Part shown: in pieces, positions 1-64,000 of the stretch | Layout: each line of letters opens with the position of its first letter | Numbering within the stretch: the first letter of the stretch is position 1 | Notes under the pieces: generated by a model | Database searches by the model: none | Told to the model about the DNA's origin: nothing | What the model saw: only the letters and a program-made list of their open reading frames with translations | NCBI GenBank assembly: GCA_000827265.1 | Contig: KN834749.1 | Span: forward strand, 299,500 to 363,499 | Origin: Collybiopsis luxurians FD-317 M1 | Taxonomy: Eukaryota; Basidiomycota; Agaricomycetes; Agaricales; Omphalotaceae | Direction: 5' to 3' | DNA: 64,000 bases | Made by a program: the position numbers and the translations under genes

Positions 1-2728
1 TGAACCAGGTCCTCGGGGAAGAAAGTGCATTTCGCCTTCCAAGACATCTCCGGTAAGCGCATGTAAGTTCGCAGTCCCACATCCTTAACTTACCCAGCAA
101 AGCCATCAAAAGACTGGTTTTTCCGGCACCGGTAGGGCCAACGATGATATTGAAACTACCTCGCTGGAAGACAACCCTGGGCTCGATTTGAAGCAAGAAA
201 TTTCTATTAGATTCTGTAGTCTTGCTCCAGGAAAAGGTGGCATTGTTGAATCCAATCGAGTCGGAATGCGGTGTAAGATGATGAGAAACTACGTAGTCTG
301 AAATTGAATATTCGTCGAGCAGCTCTGCCTATAGTTCGAGAGTTCAACCAGGTAGACAATTTATCGAGGTTCATATTGGGATTCACATTCTGAAAAAAAT
401 CATTGATACGATCCAGCGATACTTTCCCGGCAATCGTTGAAGCGATTGTAGCAGAGATGACATACAACTGAGTTCTAATAAAAGCTGTATAACGTGAAAA
501 GAAGCCAAAAATCGATTCTGACGCACCTGAACATAGTGATTACCGTCATCGTTGAAAATACCTTCGATGCAGTGAGTTGTTGCTTCATAATCGCCGTCTA
601 GCAAACAATCAGATCAGACCTGTTATAGACCGAGCATTGAAAGATTTTACACTTCAAGGAGATTTGGTCAAGGATGATCAACACAGGCATAGAAGAAACG
701 CTTACTATATGCAAAATGTCCCAACCAGGGTCAAAATCGGCAGTAGAAAACTGTGTATGGCTTGTTAGTCTCATGTATCAGGATCAAGATCCTTAGCTTA
801 CTTGATAATCCGGTTAGCAAAGCCTAAGAAATCGCGCTTCCACAGCCACTTTAACTCCTCCTCTCTACTTTGGTGGATTTTTTCACCTATTTTCCTTTGC
901 CAGCCGAACAGCTTGATCATGCGAAGCAAGTTTAAAGCTGGCATTTTGATCATGATGGGCTAGAGAGCAGCAGATCAAGTGGAGGTATCTTACTTTCGGC
1001 TACATCCGAAACTCGAGAGTCCGTCTTCTGCAGAAGATTTACCTGTACGCCATGCATCCGTTTCCCGACCAACCCTGGGATAGGAATGGAAACCAGAATG
1101 ATGGCGAGACCAACGAATGCGCTGCATACAATTCATCGAATGAATGTCAAACAGTGTCAGTGGGCAGCTGCTCACCTCCAACCTAATACAACATACAGAA
1201 ACACTACGCAAAGAGTGATTTGGACTGGTATTTGGATGAACAACTGGAAAAAGTTCTTTGCAGCCATGATATTGGCTAAGTCAGTCGTAATTAGGTTGTT
1301 GAGTCTTCCAGCTGTAATTCGATTCTGATTTCCCTTCTCCTTGTCCTCTGTAGACGCCGATGATCCACGTTCATCGTTGATAGGACGAATACGAAGTGAG
1401 TGTTCGTATACAAGCTCGGTTAACAGCGCCTCCGCTTGTACCTGAACCCGATTCTAGAAGGATTCTGAGCACCTTGATTGCTAAATATAGGTTATAGAAC
1501 CTACGGCGACAAACTCGTAAAATTCTTTCGCAAGCGACTGAATAATAGGAGCTAAGAGCAGCCACAAGATCCAGAACCATGGTTTTACAACTGCGTCGCG
1601 TCCTCCGGTTTCAATGTGGCTGAGAATTCAATGTAGCATAGTCGAAGACAGAGGAAGGAATTAGACGTACTTTAGCAATCTATTGACGCCTACAGGCGAT
1701 GCGAATTCGGCCATTATATTGAGCAGACTCAAAAAAACAAGGACGAGGTATTCAGTGCTGAAAATACGTATGAGTCCAAAGAAGACATGACGCTTCGGGG
1801 AGCCAAAGGTCGGGTCGAGAACCTAGAGAAAAGCCTAAGATATATTACAAGCGAAAGGGGAAGGGTACGAACAGGAAAGTTTCTGGCCTTTAGGGTTTGA
1901 GCGTTGTCAAATTCCGCAAGGGGCGGAAGTTCTTTCTCACTAATCTGAGAAGAACGGCACGCCATTAAAATGAATTGATCGAGGAATGAGTAAGTTAAAA
2001 GAGATGCCCAAGATGAAGTCTGTTCTGGATTTAAGAGCTCATTCGGATTCTGTGAGCGCGTCAGTTATTGACACAAACTTGCAAGGGATCAGCTCACGGA
2101 GAATTTCGGACCAGCATCATAAGCCCGAGGTGTCAGCAGTGGAATAGGAACTGCTACTGTAAACAATACGCCAATCTTGACCCATAACAAGTATCCTTCG
2201 GAGGCATCTTGCACGATTCCTGAGTAGGTACACAAAGAATACATGTCGCGATACACGTATGTACCCAGAGCAATCAACAAAATCGCGTTCAAATGATAGG
2301 TTGCAACACCCTTGCCTACGTTATAGGCAGAATGAAGTGAAAGTAAAGCCGTGTACAACTAGGAAAAAATCAGTGCTGGACACTCATTGAGAATGGTTGC
2401 GCTTACAAAAGTTAAGGAAATCCCGCTTCGGATATCCAATGAGCTTGTGTGCCAATCAGTTGAGAGTGAAATACAGGCGAGAACGATGCATCCAATGGCT
2501 CTCAGTAGATTGAACGCGAAAATAACGCGTGCATGGCGAAGGATGCTGGCATCCGGTGAATGTTCTCTACGAAAATCTAAGCGGATGAGAGCCTGTATGG
2601 CTAGGATAGCAGCAGAAAAACAGGCTGAATAAGTTGGAATAGCCAAGGTTGTGACGTGAAACAAGCTAATGGAGAGTCAGTCTCTCATCGTGGATAAAAG
2701 CACTAATGGGTCACCTAGGTGGACCCAT
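1..2728 (-). CDS. ABCC-family (MRP-like) ABC transporter, N-terminal half, truncated by window edge
   Basis: Full-length ABC exporter of the MRP/ABCC group, probably in the plasma or vacuolar membrane. Read on the minus strand, the first large exon (about 2665-2359) and the next (to 2089) are hydrophobic and look like the extra N-terminal TMD0 of fungal ABCC proteins. Further exons carry the first six-helix domain. One includes KVSLDRINDFFQN, the usual lead-in to nucleotide-binding domain 1. At about 180-100 a Walker A motif, GPTGAGKTSLLMALLG, is clear. The rest of NBD1 and the second half lie beyond position 1. The start at 2728 is inferred: a 14-nt first exon (M-G-P-P-S...) joins in frame across a 49-nt intron. 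Exon joins between 470 and 2090 were not all resolved. It is divergent from the kinesin gene. The substrate cannot be told from sequence. Confidence 0.85.
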
Positions 2729-3151
2729 CTTTCATGGGAATTCAGGAATGAACGAGTTTCAGTGTCCGACTTTTTCACAATTTTTTGACGGGACGTAGAT
2801 AAGTAGTGCCTTCCGTATACAATAACCGCGTTCTCGGTCGTACTTTGCCGAATGAGTGAATGGAACCTTATGGGCACTGAATAGGCACTTGTGCGTCAAC
2901 TGGGGTGATCTTTATGGCGTTTGTACAGCAGATATGCAATTTGTTGGTTCGCAGTACGCAGCACGCAGTAGTACTACGCGACGTGGTCTACGCGTATCCC
3001 TCTACCCCGTCATCCTCGTCATCTACCTCTCCCGTTACGGGTTTACCGTCGGAAACAGGCGGTTCGTCGACCGCACGTGGCGCGGTCACATGGTAGCGCA
3101 AACCGCGACCAGTCACCAGTCCGAGTGACTGCTCTGCATTTTATCTCTTCC
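2729..3151. promoter_or_regulatory. Shared divergent upstream region of ABC transporter and kinesin genes
   Basis: About 420 bp between two divergent starts. It holds alternating short direct repeats (cagtacgcagcacgcagtag near 2952) but no clear TATA box. Any promoter role is inferred from position. Confidence 0.4.
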
Positions 3152-6100
3152 ATGTCTGAACCCAAGATGGCCACAAGAAGCTCTGCAAGGAGCAAAAATT
3201 CTTCTGCTGCTACTTCAGCTCCTACTAATCGGACAACTAGAGCAAAAGCTACCACCGCTTCTTCAGCCAAATCGACTACTCCACCTTCATTGCCTGCACC
3301 TCCCCAACCAAAGAAAGCGACGGGAAGAAAGCCATTAGTGAACCGCGCAAACACTGATGACACTTCTAGTCCACCAAATAAGCCACCATCTAAATCCGCA
3401 GCATCGGCTGCGCGTAAAGTTGCGAAAAATGCCAATGCGTTAGAGGCTGAGCGGGAACCTATCATGGTGAGTGTCGTCATGATCACTGTCTTTCTGTCCA
3501 GCTGAATTTGAGTTTGTTCAGGCCTATCTTCGAATCCGACCCAATGCCAATGAAGATGATCAAGTGTCTTCGCCTTATCTCACCCAACTCAGCGACACCT
3601 CAGTTCGAATGACTGACCCCCAAGACCATGGAAACCCATCTTCTAGATTCAGATCTTCCACTGTGACTCCATCCTCCACTTACACTTTCTCTCATATTTT
3701 TGCTCCCAACACAACTCAAGCCGATTTCTTCACGAAAACGACCCTTCCCCTTGTTCGCGATGTCCTCGAAGGGCAGAACGCATTGCTTTTCACTTATGGA
3801 GTCACTAATTCTGGAAAGACATATACTGTTCAGGGGGGTTCCAATCAAGGGAGTGCAGGAATTCTACCTAGATCTCTAGATGTCATTTTCAATAGTATCG
3901 AAGGCTTACACGGCAGCGGCAAGGTGCGTATATATCGACTCATCGCTTAGTTGCTAACACGATGGTCCAGTACCGTCCTGTGAGATTGTACGGTGTCGAA
4001 CTTGCAGATGCCTCGGATTGCAAACCTCCCTCCACCATACCAGAACCCGCTGTGGCTCAAGTACTTGGTTCTCAGATGAGCAATTCCTCCTCTACCACGG
4101 ACATGGACGTCGATATGACCTCATTGAAGCTTGACCGAAACTACGAGTATACGGTGTGGCTCTCGTATGCCGAAGTATATAACGAAAAGGTTTATAATTT
4201 GCTCGACTCTGTGCGAGACGAGACGTCTCGTCTGAAACCTTCTGGTATTCCCCGGCCAGGAGCACCGTCTTCTCTTGTCCTCACTCGCAACGCGCTGCTC
4301 GTCAAGTCGTCACCAGCCTCTGATAATTCCGATTCAGAGGTTGGCGGAAAATATATCTCTGGTCTACGTCAATTTCGAGTCGAAACTGCGGCTCAGGCAA
4401 AGGAGTTACTCAAACTTGGCCAGCTGCATCGTCGAGTATTTGGTACGGTGGCGAACAAGGAAAGCAGCCGAAGTCATGGTATGGTGATTCTGAAGATTAT
4501 GAGATGTCATCGAGGAGAGAAAAATGTACGACTTCTTCCTTAAGATCTCGTCATTGTTTGATCATACTGGTTACCCCAGGACCCCACTGCTATCCAAATT
4601 TCACGCCTTACTCTCGTAGATCTAGCTGGTTCCGAACGTACGAAACACACTCATACCACCGGTGACCGGCTCAAGGAAGCCGGGAACATCAACAATTCCC
4701 TCATGGTGCTGGGTCAGTGCCTTCAAGTCCTCCGGACTAACCAGCGCAAGATTGCTGCGAGTCTCGCTCATGAGGGAGAGGGTAAAGCAGGTCGGATGGA
4801 CACGCGGGATGTCAAGCAAACCTTGACTATTGTACCCTTCCGCCATAGCAAGCTCACTGAAATTCTAATGGATTATTTTGCGGGGGATGGTCGCGTTGTG
4901 AGTGGTCACACCTGCGCTCTGGGCAGCTATCATCTAATTTTTTTTAGGTGATGATTGTCAATGTCAACCCTTATGATACCGGATACGATGAAAACTCACA
5001 TGTCATGAAATTTGCAGCTCTCGCCCGGGAGGTGTATGTTAATCCCCTACCTGCACCTGTCCACCGAGCACCAGCACTTACCGTTGGGCCCGGCAAGACG
5101 ACAGGCAAGACCATCAAGAAGCTCGGACCTCTGACGTTGAATGACCCGGAAATTGCACCGCAGCCGTTCAGACGCAAGGTAACCATATCCATGGGGGGAG
5201 ACGCGGGAGGAAGGAAGGCCCGCGAAGCGGTATTAGAAGTTCTTGAAGGTCAATTTTTGGCCACAAAAAATTTTCTGGTTACTGACTGAGCTTTTGCAGT
5301 ACCTGAGCCCGAGGAAGAAGGTGAAGAGGAAGAAGAGGACGATGACGCTCCCATTAATCCTCTCGTGGATGCCCTGTTCGACGAGATCGAGTATCTCCGC
5401 CTACAGGTAATCTTTATCTTCAATTTGTCGGTTAAGCAGGACTAAAGATTGTGTTGAAGCTGTTTGAATCAGAAATGAGATGCGCCTTAGTGGAGGCCGA
5501 AGTCCGAGATGAAGTTATGATGGAAATGGAAACTCGAATGGCTGAGATGGAAGATATGTACACCCGTCGTTTGGCCAGAGAGGTCAGTTAGCTATTTTGT
5601 TATATCGGATCGCGCCCTCATCTTCTATTTCCAGATTGAGCAACACGAAGCCAAGACCGACGCCAAGATTGATATGCTGCAGCGATCTGGGAACTTGAGA
5701 AGTCCCACTAAACGGGCTCCACACCAGCATTTCGGTGATGATTCGAGTGAGGAAGAGGAGGAAGACGTAGAACTTAGCCTTGTACGTGAGGAAAGCGGCT
5801 CGGAATGGTGAAGATGAGATATGGCTAATGTCTAAATGTGTTGTTCCCTCAATTTGTGTAGATACAGGAAGACGATGAGGAGGGCGAATCAGAACAGAGT
5901 TCCTCCGGCGAAGAGTTCGACTTTGACAATGTGTCGTCTAGGGCATCCAGTGCTTCACCACTCGGAAAGAAGGGCAAGGCACCAGCCAGATTGTCTCCGA
6001 ATAAAAGACAGAGTGCGGCACCCCAGGAGATTCGGGAACCGCGACCGTTCATTCCTGACGGTCCGATGCTCCCTTCCGATGCGGAGGATGCAGAGATGAC

Positions 6101-6575
6101 GGGGACAGAAACTGGAGATGAGACAGAAGACGGATACGAACAAGAGGTCGACAGTGTTCCGGCAAGCGACGAGGAATCGGAACAAAAAAATGAGACAGAC
6201 GATGATGATGGCGACGATGACGAATGGCTACCTGATACTGCACCAACTCCAAAAGCGAAAACCAAAACGAAAATCTTAACCAACAAGAATCGTGTTTCTT
6301 CCCTGGCAAAAAGTATCCAAAAGATGGACATTGAGGATGATTTCGACAACGATGATTCGATGATTATTCCGCCAAAGAAGTCTGGCAGAGCCACCGGGAG
6401 TGGTCCTCGAAAAGTCAAGAGGTGAGTCATTTTGCGGCAACAATTTTGGACGCTAACGAAAATTTCAAGGTTGACCGGGTCAACTCCAGTTGTGCGGGAG
6501 GAGCAAATTGAGCAGATGTCTCTTGCCATGGATAAACGTGCAAGTGGCAAGACGATCCGTCGGTTACTGACCTAA
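3152..6575 (+). CDS. Kinesin motor protein, kinesin-6 (KIF20/KIF23)-like
   Basis: Microtubule motor; kinesin-6 members act in the central spindle and cytokinesis. Ten exons join in frame: 3152-3466, 3522-3923, 3971-4525, 4580-4897, 4948-5248, 5300-5406, 5460-5582, 5635-5781, 5862-6421 and 6470-6575, giving about 977 aa. Residues 1-105 are a basic Ser/Ala/Lys-rich tail. The motor starts at AYLRIRP. It has the P-loop GVTNSGKTYTV, switch I NKESSRSHG and switch II VDLAGSER, followed by NINNSLMVLGQCL. The N-terminal motor, the AYLRIRP strand and a long insert after the P-loop region (about residues 250-320) point to kinesin-6. After the motor come a Glu-rich coiled coil (about 650-790) and an acidic/basic disordered tail. 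An upstream in-frame ATG at 3077 lacks support; 3152 and 3167 are both possible starts. The 3' end faces ATP11 with only 60 bp between. Confidence 0.93.
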
Positions 6576-6635
6576 TCTATGGAAGTCATATATTTAGTAT
6601 AGAAGATCTATATGTACAAGAAATGATGTGGGCTA

Positions 6636-7821
6636 TTACAACTGTGTGCTGTATTTCAACATCTCCTGCCAGTCAAACTCTGAGGGTTTTTCGTGGAATT
6701 TTCGCAGGATAGACTCTCCAGTAGACTCGTTTTTTGGCGTCGAATCCTTATTGTCAGACCACAGATAAAACTTTTGAACACCCATTGTCAAGATCTGAGC
6801 GTCCTCTTGTGACAAAAGATAACGGCCATCGTTACCAGAACCTGGTGTAATTTCTCCTCTTAAGAGTACGATTCCATGGGTCTTGGCGAGATCCGTGTAG
6901 TGCGTCAGGACCAGGTATGGTGTCGCATACGAATTCCGAAGTTTAAATTCCTGCAGGGGTGTGAACAGGATCGTAGACGTAGGAGGGTTGGTCGAGCCAT
7001 CGGAGGCCTGAGATGTGTGGGTGGGAGGGACGAACGGATCAGGTTCTGCGACGGAAGGAATAGGCGGCGGGTCGTGGAAGCCCCACTGCATAAAGTAGAA
7101 CTCGTACGGAATATCCGCTGATTCCGAGCCCCCTTGTTCGACCTGTGCATTTGGCCGAGGCACCGGAAGGATGAAAGATGGGTATTTGGAACCAACGGCA
7201 GCCATTTTTTCGTACGACTCCAGTGGGATGGAAGCGCATAGATAGCCCCTGCCAGTTCCGTCTGACTTGGAAGCATGATAGGCAGTCCAAAGGGCAGATA
7301 CTTGAGTTGGGTTTACTGAAGCAATTTTTGGGAGATTGAGGATGGAACCGAGAGGCTACAGAAAACACTCAGCGAATCTATAGAGGCAAAAAGTAAATTA
7401 TTTCCTCACTTTAACTGGAGAGCTGTCTCTACGAGGAATATCCTCAGCTTTCATCTGAGCTTTGCTACCCGTTCCTGCAGCAGCTGCAGCATTTTCTTCG
7501 GCGGTCTTCTGTGAGCGGACGACCTGTGCATTGGCTTCACTTAGCCGTCTCCTTTCTTCTTGCAGAGCTTCCTTTGCATTGTCCTTCAGCTGAGATACAC
7601 TAAGGCCCTGCCTGTTGGAAAAGAAGGGGTATTTATGCACATCAGCGAATCCAGAAACTGGACACATACAATTGAATTCCTCACTCCTCAGCTCGCGAGC
7701 GTAATTTTTCAGCATACTTGGATTCGAAATCTCTAGAATTGGCATGCAAGGCCCTACAAGAGACGGGGGTTCGAGGTAGAACTCCTCGACGCGTTAAATT
7801 TTGAAGAACATAACGATGCAT
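6636..7821 (-). CDS. ATP11: Mitochondrial F1-ATPase assembly chaperone ATP11
   Basis: Matrix chaperone that binds free F1 beta subunits during assembly of ATP synthase. Three exons join in frame: 7821-7685, 7611-7410 and 7355-6636, giving about 352 aa. The N-terminus (MHRYVLQNLTRRGV...) is basic, Ser/Arg-rich and free of acids, as expected of a mitochondrial presequence. A short helical Glu/Ala-rich linker follows. The family signature is clear: PVKPLGSILNLPKI, EFYFMQWGFH, LFTPLQEFKLRNSYATPYL, LTHYTDLAKTHGIVLLRGEI and a C-terminal QKFYLW segment. Length and architecture match ATP11/ATPAF1. The start was chosen as the first ATG giving a presequence. Confidence 0.95.
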
Positions 7822-8145
7822 GAAGAAGGGGGGCGCGCGCTTACAGGTTGAGACGCTAGCGCTCAATTATTGGTCTTGTACAAAGTTCTTTCCCACGGTT
7901 TGCTGCATATCTCAAATCTCATCTCATCGCACATCTCATTCCTCACATTCCATCCCACAACCGCAAGTTTAGAATATTTCAATCTCAAGGCCCGTTTCTT
8001 CTTTTCTGAGCAAATGGTATATATATTCTCGCGAGTACAAAGCAACGAATACAGAGACAGGAAAGCAGTAACTACAGGCAAAATCCAAGACATTTAAAAA
8101 CACAGGAAGAAAAAAAGAATTTGCATGTAGAAAGACTAAATAGAA
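7822..8145. other. Intergenic, ATP11 upstream region
   Basis: AT-rich, with no convincing exon on either strand. It should contain the ATP11 promoter and the 3' UTR of the next minus-strand gene. No TATA box seen. Confidence 0.5.
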
Positions 8146-9322
8146 CTAGAAAGAGGCCGCCATTTGTCTGACAGCCAATATTTCTGCAGCCTTGGCTGGT
8201 CGAGGCGCATGAAGAGGAAGGGCACGAGGAGGCGGTCTCTCGATAACTAAACTAAAGGTGGTATCAGAATGCTCATAACCTTGTGGTAGGATGAAATCGT
8301 TTTCGTCGCACAGAGAAAACGTAAAATGGTCGTTGTCAATGGTGCGTCCATCGTGTCTATTGCGTTGCTGCTTGAGTTGCTGATGACTGTGATCCTGTGT
8401 ATAGCAAATTGAGCAACATGGCGAGACATGGACATCTTGGGGCAGCTGGGGGAGATCAGTAGGCTGCAAGATGAGATCTCCTTTATTCCAGCATAACAGA
8501 ACACCAAAGTCGGGCGACAGAGACTGTTGAGTGAGATCCACTCGCGTCCCCGGCGTGTAATATTCTTGGTTGTGGTTTTTTTCCTGAAAATGACAACTCA
8601 GAATATTAGGCATTGTGGGCGTGAATATTCAGTGGTACCTACCGCTATATCGTAACGGAAAAAGTCAACAGAGGTTTCGGAACCGTTTGGATACCGTGAT
8701 CGAGCAAAGCACAATTGTTCCAGCTCGTCATCTTCTGAAATCATTGCGGGAGACGGAGGCGTCGCAGGAAAACACTTGAGAGGCAAGGGCGCCGGTGACT
8801 CCAAAATCAGAGGTGAAATGCACCCAGAGAAAACTGGAGATGGAGAGCTCGACGGCAAGTAGAGTCCCAGTGCCTACGATGACTAGAGTTAACAATCGAT
8901 TCCGGCGCGACTGGCTCATCATGCATACATTGTTAGATAACGGTTCCGAATATTGAAGCAATGCATCCGGAACAAGATGCGCCAGGGATGACGAAAAAGC
9001 TGAAGCTATAGAGACGAAGAGTGGATCCTTACATGTAAGTCCCAGAGCCTGCCGCGGTAGTAATCAGTAATAATCCCTCGCATCAGTGCCTTGCCACACG
9101 TACGTTGCCTTCCGGAAAAGGCTCGGAGGGTGGCGTCTTTAAGGGAGACGCTTCCATGGACCAGAACGTCGAGCGCAAAGACGGCGAGTGCTGCAACACA
9201 AGTCCCGACGCCTACAAGGATTTCTAAGTAATTTTCTTCCGCTGAAGTTGTGTCGCCACACGTACGTATACTCCATCCTCCGTGGACGGCGGGGTGAGTG
9301 GCGGAGTCGATATGTCAGACAT
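8146..9322 (-). CDS. Hypothetical protein, Pro/Ser-rich N-terminus
   Basis: Not recognised. On the minus strand, an ATG at 9322 opens MSDISTPPLTPPSTEDG. The reading continues across introns near 9260-9210, 9097-9045 and 8930-8876, and one near 8640-8590. All have plausible GT-AG ends and keep the frame. The N-terminal half is rich in Pro, Ser and Leu. The C-terminal half (YDIAEKNHNQEYYTPGTRVD onward) is more folded-looking and contains HVSPCCSICYTQ, a short Cys cluster, and ends in a basic Ala-rich tail. No signal peptide or membrane helix is apparent. The apparently open plus-strand frames here (9060-9400) are antisense shadows of these exons. The N-terminal exon joins are less certain than the last two exons. 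Confidence 0.65.
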
Positions 9323-9528
9323 CGACTCGGGGGACGAGAAGGTTGGCTCCAAGTTGCTGTTGCTCCAACAACAAAGTCTGGAACCGGCCGCCTAACACAA
9401 CGACGAGGATTAGCGGTTGCTTACGACTTGCCTCACGCCACACTTACACATAACGGACATTCTTTGAAGAAGGTAAGGGCGAGACCCAAAGGAGATAGAG
9501 TTGCCATTGCTGAACGATAATCGGAGCG

Positions 9529-9823
9529 ATGCAAGTTACAGTACGTGGAGAGGATGTGACAAGGGTTGGAAAAAAGGCCACGAACAGAGTAAGACTTTAT
9601 ACCCTTCACTTTTGAATTACAGGCTGGAATATATTACTAGTTCCGTCAAGTTTTTGTCAGTGTACCATGGGACGAGCAACGCTCCAACGGCAGTTCTCCT
9701 AATGATGTTCTGAGTAAGGAACAAGAATCCGTTCTGGAACAAATCCATTCAGTTCAACACGACGTTTCCTCGTTGCAGCACAATCATTTGCCACAAAAAC
9801 GAGCAGATCATCGCAATTCATGA
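9529..9823 (+). CDS. Possible small gene or last exons of an unresolved gene
   Basis: Two exons, 9529-9588 and 9641-9823, join in frame across a 52-nt intron and would give 80 aa starting MQVTVRGEDVTRV. The second exon is Gln/Ser/Asn-rich and weakly heptad-like (LSKEQESVLEQIHSVQHDV), suggesting a short coiled coil. I do not recognise it. The ATG at 9529 may be internal, since upstream exons could exist between 9330 and 9520, divergent from the minus-strand gene. Composition looks coding but nothing else supports it. Confidence 0.35.
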
Positions 9824-10255
9824 GTCACTGCGAAGAAAGCTCTGGTTCCCAGAAAGAAGGTGGACCTTTTTGATGGCCTAGATAGCGACATGATGCATAT
9901 ATATTGGAATTTTGGAATCAGTATCATGAGACGTTTTTCATTCAATTTGTACCTTTAAGATGACCGTCATTTATCGAAGATTACAAGTATTCTAATCCCA
10001 ATGTATGAATTCAATCGTTGCGTGTTTGACATAGGATAGGTGTGGATAGGGCGTTCCAATGCACCCACAAAGTCCTCGCACAGACGACACGTCCATTGCT
10101 GAGCACATAGTTGACGCGTTTTATCGGATAGTGTATTGATACGCCTGCTAATTTACGAAGTTAGCCGTTCTTTACGCACGCGTTGTGCTCATGATACGCG
10201 TCTAGAACATTCCAACTGGACTGTGGCGTCTTGGAAGATCCCTTGTAGAAGTAGG
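9824..10255. other. Intergenic
   Basis: No exon-like frame seen. The stretch is AT-rich with scattered ACGCG/CGCGT words near 10110-10205. Confidence 0.5.
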
Positions 10256-11640
10256 TCATGAAGAAATAGACCCTTCATCTATCATTTTCCGCTCGTTTTC
10301 CGCCTGAACTGCTAGCAACGCCTTTGTGGCAGCCTCTCGTTCCTCCGGGCCAATCCATTCCGCGTCTTCTACACTCCATTGCTTCCCCTCGATCTTTGGC
10401 TTGCGCTCCTTCAGCTTCCAGCCCTTCCGTTTTTTCAACAAACCAACGTATCCCACCTCGGCAGCACTCCTCTGAACAACAAGTTCCTCCTTCTTCTTCT
10501 GCTCGGATAGTGTAGCCAGAAGATGTGGAGTCAAATTTTTTTTCCACCGTTTCCTCGTAATGGACAAGATTTCACCGCGACGCTCTCGTTCGCGTTCCCT
10601 GGTCTTGTTCGCTATTTTATTTTTACGAGCTTCGTGCACTTGGTCGAGAAGCTTTTGCGGGAATGGACGAAGATTGCGTGCCGTTGTAGCCAGAACACTG
10701 TTATAGATATCATTCGCAGATTTGAGAAGTAGCGCATCTAAACGAGCAGCATGAGCGTGAAACTTCCGAAAGAACATCGAAGCGAATCTCACTCCAATCT
10801 TGTTTGCCTTCGAAAACAGGCTCAAAATCCCCATTCGTCTCCTTCACGAGTGCCTGCTCCAGCATCTGTTCCCTGCGAACCATATCCCTCATCTCAGTCA
10901 GCCTTTCCATTCTCGCGAACCGTCTCCCTCTCTGCTTTATTCTTGCAGCAATGATTCGACTAATAGCCATAGGCTGGGGTTTCATGCGGGGTAAAGGTGG
11001 ATTATAGTAGGTAGGATGTACGAATCCTCCAGTAAGAATGGGCCGATTCTTCAAACGTCGTTGCCATTCCTTAGAAAAAAAAAGACACTAAGCAAGTGCA
11101 GTTATGCTGGACTCATATACACGCACCACTTCATTAAGAACCAGTTCCTTCCAGCGTTGTTTTTCTGCCCTTACTTGGAGAATCCGGTCATAACGCTGAA
11201 TGATAGCCTGTGTTCTGACATTCCCAGACTGAGCAAGCTTGAAAGTTTCAAGCCACTGTGACAGAGAATGAGTATATGACAGAAATTCAAGATTGAAATG
11301 CCCTAACCTTGTAACCTTTTCTGAGATCTCGGATTGTCCTTTTTGTCCCAGTATTGTGACAGCTTTCCTTGAACCACATCCGCACGCAGAGATGTATCTA
11401 AATCTATCAACTGTGAGCCAAAAGTCTCGGCAAAATTCCGTGCACAAAACGCACATTATCTGTCGGGGCGGTCCGTAGAAGACCTCTATACAGTCCCCAT
11501 AATGTCGGTATTCGGTGAGCTGCCAGACGCGAAAAAGGTATTTTGGGGCGAACACGCTTGAGAGGAGAAACAAGGGCCGCTAGTTTTCTCCGAAAGTTCA
11601 AAGATTGTGCGGAAGGAGAGGGCACATTTTGACCTTGCAT
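10256..11640 (-). CDS. LYR-motif (Complex 1 LYR-like) mitochondrial protein
   Basis: LYR proteins are small mitochondrial adaptors that bind acyl carrier protein and help assemble respiratory complexes or Fe-S proteins; some are large fungal forms of unknown role. The first exon, from 11640, has a basic start and RIPTLWGLYRGLLRTAP, which contains the L-Y-R signature. Next come LRADVVQGKLSQYWDKKDNP, then WLETFKLAQSGN and QRYDRILQVRAEKQRWKEL, as in this family. An exon then begins EWQRRLKNRPILTGGF, and the last exon (10785-10256) is strongly basic with Arg/Glu repeats. Introns at 11456-11414, about 11137-11085 and about 10840-10786 join in frame. The intron near 11310-11250 does not join the two flanking frames with a simple GT-AG pair, so an error or unusual splice is possible there. 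Confidence 0.8.
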
Positions 11641-11866
11641 GAAGGTGGTCGCAGCAAAGTTTGGGCGCTTAAATCGTATTGGAGGCGTTCACTAAGTCTA
11701 CACAGTATAACATATCTAAAAGATATTTAACAGAGGAACCGGAGATAGATACGAGCTACAGGTATAATTACAAGTCCGGGTATATACAGACATTCAAGAA
11801 AACTTGAACAGTCAGACGCGTCATCAAATAGAGCAAAAGGACAAAACATACTCGAATCGTAAACGT

Positions 11867-13936
11867 TCATTTCATCTTCGTTAACTGCCCTCGAGCAAGA
11901 TCCAACTCTCCCAAGAGCAGTTCCAATGTTTCCCTATCAGCCCTCAAAACATCCAACTCGACCTCGCAATGCTCCTTCACATTCCTCCACTCCTGAGTTG
12001 CAAAAGATGCAGAAGACACCGCTCTCATTTTACGCTCTTGTGATTCCATGACAGACCGCCACGAAGCATCAGAGTTCCGCCGTGAGCCTTCAGCTTCGCG
12101 AACCGCCTGTGCCTGTAAGATTTGAGCTTGTCGCAATTGCTCTTCCAGCGATGTCGTATACGCGTATTGCTCTCCCTCTGAACGTTCGCGAGCTTCAAGA
12201 CTGCTCTTCAACTGCGTCTCCAGAGCGGAAACTTGCTGCGACAACGCTTCCGTATCACGCGCTCGAGCTTCCTTCAAGTTATGCAGCTCCTCTTCGAGCT
12301 CTTGTAGTCGCATGAGTCGTTCCTTGGCCATGTTCTCAGCAGAGGACAGCTGCAGGCGGAGAAGGGTGGCAATAGCAGTGTCAACAGCTTGTACTTCCAA
12401 TTCTTGGTTGTGCGGCTGTCTCTGCGAATGAGGATGTCGCAGATGGGCAGGTGAGGGAGTAACGTTGGGGAGAAGCACCTGCGAAATTGACCCATATCCA
12501 CTGGGGGAATTGAACGCGCTGAGGCTTGGGCTCGAGGGAGTATTCGCAGGCATATTCACATCGAGGAGCATCGACCCATTCCCAGTAGGCATTGGGGACA
12601 AAGGCCCTGGTTGGAATGGCGCCGACATATCAGAGAGCATAGTTCCCAACTCGTCAACAGGGATCGTGCGCGAAGCTTCTGTAGCCAATTGTTCCCAGGA
12701 TAGGATTGACCCACCTCGTAGACTACGATCACTGCTTGGTGAGGGATTGGGTCGTAAGAAAGATGGACTTTCTTTCGGAGGAGTGGACGCTGCTTGCGGT
12801 GGCTCAAAATGAATTGGTAGAGATGATTTGGTGGGAGTAGTCGGAACGAGGCGAGAACGATTGCGCATAGGTTGTAACCTAGGCATCGCGGGTGTAGGGG
12901 CTCCTGGCACTGCTACAGGAGCCAATAAAATTTCTACGTCCTCTTCCTCGTCATCGCTGTTGGCTTCTGATATATGGGACATATTTGCCTTTTGTTGGGC
13001 AGGAGTAGCCTCAACCTTTGACCTCTGCCGAACATGTCGTACTAGAGGGGAATCCGAAAGGCCAGATTTAGATGAACCTTCCGACGAGTCCGATATGAGA
13101 CTATTTTGTACTTTAACGGATCGGGCTTCCCGTTTACCTTTGTCCGGGGAGGCTTTGGGTGTTCGAGGGGAAAAGGAGGAGCAGGATGAAGAAGACGAAG
13201 AAGGCCTAGGGATGGAGCCAGTGGCTTTAACAGCTTTTGCCATCCTGTTTGGAGATGCTCGTGTTGAAGAAGGGGTGTCAAGTTTGGGTGTGCTGGGTTT
13301 GGTTTTAGTGTGAACTGCGTTGGTTTTGAGAGCTGCACGTTGGGGAAGTGGACTAATAGGCCGCGACTGTTTGGTAGCGGAATCATGGTGAAGATCTGCA
13401 GCCATGTCCTCAAGAACTGGTTTGTCCTCGTCGTCAGAGATGGAAGTTCGTTTCCTGGAATGAGACAGACTCGAAGAGTCAGGTTTTTTCTCGTTCTCAG
13501 TGACAATGGACTTCGGTCTGTATTTAGGGAGATTAGATGAAGAGCCGGGACGCGGCCGAAGCACAGAAGACCGCGCAGGAACTGAAGCCTGGGGTGGTGG
13601 CGCCTTCGAGTGAGCGACTAAGGGGTCGTCCACAGAGTTGCGGCTGGATAGTGAAGCGGTGGCAAGGGAGCTCCTTCGACGAGCGGTGATAGTTTTTGAG
13701 TCTGGGGTCCGGGATCTTTTAGTAGGAGGCGGAGAGGGCCTGGAGTCTAAGGAAGCCCGTGATTTAAGGGTCAAACCAGATTTGAGTGAGTCCTTTTCAG
13801 CTTTTCTAGTCGGATCACTCCTCTCTTTATTCATAACATCTGCAAACGCCTTACCTACCGAAGCAAAATTCAACGATTGTCGAATTGAACTTCGGGTGTT
13901 AGGCTTTACGCGAAGTGAGCCACTGGTGTCCGACAT
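11867..13936 (-). CDS. Hypothetical disordered protein with C-terminal coiled coil
   Basis: One uninterrupted frame of 689 aa, unusual in a region where nearly all genes have introns. Residues 1-520 are low-complexity and rich in Ser, Pro, Arg and Lys, with many S-P and T-P sites, and an acidic patch SDDEEEDVEILL near residue 330. Residues about 525-689 form a long amphipathic coiled coil (LRLQELEEELHNLKEAR and similar heptads). No catalytic motif, signal peptide or membrane helix is seen. Architecture resembles cytoskeletal or microtubule-associated scaffolds, but that is only inference. The many S/T-P sites suggest control by CDK or MAP kinase. Start is the first ATG, 3' of a short intergenic gap. 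Confidence 0.85.
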   Translation of the reverse strand: MSDTSGSLRVKPNTRSSIRQSLNFASVGKAFADVMNKERSDPTRKAEKDSLKSGLTLKSRASLDSRPSPPPTKRSRTPDSKTITARRRSSLATASLSSRNSVDDPLVAHSKAPPPQASVPARSSVLRPRPGSSSNLPKYRPKSIVTENEKKPDSSSLSHSRKRTSISDDEDKPVLEDMAADLHHDSATKQSRPISPLPQRAALKTNAVHTKTKPSTPKLDTPSSTRASPNRMAKAVKATGSIPRPSSSSSSCSSFSPRTPKASPDKGKREARSVKVQNSLISDSSEGSSKSGLSDSPLVRHVRQRSKVEATPAQQKANMSHISEANSDDEEEDVEILLAPVAVPGAPTPAMPRLQPMRNRSRLVPTTPTKSSLPIHFEPPQAASTPPKESPSFLRPNPSPSSDRSLRGGSILSWEQLATEASRTIPVDELGTMLSDMSAPFQPGPLSPMPTGNGSMLLDVNMPANTPSSPSLSAFNSPSGYGSISQVLLPNVTPSPAHLRHPHSQRQPHNQELEVQAVDTAIATLLRLQLSSAENMAKERLMRLQELEEELHNLKEARARDTEALSQQVSALETQLKSSLEARERSEGEQYAYTTSLEEQLRQAQILQAQAVREAEGSRRNSDASWRSVMESQERKMRAVSSASFATQEWRNVKEHCEVELDVLRADRETLELLLGELDLARGQLTKMK

Positions 13937-14180
13937 CTGAAGGCTACAGCAATGATACGGAGGACTTTAATCAATGTCGTACTCGATGTATGCGCCAAAA
14001 AGAAGAGGATTGCAACCGTCGTGGAAGAGAAGAAACGCTATAATAAAGGTGATATGCGCACTGAAGCGCATTCAAGTTGAACCGTGACCGTGTGATCAGC
14101 GATAAATTAGTTCTGTGACTGTGACATTGCCGCTGCCTAAATGAACTAAATGAACAACTGTACCACTACTAAAGTACGTT

Positions 14181-16018
14181 TCACCACATAAATCTACCTA
14201 CACCTTCCCTTGGAAGGTACAAAAATACACCCATCGTTCCAATATTGATCACTGCGTACCACAAGCCCTCCAATACCAATGCCCACGGAGGTACGTTGAC
14301 GACCTGCATTCTCATGAGTACGTATGGAATTAAGAAGTACCTTGGCTCGAGCAAAGGTGTTGGTAGAAGTGTCACCAACGTGAATATGGGGAGTGCTATA
14401 GTTTGAAGCATGCTTTGTTCACTCCCTGATCGCTGCGAGATCAAAAATCGATACGGAATTAAAGGTACCTAAAGTAACGCACCAACACGCAAGAACCACG
14501 CCAGTGCGCAGATAAGGTAGGCCGGCACAAGGACGTAAGGTGCTAGCCAGTGAGCCATGTAAACTCGATGCCATACATAAAATGTGTAATGCCGATTGTC
14601 AGACAGCAAGAACGGGTGATGAATTCTGGGGATTGAGCCCATTAGCTTATTCCGTCAGACGGCGCCGTGAAAAGGGAAAATGACACCAACGTGTAGAGTT
14701 TGACAGTGACAAGCATTAGGGACAGAGTTACCGTAGTGATCAACGAACGGCTTTGGACGAAAAATAAGCGGCGCACGGTTTATTAGCGAGGAACGAGGAC
14801 CATACATTTTAGAGCCGAACGTGCGGACGTAAAGGTTTCGCAAAAGGACAGAAATGCCACCGTGTCCACTGACGAGGATCGGCCAGCCAAACGCAGCCGA
14901 AAAGGTAAAAAAGTAATACAGCTGTGGTACGTGCAAGACAGGAACATGATTGGATTTGTCCCCTAAACTTACCATCAGCCAAAAAGAAAGAAAAACAAAG
15001 CGGAAAATGGTACGAACCGAGAACAATTCCTCCGTTCCATACTACAAAGGAAGCGAATGCAGCAAGGACCAAGGCATAAGGGACAAAGGCAGGCAAGATG
15101 TCTGGAAGGATACCAGGTAGGGACCGGACAGATTTATAGAGATCGACTGAGATTCAGAGGCTTCGTTAAATTGGGCAGTCTAGTCTTTCTCAGCATAAAC
15201 TCACCGATACTAGATTGCTCTGCCGGGGGATCATGAAGTTTCCCGGGTTCCTGTGAGCCTGGTCCCGGCCGCCGGTACCTTAGATACATTAGCTGACTTG
15301 CGACGTATGCATAAAGAGTCCATATAATATTCGTTTGACGGAAAGTGCAGCTCGCAAGACCTAACTAGTTAACTTTGGACGTCATTTAAGCGTACAGAGT
15401 CGCTACCAATTGAACGACATACCAGGGCAGCTAGCCAATGCCGATCATCAGCTGCGGCGACTATTGTTGCAACGACAAAGACCAAGCTTGGGACCTCCGT
15501 ATAATATAAGAATCCAAAGAACCAAGCGATTGGGAAAAAGCTAATGACAATGGAATCCGGGGTTGGATCCAAGAGCGAAGAGGGTGGCCGTATGCGCCGA
15601 TAGAAACACGACAAACGCGTCAGCACAGTTGGAAGCGCAAGAAGCGTCAGTGTAGTTGTTAGTCGCAGCATTGGCAAGGTGCACTTGAACATAAAGACAC
15701 GTTTGAATAACACGCTCATGATATATCTGGCGTTGAAAATAACCTCAGCCGGTTCGGTGACCGCCAAGAGCACAAAAGCAAAACGTACAATCCCGGAGGA
15801 GTTGTAATTTTAGGGTCCCAAGACGCATAATCTCCGTTACAATAAGCCTGTGCTTGCGGAACATGGAAAGGTTCATCCTGGAGCGCAAGAACACCGATTC
15901 AACGAGGAATTCCCGAATGATCCAGGCCACGTACCATGTAAGGCTCATCAACAATGCGGTTGAGTTCTTTTAACACAGATACACAGATAACGACATAGGC
16001 AATATATGAGACCGACAT
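14181..16018 (-). CDS. ALG10: Dol-P-Glc:Glc2Man9GlcNAc2-PP-dolichol alpha-1,2-glucosyltransferase (ALG10/DIE2)
   Basis: ER membrane enzyme that adds the last, alpha-1,2-linked glucose to the lipid-linked N-glycan precursor. The start at 16018 gives a hydrophobic helix, then NRIVDEPYM joined to [13 protein letters not shown] across exons 16018-15935 and 15877-15789. This is the family's conserved acidic lumenal loop, followed by [12 protein letters not shown]. Later exons give [36 protein letters not shown] and, near the end, [14 protein letters not shown]. All are ALG10 signatures in the right order. Many membrane helices. About eight exons; a TTA-GGT join at the 15422-15360 intron restores frame. 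The middle intron near 14800-14770 was not fixed exactly. Confidence 0.93.
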
Positions 16019-16320
16019 TCTGTCGGAAAGTGGAGAAACGAAGGAAACTTGCACTCGCTTTCGTGGTTGTTTCGATAATGCGGGCGCTGAGAATAGGCGC
16101 CGGCAATCCGCGGCAAGGTGACAAGACGTATAAGTATAATATTCAGCTCCGTATAGGGAGCCGACAGCATCTAAACAGCAACAGAGACTAGGAAGAAAAT
16201 AAGTAAGTACACAGTACATATATATGAATAAATAGGCCAGAATAAATATTCAGAATAAGTTCGAGATATTATCTATAAAAACTTCGAAGTTCTAGAGGTT
16301 CCTCAAAACAGTTAAATGAC
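16019..16320. other. Intergenic between ALG10 and the repeat-peptide precursor gene
   Basis: AT-rich stretch with no supported exon; holds the ALG10 promoter and the 3' UTR of the precursor gene. Marks the left border of the accessory island. Confidence 0.5.
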
Positions 16321-17325
16321 TCAGTCGGTTTCCCAAGCTATTTTGGCAAAAATATTGGGGGTAGGAATCAACGCGGCCTTGAGGGAAGGTTCGACAGTGA
16401 CGCTAACCAAAAGTTTAGCAAACACGGATTTTGACTCGCAAGGAAAGAGCAATTTACGTGGTGTCAAGCCCCCGCAGAACCTGAGCAAAGTTCGCACCTG
16501 CATAGACACAGGGAAGTAAGCTTTTCGACGGAATGGGTCAACTTCCAGAATAGCATACCGTCTCGCTTGCTGGGGTGGGACTGTGAGCATAGGGACCACA
16601 GATGGATGACTGAACACTTACTCAGCCTCCCATGCTTCCTTGGCAAAGATGACTGAAGTCGGAGTTGGAATCGCTGAGGTCGTAGTAGTGGTAATGATGT
16701 CAAAGGGAGACAGATCATCTCGTTTCCTGGAGAAAATTATTATCTTCCCGGACATCGATTCCAACATTGATTGCTTACTCCCAGGCTTCCTTGGCAAAAA
16801 TGGCTGGAGACGGAACAGATGAGGTAGTAACAGGACTTTCACTGGAGGACACATCATCTCGTTTCCTAAATGGAAATCAATAAACAAGAATGAAAATCTT
16901 TCGGAATCAATACCAACTTGGCTTTCCAGGCGTCTTCCGCGAAAATCAATGAGCTGATTGGAGTCGAGGTCGCGGTAGTGGAGTCGAAACTATGAAGGGG
17001 CAGGTTATCAAAACTTCAGTGTCCACTTTGCGAGGGAAATTCAGAATTTACGAGGTCTGAGCCTCCCACTGATTTTTGGCAAAGATCAGTGCAGCGCTAG
17101 AAGTGTCGGCCGCTTCTACAAGTCGAGCGTTACCATTGAGTAAAACGCGATATAAATGAACGGACCATATCGTTTCCTGTAAGGTTTGTCCGTTAAAAAT
17201 CTCGCACGGGGTATGAATTCCAACGTACTCTTCCCAGGCAACTTTGGCAAAAATTAATGGAGCCGGGACCAAAGTGGTAGAAGTCGCAGACGCTTGAGTC
17301 CCATTCATATCTAGAGCACGATCCA
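16321..17325 (-). repeat. Six exon-encoded IFAK-x-AWE repeats
   Basis: The repeat is visible in DNA as well as protein: the minus strand repeatedly reads atttttgccaa(a/g)-NNN-GC-TGG-GA. Copies lie near 17250, 17080, 16935, 16795, 16640 and 16340. The block just before most KR exons ends TGG GA(G), then intron, then (G)AAACGA or (C)AAGCGA. Exons carrying repeats end in phase 2, so units can be duplicated or lost without changing frame. Confidence 0.85.
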
Positions 17326-17455
17326 CTGCGACCGTTCAAGAAGGTAAGCGGCTCTGCTCATCATATATCATCCTGCATAGCTCGTCACCTTGAAGCGGCA
17401 GAGTTAGTGCGCTGGAAGCGATAGCGAAGATCGTAAAAATAGCGCGACGCTGCAT
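16321..17455 (-). CDS. Secreted Kex2-type repeat precursor, candidate RiPP (dikaritin-like) precursor peptide
   Basis: Ten exons join in frame with GT-AG ends: 17455-17389, 17325-17229, 17176-17166, 17115-17052, 16989-16918, 16865-16779, 16726-16622, 16569-16559, 16497-16458 and 16402-16321, giving 211 aa. Residues 1-22 (MQRRAIFTIFAIASSALTLP...) are a signal peptide. Six copies of IFAK-x-AWE follow. Their IFA starts lie near residues 47, 69, 95, 126, 159 and 202; copy 2 reads IFAKNQWEA and copy 3 IFAEDAWKA. Lys-Arg pairs at 56-57, 105-106, 134-135 and 169-170 lie just after copies 1, 3, 4 and 5, and are often followed by Asp-Asp or Asp-Gly. Between them are Ser/Thr/Pro-rich linkers. Secretion, then kexin cleavage, is expected to release peptides ending in the AWE block. 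No KR separates copies 2 and 3. The UstYa-family gene 1.3 kb away suggests oxidative cyclisation. The peptide product and function are unknown. A different small-peptide role (cell-wall repellent, pheromone) remains possible. Confidence 0.85.
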
Positions 17456-18745
17456 CTTCTCGTAAACAGGGATTAGAAAAGAGGATGAGTATGGCTGACG
17501 GTTTCTAGACGAGGAAGGAGATGGGGAGATTTAGAGGTCGTACGGTCTTGTTTTATAGCCTCTCGCCTCCGCAAAGGCCTCGGTCAAAAGGAAAAGCAAG
17601 ACCGGTGCACGTTTAGACTTCATGATTTTGGAAGTGTTTAATTTGAAAGTTATGAACTCGAAAGTGAAGCGGTGTCCTTCAGAGAGTGGTTCGAGTCGGA
17701 TCACCTGCAGAGTACGTGCTAGACCAGGGGCTCGACCCACAGGTTGACCTAAACATGGCTGTTAATTGTGGGGCGCGGTTGTGTTGAAAGGATTGCACCT
17801 GAAGAGAACAGGTCGGATATGAGACGAATGTCCCACTTGGAAGTGAGCGACAGGCGGGAAGTGACACATCCAAAGTCAAATCCAGTGCGAGGAATGCTTT
17901 TGTGGCTTGAGTCGCGTTTTTTTTTCTGTCCATCATTGAGAGGACGTCCGAGTCGAGCAAGCTGACAGACATGGCAAGTTGTTTCATTGTAAAATAAGCT
18001 TTGCGAGTATTTCTGTTCGAGGAAGCATCTAAAGAATAACTGCAGAATATCTAAAAGTCGAAACACAGGGGCATAAAATGCCTCCGCTATTAGCATCTAA
18101 AGAGAACATTTTGGTATGACTGGTTTTAAATGTCCCTTGCTCACTACAATGGGGCAAATTTAGACCAAAGAAAATATCGAGGAATCCTAGTGTTGTCAAT
18201 ATACGAACCAAGTAAGACGCACGAAGTGTCGGCTCGACGTGAATGATATCGGCAACTGCGAGCAGGGACAAACATTTGAGATCTGCGCCAACACCGTCAT
18301 TGGCGCCTTTAATCAATCGCGCATTTAGGAACTGTTATTGACCACATCTGTTCCGCCCCACCTCTTTATCATATCGACCACTACTGGCAAAGGACGCCCC
18401 GGCCTCGCTTACTGATGCCAAAGAACGAAACGCTTGAACTGCCAAAAATATATTCTCATACCATCAAAGATGTCGAATGGATCAATTTCCTGATACAGTA
18501 CCTTTTGCTAGCCTACTCATCATAACTCTGCAAGTCCCGTTTTCTTCTGTCATGTCAGTAAACTAGACTGTCACGTTTCGGTGGTTCAGTCTCAACCAAT
18601 CTGCGTAATGGAAAATCCTGTGTCTTTACTGCTTGCCAAAACAATTCGGCGATAATCAGACCCATGCTTCGAATAGATTGTCACACCTTGAAAAACGCCT
18701 AAATACGCGGATGGGCGGCCCCGATTGGCACTACTTTGATTTACA
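17456..18745. promoter_or_regulatory. Divergent intergenic region of precursor and UstYa-family genes
   Basis: About 1.3 kb with no supported coding exon. Both island genes are transcribed away from it, so shared regulation is possible but only inferred. Confidence 0.45.
17551..17557 (-). promoter_or_regulatory. TATA box of the repeat-peptide precursor gene
   Basis: TATAAAA on the minus strand, about 96-102 bp upstream of the ATG at 17455. Spacing would allow a 5' leader of roughly 65-70 nt, and it supports that ATG as the true start. Confidence 0.6.
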
Positions 18746-19669
18746 ATGCCCTCCCACACCTCCCTTGCATATCTTCCTCTCATACCAGAGGACCGAGACG
18801 AAAAGATATTTGATCATCCAGGTCGAAACTCATCCTATCGTCCCGTGCTCCTTTCGTGTCTTCTTCTGGTATCTCTGACCTTGAATGCTATTTTTGTCGC
18901 CTCCGTGTGGACGCAGTCGAAGTCGAATGATGAAGACGCTGCCGTGCAGTCTCTTTACTGTAGGACTCGTTTTCCATTATGATCTTTCCCTGACTCATCA
19001 TTTTCGAAAGCTCCTGCCCAAGATGCAGTTGAGTATGAAACCGTGAAATTTCACAGCGGTTTCGGGCCAGACTTGCCTATCTATGATCGTGCTCCGTCTC
19101 CAGAAGTTGATGCCGCCTGGGATGGTCTTTACGAATGTGGGTCATTTCTTAGTGACTATATTTGAGCCACTAACATCAACATTTCGACAGTTGCCCTTAC
19201 CAAGGTTCCGCGAGACCAAGCTTTACTAATGGCCAACAGGACCTGGCCTATTCTTGGAGAAGAAGATCACTACATGGTTGCATTGGATGTTTTTCACCAG
19301 CTGCACTGTTTGGTTAGCTTTCAACGCCTTGATTGTGGAATCTTTTAACAGACGTATGTCCCGCAGAATGAGATGCGAAAGGCCATGCATCCAGAATATT
19401 ATGCCGTAACCGGAGAGGGAATTCATACTCCCCATATGCAGCATTGTATCTCAAGTCTGCGACAGTCGATTACATGCTCCTCCGATATTACCCCAATCGT
19501 TTGGCAGTGGTCAGAGAGATCTAAGGCTGCTAAAGAACGAAGTGATGTCGTACACACTTGTCGAAATTTCGACAGAATTAAAGACTGGGCTCGAAATCAC
19601 TTTGTTCCTCGTCAGCAAAACATGTCGATCTACATCGAGGACGACACGGACATTGCTACCTTTTGGTGA
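18746..19669 (+). CDS. UstYa-family (DUF3328) protein, putative RiPP oxidase/cyclase
   Basis: Four exons join in frame: 18746-18959, 19011-19136, 19191-19312 and 19352-19669, giving 259 aa, the family's usual size. A cytosolic N-terminus of about 30 residues is followed by one membrane helix (VLLSCLLLVSLTLNAIFVAS, about 32-51), then a lumenal domain. Both defining HxxHC motifs are present: HQLHC at 149-153 and HMQHC at 182-186. They are flanked by the usual context, DVFHQLHCL and then LRQ...C followed by W. In ustiloxin, phomopsin, asperipin and cyclochlorotine pathways such proteins drive oxidative ring closure or hydroxylation of precursor-derived peptides (established knowledge). Here it lies divergent to a Kex2-repeat precursor, which strongly suggests that precursor is its substrate. 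A few UstYa-like proteins serve non-peptide pathways, so the pairing is an inference. Confidence 0.92.
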
Positions 19670-20870
19670 AATACCTAGATATCTCTTTCGGGTTCTTTGA
19701 TTGTACTAGAAGCCTTTTTGACCAACATTTCAATTCATCTGTTTGATAATCTCGGAAAATGTAGTCAGCCGCACTTTCAAATAGTACGGTCTCAACTACG
19801 AACTTCTCGGTCTCTATGACCAAGTGGGTGGGGGTAACTGTCAGAACGCTTCAAAAATCGAGGGAGAAGCATAGATTGCATTTGGTTTAAGAATTGAAAT
19901 GAGAGCATCATGATAGGATATAGTGCGAATGAGTGCCTGCGGAACTCGCTTTACTAGTCGGACACGAAACGCTACTACTGAAGCCTCGCAGCACTTACCC
20001 TTGCCATTGTATCGAGGACGAGACAACCAAATCCTTATGGAATGAAATATTGCAGTACATAGTACGACGGTTTGAAGCCTTAATCCGTCCTCAGCCGATT
20101 TTTTTTGCTCATATATCGTTCATCAAGCATACGATTGACAGATATGTTCACACCGAGATTTGCTCCTGAGGATACTCAACTTCCTCTTTGCGAAAGAGTG
20201 TACACACAGATATCGAGTCACTTACCTGGCAGGGAAAAATGGATATGATGAATTACTCATTGATTGTAGATAGGACAAAAGAATCTATCGAACAGGGCAA
20301 GCCGAAGGTTTGTCGAACACGATGGTACAGGTAAGCGTTCGCGGTTTTCGGGGATCTTCGAGATCATTGATTCGTGAGGACCGGTCTTCGGGGAGAATGA
20401 CTTCATACAGGAACTCCCGCCGTCTGTCGCCGATCTGGTGACCACGAAAGCCGAAGTTCCCGGCCCGATGCCCATGAAGTTTTGCGCATCTCTTTCGCGT
20501 CTTTTGCTTTGCGTTTGCCTTTTTCGGCTCAAGATTCGACTGGAAATCCAGATTTCACTTCGTGCGCATAGCTGTAGATGAAAGAATTAGTCAAAGAAAG
20601 TGCATTCAACTCCGAACTCATCCCTCGATTTTCCCGGGTAGAAGCTTCAGCGCCCACGCTAATAAAGTTCAATCACCAAAGTCTACTTTTGATATCCTTG
20701 ATCAACAGGCACGTCGCTGCCAAAAAATCAAAGATCACAATGTTTGCCGGTGCAAACTAGCGCTTCAGACGCTCTCAGGACTCTAATCAGGAAACCCTTG
20801 AGTGACAGGGCACTGACATGTAAAAGGCGGTTGCTTGAGCACTGTCTTTCCCGGAGCCGTGCTTTACCCT
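19670..20870. other. Intergenic, UstYa to seven-helix gene
   Basis: About 1.2 kb. Short frames on both strands (for example a basic minus-strand frame at 20257-20532) lack splice support or family resemblance. Contains the upstream region of the membrane-protein gene. Confidence 0.5.
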
Positions 20871-22065
20871 ATGTCAGCTACTGGCAGCCTTGATACTCCA
20901 AGTGAACTAACGTTCGAAAGGTCCTTGTACATTGGAGGACAGATCACTGCTATACTTTATGGTGAGCGAGTGTCAATATCCTGTTCTGTCAGAGTACAAT
21001 GAAACTTACACCTATGATCCTCAGGAATCCAGATAGTGATCTATTTCTTATCTTGTCGTTTGCTTTTAAAATCGCCGAGTACAAGAAGAGGAGGAGAGAC
21101 CAATATCTACGTCATATATGGCGGTGTTCTCCTAGTTTTATGGACCGTTGCATTAGCTTGCAATGCGTTTTTCGGCCAAAATGCGTGGATCGACCACCGC
21201 GACGTAGAAGGGGGTCCCGCTGCCTACATTGGTGAGAACATTTCGGCTCCCTACAATACCTTGGGCACTACGGCAGGAGTAATGATGAACTTTCTGAGCG
21301 ATGCACTACTGGTAAGACTTCCTTATCCCTCTCTGGTTTTGAATTAATAATTTGCCGCAGATCTATCGCTGCTACATTATATGGAGTTCATGGAAAATTG
21401 TTGTGTTCCCGATCCTTCTCTATTTAGGTGGTCTCTGTAAGTGTTCCTTGCTAAAGTTCGGTATGTCATTGAATAACGTTGAGAAAGCCATGTCGATTCT
21501 GCTCATTTATGAAAGTGCTAAACCCGGAGCAAATTTCTTCGTTGGACATGCGGTGGACTTCGGGGTACCTTACGTTTCTCTCACAATTAGTCTCAACATT
21601 ATCGTCACGGCGCTCATATGTATTCGCCTCCTCTTCCTTCGGCAAGAAGTCAGCAGAATTCTCGGGCCTGCTTGTGCCAAGATGTATACAAGTATCATTG
21701 CCATCCTAGTAGAGTCTGCCGCGCTGTTCACGGTTTTTGGCATCGTATATGTGATTCTGTATGCTCGCAAAAGCGAGTCCTCCATCGCATTAGTGCAGAT
21801 CTGGGGCGATTTTGCGGTAAGCCTGTCAATCTCGCTCTCTGACAGCTTGATCCTGATTGTGCGCATTTAACAGGCAATATCTCCGCAGCTCATCATTCTT
21901 CGCATTGCCGAAGGCCAAGGCTGGACAAAGGACACTGTTGGACAACTTACTTCCCCTACAATTACTTTTGAATCCGACAGGTTTACGGAGGGTGAGAAAG
22001 ATTACTCGCCAGCCAACGCCGCCATTTCAGCGGGGCAGTTCTCCGAAAACTTCAAAATCGTTTGA
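20871..22065 (+). CDS. Seven-transmembrane fungal protein of unknown function
   Basis: Five exons join in frame: 20871-20961, 21025-21311, 21361-21436, 21488-21816 and 21874-22065, giving about 324 aa. Seven hydrophobic helices can be placed. Examples are the segment around LYIGGQITAILYGIQIVIYF, VIYGGVLLVLWTVALACNAF, YIIWSSWKIVVFPILLYLGG and IIVTALICIRLLFL. A hydrophilic tail of about 50 residues follows QLIILRIAEGQGW. Motifs such as LYIGGQ, IYRCY-IIW and the Arg before the tail fit a large basidiomycete family of membrane proteins with GPCR-like layout and no known ligand. Receptor function is not shown. Its place in the peptide island makes sensing or modifying of the product conceivable, which is speculation. 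Confidence 0.85.
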
Positions 22066-22157
22066 ACAGGGTCATGTCGGCAGCAACGAATTTCAGATTT
22101 CTTGGAGGTTTTTAACACTTATGTCATTTCTGTATTTATGTACTATTCATAACTTCA

Positions 22158-23598
22158 TTACCAGCTGAGATCGAGTCCCTCCAATGCTGGAATCGGGCGT
22201 TCCGCCTACGGCGTGATCAACTCAGTTGTTCTCGGGCTAAAACAAAACAAGTCCTACCTGTGGTGTTATTCGGGCCCCATGTCTTCTCTCTTTCGACTCA
22301 CCATAGTCGACAATGGCGGACTATTGACGAATTTATCAGTAAGCGTCAAAAAGAGAGAAATCATGATGAACTTACGTGAGCAGTGATGCGGTTGTCCCAA
22401 AGGACAACTGTGTTTGGAGTCCAATGAAGTCGAGCTTGCAAGTCAGCTCCCTTGTCAATATGGTCGAACAAAAACTTGAGAAGGGTTTCTGATAGATAAC
22501 TCGGTTAGTAGATAACAGATGACGAGATAAATGTAGCTCCATACCGGACTCCTCCTTTTTCAGACCAAGAATTCGACGTGTAAACTGTCTGTTGACATAC
22601 AAGGCCTCTTCTCCTGTGACTGGATGCTTTCTCACCACAGGATGGACATGCTCTACAGGCTCGCGACGGACAATACCACCTCGCTTGCCTGTTCGAGAGT
22701 AGTTGGCTTGTTCGATTCCCGAATGGACAGCTTTCAAGGTTTTCAGAAAACCTACAAACTGGGGAGACAACTTTTTCAACGTAGAAACCTGCGAAGTGAA
22801 AAGTGTATCGCCGCCAGTTGATGGTTGCGAAAGGAGGAAGAAGGTTGTCAGACCAGGGGGCTGAAGTTCATACGACACATCAGAGTGCCAGAAAGTAGAC
22901 GTGATACTATCTGCGATCTCAAAGTTGAAGCTAGAGTTCTCATCTCGGTAAACAAGATGGACTTCGGGGTATCCCGACGGATGACCACTCGCTGGGTGTA
23001 TGTGATTCCTAAGTTTGGTTTCAATTTGCTGAGGAGGCACATGGACATGAGGGAGTTCCGTACCGGCCGAAATAACTGCCCCATTCAAGGTAAAAATCAG
23101 GGCCAGCGTCAATGAAGTCTTGCTGATCTCTAAAGACGACCAAGCCTCTGCGGGCAACCTAAACAAAATGAACATCAAGATGCCCAAATTGAATTTCTGT
23201 ACATACCAATAATGCAAGCTGGTCACGTTGATCGGAAGAAAGCGTTCGCAGATTGACACCATGGACTTCCGTACCTACAGTATATATTGGATCGTTAGCC
23301 TACTTCAGACACAGCCGGACATACGCCACTTCGTACCCAAATTAGGAGTTAGTTCTATAATCGACGCATTATCGAGGAAAGATCGAGGGTTGGGGTGACT
23401 CAGAGCACGGTGGCCTGGGTCAACGTGTTCAAAAGGAGTCAACGGAGGGTAACGGTCCTGCGTGAAAACAGGCAGAAGGTGGGAGTATCGGTAATCCCCC
23501 GAGGATTGCGTCTGCTTTTCGTCTCCTTGGGAAGAGCGAAGCTTCAGTGTGGCAGCAGAAGCGGGCTCGGTTTGAGTTTCGACGGTTGTGGAAGACAT
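22158..23598 (-). CDS. TauD/TfdA-family Fe(II)/2-oxoglutarate dioxygenase
   Basis: Non-heme iron oxygenase that couples 2-oxoglutarate decarboxylation to hydroxylation of a small substrate. Taurine and other sulfonates are typical in fungi, but relatives act in natural-product pathways. The start at 23598 gives a polar N-terminus of about 60 residues. Then come NLGTEVHGVNLRTLSSDQRD and RGLVVFRDQQDFIDAGPDF. The iron-binding H-x-D lies in FWHSDVSYE. The distal His is in TAHSAIVDYG, and the 2-oxoglutarate-binding Arg in RRHGARITP. Several introns of about 50 nt join in frame; the stop at 22158-22160 follows LEGLDLSW. It is convergent with the seven-helix gene. Whether it works on the island's peptide or in sulfur scavenging cannot be decided from sequence. 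Confidence 0.92.
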
Positions 23599-24378
23599 TG
23601 TTTCGTTTGAACTTGTATCCAGCGTCCAGTATAAATACTGCAGTAGGCACCGGAAGCGGCTTTAATCGTCATGATCTCGCAATGTCAAGGTCATCCCACT
23701 CATGCACCGTGCAACTTCGTGTGAGTGAAGCAATTCAACGACGGGATGGCGAAAGTTAGTCTCCACGAAGAAGGTTACTTACCGGGACTCCGTCGATTAG
23801 ATAACGAGATAAGATATTTCAAGATAAGATAATGTCAATCATGCCCTTGTGACCTAATTGTCTTTTCTTTTGTGCTTTTACCAAGTCCGTGTTCCTGAGG
23901 CTAATCTGAGGCATCCATTCAATCAATGGCTCAAATCAAGCTCAAATCGAGAAATCGAGCTTGAAACGATATTCAGAAACTCTTCGTGAATGCCTTTCTA
24001 TACCAGGTTGGTGAAGACTGAGTTGCGGAGCTTCCAGGACTATACCGGACCACCAAAAGCGTCGGCTACGGATGGGAATTATTCCATCTTATTGTTTACC
24101 GGATATATGACTTACGCCATAAGGTTCATTTCTTTTTGTTTAAAATGTCTACCTAACGTTATCTATCTCTATTGTTTAATTGTTTTTTGGGATCGGTGGG
24201 CTATTGCTTGTTCGTTGGAAGATGAAATCGAATGTTAGAGGATCCGGAAGCGGTTCACTTAAAAAAGGGCGCAAACTTGACGGAACTTCCTCACTTTCGT
24301 TTCCTCCTTGAGGCCTAGTTGCCCTCCCCCCTCTGGTTGTAGCATCTTGCTCGAATTTTCTCCGATCATCGTCACATC
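23599..24378. promoter_or_regulatory. Divergent intergenic region of dioxygenase and OPT genes
   Basis: About 780 bp, no supported exon. It contains a GATAA-rich stretch (gataacgagataagatatttcaagataagataatg, about 23798-23833) with several GATA-factor core sites, suggesting nitrogen control of the flanking dioxygenase and oligopeptide transporter. That regulation is inferred. Confidence 0.5.
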
Positions 24379-27107
24379 ATGGAGGATGCCAAAGCCTACA
24401 ACTCTTCTACGGAGGATTTCATGTCCTATCCAGCTACGACTCTTCGAGCACGGCGCGTTCCTGACGTGCCCCTCGATGTTGATGATGATTTCGTGCAGGA
24501 GCACTTAAACGATCCGTATCTGGACCTCTCGAAGCCTCTCAAGGCCGCTACAGAGTCTATGGAGCTGTCCGACAAGAAGGTACAGCAAATGATCTATGCC
24601 CCGTCCGAGCTGGATGCAGAGTCCAACATGGACTCTTCGGATCGTTACTCTACCTCTCGTGCAGAGTCGCGAAACTCAACTGCCATTGAGTTTGACGAGT
24701 ACGTTTTCCATATGTTTGTCCAGGTTTCTCTCGCTAACTACAGTGCAGCGAGTCTCCCTACCCCGAAGTTCGTGCTGCAGTGTCGAGCACTGACGATCCC
24801 CAAATGCTCGTCAACACTTTCCGCATGTGGTTTTTGGGAATTGTCTTCTCGATCCTGGTGTCTGGTATTAATCAATTCTTTGGCGCTCGATGTATGTACA
24901 TCTTGTTCAATCTCCTTTTTCTTCTACCAAGTCTCACTCGGGATTTCCAGACCCCTCCGTTTATATCAGTGGTATCGTAGTGCAGCTGGTCGTTCTGCCT
25001 TGCGGAAAACTACTGGAGAAGATTCTGCCGAAATATCAGTTCAACACGTTCGGTTTCCGCTGGTCATTCAATCCCGGCCCCTTCACCATCAAGGAGCATG
25101 TTTGCATTACCATCATGGCTAATGTTGTCGTCGGGGGTGCATACGCAACCGACATCATTGCAACGCAGAGACTCTTCTACGGTCAGGCCGTCCCTTACGG
25201 CTACCAGATTCTTCTCTGCATCGGTTCGCAGGTGCTTGGCTTTTCATTGGGTGGTCTTCTACGACAGTTCGTTGTCTGGCCTTCAAGTATGATCTGGCCA
25301 GGAGCCTTGGTCAATGCCGCCCTTTTCAATACCTTGCACAAGAACTACGGCAGACGCGATCGCGGCCACATGACTCGCGAACGTTTCTTCCTTTTCGCCT
25401 TTCTTGGCAGCTTCGCTTACTACTGGCTGCCGGGGTACTTATTCACTGCTCTTAGTATCTTTAACTGGGTTTGCTGGATCGCTCCCAACAACATACCTGT
25501 AAACGCTTTGTTCGGCACCTCCAGCGGATTGGGAATGGGTATCTTCACTTTCGACTGGTCCATGATTGCGTATATCGGCAGCCCTCTCGTCACACCCGTA
25601 TGTCCTGTTGACTCTGCTCGACCGCCGGTTAACTCATCTATCTTTCTAGTGGTGGTCTGAGTTGAATACGATCGTGTCGCTCGTCATCCAGTTTTTCATA
25701 CTGGTTCCCATCCTTTACTGTAAGTTTCCTCGCTTCTTTTCGTGCATCCCGCAACTCATCCTTGCAGTTACAAATGCATTCAATACCGCGTATCTTCCGA
25801 TATCGGCACCCATTTCCTTTGATAACACTGGGGCACCCTATGATGTCTCTCAGGTCGTTACCGACGGACAATTTGATAACGCAAAATATCTTGCATATTC
25901 TCCTGTTTTCATACCTGCAACTTTGTGCATCGCTTATGCAAGTTCTTTTGCTGCCTTTTCGGCTGTCTTTGTCCATACGTTCTGTCAGTTATTCTTTCTC
26001 TAATCAATTTTCGGTGGACTAACTTCCGTTGCAGTATGGTTCCGACGCGATATCGCCCGTCGCTTCCGATCCACGCTGAAGGATGAACGCGACGTTCATT
26101 CCCGTCTCATGCAGGCTTATCGCGAGGTCCCATGGACGTGGTATATCGGGCTCGGTATCGTCGCCATGGTCTTTTTCCTGATATCTGTTCACCTTGTGCC
26201 CACTGGTTTCCCCGTTTGGGCCGCAGTGTTCGCCTTTGCCCTCTCATCCTTACTTGCTCTTCCTATGGCCATGCTTCAAGCTATTACCAACCAGCAGGTC
26301 GGGAACATCCAAGTCTTTTTCGAGCTCATTGGTGGTTACATTCTGCCTGAACGGCCGGTTGCCGTCATCATCTTCAAAGGACTCACTTACATCACCACGA
26401 GCCAGGCTATAACGTTCTCCGGCGACATGAAACTTGGTCATTACATGAAAATTCCTCCGCGCCTGATGTTCGCGGTACAGACTGTCGCAGTAACTTTTGC
26501 CTGCTTCACCGTCACTCTGGTCCAGAATTGGATGTTCGCTAACATCGAGGACTACTGTTCTCCCGATCAGAAAGATGGTTTCACCTGTCCGTCCACGAAC
26601 GCTTTTGCGACCTCCTCCCTCATCTGGGGCGGTGTTGGCCCCACTCGCATGTTCAACATTGGCAGACCATTCAACCCACTTCTCTACTTCTACCTCATTG
26701 GCGCTGTCCTTCCTATTCCTTTCTACTTCCTTGCTCGTCGTTACCCTCTCTCATTTTGGAGATACATCAACATTCCTGTCTTCTTTGGGGGTGTTGGCGC
26801 CATTCCTCCCGCTTCTGGAATCAACTACACCTCATGGGCAACTGTCGGATTCATCTTCAACTATTGTATGCGCCGCTTCCACTTTAGGTGGTGGATGCGC
26901 TACAACTATATCCTCTCGGCCGCACTCGACGGCGGCGTTGCTATTGGTCTCATCGTAATATTCTTCGTATTGCAGCTCCCGAAGGGTGGTATTTCCCTCA
27001 ACTGGTGGGGAAATTCAGTTTACTTGAACACCGCTGACTACTTGGGTCTTCCACTCAAGCTTCCTGATGGGCCAAACGGCACATTCGGTCCCTCCTCATG
27101 GGCGTAA
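24379..27107 (+). CDS. OPT-family oligopeptide transporter
   Basis: Proton-coupled importer of small peptides, or of glutathione or siderophore-type conjugates, in the plasma membrane. An acidic N-terminal cytosolic segment of about 110 residues is followed by about 13-16 hydrophobic helices. Family marks are INQFFGARYPSV (joined across the intron ending near 24953), GPFTIKEHVCITIMANV and the QRLFYGQ loop. Further marks are WPSSMIWPGALVNAALFNTL, NQQVGN, GYILPERPVA and MKIPPRLMF, the variant of the OPT KIPPR motif. Internal introns of about 50-60 nt lie near 24698-24749, 24893-24952, 25600-25650, 25722-25767 and 25985-26034. The last exon to 27107 ends after a hydrophobic helix. It closes the accessory island, with PRP19 beyond it on the other strand. 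Confidence 0.95.
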
Positions 27108-27661
27108 AATGCTATTTGCTCTTCTCGATCTCTGGTAGATGGTTTGCATGACTTTGGCTCATTTTGGCATTGTATTTTTATTCACCTTCATCTTCACGTC
27201 GTCGCTCTTTTTCACGTTTGGATACCTGTTTCAATAGTACTTTTGTTCTCTCTCATTGATGACTCGCATTATGTTTCGTTATACTCTTATCTCATGGCTT
27301 TTCGTAGTAGTACGAGTTCGACGCCGATGTATCAAAAATGACCTAAATGACTCTAATCAATTTCAGTTCGAACATCACTTGCACTCCACGCAGCGAACGA
27401 TTAAGGCCTCTGCAAATGCTGTTTCCGCGCTTAGAGTAAAGATTTTCCGTCTACATTGCTCTGCTTTAACATTTCGATCCGTCGCAGAAGACCTCAAGTC
27501 GCGGGTGTCGAGTAAGGGAGATATATCATAAGTACTGTCTTCTCTAGTTTCGACTTCAACTAATGTGATACTTGCGACCTCAGGCAGTCAAAAGTCAAAG
27601 TGAACAAAATAGTAAATAATTTCGGCAGTACAACCACAACTACATAGTGAAGACGGATACG
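27108..27661. other. Convergent intergenic region, OPT and PRP19
   Basis: About 550 bp of T-rich DNA holding the two 3' UTRs. No exon seen. Confidence 0.5.
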
Positions 27662-29278
27662 TTACGAAGGCAGGCTCCAGATTCTCACTTCCCTGCCTGT
27701 CACACCCCATAACTCCTTGCCCATATCGCCATACACGAAATCGTTCATCTCACCGCCCTCCTCGAATCTAACGAGCTCTTCCCAAGTCTTGTTCATGAAC
27801 ACTCTTCCTCCCAGGTTGCCGGCCACACCGAGGTACTGCGCGCTCACATCGTAGACGACTTTGTTGATCTTAAAGTCGTCCCCAAGATCAATGTTGGTAG
27901 CGGCTTTTTGTTTACGCAGATCCCATACAGCTACTGTCGATTGAGAGTTGGGTGCTAGAAGATGGTAGCCATTTTCGGAGAAAGACAAGGTGTGGATACT
28001 GAAAGGAACGGATTCCGGGGGAGTAAGAGATGCGGCAATGGCACCAATTCGGACGTCGTAAATTTGTATCGTCGAAGTAGGTGTTCCTAAGGCAAGGAGG
28101 GTACCATCGGGATGAATAGAGAGAGATGTGAAAGGCTCATCGGAAGGTGCTGAACGGTAGACCTGCTGGAAGGTAGATAAATCGTGTATGGTGTATGTTT
28201 TGTCAACCGAGGATAGGGCTAGAAGAGTAGATGTAGGATGAACGGCGAGTCCAGTAACATCACCCTTGTGAGTACGGATGGTTGACTTGGGAATGTACTC
28301 TTCCGAAGCTTCGTCGCGTGCCCATATTTTGGCAATTTTGTCGGCACCAGCAGAGAGCAGTAATGTAGTTTCGCCCTCTTTCTCGCGGAAAGCGACCTGA
28401 TTGACCTTTTTTGAATGTCCCTTGAGAGAAGCGAGAACTTTGTCCGTGCTTCGGTCGTAAAGCTGGACAATTTTGTCATTTCCACCCGTCAAGAAATGAT
28501 CTGAATTCGAACGCGACACGGCGAGAGAAGTGATCCCGGCCGGTGAAGCAGAGTGCAAAGAGGGAATGGTGTGCTTTGCAGTGTAGGTTTTGATTTCTGA
28601 AGCAGTCACGTAGCCTGCTGGAGCTTTTCTCTTTTTACGCGCCGCAGACAGAGATAGGTGCGTTTCGTCAATTCGAGCAACGACATCTTTGGGCAAACCT
28701 TCAGCAGCACCATCTTCAGCCATATCAACGTCCTCTGAAACAGGTTCCGAAGGCGTAATACCCATTGTGGCCTGGACATTTGAAAGGGCTCTGGAGAAAC
28801 ACATTAGGACTAGCAAGTAAGATAACCAAGTTGCAACTCACTCTCGGGCAGCGTCTCTTTCCCGGATCAAGCGAGCAACTACACGACTGGCAGCATCTTG
28901 AGCATACAGAGCATAACTAAGTTCTTGCCGCGTCGAATTGTACTGTTGTTTTAATGCAAAAGTTTCGAGAACGAGTGCATCCCATTCGTTTTGTAAAGTG
29001 TGAAGCAGTGCTGGAATAGAGGTTTGGGTGGGCGGACGCGGTGGAACAGTCTCTGGAGCTGAAAGAAAAAGTAAGTACGCGCCTTGAAAAGGTCTATAGC
29101 ACGACGTACATGCTTTAATTTCAATCAAGTCAGACTCTTCTAGTTTGTCACCAGTGATTGGGTCAGTGCCGTTTTCATTGATGTACTTGACAATCAAGCG
29201 GCGCTCATAGACCTTATTGGATTTTGTAGAGACAACTGGTTCCTGTGGAGGTTCCCCAGATATGGCGCAGAAAAACAT
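27662..29278 (-). CDS. PRP19: Pre-mRNA-processing factor 19 (U-box E3 ligase, WD40)
   Basis: Core of the Prp19/NineTeen complex: a ubiquitin ligase needed for spliceosome activation and also linked to DNA repair. The start at 29278 gives MFFCAISGEPPQEPVVS, matching the family's first residues; an in-frame ATG at 29293 is less likely. Residues about 1-65 are the U-box (YERRLIVKYINENGTDPITG). Then come the Prp19 tetramerisation helices (LVLETFALKQQY, LSYALYAQDAASRVVARLIR), a linker with VTASEIKTYTAKHTIPSLH, and seven WD40 blades (for example LKGHSKKVNQVAF, IRTHKGDVTGLAVHP, STVAVWDLRKQ). Introns at about 29108-29062 and 28838-28786 join in frame. About 510 aa, the normal length. The first intron is flanked by the U-box code. 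Confidence 0.97.
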
Positions 29279-29524
29279 GGCGGTTGGATCCAAAGGTTGA
29301 ATTTGTACTTACCTCACATGTACAAACAAAGCGCTCTGCGCGCTAGATTGGACGCTCACACATCTTTCACTCTCATCTTTTTTCTTGGAATTCTTTTGCA
29401 GGCTTAAATTAAACGATCATTCACTGGACGAGATTACTACAGTCGAGTCAAAACTATTCTTTCAACAACGTGTCAGCCATCGCTACCAAGTTCAACTTGT
29501 TCAAGCCGCGTTAATCACTGCTTC
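29279..29524. other. Short intergenic gap
   Basis: PRP19 upstream region and 3' UTR of the AA9 gene. No exon seen. Confidence 0.4.
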
Positions 29525-30741
29525 TCAGCAGGTAAACACGCTCGGTCCTGAAACGATGCATAGTAAATCTTTATGGTCGCCGGAATCAAGTTGATAGTCT
29601 AGATACCCACCTGGAATAACATAGCTTGTGACTGGTGGATAGTAAATGTTGATTGTAATACCAGGGTCAGTGCCTGTGCAGTTTAAATGAATATCGGGAC
29701 AACAGCTGAACACATAGGAGACCCACCATGGTAAGCGCCGGGGAAGCTCACGGTGCTAGGCTGAGTACTTCCACCTCCGGTGATTTTCAACTGGGCGCAC
29801 TCCATCTACAGGGGATAAGAGGTAAAGTTCATCATTCAATAGTGAGCAAACTGACATAAAATTGAGCTCCCGGATATGAACTCGCCGCATGCAAAGCTAA
29901 GGCGCGAATTGGTTGGAATCAAAACTTCTCAGATTCACATGAGGACTTACCGATAATTTCACTCCGCAACAAATACTGCCCAGCGGGAATACACTTTGGA
30001 ATTGTAAATGTAACCTTTCCCTTATTCGCAATGAAGCGATCGACGGCCCATGTCTGGTTAGAAGGGGTGTAGCCATCTTCGTAGATCTTGAACCATTTCA
30101 GACCTGTGACGTTCGACTGCAAGGCATTGGGAATTGCAGCTCTGTACAAGATCGTGTATTCAAGGTAGTCATCAGATCATCCGGTGAATGAGAACGGTAG
30201 AGTAGAAACGTACAGATACGCTAGTACCGGGCCTTTGTGGCTGGAATCGATAGGATCCGCGGGATCAGTGGGGTCAGCACCAGCAAGAGTGTGGTGCCAT
30301 TCCGTCGTCACTTGCGCTCCAGCGGGAACGGTGATAATAGTTTGAGATATAGGTTGGTGGTATGGGTTTATACCACCGTTACAAATGATATCTATCAAAC
30401 GAATTTCAGCCGAATATTCAAATTGTAGACTATGCATACCATTGGATGTAACGTCGGTAATTGGCTGTAGAAGTAGCGTTACATTTACTGTCTTGCAACG
30501 AGCTAAGCAAAGAAAGGGCTGCACTTACACCATCGTAATCCGGAACGCGAATACCATTGATATGACCTTGGTCAACGCCATTGACATACATTTCCTAAAA
30601 CCGAAGACAATCTCATGAACTTCATCTATTGACGTACTCTTCGACAAAGCTTACCTGGAAGATGGTATGCGCGGAGGCCCTGAAGCCGGACAGAGCCAGC
30701 AACAAAGCGGAAGTAGTAAGAAGCGATAGTTTCAGACTCAT
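29525..30741 (-). CDS. AA9 lytic polysaccharide monooxygenase
   Basis: Secreted copper enzyme that cleaves cellulose or hemicellulose oxidatively. From the ATG at 30741, a signal peptide of 24 residues ([20 protein letters not shown]...) ends right before His25 (HTIFQEMYVNG), the N-terminal His of the copper brace. Later come [20 protein letters not shown] with the second brace His, and FKIYEDGY with the axial Tyr region. Next are [29 protein letters not shown] and the end SYVIPGPSVFTC. All are AA9 hallmarks. About nine or ten short exons; the last introns (29716-29664 and 29612-29548) join in frame to give PGPSVFTC and the stop. No carbohydrate-binding module. Gives about 230-240 aa, a normal single-domain size. 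Indicates plant cell-wall degradation by this fungus. Confidence 0.95.
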
Positions 30742-30805
30742 CTTTGAGTATGAGCAGCAACGAGCCCAACCTCACTCGAAGGAATGGAGCATCTGGGAAC
30801 ACGGA

Positions 30806-30812
30806 ATTTATA
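30806..30812 (-). promoter_or_regulatory. TATA-like element of the AA9 gene
   Basis: TATAAAT on the minus strand, 65-71 bp upstream of the ATG at 30741. Confidence 0.45.
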
Positions 30813-31652
30813 TTACCTTGCTTCAGAAATCAGGAGCCTTGGTAATACTACTTTTATCCTGAAGTCGCAGCTCGATTTCCGAGATATAGCACGAATATCG
30901 GTTGCTTCGGTTCCGCCGGTATCAATCGCCACTACCGACTTTTACCCTAGAATAACTCTCCACTCTCTGGTGATCAGTGTCAATCGCCATGCCAAGAATT
31001 CTAGCGGAAGGGCAGGATAGCGCCATAGCTATCGTCGGACCCGTCAACTCGAATTCTTCCTGGCCTTTGGGTAAGGAATATGATGCCTTGGCATTGATTG
31101 AATATGAAGTTTAAGTCTAAGCAGCGATGTTCAGCAGAGTTATTCCCGTAAATTGAAAGGGATGAAGTCGTCTTTGTTCCTAGCATCAACACTCTCCACT
31201 TTCAGGTGAAAACTTGAAGAACAAAAGAACGACGAAGATTCAATTCCGTCATGCAAAGGATCAACGACGATAACCTACACTCAATATTTACAGTGCGATT
31301 CAATCCAATATCAGTAGAGTACGCACGCAAATCAAAAAAGAAATCTACACCATTTGAACCGAGTCGGCACCGCGCAAATCCATACGCGCAAATTTCAGTG
31401 TAAGAAAGCTAAAGTTCGACCCGCGGGCCGCAACGCTGTGAAAAATGCACAAAAATACTTGAAAATGTATCAGAAATTCAAAGCGATGTAAACGCTTCAG
31501 AAGAACTCTGCGGAAGAATTTTCTGGAGGATCGCTGAGGCGCCCATTTTTCATTTTCAAGAGGGATGAATTGTGCTTTGATGCATTTGAGCTAGGAGCCA
31601 TCCGGGCGTCTGAAATGAGCGCTCAGAATTCCCTACTTATTCAGTAGCCAAC
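30813..31652. promoter_or_regulatory. Divergent intergenic region, AA9 and SGT2
   Basis: About 840 bp without a supported exon. Divergent, so it should hold the promoters of the LPMO gene and the co-chaperone gene. Confidence 0.5.
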
Positions 31653-32896
31653 ATGTCCGAAAAGCAGCAACGGCTAGTTCTCTCAATCATCGACTTTTTG
31701 AATCAGTCTATCGCCGATGGTACTGTAAAATCCGACGACAAAGAGAGTCTTGAAGTTGCTAGTAAGTTATCTTCTGATCGCGTACATACATTCTAGAGCT
31801 CTCAACTCGTACACTTAGTCCAATGCATCGGCGAAGCCTTTGGCGTCGATCCAGCCGACGATGGCCAGGTCTCCCGTCTTTCCGTCAAACCAGCGACCCT
31901 TCAGAGCATATTTGATGTCTACCTCAAAACCAAAGAAAAAGTTGATGGCGGCTCGCAGGCCCAATCCTCATCCTCATCTCTCCCCAAAGGCCCTTCTGCA
32001 GAAGACAAGGCTCAAGCAGAGAAACTCAAACAAAACGGAAATGCTTTGATGTCGAGCAAAAAGTACGAGGAGGCAATTGCTGCTTACTCGGAAGCGATTG
32101 GTCTGGATTCTTCGAACCCGGTGTACTATTCCAACAGGGCGGCTGCGTATTCGAGCAAAGGAGACCATTTGGCCGCCGTAGGAGATGCAGAACTAGCTCT
32201 TGCCGCCGATCCCAAATTTGTTAAGGCGTATCATCGATTAGGGTATGTTGTACATATTTTTTTCTCTGTATGCATAACTTATACCTTGCTAGTCATGCTC
32301 AATACTGTCTTTCCGACTATAAAGCCGCAGCCGACGCTTTCGAGCGGGGTCTCAAACTAGATCCTTCGAATGCTGGTTTGAAGTCAGGCCTCCAGAATGC
32401 CAAAGCGAGAATAGCTGAAGACAGCGACGACGGCCCTCCACCGCTTGTTCCCGATGACGCTCCCGCTAATGCCACCAGCGGCAACTCAAGAGGTGCAGCA
32501 GGTGGACTTCCAGACATGGGCTCAATGGCTGATATGCTCCGAGGAATGGGTGGAGGCGGAGGCGGAGGCGGAGGAATGCCTGATCTTGCTAGTATGATGA
32601 ATAACCCTCAGTTAATGGCAATGGCGCAGCAGATGATGGCCAATGGCGGATTGGCAAACCTAATGCAGAATCCCGCTGTCGCCAACATGGTCAGTGCCTC
32701 TTATTTTCTACGATAGGGACTTTGACTGACGACTCTGCAGATGAACCGTGTACAGTCCGGTGACATGCCTTCGATGGAAGAAATAATGTCTAACCCTGCT
32801 CTTCGCAATCTGTAAGTGTATTCGCCTTTTGCTTAGTGACTTTTATTCATCCTTTTTGGCAGGGCAAACCAATTCGGAGCAGGAGGGGGTCGCTAA
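31653..32896 (+). CDS. SGT2: Small glutamine-rich TPR co-chaperone SGT2/SGTA
   Basis: Cytosolic co-chaperone that receives tail-anchored proteins and hands them to the GET pathway; it also binds Hsp70/Hsp90. N-terminal dimerisation domain: MSEKQQRLVLSIIDFLNQSI and, after an intron (31762-31819), the conserved CIGEAFGVD. Three TPR units follow: AEKLKQNGNALMSSKKYEEA, SNPVYYSNRAAAYSSKGDH and, after an intron near 32243-32290, SDYKAAADAFERGLKLDP. The C-terminal part is Gly/Met/Gln-rich, with GMGGGGGGGGGMPDL, NNPQLMAMAQQMMANGG and SNPALRNLANQFG, the client-binding region. It ends GAGGGR at 32896. Full set of family features and a usual length of about 330 aa. Confidence 0.96.
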
Positions 32897-33144
32897 CTGT
32901 TCTGGAGGCTGGGCGGCTCACTAGATATGCTCGAGCCTTTTTACCTGGGGATTATCTTTAGGGTATATTCACTGTAGTACAGGAATTTGCATAAAGTTTG
33001 GAAATTGCAATATTGTTTATTCGTACTTGAGATATAACTATTTACAGTACTTCATTAAAGTCGATCATTGAAGTCCGCGAAGGGTTTACGAGTTGAGCGT
33101 CCACCAGAGTCAGGTAACTGGATGAACTCTTCCGGATCAACATG
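32897..33144. other. Convergent 3' region, SGT2 and Myb/zinc-finger gene
   Basis: About 250 bp, no exon; holds both 3' UTRs. Confidence 0.4.
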
Positions 33145-35383
33145 TTAGGCAGCAGTAGCGACAGCGCTTTGATCAATGTCCTTTTTACGCATCTTCCTCG
33201 TTCTTGCAGGTAGAGAGCGCGCCAAGGCTGGCGGTACATTATCAAGTTGCATGGGAAGTGTCGTCGGATGACCCTGCAATGCATTTTCGATGAGGAAAGT
33301 GAATGCCAAGCCACAGAAGTTCACCGACATGTTTCTTATGGTACCGAAGACCGCTTGAGTTCTTGTAGCTTTTGAAGCAGTTCGGCCGATCACACACCCA
33401 GCGCTTCGTATTGTCAGGAGAATCCGATTCTGCACCGTCTGCGGATTCTTGGGCATCCAGATTGTTTAGGGCAGAGAAAGTCTTGGACATAGCCTGCTGG
33501 AAATGGGAAGAAGACCTAGGCAATGCGGTTAGCAACTCTTTAACATAGAGACTTGAAATTTACAGTTGCAGGTGATATTGCAGACCATTCAAACTCTGTC
33601 AAAATACACAATGAGAAACAACAAAGCGTGCGATAAGCCGAGAATTACGAACTTTCCAATATTTACTACACCCTGACAGACCACATCGATAAGGTTTTAT
33701 GTCTTCTGGGTCCTTGTGCAGTTTCACGTGTTCAAATAATTCTCTTGCAGTGGAAAAACAGGCTGCACTGTCTGAGGCGTCATTGGGCCAACACGTTGAG
33801 TGACCGCAAGCGTACGGTCGAAGAGTTTCGCTTGGAGAGTAAGAATAGAGTGAGAAACGTCGCTTGAGACTATTCTAAACACGTACTCGGACAGTGGGAG
33901 TGATGCTGAGAGACGAGTGGGACCCTGCTGGTTCTGCTTTCTAGTGAGAATCAGGTTTCTGAGGGGAGCAGGCCCTTTCGGGTGTGAGGTACTGGTAGAA
34001 AACAGTAGAGACTGGGACGGTGAAGGTTCAACTGGTAATTCTGCAGAGGCAGGTACGTCAGGACTAGATGGCAGAGTGTTTTCGATTTGAGGCAAAGGGC
34101 TAGATGGCGATGTAGATGTTCCAGGACTGGAAATCGGGGAGGATGGGCCAGTCACATCGAGCGGGCTGGACGGTATAGAGAATATTCCGGTCTGGGCGAG
34201 AGGACTGGGGGCAGGAGGCGAAGGAGAAAGTTCGGGAGATATGATACTAGAGGGGCTCTCGTTGAAGAAGAAAGGGTCAGGAAGAGCCATCAGCTCTTGC
34301 ATAGCAGGAGGTAACTTATCGGTTGGGTCAGCGTTAGCCTGATATGTCGGCGACGAATCAATCTGGGATGGTCCTGCTGGGCAAATCCCATTGTCATCAG
34401 GTATGAAGCCGTACATGCTATGATGAGAATATATGGTCGGTAGAATATGGGTGAAAAGACTGGGATCTGGCATGTCGTCCAGCAACACCGGACCGTTGTG
34501 GATGAATTCTTGGGTAAAGGAGTAAGGTGAGGACGTCGAGGACGATTCAGGTGTCTGATCAAATGTAACGTCCATTGGCAAATGTTCACTATAGGAATGA
34601 GAAATCGCTGGTCGTTCCTCGAGAGCGGCACTTAGGGAAGAGGAAGAGTATTGGAATGGCGCTGGAGCGGGGATCGGTGGTGCTTCTGGAGTATGCTCCC
34701 GAAAGCTTGTTTGAGTATCCTCAGTAGAAAATAAAGGATAGGATTCGGGCGGATAATAGGGGAATTCTGAATCAAAGTCATTCTGCGATTGTGAAGATGT
34801 AGACTGCGAAGACTGCGCGGATAGTTTCTTTTTCCGTTCAAGCAATTTGAATCTATGTTTAACCGATTTGAACAAAAGTGAATGAGATATTGAGCTTTAA
34901 ATACCTGTTACGGCAAGCTAAACTGCTTCGCTGGAGCTTGAAACCAATCTCCCTCCATTTGCCACCGATTTCACCATAAGCCTGCAACAAGCTAGCATCT
35001 TCATCAGAGGTCCATTCCTCTCGTTTGAGGTTAGGATCCAGCGCGTCATTGTAGCGTTTCGAACATGCGTCATCTGTCCTGCCGTCAATTTGCCTAGCAA
35101 TGAAAGACCATTTCGGACCATGAATGGTATAAAGATGAACAAGTAGAGCGTCTTCGGCCGTAGTCCAGGCAGATTTCTTGATCATAGGAGAAAGAGAATG
35201 AAGCCATCTCTGTCAAATGGTAAGCTGGTCAATAGACCGACAGAACTTGGAGCAGACCTTTCGACAAGCTTTGTTGTTTCGGCCTGGAACTTCTGCAGCG
35301 ACAGCCTTCCAATTGTCTTGAACACCATGCTTGGCCACAGCAATTCGCAGAAGATCGTCCTCATGCTGCGACCAAGGGCTCAT
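33145..35383 (-). CDS. R1R2R3 Myb DNA-binding protein, apparently with C-terminal C2H2 zinc fingers
   Basis: Nuclear transcription factor. The start at 35383 gives MSPWSQHEDDLLRIAVAKHG. Three Myb repeats follow with their spaced Trp or aromatic residues: NWKAVAAEVPGRNNKACRKR, then SAWTTAEDALLVHLY...KWSFIARQIDGRTDDAC, then EEWTSDEDASLLQAYGEIGG. A long Ser/Pro-rich region (about 34850-33930) is likely activating. On the same strand, 33900-33145 encodes zinc-finger-like segments: a C/H-rich unit around PYACGHSTCWPNDASD, then YRCGLSGCSKYWKSLNGLQY and WVCDRPNCFKSYKNSSGLRY followed by HKKHGHP. They resemble SFP1-type fingers. No ATG precedes this part, so it probably belongs to the Myb gene, joined by an intron near 33940-33880 whose exact donor I could not fix. 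Two tandem genes remain possible. The Myb frame itself would otherwise end at 33724. Confidence 0.75.
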
Positions 35384-36504
35384 CGAGAAGAAGACCAGGT
35401 GTGAAGCGGAATGGCGTTACGCTGTGACGTGAAGTGAGCGCTCAGCATAATAGGCGCCCAGGCGCGCACCGCAAAGCGTATCCAGATTATCTGCAGCTGT
35501 GTAGATACATAGGTTTAGCGATACGTGCACTTTCTGTATAGATTGATAGGCAGATACACGGCTCCGTCAGGGATGTAGGGTCCTCCGCCTCCGCTCTACA
35601 CATGTAAGTGGTAGCCTTACCCATCATCGGTTATCGGAGACAGAGCGGAGCAAAGAGCATGCGCTGGGATTCTAGAAAGTATACTCGTCCGGTTCACAAA
35701 CTGCTTGGCGGTGTCCACACCTGATCTCGAGGCTAGAGAAGAAACTGCGTAAACTAGATAACAATACAAAACTCGAAGCATTCTCTTTTAGGTACCAACC
35801 ACTACTAATTCATCGATTTGAGCACGGAACTCCTTGAACCATACCTAAAGGCGCGGAATAGGACCCACAGTTGAATCCGAGGCATCCATAACTCTGAAGC
35901 CTACCTGGTACCAGAGACCCGGGATGTCTGAAGCCGAAAAAGAAATGGTTAATGGTTACCAGGACTCCGGGACCAAACCAGGGCGCCGCCTCATGATCAC
36001 AATTGTGCTGACAATTCATTTGTGTCGGAATGATTCAAGCTACCCACAAAGTAACTTCCAAACCAAGAGATTGGTTGAAAATTGAATCAGAGATGAGAGA
36101 TGAGAGAAGATGCTCAAAAACGGTCTACCTCACGCACGCTGCTAAGCATCTTCAAGATTCCAAATATAATTACATGTAAAGTAGGCGCATATAACTACTC
36201 GGTAATTATATAACTTACTTGGAGCGTAAGAGCATCGTCAGAACCATAAGAAACAAGCCAACATAAAAAATACAATGGCGCCGTCCGTCTGATCAGACCA
36301 ATCCGGAGTGAAATCCGAGGAAAGCAAAGTTGCCAAGAGACGTGAACAGGTAACAAACACATATTAACCGCGAGCTGGAGGGAAGCAGAATGTAAGGGAG
36401 TGATGAAGTATATGCAGTGCGCCGCACATCTACTAATTGTACACGGATTCCAGAGTATAAACGACGTTGTACATACACTTTTCTTCTCGTCATTGGAACG
36501 AATG
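35384..36504. other. Intergenic, Myb upstream region to CDF 3' end
   Basis: About 1.1 kb. A minus-strand Cys-containing frame at 35810-36019 and the continuation of the CDF frame to 36195 are not supported as exons. Nothing else recognised. Confidence 0.5.
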
Positions 36505-38430
36505 TCATCGTCTTCGATGCTCCTATCAAAATATCCCATCAGATTTGTGTCCATGAGCGAGAAGAGTACACGCACAGGTGCATGAAAGGTTTCATGGTCT
36601 ACGTGAACGAACGCTCTTCCAATGTTGGGCAGAGTCTCAATTTTGTCCTGCAGTTGTTGACTTACGTCGTGAGCCTTCCAGAGAGGAGTTTTCGGATCCA
36701 TGACGATGTCAATCTCCACGAAATATTCCTGCATACACGTACCAAAATCATTCTCTACATCTGTCAGTCTTGGCGGCGAATAAATCTCACCGGTCCACTC
36801 TACAAAAGGCCGGAGAAGTGAGCAGATCAAACAAATCAAACCGAGACCAAAACTCACATGGTACGCCCGAATAGTGCCGACTTTGTCGATTTCCTCATTG
36901 AAGGTTAAAGCCTTGTAGGTCAAAAGTTGTAGCACGCTGTGCGGAGCAGACTTTCCGGCTAACAGCTGAAATTGATAGTAGATAGTTCTTCCCCATGAAA
37001 TAATAACGCCGAGGGCGATCTGTTGAAAAGGCCAAAAAAAGACATCAGTCGGACGCGCGACCTTCCACGGAGAAGATACGGATTACGGACGATAATAGCT
37101 CCCGTTGGGTCTAGGACTGCGAGAGGGAAGATCATAAGGGGGTGTGTATCGCTGGAATTAATGTGGTTGGAGGTACATACACCACCTGATTTTACTTCCA
37201 CCGGTGGACATGAGGATGCCTGTGTCAGGACTTTGAATGCCTGCACGACTTAAGTGGAAAGAAGACTCACCAAAGGCATTAATAAATAAGTCATTACGAT
37301 GATCCTCCCATAAGACTTGTACTTGGCTGGAATTTTTGCGCAACGAAAGGCAATATAGAAATAGCGCAAATTTCACAACTGTTGAATAGGACTTAGTGAA
37401 CAATTCGATGATTAATATGGCACATACGCAGTGCTGAGGCTACAGCTAAAAGAGAAGGAAGATGGAAATCTTTGACTGACCCTCTTGTATGGGTGACAAG
37501 ATCTCGCACAGATTCTACGATGACGACAAGATTGACGGAACTCATTCTGTGGGCTTTTCAGCTCTTCATCCAGTACAAATATAATAAACCTACAGGAATC
37601 CTATATGGGAACGCGCTAAGGTCTTGTAAGGATGCGAACCTGTTCAGTTCAAACGCACCGTATACTGTGTTTCCGATCGTCTCCAGCCTTGCTCCACCAA
37701 TTGGCCACTTGTGAATGTCTAACGACCGCGATTTATGGTGCAGCCATAATAAAAGCACATTACTTCCTATGTCAAAAACCGAATCGATACCCGTCGCGAG
37801 AAGACTCAAAGATAATGCTGAGATCGCGGCGTACACTATGAAGAATGAATAGATTGCACAAAAAGACAGAGGATGAACACACTTTGGAGGACGCATAAAG
37901 ATAAGTTGGCGATTAAACTGGCCCAAACAGCAATTTTGACCTACTCAGATGGTGAAAAACATAGACCCAGGGATGTAATAATCTAACCTACAGGTAGACG
38001 CGCTGCATCTTGCTCGTCCTGTGCTTCGTTGGTGTGCTCCTCAATAGATTTTAGTAACGAGATGATGAGCTAGATGAGTATTAGATCTCGAAAGAACGTA
38101 GGTAAACTAGCACGCACATCATTTTGCCTGGCATGATACTTCTGGAGCCTCCTTCCACTTTTACGGCTACGGAGCTCTTGTAGCTGCCTCTGAGACTTGA
38201 GACTATCGCGAAGATGAAAAGGATCGAGTGGCAAGACACTGGCGGACTCTGAACTACGTTCAATATCCTCGCTTTTGGTGCCATGATCGAGTACCGCTGT
38301 GTCGGACTGTGATCTTGCGTTAGGCTTTGCTCTCAAGGCATGAGCGGCACGAGAATGAACCTACTTGGGCAGGTAGAAGCGTTGGAACTGGAAAATGCAG
38401 GAATTCAGAGGCTCTATCGCTGGTGAACAT
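36505..38430 (-). CDS. Cation diffusion facilitator (CDF) metal transporter
   Basis: Proton-coupled divalent metal exporter (Mn, Fe or Zn), in a vacuolar, Golgi or mitochondrial membrane. The start at 38430 opens MFTSDRASEFLHF. The N-terminal cytosolic part contains LKSQRQLQELRSRKSGRRLQ, then QNDLIISLLKSIEEHTNEA and DAARLPVKIAVWASLIANL, the usual layout of fungal MMT/MSC2-type CDFs. The metal-site signature on TM2 is DSVFDIGSN; HKWPIGGARLETIGN follows. Many small exons complete the helices. The cytosolic C-terminal domain includes VEIDIVMDPKTPLWKAHDVS and DHETFHAP. A last short exon joins in frame across a 53-nt intron to end EHRRR at 36505. Metal preference: DxxxD motif on TM2 suggests Mn/Fe rather than Zn, but this is uncertain. 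Confidence 0.92.
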
Positions 38431-39411
38431 AGCGTCCTCGGGAACGCCAGATAAGCGAAGAATAATCCAGCGCGTAGAAAAAATATGGAGACCAGGATAG
38501 TGAGAAAATCCAAGAGAGTGGAAATAGATACCGTAATTGGAATCTGGTTGGCAGGAATCTGATCAAGTCAATCTGGGGAAATGATGGCACACGTTTCCCA
38601 GCTTTTCGGGGCGGGTCAGCCAACACAGGAGATGGATGAAGAAATGCTTGAATTCTTGAACGAACGAGGGAGAAAAACGGTACCAGTGTAAAATTCTTAC
38701 TATTCAAGGACGAACAGCAAAATTTTATGGCTAAGTTTTTGGGAGCGGTGCCTTTTGAATGCAGGGGTACCGGTTTCCACGAGCACAAGATACCGGGGTT
38801 GCATCTTGAGAAATACTGCCAGGATTCAGCGACCTTCGGACGACGTTCATCGAGCTTTGGACGACTGGGACCACATCAGATGGCTGTTGCAGGCAAAGTC
38901 CCCTCGTTGGTAGAGTATCTCCAGGATTCTCAACAATGAATGCGAAGAAATCTTATCAGTCTGCCGTGTGTTAGACCGTGCGCCGTTTATATTACTAATA
39001 ACATCTTGCGTCAATGACGAACGACGAGGACGCGTTGCGAAGACTGATGCCTGTTCTTATCCTTCTGGCCTGTCTAATGTAAGCTGAGATGCAAATCTTG
39101 TCGAGACAGAATCTGATACGCTTTTTATGTAGCATTGGAGGAATTCTGTGGTGTTTTTGTAGTTCATGCATGGGGGCGCCAATGCGCAGACTTGCGTCAA
39201 ATCTATGGGAGTTCGTCGTTTTGAGTGCTAAACATGGAGGAGACAGACGACGGAGATTTGGAGATTCGGAACTATGGGAGATGGAGCATCGAAGAGGAAT
39301 ATGAATATGCTGTATGATCATTGAAAGAAATGAAATTTCATAATGAGTGCTATGAGCCTCAGTTCCGTAAAAGGCAAAAAATTGTTTTGGTATTGTTTGG
39401 CCCTTGCCAGC
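38431..39411. other. Divergent intergenic region, CDF and secreted protein
   Basis: About 1 kb. A few open but unsupported frames; no recognisable gene. Confidence 0.45.
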
Positions 39412-39418
39412 TATTTAA
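39412..39418 (+). promoter_or_regulatory. TATA-like element of the secreted Ser/Pro-rich gene
   Basis: TATTTAA about 110 bp upstream of the ATG at 39529. Confidence 0.35.
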
Positions 39419-39528
39419 GTCTGCAACCCCCAATAACGCTTCTTCAACTTGTACTTCCATCATCTACTTGGAAAGACCTGTACACATCTCTATCTTATAC
39501 TAGACCTACGTTCTCTATTTACCAAATC

Positions 39529-40539
39529 ATGAAACTTTCATCCAGTTCATCGCTCGTCTTTGCTACTCTGGCTATATCCTCATCCTCTTCAACCTTGTCC
39601 GCTCTTGCTGCCCCCGCAGGTGATCCCGCCCAAGCTCATTCTGGCGTTAGTGCACCCAATAACAATTTTAATGCTGCTCGCCGTGGTTCTATCTCTTTTC
39701 CCCGCGCCCAAGACGATATTCAAGAAGCGCCTTTCCAAGGTTTGTCGCGCATATCTGCCTTTTTTGTTTCATCTCCCCTAATGCAAACGGTAGAGCAAGA
39801 TCGAGCCGTTGAGAAACGAGATCCCATTGGTAGCATATGTGCCTTGCTCACTAGTTTACCACTCGGTCCACTGGTTAGTCCACTACTGTGTCCGCCAGAC
39901 AAATCAATCGACACCGCCAGTGCCGATAGTTTGGCAATGTTCGACCAGTCTTCACCTTCGGACACGTCCAGTGATCAGACTTCCGCTTTCTCTGCATCTG
40001 TTTCTCCGTCATCTAGCAGTTCTTCTGCGTGCAACATGCCCACACAACCACCTTCCCGTCGTGGTGTCTCCCAACACCCAGAAGCTGTTCCCGACGCGGC
40101 TGCTGGCGTTGTCGGCTCCACCCCGGCTGGCGGTGAAGCCGCATCTTCACCAGTCAACCCCAATGACTTGTCGAACACCGCTAAACCAGTCAAGAGCCAT
40201 TCGGGAGACGCCACTCAGAGTGCGGGCCAGGCTCCATCCAAAGTCGTTAATCAGGTTCCCAAGTCGATCAAAGATGAGGCTGGGAAAGCAAAAGGCGAAC
40301 TTCCTCAAACCGCGAAAGGTACTGCAGGAAAAGTCGGCCAAGTTGTTTCGGAGCAAGTTCCCGCTCGCAGAAGTCATCGAGCTCGTCGTGACGTACCGCC
40401 TTCCGCTTCGACTTCTTCTTCGGTTCATCCTCCCGCTCAGCCTCCAGTTCAGCCCCCAGTTCAGTCTCCAGTTCAGCCTTCGGCCAGTACCACTGATACG
40501 AGCACAGTAGCTGAGCCTACCACCCCGACCTCTGCTTAA
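39529..40539 (+). CDS. Secreted Ser/Pro-rich protein, unknown
   Basis: Single exon of 336 aa. An in-frame ATG further upstream (39343) would mask the signal peptide; starting at 39529 gives MKLSSSSSLVFATLAISSSS..., a good signal peptide ending near ALA-AP. A Lys-Arg pair in VEKRDPIGSICALL (about residues 102-103) is a possible kexin site. The short hydrophobic stretch after it is flanked by two Cys. The rest is low-complexity: Ser/Ala/Pro-rich with a Lys/Gly segment and, near the end, the repeat QPPVQPPVQSPVQ. An Arg-rich patch RRSHRARRD precedes it. No known domain. Looks like an extracellular or cell-wall protein processed in the Golgi. Not part of the RiPP island and has no repeats of the AWE type. 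Confidence 0.75.
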   Translation: MKLSSSSSLVFATLAISSSSSTLSALAAPAGDPAQAHSGVSAPNNNFNAARRGSISFPRAQDDIQEAPFQGLSRISAFFVSSPLMQTVEQDRAVEKRDPIGSICALLTSLPLGPLVSPLLCPPDKSIDTASADSLAMFDQSSPSDTSSDQTSAFSASVSPSSSSSSACNMPTQPPSRRGVSQHPEAVPDAAAGVVGSTPAGGEAASSPVNPNDLSNTAKPVKSHSGDATQSAGQAPSKVVNQVPKSIKDEAGKAKGELPQTAKGTAGKVGQVVSEQVPARRSHRARRDVPPSASTSSSVHPPAQPPVQPPVQSPVQPSASTTDTSTVAEPTTPTSA

Positions 40540-41936
40540 ACTGACGCCCACTGCCTGTTTCGTTTCGTTTGCAAAGACTATAAGATTGTCCTGCTGCCTT
40601 GACTGATATACCCTTGGCTTTAAGCTCATGACTCGCATGTAATGAGTACTGTACAGAAGAAAAATAAAAAACGAAAATATTGTTGCTCGCGATTAGTTCA
40701 ATCGATGGATCAAATTCAATATTTGTTAAAAACAAATACTACTTACATCCTGAGGCATCTATCATCGCGATAAGTCTTGCTTTGACTAATTCCCAATTCG
40801 GCTAAAGCTGAGTAATCAATAAATCGGTTTTTGTTCTTCCCGTTCTACATACTAAGACCTATCCGTGAGTTTTAAACAATACGTATTGTACATCGATAGT
40901 AAGTAGTGCCAGTCTTCGGGATTTGTCAGGGAGATTTATCTACATGTACAAGCCGTACTCCCTGCCTCAACTCGTCTAAAACCCAGCAGGAAAGCTGTCG
41001 GAATAAACGGTGCAATTCCGATACCGATAGGTTCGAGTATATATTAAACTGTAATCTAGTTGTACCGTCAGTGTCACGGTAGACTGTCAATGAAATAAGT
41101 GGTAAAACTAAAGGAAGCAAAAAATGAACTGTGCGAGCGTTCCGATTAGACGCATAGATGCGTATCTCTTGAAAATATGCAGGTTTGCCGAAGAGTATAT
41201 CATCGGACGGCATGTGCCCACTGCCAAGCGCAATCCTTGGACTTCCCGCCAACGCTATACTGTACCTAAACCAAACCTAGACCGGCAGCCTGAGCGTGTT
41301 GGAGTTTGAAAACCGTGGCAATGAAGGTTGCTCGCGCCCTTCCCGCCATTTTTATTCACGAACTATGTTAGCCAGGCTAATCTCCTGCTACTCATTTGTC
41401 ACATGGCACGTAGCTTTGTGGACCGATCGTTCAATGATCACATTCTCAACCAGTGTTGCGGCTCCCCGCTCCTTAGTACATAGTCTTACTTACTTGCGGT
41501 AATGAAGAGTTCAAAAAAGATCACATTCTCACTCGGAGCCGCGTTCATTGCAACGCCTACAGTAGGCCAACGGTAGCCATTTAATGTTTGAGCCGGTTGT
41601 CAGCCGGGATCCAAGGCTTGCAGTGAGCCGTGCGACCGGCAGATTGTTTTTTTTTTCGAGCTGTCAAGGCTACTTAGAATTTTATCTCGTAAATCGTGTC
41701 CTCCTAGATGTAACAGGTTCCTCATAATTCGTGGAGAAGCACGAGAACGATGCACCAGACTACAGATATCGTTGTAAGAATACAATACTATGAGCTGAAC
41801 AGGGCAGATTCTCCCATGAGTTTTGAATATCTGAATGATCTGGTTTGCGGAGTGACTACAATTAATTGACCTCAGTAATCGAACCTTTATTTATACTAGG
41901 GCATTTCTCTGGGCTCTTTCCCTTCCGATTCTCCCT
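40540..41936. other. Intergenic, 1.4 kb
   Basis: AT-rich; no frame on either strand has exon-like joins. TATTTATA at 41888-41895, 42-49 bp before the next ATG, is a plausible TATA box of the monooxygenase gene. Confidence 0.5.
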
Positions 41937-44517
41937 ATGACCGGAACATCAACCACGAACGGCCAAACGACTTATACGCCCAGCAGCCGGTATAAGTTGC
42001 CAAATTTTTGCATTGACGAGCCTCGTCCGATAAAAGTCGTGATCATTGGAGCAGGATATTCTGGTAAGTTCGCAGAATAGCATCTTGATATTTCCCGACG
42101 CAAATTACCTTGCAGGCATCGTCGCTGGAATTCGGTATGTCTACATAAGTCGATCCGAAATGATTGCATTACGAAGTTCCGGATGCAATTGACGTATACC
42201 TAATCTAGTTTCCTTCAAAGAGTCAAAAATATAGATCTTATCATATACGAAGCCAACGCAGGCGTTGGAGGGGCGTGGTTTGTGAATCGATATCCTGTAG
42301 GAGCTGCTTATACTCTCTCTTCCGCCGCCGAGCCAAAACTGTTCTCTTAGGGTCTTGCATGCGATATACCGTCTCATTGCGTACGTCTCGTACTGCTGCT
42401 GTCCAAATAATGCGCTTGGTAACAATGCCCATGTAGTACCAACTTACATTCGCCGAGAACGTAAGTTCGTATCGATTCAGCTAATCCGTATTGATTCAAG
42501 CCCTCCCAAGCCAAACTGGTCCCAATTTTATTCCCCTGGTCCAGAGATTCAGGACTACCTCGAATCGGTAGTGGACAAGTTCCACTTAGGTCCCTACATT
42601 AAGCTGCAGCATCGCCTTATCCGAGCTCAATACCATGAAAAGACGGGAAAATGGCATCTAACCATCAGAAGGCACGCTGGGAAACGACCTGAAGTACATA
42701 TTAACGGCTCGAATAGGGAGAACTACGAGACAGCCAAGAATGGTTTCCAGGATATAGAAGATACTGCGGACGTGCTTTTCACTGCTGTTGGCAGTCTCAG
42801 TAGGTGGTCATGGCCAGAGATTGAAGGTCTGGAAAACTTTCAGGGCAAGGTGATCCACAGTGCACAATGGGAGACAGGAGAAGGAGATTCAGGTCCCAAG
42901 ACGAAATGGGAAGACACGGTGAAAAGCTGGGGAACTAAGAAAGTTGGTGTGATTGGCGTAGTGAGTTAACTGAGGGCCGGCTGCATCAAGGCAAAATTAA
43001 CGTGCCCTCGCAGGGATCATCTGCCATCCAAATTGTCCCGGCTCTCCAACCGAAGGTAGCCCAAGTTGTCAACTTTGTGAGAGGGAAGACGTGGGTCAGC
43101 GCAAGCTTTGTCCGAGAATTTCTTGTTAAGCTTGCAGCCGGCGACGAGACTGTGGATAATTGTACGCACGTTTCTGGAGTGACAAATAGATGCACTCAAC
43201 TCTAGAGGGATAGATACATTCACCGACGAGGACAAGCAAAGGTTCAGCGATGCCGAATATTACAAAAAATTTCGACAGGAGCTCGAGTCGGATTTAAATG
43301 TAGGGCATCGAATTATCGAATGCTGCTCGACGCTGATTCCCATTCAGGGAGCCCATCCGGCCACGCTACGAGGACATCCTCTTCAGCAGGGAGCCCGAAA
43401 GATTTTTGAAGAAACCATGAAACTGAAGCTGACCAAGAAACCCTGGATCGCAGACCACTGTGAGTACGCTACTGACACAGTGCGCACAGTCGCTAAAAGT
43501 ACTCCAGTGATACCCAACTTTTCTGTCGCTTGTCGTCGATTGACACCAGGGCCGGGATATCTCGAAGCCTTATGTGAAGATAATGCAAGAAAAAGCAACC
43601 TTCGGTGGATGAGTGTATAACTTACTATATTCCCGCATAGGTCGAATTTGTTCCAGAAACAATCAAACGAGTGACTTCGAAAGGCATTGAAACCACGGAC
43701 GGCAAACACAGAGAGTTGGACGTCATTGTGTGCGCGACAGGCTTCGACACATCTTACAAACTGCCGTTCCCGTTCATTGGCCGGAATGGTGTCGACCTAA
43801 AGGACAAATTTGACCCTCATCCACGTACATACCTCGGCATTACAGTCGACGGGTTTCCCAACTGGTTTTCAGCTTTAGGACCCAATACCGCCGTCGGCGC
43901 GGGAAGTCTCCTCATCTTACTCGAACGGCAAGTAGATTATGCCGTAGCAGCAACATTGAAGCTGCAAAGAGAGCGGATCAAGAGTATCGAAGTGAAAAAA
44001 CAGGCCGTGGATGACTTTGATGAGTTCATCGAGGTTAGATCTCAGGCTCGCCTCTTTGCACCATACTGACGTTCCGCAGAGTTTCTTCCCTACGGTGAGT
44101 AAGATGAAATCTGTCCACAGTGTATGACATCCTAATGAGAGTAGAGTGTATTTGGCGAGAAATGTCGTTCGTGGTACAAGGTTGGTAAAGAGGAGGGAAG
44201 GGTCGTGTCACTTTGGCCAGGTAAGTTTACAGAATCAATCAAAGTTTATGACCACAATCGCGGTACAGGATCCTGCTTGCATTGTGTCCGAGCCCTGGAA
44301 CACCCGCGATGGGAAGACTACGACTACGAGCTTTTAGATTCCGGAGTTACAAACAGATTCTTTTGGTTCGGCGACGGAAACACTCTGGCGGACAAAACTC
44401 CAGGAGCCGACCGTAAGTTCATAGCCTTCCTATTGACAAAGCCTGTCATTATGTCGTTGTATAGGTGCGTGGTACTTGGACGAGGTGGACGTCCCGCCTA
44501 CTGGAAATAGCCGCTGA
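41937..44517 (+). CDS. FAD/NADPH-dependent Baeyer-Villiger-type monooxygenase
   Basis: Flavin monooxygenase that inserts oxygen next to ketones, or otherwise oxidises small molecules. The start at 41937 (MTGTSTTNG) leads to the FAD-binding strand VVIIGAGYSG, GIR across the next intron, and DLIIYEANAGVGGAW. Then come NRYP, GLACDIPSHCYQLTF, PSKPNWSQFYSPG, EIQDYLESVVDKF and VLFTAVGSLSRWSWPEIEGL. The second nucleotide-binding site is VGVIGVGSSAIQIVPAL. After it come VDVIVCATGFD-like residues (LDVIVCATGFDTSYKLPFP) and LGITVDGFPNWFSALGPN. Ten or so exons; the last two join to give LDEVDVPPTGNSR and the stop at 44517. Most like cyclohexanone-monooxygenase-type fungal BVMOs. Substrate unknown; no biosynthetic genes lie beside it. 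Confidence 0.9.
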
Positions 44518-44637
44518 AGATACAAGATCTTTCTGCGCAGCCAATGAGACGAAATCGAAGCTGGAGACTTTTCTATATTGCCGCACTTATGTATATGTAT
44601 GTATTAGCTATCTATGTCCATTCTCAGAGAGCACGAA

Positions 44638-45120
44638 TCAACCATGATAAGTGAAAGAAACATACGATTCCTCATCTTTGGCTAATTCGAAACCAACCCA
44701 GACCAGTTCAGAGCAACCGCTACACCCAATCAAGTGTGTCCCACTTTCCATATCATCTTCGGTAATACGGTATATCGCACCACAGCGACAAGGTAAAGTC
44801 CAAGCAGATTGATCAATTGGATCTTCTTCGAACTCCTCTAGTGAGATCACTTGAGCAGGGCGAGGCCCAACGGAACTCCTTTCCTGCTCAAGTTGGACGT
44901 CATATAGAGCACGAAGGGAGGGCGACGACAGGATTCTGTAAGCTTCTTTAATCATGGCGATGTGCACAGTAGTGGGTTTAGAAGCATTTTTATCTGGATG
45001 ATGAGTCAAAAGGGCCCTGTGGTATGCAGATTTTACTTGTTCTGCAGAGGAATTTCTAGCCAAAGCTAGAACCTCGTAAAGATCGACATTCTGAGCTTGA
45101 TCCAGGTTGGAGGAAGAGTG
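44638..45120 (-). CDS. DPH4: Diphthamide biosynthesis J-protein DPH4 (DnaJ + CSL zinc finger)
   Basis: Partner of the diphthamide pathway that modifies eEF2; its CSL zinc finger carries iron or zinc for electron transfer to Dph1-Dph2. The J domain reads DLYEVLALARNSSAEQVKSA, then HHPDKNAS with the HPD tripeptide, and MIKEAYRILSSPSLRALYD. The CSL domain shows PCRCGAIYRITEDDME then LIGCSGCSELVWVGFE, with the four metal-binding Cys. It ends VSFTYHG at 44638. The initiator ATG was not found: the frame is open to about 45120 but the first codons probably lie in a small upstream exon. Family length (about 150-170 aa) fits. Confidence 0.85.
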   Translation of the reverse strand, partial: HSSSNLDQAQNVDLYEVLALARNSSAEQVKSAYHRALLTHHPDKNASKPTTVHIAMIKEAYRILSSPSLRALYDVQLEQERSSVGPRPAQVISLEEFEEDPIDQSAWTLPCRCGAIYRITEDDMESGTHLIGCSGCSELVWVGFELAKDEESYVSFTYHG

Positions 45121-45431
45121 GAAGTAAACACGTGATGATTACTGCATATGTACCTCCGATGGGCCGTTTCCATTTCCGGCGCAGGCAAGATAAACCAAGT
45201 ATACACGGATAGTTCAAACCTCGTTCTTCCTCTGAGGCATCTATCTACCCTCTTGAAGGACCCTGCATTTCACCAGCATATGCGAAAGGCCCAAGGCTAC
45301 ACTCCTATTCTTTGGCAACAATTCCTTACGTACGCGCCAAAATCGGCAATTGACAATTATTCAAGTACATACTTACTGAACCGTCAATGATTTGGCCACA
45401 ATTCTTGTTCGGAGTCTGAATCTCTGTCGGA

Positions 45432-45438
45432 TATATAA
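45432..45438 (+). promoter_or_regulatory. TATA box of the downstream unknown gene
   Basis: TATATAA, 80-86 bp before the ATG at 45518. Its position argues against the earlier in-frame ATGs at 45392 and 45452 as the start. Confidence 0.5.
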
Positions 45439-45517
45439 GCGACGTAAAGTAATGCTTGGACCTCTCAATTCCTTTCCGCTACCACCACCATCCATTACTA
45501 GACTCCTCCCGAACACA

Positions 45518-46192
45518 ATGCTCAACGAAAAAGACGCGTGCCCCAGCGCGAATTCCAGCGAGGATGAGTCTGAGGAGACTGCCGACTCCACGCTAGATGC
45601 CATCTTGTGCATTCGCGCGTCTCTATCCTTGCCCCTGTCTGTCACAAGTAAACACGTTGATAATCCGCGCAATTCTAGCATCTCTGACCTTTTTTTCCAT
45701 CTAGATTGCATGATTATGGACTTGCAGGATGCTATTAATGCTCGTATTCGCACGTCTATCAGGTGGATCGCTGCGCATAATGACCTGAAGAGCGATTTTC
45801 ATCCTTCCTCGCACCCAATTGGAGGAATGAAACAACTTCAAGAGGAACGCGACGCGGCCAAGGTAGCATTTGAGCGACGTCATGATACAGTTGTATTTCA
45901 ATGCCCGGCCCTGACTGAGTCTTGCGACCGATTAGTTCAGGAGCTGGTGAAAAGGACTCATGATAATATCCTTCGGTCGTATAAAGAGAAGGGGTATAAT
46001 CTAAGAGGCTACGCCAATCCTTTTGCACCACGTGAACGTCGATCCCATCATCCTCGAAGGCGCCAGCCTTTCATACCAGGAAAAGCACGAAGTCAAAGAG
46101 TTTCCCCGGTGCCTGGGCCCTCAGATCTCAAGGCTTATTGTTATTGGGCCAGCTTTGGGGACAACGATTCTACTCCTTCTCGTCGCTGGTAG
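45518..46192 (+). CDS. Hypothetical protein, helical and basic C-terminus
   Basis: Uninterrupted frame giving 224 aa from ATG 45518 (MLNEKDACPSANSSEDESEE). An acidic Ser-rich start is followed by about 130 residues of predicted helices (LDCMIMDLQDAINARIRTSI, QLQEERDAAKVAFERRH, SCDRLVQELVKRTHDN). The tail is basic: RERRSHHPRRRQPF. No family recognised, no signal peptide or membrane helix. From about 46023 a second frame is also open, so an intron near the 3' end cannot be excluded. The gene is divergent from DPH4. Confidence 0.6.
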   Translation: MLNEKDACPSANSSEDESEETADSTLDAILCIRASLSLPLSVTSKHVDNPRNSSISDLFFHLDCMIMDLQDAINARIRTSIRWIAAHNDLKSDFHPSSHPIGGMKQLQEERDAAKVAFERRHDTVVFQCPALTESCDRLVQELVKRTHDNILRSYKEKGYNLRGYANPFAPRERRSHHPRRRQPFIPGKARSQRVSPVPGPSDLKAYCYWASFGDNDSTPSRRW

Positions 46193-46444
46193 GAGCTGGA
46201 AAGAGCCTGTCCGTTGTTGTTTCAGCTGCAGCAGCGGCTTGACTCAACTTTGATCTAGACTGAAATTTGTACGAAGCCACTGCTCGGCAGTATAATATAT
46301 ACCCTACCCTATCCTATAATTTCATATGTCATCAGCTAAACCTCACCATTTCACTTCTTAACGAGTACATATCTCCAGTCACAGTCAATAGTTACAGCGG
46401 TCCATCCAAATAATTTACACAAGAGTGTTCTAGAAAATTCTCCC

Positions 46445-49272
46445 TCAAATCATACCTTCTCTCTGAGCCACAGCAACCGGCGTCGTCCGACTAATCGCAC
46501 TGCCAGGTCTATTTGATGACCTGGGCGGAGGAGCAGGACTCCCGGGTCCTCTTGCAGACCTCGAAGGCCTGTCCCTTCCGACACTGGGAGGAGGAGTGCG
46601 GGTATTTCTAGGTATCGGAGAAGACGGCACATTATGAACGGGAGCTGAGTTTGGTGGCAATAGTGAAGACGAGGCACCATTCGCCATGATCGGTGGGCGA
46701 CTTCGAGCACTTCCGATATACCCTGAATCTTTCAGCATGGCTGTTTCGGGATACGCGGAAGCGGTGGATATTGCAGATAATCCTCCATTAGCCTGACCTG
46801 TGCCTGCTAACGGAGTAAGACCAGCGGAACTTGGACCTGACAGTAGGTCTGGAGAAGGTATATTGAGTGCAGTGGGAATCTTACGACCTCCAGAGCTGGC
46901 AGTCGACACAGAAAGCCTGGGTGGAGAAGGAACCGGTGCAGAAGAGGTGGAACTGCTTGACAGCCTGGCGAACAAGGGACCTCTGAGTGATTCCATACTG
47001 ATTTCCGAGGATATGGCCTTTGGCTGTAATTTCGGGTTTTCTGCTAATTGTTCGTCCAATAGGTAACGAAAGTCCAGCCCATACTCTTCAAGAAGCTTGA
47101 TAGGGCACAATGTTCAGTTGAGGATGCCAATGATTAAAGACGTTTGTCACCTTTTTGCTTAGATCATATGTAATCTTGAGAGCCTCTTCAACTACTTTGG
47201 ATTCAACGCCTGAGCTATACACTTGATTCCTAAAAATTTCCGCATAGCTCTCTACCTGCAACCTAGCCCAGTCGATAAAAGCTGCGAGACACCATTCAAT
47301 TACAGGACTCGACTTGGAACATAGGTATCACTTACAACTCGCAACCTCGTTTTCCTTGAAGCTTGCCAAAAACCAGTCTGCTGTATGCTTGATCCCCGTA
47401 AAGTACACCATGGCCAAGTCCGCGATGTATGCGCCAGCATGACCTTCAAACCTGATTTTTCGTACATGGCTCTTCATGACCTGAGAACGCATCGACAAGA
47501 ACGTACTTCTCGCAGCCGAGCCAGCGTTCAATTGAACTAGATAAGTTATCAGGCTGACTGCAGTGGATTTACGGTTCGAAGTTTGAGAAAGATTATCGAG
47601 GATAGCAGTGGTAAGTTGTGTTGTTAATAAAGGCAGCTTAGCGGCTATGGGAGGGGTAGTGGGAAGTTTCTTTTTGCCTAAAGGGAAACATTAGAAGTGG
47701 ATTCAGATGACTAGAATATCCACCAGCCTTCTTCAACCAATTCAACCGCTCTACTCCATTGCCGCAGGGCTATCGCCACTGCGAGTTCGTCAGCCCACTC
47801 CCCAGTCCAGCGTATGTCTCTTTCGTTCTTCTCCTTGGCATCTGCGCTATGATTGGAGCCACCCTGCAGTTTCGCAAACTCGGCCATCCAATCTGGAGCA
47901 GACGATGATTGCTAGTAATTCAGTAAGTATCATTCGAATATCGATACGCATAAGAGCAGTAACCTACATCCGCAGCAGGCCATAGACTTTTGCGCCTTTC
48001 GTGCTCGCCTTCCCGCTCTTTACGTTTTTTGGCATTGAATTCATCTCCAACCTGGCGCAACATCCCCAAAAGATTTTTCTTTTCCGCAAGAGTCTCGGTA
48101 CGGTACACCTGCGTTTCCTTGCCATGTCGAACTTTGAAAACGTTCGTCATGCCTAAACGAAAGATGTCAGCTTGTGAGAATGGGGTTGCAGATATCTACT
48201 CGCTCGCTGAATCTTTGCTATCTAACACGAGCATCTCGTTCAAAGCCCAGCACCGTTCCGCTACCAGTTTTCCTTCCGTTCGGCTTCCTCCGGACCTTGA
48301 AGGGTCGGCTCCTGTTGTCCTCCTTCGTCTTTTAGCAACCAAGAGAGCATCGTCCAACACAACAAATTTGACTCTGCCCATTACCTTGTAGGTCGCTGCA
48401 TTCAAGGCTAAAACCCCGTCCGCTTCTCCGACGATATGTCTTCCGGGAGTAGTCGGCGCAAATTTGGCGGATCCTTCAATCTGCGCGTGCAGTTGCTGCA
48501 TTTGATTGAAATACATAATGCGGAGGTCAGCGACGGAAGATCGTCGATAAGTAGAAAGATTGGAAGAAGATGCTGAAGTAGGATCTGGAATATGAAGCAT
48601 AGATGGCATAGATTTGTATTCCGACAGGGACTCTTTCAATTCGAGCATTTCGTTCTCGAGAGTAGAGATTTCTTTGGAAATCACGACGAATTCGGCGTAA
48701 CTATATATGATCAGCATTCTACACCGTAGAAGAAAGTTGAAAGTCCTACTTTTTGAAAACACTTCTCTGTAGTTCCGCAGCGGTATCGTCTTTTGAACTC
48801 CGTAACGATGACTGGAGGGACTTGAGCTCCGCTTCTGTCGAATTTGCCAATTTCTTCTTCAGATCTGAAAAATCATCATGTTAATGATCACGGATGCTGG
48901 GGAAGTCAGCTCACAAACATCCGGATCGAAATTCTTGTCATCGAGTAATTTCTTCTCCTCTGCAGCAGCATCCGCGGCTTTCTGGCTGGTCACCAAATCG
49001 TCTCTATCCCGAACGGACTCATCCTGGTCACCGCCTATCCCCCTGGCCCTTGCAGCGTCTGCGGGAAGGGTAGGAACTCTTGGAATGTTTAATTCTGTTG
49101 GACTAGAGATATCTGCGTATCTCGTTGACATGCGCTTCTTAATCTTGTCGTCCACACGAGACCGCCCCGTGTCTCGACGACGGGGACGGACCCCATCTTT
49201 AGATAGTTTACCGTTTGTAGGTTGCCGTTTTGGAGCAGGGCCTTGAGAGCGACGAGTCCGTAGCGACTGCAT
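46445..49272 (-). CDS. EXO84: Exocyst complex component EXO84
   Basis: Subunit of the exocyst, which tethers secretory vesicles to the plasma membrane. The start at 49272 (MQSLRTRRSQGPAPKRQ) is preferred to an in-frame ATG at 49299. A basic, disordered N-terminus is followed by the Vps51-type coiled coil: FDPD, then SLRSSKDDTAAELQRSVFKN, AEFVVISKEISTLENEMLEL and LKESLSEYKSM. Then comes the PH domain: RHIVGEADGVLALNAAT, VKFVVLDDALLVAKRRRR, VAERCWALNEMLVLDSKDS, and TNVFKVRHGKETQVYRTET with GMLRQVGDEF. After exons with EYGLDFRYLLDEQLAE the last exon, about 47110-46445, is a Ser/Pro-rich tail of about 200 residues typical of basidiomycete homologues. Exact joins between 47110 and 47930 were not fixed. 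Confidence 0.9.
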
Positions 49273-49757
49273 CTGCGACGGCGATGATGGAAGTTTCAAA
49301 ATAAGTATAGTAGGCGCTAAAACAAACGCTCAAAGCCAAAGTGTGCACCAAGGTAATTTCCTATTAATTAGGTATACGCACTATCTAGAAATACACTGAA
49401 AGCTGCAGAGCAAAAAGGCGACCGATAAATAATAACAGGGTTCAGTATTGCGTATTAAGGAACCGAAAGGTAAGTGGAAAATGCACAACAGAGCGAGTAT
49501 CCGTATCAAGGAACGTGAATAGACGGCATAAACCGAACTTTAAGTAGGTAGCACCTCCAATTGGGATTAACGAAGGGATCAAAGAGTGATGCGAGGTCAA
49601 GATTACAGGGGAAAATGTAATGCAAATGTGTATGAATGTGTAGTAGCACAAATGATGCACAACGATGCCAAGAGACCAAGGAAGGTTGACAGCAGCAAGA
49701 ATCCTCTTAAAGATAATGAATAAGGAAATTTTGGCGGCCGCACGGCTGGGAAGAATG
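49273..49757. other. Intergenic, EXO84 upstream region
   Basis: About 485 bp between the EXO84 start and the 3' end of the TBC gene. AT-rich, no exon seen. Confidence 0.5.
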
Positions 49758-52086
49758 CTATAATAAAGCATCTGCGTCTTTTCCTGTGTCCACGAGTACC
49801 TTCCAATCTAATCGCCATTGAGCTATGCGAGATCTGAGTTTTCTGTCGTTCAGCGTCTTTTCCACCCAAAATAGTAACGTATTTTCGTCTTCTGGAACGA
49901 AAAATGAAGAGAGTAAGGACAGTATCGTCTCAAAATTGGCAGAGGCAGACGTGATTTGATCTATAAAGGGACACCGAAAGCAATTAATCAACCTTCCAAC
50001 CAACGGATTGATAAATGGAAAACGCACCTCGAAACACCCATACGATTGCGACCGCAACGGCGATGAAAACATCTTCTCCTTCCAACAGGAAGGCATCCCA
50101 CAGCCTCAACTGCGTCTGGAACGGAACGGTGTTCGCAAAAAGAGTAATGTACCATTTCGTGGCATAGGAAGTGGTCGAAATCATATGTGTCTTGAACGCC
50201 TTGTAAACGTCAGGTAGCATGAGCTCTAGAATTCGTTCTTGGACATAAATCGCTTCCAATAAACCAGGAAACCCGGGCGAAAAGATATCATGCATCCCGT
50301 ACGCGTCGTGGAGGCGCACTAAAGAAGCGTATACCTGCTCTGGAGCGAAATAACATAGAAGAGTTGCAGCTATAGGACCCATGCCCTGAACATACCCACA
50401 CTTGTCGCAGCGAAGCGAAAAGCAATGCAGGACATGAAACAACGACCTTTGACCTGCCCCATACCGTGTTTTAAACAAGACATGGCCACTGATTGTCCGA
50501 GGTACATCCAGGTCAATCTGAATATCATAGTTTGAAGGCTTGTCCAAACAGTCACGATAATCTGCCGCGAGTTGAGCTAGTGTCATATTGGCTTGATTAC
50601 TAGACTCGCTATGATGCAGGGTGAAACGCGCCATTAACAACTCCCAAGCGGCGTTTCGCCACCGGTCGGGAATGCCTTTATACGTTCTTTCACTCAGTTT
50701 ACCTTCCTTTCCAGGTTTGATGCCCCACATGAGGGTACCACCCGGGTCAGGCTTTTGAGGGCGAAGCATCCGTTCCCATTTGCTGATACGAGAAAGTTCC
50801 TTGAGAGGATGTTGTGCAGGAGGAAGAGATTTCAAGGCAGTTCCGGTTATTGGGGCATTTTTGGGACCAGCGGAGGCTACGGAAAGACGTCGGAGGAGAG
50901 GCGCAGAAGGCAGTGACATTAATCGGTCATGAGAAGGAGATGAGAAGAAACCGTAACTAAAAAAGGACTCATTAGATGACTAGAAATGGAAAGGCACGAA
51001 GTAAAGCTCACCGGTCAACCATGGCCAGTATCTGTGCTTCCTTCGGATCCAGTTCTTGCGACTTTTCAGTTCCATCTCCAAGTGCAGCTTCAGCATTCAA
51101 CTGGCTTTGTCGACTGTCCCCTATACGAGCCCGGGTACGCTCGACACCCTCCAGATATCCGTCACCTTTTACCCCGGTGATATCGAGTTGAGCGTACGTG
51201 TTCCTGACATGGAATGAATCCATGTCTTCTCCCTCTGAAGGTACCAAAGATGTCTTGCTTGTTGGTGAATTAACATAAACGGGGTGCTTTAACGGCAATG
51301 GCGGAGAAGTCGGCACGGGAGGCGGCGATGGAGTAGGGACCTCGAGCAGCACAGAAGTTCGGGGAGTAGCTGGGGGTGGTGTAGGTGACAAAGGAAGAGG
51401 AGGAAGTTCTGTGGACTTTCGAAAGGAGCTCCGGGAAAAATGTGAAGCGGAATATGATGAGTCTTCTTCAGACTTTGTAGGTCCAGAAGTGAAAGAAGTT
51501 GTCGTAGTAGTACGGTAACTCTGGCCAGTTGACCGTCTTCTGTGATCATTTCGCTGTGGAAAATTCAGAGTTTCATAGTTCGATACAGGCCTGGTCTTTG
51601 AGGCTGAAAGTGAAGGGCTGAGTTGGTGATATAACTCCGCAGTCAAAATAGTGAATACTCACAGGACGAGAAGTTGGAAGGGTCATAATTGGACGCTTCG
51701 ACAAAAGATTGACCAGTTTCGGTGAGGTCAATTACAGGAGCGTTATCCTCAAAATAGGCCAGCTCGCTACTGATTCTCCCATTCTCTGTTCCGTTGAGAT
51801 ACGACTTTCGATAATCTAGCTTTATTTGAGGAACGTCCCTTGAGTTTTCCTGGGCCCAGCTGGCTCTGTTCGAAGGATTGTCATCAGTGTACATAGAATA
51901 GATAGAGACAATAGCAGCCTCCGAAGTTGACTGTCGCTTGGGCTTTATACGTGTCCGTGAAGAAAAGCCAGAATCAGAAACTGAAGCGGCAGAAGAAAAG
52001 GAAGTAGAAGCAGAACTGCTCGGTGATGATGAGCTAGAGTCAAAATATGCTGGGGTCGGTGGCACCAGTGCCTGCGATGGTCCCAT
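49758..52086 (-). CDS. TBC-domain Rab GTPase-activating protein
   Basis: GAP that switches off Rab GTPases in membrane traffic. A Ser/Pro-rich disordered N-terminal half (exons 52086-51655 and 51640-51015) leads to KEAQILAMVDR and then YGFFSSPSHD, LPSAPLLRRLS. The TBC domain starts RISKWERMLRPQ. It shows the catalytic-Arg context YKGIPDRWRNAAWELLM and the Gln-finger context YVQGMGPIAATLLCYF. Further family residues are SLFHVLHCFSLRCDKCG, TKWYITLFANTVPFQTQLRL and WDAFLLEG. The last intron (about 50026-49960) joins to ITSASANFETILSLLSSFF and the stop at 49758. Start: MGPSQALVPPTPAYF at 52086 rather than the in-frame ATG at 52173, which would add a Cys-rich stretch. The specific Rab is unknown. 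Confidence 0.92.
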
Positions 52087-52173
52087 TGGTCGAGATGGCA
52101 GAAAGAAACACAATCCCCGCTTAGTTCTTATACAAAGTCTTTCAGCAATTCTAATCACAGCCGGGCCACTCAT

Positions 52174-52817
52174 CCCATTTCAGTAATTCCATCAATTCCA
52201 TTGTCAATTTCATTTTTCCCGTAACACTTGCTGTCCACTTCAAACCCTTTCACAGTGGTAACGCCCCCGTGCAGTCGCTCAGTCGCTTGACCTTAAAAAT
52301 CGATTTGCACCTCGCTGTCGCTACACGCTGCTCCACTTTTACGAATCACGGGCCCTACCACTCCCACACAGCATTTACCCGCTCTCACGCGTGAGTATAC
52401 AGGCATCTTGCACTCAAAATACTTTCTCCCTGTCCCGATGTCATCCTTCCGCCGTACAGCATGGGCTGCGAGCTGAGTCCACCAATTACTGGGCGGGATT
52501 ACTTACCGGAGGATGTATAGCCTCTAACCACCGCTCGTACTACTTCAACGGTAACCTTCTTGCCCTGCTTGAGAGCCAAGAGCGTGATACAAGCCAGAAA
52601 TGTCCCCAGTACTCTCGTTATCCAGAGCTAACCATACGATACTAGTGGCATTGACAGGCAGACTTGCGGCTAACCGAACAGGCGTACACAAGAACCCTTG
52701 AAGCTTGAACAAGCAAAGACTATTAGAATATAGAAGACAAGATTATTATGGAGATAGTGAGGAATCCAGCTTACTTTTATCAATACATACTTGAGATAGG
52801 CAAAGAATGCAATATCA
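52174..52817. other. Intergenic, about 640 bp
   Basis: Pyrimidine-rich upstream part of the TBC gene. A plus-strand frame at 52391-52645 lacks support. Nothing else identified. Confidence 0.5.
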
Positions 52818-54396
52818 TCACTCCGAAAAATCATTGTCTTCATCGTTCATGGCATCCGCGTAGGCTTGTAATTCCTGTGAATCCAGATGATCGTCAGATC
52901 TACCGTTTTACAACGTTGTGGATGAGCACAGTTACCTCCTCACTAAATTCTGTTACTTGAGCAGCAAACAATTTTGGAATTGGACGGGATTGAGTAGCGT
53001 CAGGACTAATTCCCTGAGCATCCTCCAGATCTCGGACCATACTTTCGAGCTCCTGAAAGGCATGTAAACGATTCGCTCTGAGAACAACATCAATAAGCAC
53101 ACCTCATCACTGGGTTTTGAGACACCAGCAGAGTACCTCCGACCGAACTCTGCTCGGACAGTGGGCACCTCTAACGAATTCTTAACACCGGCATCAGTCT
53201 TTTCCCCAATACGCCGCGCTTTATTTCGACTAGGTGAAACTGTGATCGTTTCCGCGTCATCCTCTTCTAGGTCCTTGGTCTCTTCGGCACCAATGACCTC
53301 CAAAGAACCTTCCTGGCCTTTCCTTGCTAGCTGGAGTTTCCGTGCCTGGATTAGCTGCTCTACCTTCCCGTCATAAGCCTCCCTCAATGCATCCCAGTCC
53401 TTTTCTTCCTCTTCCTCCATAGTGGTGCCAACGTTCGCAAGGTCGTCTGCGCCGTCGTTACCTTCGTCATTCGAGTGTCCTTTAACATGTTGGAGAGAGA
53501 CCTTCTGCCCGATTCGAGAGCGCGCGGCGAGAAGAGTCACAATATAACGAATCAAACCAACGTTCTTGATCGGCGAGCCGTCCCTCTTGTGCCAGTCATT
53601 TTGCATCCAATTCTGCAGCCAATCATTGAAGCCTGCGAGTCAGAAACATCATAAGCGAAAGCAGAAATCGGGTCATAGGAAAGCGCACATTTAATGCAGT
53701 ACTTTGAGTCGGTTTTTATCGTTAAAGGACTGCGGCGAAACGGGGTCGTCTCCAATACACGACAGATAGCCTATGTGAATCCTGGCGTTGGCAAATGAAC
53801 ATCAATCCAAAAAAAAAGAACATGCGCACATATAGTTCAGCCCGGTTGTTGGTCTGATCTCCCGGACAACGCTCAGCCAGATTGCTGTTCCAAGGTCAGA
53901 GAGAGATCGGAGATATAAGGAAGAGGAGCTCGCCGTGGATCATTATGGCCCCACCAGACACCAATTCCTGCGATCGAGCTGCCCTTCCCGTTTCCCTTGC
54001 ATGCTCCGTCGGAATAGACTACCAAAGGATCTACTGATTCTTCATAACTGAGCTCGACTGTTGACATATTATCGAAGCTGCGCTTCTTGCCTTTACTTGA
54101 ACTGACGCTTGGCGCTGGCGCTTCTGGCTTGACCGTGTTCTCCCTGTTATTAGGAACCGGTTTGGCTGAAGATGACTGATCATTTTGATTAATGAAATTC
54201 TGGGCCTCTTCTTTGGTGAAAAAACCGCGGTATTTAGCGTTGGGGAAGCCTTTGACTTGGGCCTCGCACTCGTCCCTACGGGGCCGTTGAGAGAGTTGGG
54301 GAGGGAGGTTTGGTTGTTCATCACATACCATGAGAGATATATTCCAGGAGTTTTGCCTATCCGCACAGCGTAGAAACCGGGTTTACGTTTAACCAT
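52818..54396 (-). CDS. Ribonuclease H1 with N-terminal hybrid-binding domain
   Basis: Cleaves RNA in RNA-DNA hybrids. From ATG 54396 the N-terminal HBD reads KPGFYAVRIGKTPGIYLSW, joined to DECEAQVKGFPNAKYRGF and FTKEEAQNFINQND. A Ser/Pro-rich linker follows. The RNase H fold has the catalytic acids in VYSDGACKGNG, NNRAELYAICRVL, LTIKTDSKYCI and VKGHSNDEGNDGADDLAN. The C-terminal extension of about 180 residues is acidic. It includes EEEEKDWDALREAYDGKVEQ and ends DAMNDEDNDFSE at 52818 after a 62-nt intron. The extension is longer than in most family members and its role is unknown. Four or five exons. Confidence 0.94.
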
Positions 54397-55190
54397 TGAT
54401 ATGGATGATGAGGATAGTTGAGATCGTTGTATAAAAGTAACAACGAGCTTTGGATATGAGCACCAAGGTTGAGGTATCTTGCCAAAGTCGCGGTGAGTCA
54501 ACGCGAGTAAGAAAGTCACATGCTGGCGTTTCGTGGACGGTTCTGTCAGAGTGTAAATGTCATGGAGCAACAATAAAAGATTGAATGGACACCCGAGGTA
54601 AATGAATTCTTGTTCTATGCACCTGACAGACTCCCCTTGAACTCTTTTTGGAAACCTTGGCTAATTCCTGAACAAAGACAGTTTCCATCTTGAGATGTTA
54701 CCTTGTTCTTCCTCGACTAGGAATTCATCCATATCTCACTCTTTGACTCTTATAAATGCTTCAAATCCTTCAGATCCAAATCCAACAAAGCAAGCGACTT
54801 TCTAGTCCTGCAGTTCTCTAGCTCTTTGGACACACTTTGCGGACCTACAAACTCTATAGTCTGCCATAACACATTTCTCGCTCCGTCCTTCCGCCCAATT
54901 CAAACTCACTATTATTGTCTTTCGAGGACAATAGTGCATCCCACCCCTATTCGTTACCGACTTCCACTCTTATTATCCTTCCTGTCCACACATCGTGATC
55001 GTTACTTCACGCTATAACATAAAAGCCAGTCGTCCTTCCAAGACTCCTTCAGCTGGCTTCACCTCCCCCATAACGCATCTCACGTTTTCAATATCTAACG
55101 CTCTAATCCTTACTCTCCTTTTTTCCCCGCTGCATCATCTACCATCTTAATCTCACTTAATCTCACTCCCCGCGGGCCATTCTTATCAGC
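54397..55190. promoter_or_regulatory. Divergent intergenic region with CT-rich leader
   Basis: About 790 bp. From about 54770 to 55190 the plus strand is strongly pyrimidine-rich, the usual upstream and 5' leader composition of highly expressed fungal genes. It lies directly before the small gene at 55191. Confidence 0.55.
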
Positions 55191-55427
55191 ATGCCTTCTT
55201 ATACATACACTGCTCCTCCCACTTCGCCCACATACGGTTTCTTTCCCTCGGGCGTCACCTCTCCAAACGCGTTTCCAACCTTCCACCAGTCCCCGCGCGA
55301 CTCACACGCGATGTATGCCGCTGCCTTTTCTCCGTCCTCGTCCTTATACCCTAATCAGACGAACGGACAAGCCGGCCAGTCTCAGGGAAGCCAAAACCCT
55401 CTTAAGAAGCTCGTCTCACGAAAGTGA
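55191..55427 (+). CDS. Small Pro/Ser/Tyr-rich protein, unknown
   Basis: 78 aa: MPSYTYTAPPTSPTYGFFPS..., rich in Pro, Ser, Thr and aromatic residues, with no signal peptide or Cys and a basic end LKKLVSRK. The ATG sits after a long CT-rich leader, as in strongly expressed genes. The codon before the stop overlaps AAGTGAGC, which could be a splice donor, so further exons downstream (55490-55730) are possible. No family recognised. Low-complexity composition suggests a disordered protein. Confidence 0.6.
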   Translation: MPSYTYTAPPTSPTYGFFPSGVTSPNAFPTFHQSPRDSHAMYAAAFSPSSSLYPNQTNGQAGQSQGSQNPLKKLVSRK

Positions 55428-55973
55428 GCAACATGCTTCACCATGTTATGCTATGCGCTGCTATGATCGCATCTATGACTTTTTATGTCATCCATGTCCT
55501 CGTATATATCACGACTTTGGAAGCTCTGCGAAGCCTCGACAAATGTCATCTCTGGAGGGATGGGAGAGAAGGGACCGAGATGTCCGTTTTGGGAGTTTAC
55601 TAACCTTATTCTTCTTGCCTATGGAGTGTTGAACACATCTTGCATCTATCACATTCGGCTTCATTCACATCATGTACCGCATATAGCATTAGAAACCATG
55701 TCCTCCAGTTGTATCTATCGCATTGTTTAGTTTTCTTGTAATCTCAAGGGATTTTGCTCACAGTCAGCCCGGTTTTTGAGTAGTTACGCTTCAACAGAAC
55801 GTATTCAGCCAATAATTCGGAAATATGATTTATATGACTGTACAACTATCTGGTGAGTAAGAAGAATGTACGAAATAGATACAAGCAAGGATACTATATG
55901 TAATACAAAGCTACAGGCAAATAAATGTATGGAAATTTTTCTATTTTGAGATGAACCCTGGGTATAAAGCCGG
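55428..55973. other. Convergent intergenic region
   Basis: About 545 bp with no supported exon unless the small gene at 55191 is spliced into it. Confidence 0.4.
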
Positions 55974-58340
55974 TTATAAAGGCCTCCACCCCTCCCCCTC
56001 AGCGACCGGCCATTTCAGGTTATCTTTCTCTATGCTCACCCTGCCAAGTTCCTTCCCTACCTCATTCCCATTCCGACTTGCTAATCCTACCCCATCACTC
56101 GCGCTCCTCCTTTCTGCTAGATGAGACTCATCATTATCATCACTGACATCTTCATCACTTTCCAATGACTGTTCCCAGCTCCCATCTCGCATGAGCCCCT
56201 CTTCCTCCTCCCTGCGTCGAATAATCGACCCGTGCTCGCGTACAAATCCCCGCTTGGACAATCCAGCTTCGGCTTTGAACCGCGCCTTGTCTAAATGAGG
56301 CTGCAGTTGCTGCTGCATCGACGATAGCTGTGGCTGCAACGACGCCGCGAGAGATTTGAGCGGATTGTCCGAAGTCGTTGTTACTGGAGACGAACCCGAG
56401 ACCTTTCGCTGATGTAATGGTTTTCGTAACGAAGCGGTCGGAGGTGAAGGTGTAGAAAAACTCGCGTGTCTACTGAGATTCAAAGGTGAATCACCCAACC
56501 CCAAGTTACCCCTCTGCGGACTACGATCATTTGCCCCGAGCACGTTACCCTTGGATCCAAGCACCTGAACACTCTCTGGTCTCTTCCTTCTCGGCATCGG
56601 CGATGGTCCGGGAGATGCGAAAGGTGATTCGCCGTCCAAGGGAGAAAATGGGGAACCATCCTGTCCGCCCGCCTCGTTAGCTGTCAAACGGCTAGCCAGT
56701 GATGGAGGACTAGGATGGTGTAGAGACTTGGATCGGAACATTCTGCCCGGTGATGGACCGTCGTCTCCGAAGTAATCGTTTTCTCTAGTTCGAGTCGGTG
56801 TAACGTCAGACGGAGCCCTGGTAAAGGACGAGACGTACGGTGAGGCTGTTTTTGGTGCGGATCCATATACAGCTTCGAAACTTTTGTTACCGGAATCATT
56901 AGTCAACGACTCAGTTGAATTCCGCAGCTGGCTGAATGACGGTCTGTGATTGTTTTTGGAACTGGTACCTGAGATGGCGTTGGATGAAGAGAGATTTGAC
57001 GGAACTGGAGGTGGAGGCTTGCGGTAAGATAAGCTCTGAAAATTGGAATTCTGATCAGGATGCTTTGGTGGCGGACCAGCGGGGAGCGGGGGCAAATCGG
57101 TCGATTTTCGAGAAGGTGATGTAGACGGGGAGCGGGAAAACACCGGCTGGAACGGACTAGACTTGAAGGGATTATGAGAAGAAGGCGTGGGCGTGGTATT
57201 ATTACTCATGCCTGCTAAAGCGACTTGTTGATAGGAAGTCGTCGACATGGGCGGTGACGGTGGTTTTTTGTTACGTTTCGGCAGTGGAGGGGGGTTGTGA
57301 TCGGATTCCGAGGTGAACGATGAAGATGATGCAGAGGAGCTAGTTTTATTTGGACTAGTGCTTCGCCCTCTAGAGTTGATGAACGGAGATGAACTAGCAG
57401 AGGAGGACGAGCTTTCCGAGCTTTTGAGCACCCTAAGGACTCGTTCCTTTTCTAGTTGCTCCTCAGCCTGCTTGATTGTCTTGCCATTCTTGGAAGCTAT
57501 CAAGCTTTGCTTCATGAGCGCAGACGTGACATGTGATGATTGGGAATGCGATAATGATGGCTTCGGAGGAGGAGGCGGCGGTAGATTGCCGCTGGTGGAG
57601 CCTACGAATGAACCATGCCGCGGAGGAGGTTGGAAACCAGGAATCGGCGGGGGAGGCTTTCTGGGAGGAAGAGGGGGAAGCTTGGGTGGAACAGAATCAT
57701 TATCCCCATCATGAGATCTTGCAGAAGTGCTACGACTACTTGAGAACGGATTATGACTAAAACTAGGATGTTGCGGAGGAGCTGAAAATGGATTTGTGGA
57801 TTCTGAGGATTTTCGCGAAGGAGCGGGAGGAGGGGCCTGTCCCTGATGCTTTGGGGGTGAACCGGGACGGGATATTGCATGGGGGGGAGGATGGGCTAAG
57901 ATATGTGAGTATTGAAACAAGAGGTTATATAACACGATAATACAGACCTTGTACAAAAGCCAGAGCGCGATCGACGTCCTTGCCTGATTCTGCATGGACG
58001 ACTAATCTGAGCGCCGCGAAAAACTGGCCGCCAGTAAGCGTATCTTGCTGGGATAGATTTGGCGAAAAAAAACGCAAAATCTGCGAAAAATTGAGTTGCA
58101 AGACAGGATAGATAAACTAGGACTCACACTGTCCAATGTCGCTGCTGGTAAATGAGAGTACCTGCCTCTGAGCCAAGCTCTGGCCTCCCTGACACTGACG
58201 GAGAGATTGTCGAAATCTTGAGATATAGAATCTAATTGACCGTCTGAAAGGGTGATATCTGCGAGACTTGAAGTATATAACTGATATTCGGCATCGTTCA
58301 GGGCAGATACATGGAGATCCAGACGTCGAGGAGAGGCCAT
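55974..58340 (-). CDS. EH-like N-terminal domain plus proline-rich protein
   Basis: Probable endocytosis or actin-patch scaffold. From ATG 58340, MASPRRLDLHVSALNDAEYQ starts a helical domain of about 105 residues. Joined across introns at 58130-58082 and 57949-57898, it includes LDSILRFFSPNLSQQDTLTG then GQFFAALRLVVHAESGK. This resembles an EH domain. The rest, about 640 residues in one long exon, is disordered. It has many PxxP and polyproline tracts (PPKLPPLPPRKPPPPIPGF, PPPPPPKPSL), a short helix KQAEEQLEKERVLRVLKS, and Ser-rich linkers. An upstream in-frame ATG at 58379 is less likely. The polyproline runs could bind SH3 or profilin. Specific family not identified. Confidence 0.8.
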
Positions 58341-58454
58341 ATATTGTGGATGAGAATTAAGAGCATGAGGCACAAACAACGTAAGGGTATTCCTTCAAGC
58401 GCTTAAACTCGGACCGTTACCCCTTGATCACCTTGGACAACGACGAGCACCATA

Positions 58455-59888
58455 ATGGCCCCAGCGCGACTCACAGCGTCGAACTCATCGACTAACGTCA
58501 ACACATATTACACCCTTTCGCTTCTCTCAGAGTATACTCATACTCTGGACTCCCTGCCTCTCGACCTTTCTCGCAATTTTGCTGACCTCCGCGAACTCGA
58601 TGCAGTTCTTTCTTCTTCGATGGCGTCCATAACCCAAAAAATCACCAATTTGACGCGAATGATTGAAGAAGGCACCGGGAAGAAAGAGGAAAGGCTTTGG
58701 CTATTGACTGAAATTGCTGAAGAGGCTGCTCGACTCAAGCCTGGTGGGGAAGACAAAATCCGTGTTGCTTGCCAGGCTGCAGACAGTCTCAAAAGTCACA
58801 CCAATCATCTGCGAGAACTGGCAGAAAGTGTCCCAGACTTTAACGCTTCGACTCTGAACAGACACACAACATATCCCCACGTCGCAGCCAAGTCTTTTAT
58901 GCCTCTCACGGCCTTTGAAACCAGTCGACGAAGGCGGGGTGGCATTGGCTCTCTGTTGACCAGTGCAACAGATCCAAGTCCGGCAAAAAGGAAAAGAACG
59001 GCTAAAGACGATGAGCCAACCCCCAGAAAAGACAGGCCCAATGATTCCAGGCAGCGCAATAATCGTGCTCGGGCAAAAAAGTGTGTTCCTATTATCTTTG
59101 TCATATCCGACGATGCTCAATCTTTCCTTTTTAGAATTGAACGTCCATCTTCACCTGCAGAGTCTCTACTTTCTGTCACCTCACATCCTGTACCAATGCT
59201 CTCACGCACCAACTCCTCCAACAACAAACGCTCTCGCTCTTCTGCCCAACATCGCGCCGGTAGTCCTTCGCGGGATGATCACTACACAAACGGCCACATT
59301 TATGACCAACGCCAATCCACTTCCAACGGCATCAACGGTCGTAGAGATTTCAACGTTCCTCCCTCCACCTCTCATCCTTCCTTACCTCTTCCCTATCACG
59401 TGAACGGCAATGGCATGGGCTACCCTCCTTCTAGCCATCTATCTGGTCCTGCCAGCGACTGGGCTGCCTCTCACAACCAACTCGAAGGACCGGGAATGCC
59501 TGTGCGGTCATACATATCCCCGGGACCCGTCGCTGTCGAAAATATGGTTGATGTGAACGACGGAGATGCCGACGGTGACGGTGACGATAACAAGCAGTAC
59601 TGCTTCTGCCACCGTGCCAGTTTTGGAGAAATGATAGCTTGTGACGAGCCTACTTGTGAAGTGGAATGGGTGTGTTTTAACATTTTGTGGTCTTGCGCTC
59701 TCCTTCTCACATTATTCTCTACCAAGTACCATCTCAACTGTATTGGACTTGCCGTGGCACCAGAAGGCACTTGGATCTGCGACACCTGCATGAATAATCA
59801 GGCTAAAAAGAATAATCGAAGAAACAACCGAGGAGGCAAGCGCAAAGGAGGAGGCAACCGTTCTGCACGAGCCGCTTCCGGTGTTTGA
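58455..59888 (+). CDS. ING-family PHD-finger protein (YNG/PHO23-like)
   Basis: Chromatin reader found in histone acetyltransferase and deacetylase complexes. The frame stays open through two small introns. N-terminal ING helices: YYTLSLLSEYTHTLDSLPL, DLSRNFADLRELDAVL and ASITQKITNLTRMIEEG. A long basic Ser-rich linker follows. The PHD finger is QYCFCHRASFGEMIACDEPT and EW joined to YHLNCIGLAVAPEG, then WICDTC, in C4-H-C3 order. Splicing at 59669-59726 restores EWYHLNCIGL, and another intron near 59080-59135 keeps the frame. A Lys/Arg/Gly-rich tail follows. The CFC and EW-Y/F-H motifs are diagnostic of ING PHD fingers that bind H3K4me3. It is divergent from the EH-like gene, with about 115 bp between starts. 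Confidence 0.93.
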   Translation: MAPARLTASNSSTNVNTYYTLSLLSEYTHTLDSLPLDLSRNFADLRELDAVLSSSMASITQKITNLTRMIEEGTGKKEERLWLLTEIAEEAARLKPGGEDKIRVACQAADSLKSHTNHLRELAESVPDFNASTLNRHTTYPHVAAKSFMPLTAFETSRRRRGGIGSLLTSATDPSPAKRKRTAKDDEPTPRKDRPNDSRQRNNRARAKKCVPIIFVISDDAQSFLFRIERPSSPAESLLSVTSHPVPMLSRTNSSNNKRSRSSAQHRAGSPSRDDHYTNGHIYDQRQSTSNGINGRRDFNVPPSTSHPSLPLPYHVNGNGMGYPPSSHLSGPASDWAASHNQLEGPGMPVRSYISPGPVAVENMVDVNDGDADGDGDDNKQYCFCHRASFGEMIACDEPTCEVEWVCFNILWSCALLLTLFSTKYHLNCIGLAVAPEGTWICDTCMNNQAKKNNRRNNRGGKRKGGGNRSARAASGV

Positions 59889-60453
59889 CCTCTACTTATT
59901 CTTCCACCATTGCCGGCTTGCTGTATCTTATTTCTACTGTAACGTTTGGGTTCCTGGGTGTATCGATCGTGTAACTGTGGCTTTGCTTTTTTCTTGAAAG
60001 GGTGGCGTGGTCGTGCTTCTCGTGCACAGTCCTGACATTGTTGATAATCGGCGATGATCTCGCGAGCACGTCAATTGTGCCTCTCCTCATTGACTTTCGT
60101 AATCTCGGAGGGTACTAAAGGCCTGGGCTTTATTCTGCTTGATCACTAGAGTAGATGCGATGGATCAAGCTGCTCGTTCGTGAAGATCTGCCACGGCCCT
60201 TGTCGCGTACCCGTGTTCACAAGCAGCATGTGTATGCACGGTTAGATTTCGAGCCTTGAGATAATGGCTTCTGAGGTTGAAGATAGCATTGAAGATCTGG
60301 TGATCTTTACGATGAAGGAGGGAAGGAGTGCGGGCTAAGGATATCGTTCAAAATCCGGTATTCTTTTCTCTGATGATGGAATACATATCAAAAACAGGCT
60401 GCTTCACCCAGACTTGCAATTGATGCTCGTCCTGTATGTGTACGCTGGAGCAA
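59889..60453. other. Convergent intergenic region
   Basis: About 565 bp between the ING-family and cytidine deaminase 3' ends. No exon seen. Confidence 0.5.
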
Positions 60454-62032
<1,579 letters not shown>

Positions 62033-62039
62033 TATAAAA
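62033..62039 (+). promoter_or_regulatory. TATA box of the surface-protein gene
   Basis: TATAAAA, 43-49 bp upstream of the ATG at 62082. Confidence 0.55.
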
Positions 62040-62081
62040 GAGGGTATTTTTGCCGACCTTTTTTCAACTTATCTTTCTACT

Positions 62082-62685
62082 ATGAAGTGGTTGCTGTCAT
62101 CGAGCGTACTCCTTGCCCTCTCTGTCGCTGTGGCGAGCCAGACTTTCTCATCCTCGTCTACCGACACAGAAAGTTCAACCTCCAGTAGCCTAGAAAGCAT
62201 GTACGTTTTCCGTTCTTGCATCCTGTTCCAGCGATGGTGGCCTGAGATATTGTTTACATTTAGTAGCACAGCGAGTGCATCAGGGTAAAACGAATACGGC
62301 ACTAGCTTCACTCATCACTAAAGTGTGAATTTTTTTTCTCGTTAGGTCTACTGTCGTCTTCACAACTACGTTCAACGCAAGCACTAGTACTTTGAGTGTT
62401 GGCTCGACCAACAGCTCTACCACTGTTACTTTCTCTTCCAGCTCTGCTGCGATCAACGGCACTACTTCCACTGCAGCCATCAACGGGACAGCTACTGCAA
62501 CTGCGACATCTTCAGGTTCCTCTTCCGGTTCTAACAACAGTTCTCAATCGTCCAGCCAAAGCACAAGCTCTGGCACCCCGTCCGGTAACTCTACAGGCAA
62601 TGCTGCTATCATCGCTCAAGCACCATTATCTATGGTCGGGCTCATCGGAGGGTTGATAGTTGCGGGGGTTGTTGGTATTAATTGA
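62082..62685 (+). CDS. Secreted Ser/Thr-rich protein, probable GPI anchor
   Basis: Exons 62082-62200, about 62266-62285 and about 62346-62685 join in frame. A signal peptide (MKWLLSSSVLLALSVAVASQ) is followed by a Ser/Thr/Gly-rich stalk with many N-x-S/T sites (NASTS, NSSTT, NGTTS, NGTAT, NNSSQ). The C-terminus has a hydrophobic tail (LSMVGLIGGLIVAGVVGIN) after GNAA, the typical GPI-attachment layout. About 155 aa. Likely a heavily O-mannosylated cell-wall or membrane surface protein. No enzymatic domain. Confidence 0.8.
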
Positions 62686-63232
62686 AGGAGGGTATTTTTG
62701 ACCATGGACCATACAGTATTCTGAACTTTTTCGCTACATATACACGCCTTCGTTTATAATATATGTTCTTGGTATATGCAGTCAAATTTTTATGATGATT
62801 GTCATGTTTCCTGACTCAAATAAAAGCTGGTTGCAGATAATGCTCAGTAATAAACAGTACATGGCAAAGAGTACGTGGCAAGTACGTGTCGACCAGATAT
62901 AATCCTGATTAAAAAAATACCCTGTTTCAGTGATAAGTATTACATCTCAGAAATCTTCAAAGCTGTTCTTTTTCGTTCCCTATGTTTCTTACAGACGGTT
63001 ATGTAAGTTATGTAAGTAGTCCAAAAATGATACCTTGCTCGCAGAATTGGGTCGAGCTTGGATATCATATCAGAGGCTTCGTAATAAGCTAGCGAGATTA
63101 ATACTAGTACTAGAGGATATGAGCGAGACTAATGCTAGTACTAGAGAGTATTAATCAGACTATGTAGTCCCTCCTAATTTGATTAGGGCGCTTGTTTCGC
63201 GCGCCTTTTGCTTTCCGACCCCCAAGTTCAAA
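62686..63232. other. Intergenic before FIP1
   Basis: AT-rich. Holds the imperfect 29-31-bp direct repeat described separately and the FIP1 upstream region. Confidence 0.5.
63092..63151. repeat. Two imperfect tandem copies of a 29-31-bp unit
   Basis: gcgagattaatactagtact... at 63092 and gcgagactaatgctagtact... at 63123, differing by a few bases. Each unit contains ctagtactag-like palindromic words. Short enough to be a local duplication. Confidence 0.7.
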
Positions 63233-64000
63233 ATGTTCATGGGCTTCCCTCCTACATTTCACAATAGTGTTCTAAATCCTCTCTTTTTCATAGGGACGAC
63301 GAAGACGATGATTTTCTTTATGGGACTTCTTCAACACCAGCAGCGGCTCAACCCCATGGTGAGGATTCTGGTTGTGTCATTGGCAGTCTATCGTGTTCTA
63401 TCTTTTCGCTGGCAATGAATATACCTTAACGCCTTTTTTTCGATGATTTAGTTTCCCAACCGTGAGTCTGTGATATGACAGACGTGTTTCGCATCTTAGT
63501 CTTTTTCTTTCATTAGCAAACCGGTTGAAAATATTCTTCTGGATTCAAGCGGAATTATTTCGCAACTTGAGGCGGTCGTAGCTGCTACAGCTGAGGCATC
63601 GAAGAATCAAACACAACCAGTAGATGTCGATACTTCTTTACCGCGAGACGATGCCCAGGACGAAGGAGATGAGGAAGGAGACGGGGAAGACGACAGTGAG
63701 GAAGAGGATGTGAGCATCTACTATTTTTCAAGTTCTCGTGTATCTAATGGGTCGTAGATTGAAATCATCATGGAACCCACAGCACGGTCTCTCGATTTTC
63801 GGTAAGTCTTTGTAGCACACACTTCACTCATTGCTAGAGATTTCCACCAGACAACAGCGGTCCCAGCAGCAAAGATCACTGTCCACAAGTACTCCAGCCA
63901 GAGGTACATTGCTCTCGCTCATTTATACTTAATCACCCCTCATAACTACTTCAGCTCCACCACCTTCACTCACAACCGAATACAATCTCATTCAACGGCA
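63233..64000 (+). CDS. FIP1: Pre-mRNA 3'-end processing factor FIP1, N-terminal part, truncated by window edge
   Basis: Links poly(A) polymerase to the cleavage and polyadenylation factor. An exon at 63294 reads DDEDDDFLYGTSSTPAAAQP. After two introns (63359-63452 and 63463-63516) KPVENILLDSSGIISQLEA follows, then an acidic run (DEGDEEGDGEDDSEEED). After another intron comes IEIIMEPTARSLDF, the family's diagnostic EIIMEP-type stretch. The start codon seems to be split: AT at 63233-63234, then an intron with donor GTTCAT, then G at 63294. If wrong, the start lies further upstream. The Fip1 core motif itself lies beyond 64000. Confidence 0.8.

Follow-up and report, generated by a model that had tools for sequence, protein, structure and literature searches.

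The locus lies in a 64-kb window (the whole stretch of DNA that we analysed) and contains two divergent genes, a candidate peptide precursor on the minus strand and a UstYa gene on the plus strand. The precursor gene occupies 16321..17455. Its splice sites were placed by hand and give a predicted model of ten exons encoding 211 aa, with exons 1 to 5 at 17455-17389, 17325-17229, 17176-17166, 17115-17052 and 16989-16918 and exons 6 to 10 at 16865-16779, 16726-16622, 16569-16559, 16497-16458 and 16402-16321. All nine introns of this model are GT-AG and 50-63 nt long, and the joined frame of 211 residues has no internal stops, so we reproduced the ten-exon model of the initial annotation. Exon 1 (17389..17455, minus strand) encodes an N-terminus that is signal-peptide-like as judged only from hydropathy; the best 15-residue Kyte-Doolittle mean is 2.06 near the start, compared with 1.29 from residue 26 on. 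The protein had no match in Pfam, the NCBIfam models or PDB sequences.

The predicted protein carries six copies of a block that fits IFA[K/E]-x-[A/Q]-W-[E/K]. All lie on the minus strand: block 1 (IFAKVAWE, 17254-17231), followed by Lys-Arg in micro-exon 3; block 2 (IFAKNQWE, 17086-17063), with no Lys-Arg between it and the next block; block 3 (IFAEDAWK, 16946-16923), followed by Lys-Arg across intron 5; block 4 (IFAKEAWE, 16801-16778), followed by Lys-Arg, where base 16778 is the G of the intron donor and the Glu codon is completed by exon 7; block 5 (IFAKEAWE, 16650-16627), followed by Lys-Arg in exon 8; and block 6 (IFAKIAWE, 16353-16330), with a stop two residues on and no Lys-Arg after it. 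The initial annotation had described six IFAK-x-AWE units. The count of six stands, while that strict form is present in only four of the six copies, the others being IFAKNQWE and IFAEDAWK. The four Lys-Arg sites that it placed just after blocks are indeed there, at residues 56, 105, 134 and 169, which is after blocks 1, 3, 4 and 5 and not after 2 and 6, and one of the predicted kexin fragments retains two blocks. Block 3 shows a reciprocal charge swap from Lys4/Glu8 to Glu4/Lys8, and neither change occurs in the other five blocks. There are six Trp residues in the precursor, one in each block, and a single Tyr (Tyr58) outside them, so the blocks are free of Tyr, as the initial annotation said of the core. 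The protein has no Cys and ends in ETD.

Around the Lys-Arg sites the gene structure is regular. The Lys-Arg codons sit directly 3' of phase-2 introns, and two of them are carried on 11-nt micro-exons that contain little else: micro-exon 3 (17166..17176), after block 1, and micro-exon 8 (16559..16569), after block 5, both on the minus strand in the exon model. The introns that precede the Lys-Arg codons are 52 nt long in all four cases (16570-16621, 16727-16778, 16866-16917 and 17177-17228, minus strand). We considered whether these four introns were related copies, and a pairwise shuffle test gave no sign of it, as none of the six pairs was closer than shuffled sequences (smallest p 0.19). 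Exons 5, 6 and 7 each start and end in the same phase, which would permit duplication of a unit without a frameshift.

A structure like this could also be a chance or decayed repeat that is not a working gene. The model depends on the two micro-exons of 11 nt, and the donor that it uses at intron 5, GTTGGT, is unusual. We kept the blocks fixed and shuffled each spacer 2000 times with dinucleotides preserved. Splice paths that stay open as far as the following block were common, in 635 to 1572 of the 2000 shuffles of each spacer, so an open frame by itself is weak evidence for a gene. An open path that also places Lys-Arg just after the block was found in only 6 to 50 of 2000 per spacer, and finding Lys-Arg beside the blocks in at least four of the five spacers has a probability of about 3e-8 if the spacers are taken as independent. 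The initial annotation's reading of a repeat precursor for kexin, with an N-terminus that resembles a signal, is supported.

The blocks also differ from the sequence around them in how they have changed. Comparison of the six blocks with one another gives pS 0.82 and pN 0.15 (pN/pS 0.18), whereas for the nine residues preceding each block pS is 0.64 and pN is 0.57 (pN/pS 0.90), which argues that the selected part is the block adjoining the kexin site. The initial annotation had proposed a conserved part beside the kexin site with variable linkers, and these ratios agree with it. From the sequence, the copies look old, and protein-level constraint has apparently preserved the block as the linkers drifted. 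The strong evidence that this is a gene comes from the pN/pS values and from where the Lys-Arg sites fall. With a frame that joins without stops, Lys-Arg placement that shuffles rarely reproduce, and a low pN/pS despite high synonymous divergence, we consider a decayed or chance repeat very unlikely.

We looked for comparable repeats by scanning for similar 8-residue words at three or more places within 1.3 kb, on both strands and with low-complexity words excluded. The scan of the window gave 22 words, 21 of which were in the precursor gene, although 2 or 3 of these 21 come from another reading frame across the same blocks. The remaining word is a Pro-rich one, at three places, at 57833. In the 64.26-Mb assembly the strict block pattern had five matches, four at the precursor and one on C17, and the loose pattern had 14, six at the precursor and eight elsewhere that were all single; a reversed control pattern had none in either search. 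These patterns read contiguous DNA and would miss a block split by an intron. On C17 there are stops close before the motif (both strands were translated). We found no repeat words at three or more places at the C17 locus or at the six loose-match loci that lie outside C127 and C128. A protein search of the genome with the precursor gave ten matches, seven in the precursor gene and three elsewhere, on C35, C11 and C84, that were weak (E 0.35 to 4.6). By the two patterns and the one protein search, no second block cluster was found in the genome.

The UstYa gene (PF11807) lies at 18746..19669 on the plus strand, with exons at 18746-18959, 19011-19136, 19191-19312 and 19367-19669 that encode 254 aa. 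It is separated from the precursor, in both gene models, by a divergent intergenic region of 1290 bp (17456..18745). The match to PF11807 has an E-value of 1.8e-44 in six-frame translation and 2.9e-50 when intron 3 is ended 15 nt earlier (19351); a paralogue on C29 favours the end at 19366 that we used. The protein has both HxxHC motifs, HQLHC and HMQHC. The gene is apparently intact as read from the DNA, which supports the initial annotation as to a UstYa neighbour. It had no match among PDB sequences or NCBIfam models, and no relative in a prokaryotic contig collection.

On the other flank of the precursor is an ALG10 gene (PF04922). Past UstYa lie three genes seen as partial pieces: one for a membrane protein that no Pfam model matches, one for a TauD-type dioxygenase (PF02668) and one for an OPT transporter (PF03169). 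Beyond the transporter is a WD40 gene, which matches Prp19 best (8.1e-82, below that model's curated cut-off). The dioxygenase is at about 22372-23600 on the minus strand and the transporter at about 24379-27107 on the plus strand; nothing connects either of them to the precursor peptide. In the pieces between ALG10 and Prp19, where some genes are partial, Pfam identified no tyrosinase, P450 or methyltransferase. Elsewhere in the window, the plus strand at 39343-40539 holds an extended open frame rich in Ser and Pro, with what may be an internal signal sequence, a Lys-Arg site and no Pfam match.

This genome has few UstYa matches. PF11807 gave at least eight matching stretches at four places: the precursor neighbour, two on C89, two on C64 and three on C29. 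The three on C29 look like one gene, and of the places away from the precursor it is C29 that gave the strongest tblastn match to our UstYa protein. On C89 and C64 the two matching stretches are in opposite orientation. We scanned 9.9 kb around each of these three places (the C89 piece has 149 N). Within about 5 kb of the UstYa genes the repeat-word scan detected no repeat precursor, although a shorter core would be missed; the motif FA[K/R/E]..[W/Y/F][E/D/K] was absent, and DNA direct repeats had no visible coding pattern. Frames with at least two Lys-Arg were present in the C89 and C29 neighbourhoods and not in that of C64, and none of them resembles a repeat precursor by eye. One C29 frame has four Lys-Arg inside a basic low-complexity stretch.

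We believe that this is a dikaritin-like RiPP locus, in which a kexin-processed repeat precursor is paired with a UstYa enzyme, and we give this reading a probability of about 0.58. The dikaritins include the ustiloxin, phomopsin, asperipin, victorin and epichloecyclin families, and UstYa was formerly known as DUF3328. Under this reading the precursor would be secreted and cut by kexin after Lys-Arg in the Golgi, and a carboxypeptidase would then trim the basic residues. The released peptides would end at the IFA[K/E]xxW[E/K] block or up to two residues beyond it, and the neighbouring UstYa probably modifies the block, by oxidation or ring closure, before or after cutting. One precursor could yield up to five different cores. 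The [M+H]+ values calculated for the linear blocks are 993.504 (IFAKEAWE), 963.530, 977.546, 979.488 and 1035.526, and kexin fragments of 2823.321 and 3553.747 are predicted as well. We infer the secretion, cutting and trimming from the anatomy of the precursor. The action of UstYa on the block is proposed from its adjacency and from the activity of UstYa in known dikaritins, and the chemistry and biological role of the product are likewise proposals.

Several observations favour the dikaritin-like reading. The UstYa gene is divergent from the precursor and only 1.3 kb away, with a strong family match and both HxxHC motifs; the precursor has consistent splice signals, a constrained block and Lys-Arg sites beyond what shuffles produce. 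The genome has two stretches matching the kexin-type P-domain (PF01483), on C23 (3.7e-20) and C38 (5.1e-15), although this is the P-domain only and not the catalytic domain. By the scan, only one of the four UstYa places has a repeat precursor, and the block cluster is the only one found. As in the known dikaritins, there is a secreted-type precursor with a conserved core, repeated beside Lys-Arg, and an adjoining UstYa gene. The differences are that the core here is eight residues long and free of Tyr, that the blocks are on separate exons, that the examined pieces yielded no other tailoring gene, and that the genome is of agaricomycete type. The IFA[K/E]xxW[E/K] core is not known to us from any of the dikaritin families. 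Some of this counts against the reading: Tyr is common in known UstYa substrates and is missing from this core, and several known dikaritin clusters have accessory enzymes, whereas the ALG10 to Prp19 pieces gave no tyrosinase, P450 or methyltransferase. The kexin fragment with two blocks and the lack of Lys-Arg after block 6 also fit it poorly.

With one genome only, the adjacency of precursor and UstYa could be accidental. In that case the precursor would be an ordinary kexin-processed repeat protein, its linear peptides acting as secreted signals or surface peptides, as the processing signals require no tailoring enzyme. Kex2-processed repeat proteins (KEPs) have the same signal-type N-terminus, variable linkers and kexin sites between repeats, and here too the repeats are bounded by Lys-Arg after four of the six blocks. 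This precursor differs from them by its UstYa neighbour and by Lys-Arg codons that immediately follow a phase-2 intron, two of them on 11-nt micro-exons. The block would fit a short helix that has a Lys-Glu pair at i and i+4, and the swap in block 3 would preserve this pair. The three remaining UstYa places gave no sign of a precursor like this, so a UstYa gene does not predict one. Yet with so few UstYa matches in the genome, one is immediately divergent to the sole precursor of this kind that we found. We regard unmodified linear peptides as a possible, if somewhat unlikely, explanation.

A role of the peptides as alpha-factor-like mating pheromones is also conceivable, since the layout of Lys-Arg-separated repeats in a secreted precursor resembles ascomycete alpha-factor-type precursors. 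In basidiomycetes, however, and in agaricomycetes among them, STE3 receptors have prenylated CaaX peptides as their pheromones, and this precursor has no Cys and no CaaX motif at its ETD end. STE3 matches 37 stretches of the genome, which lie on C2, C6, C27, C35 and C97; C1 has none. The same genome has 44 hydrophobin stretches and 42 DUF6534 stretches, some of the latter under the cut-off, and all three families indicate a fungus of agaricomycete type. We find a pheromone role highly improbable.

Returning to the dikaritin-like reading, the charge swap in block 3 suggests that positions 4 and 8 are in contact, either through a helix salt bridge or, more boldly, through an isopeptide, although the swap is a single event that was spotted post hoc. 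The boldest form of the proposal is a block crosslinked between positions 4 and 8 as a Lys-Glu isopeptide, or linked oxidatively by UstYa on Trp, Phe or Lys, which would make this a Tyr-free mushroom family of UstYa RiPPs with new ring chemistry. Relative to the linear peptide, an oxidative link would lower the mass by 2.016 and an isopeptide by 18.011. No isopeptide-forming enzyme was identified near the precursor, and we hold this boldest proposal, in either form, to be speculative and unlikely.

The swapped pair nonetheless gives a specific hypothesis as to which residues touch. If UstYa does modify the peptide, its chemistry would come to include a core that lacks Tyr and contains Trp, in a fungus of agaricomycete type, and the precursor and UstYa would together make a compact two-gene system in which to test it.
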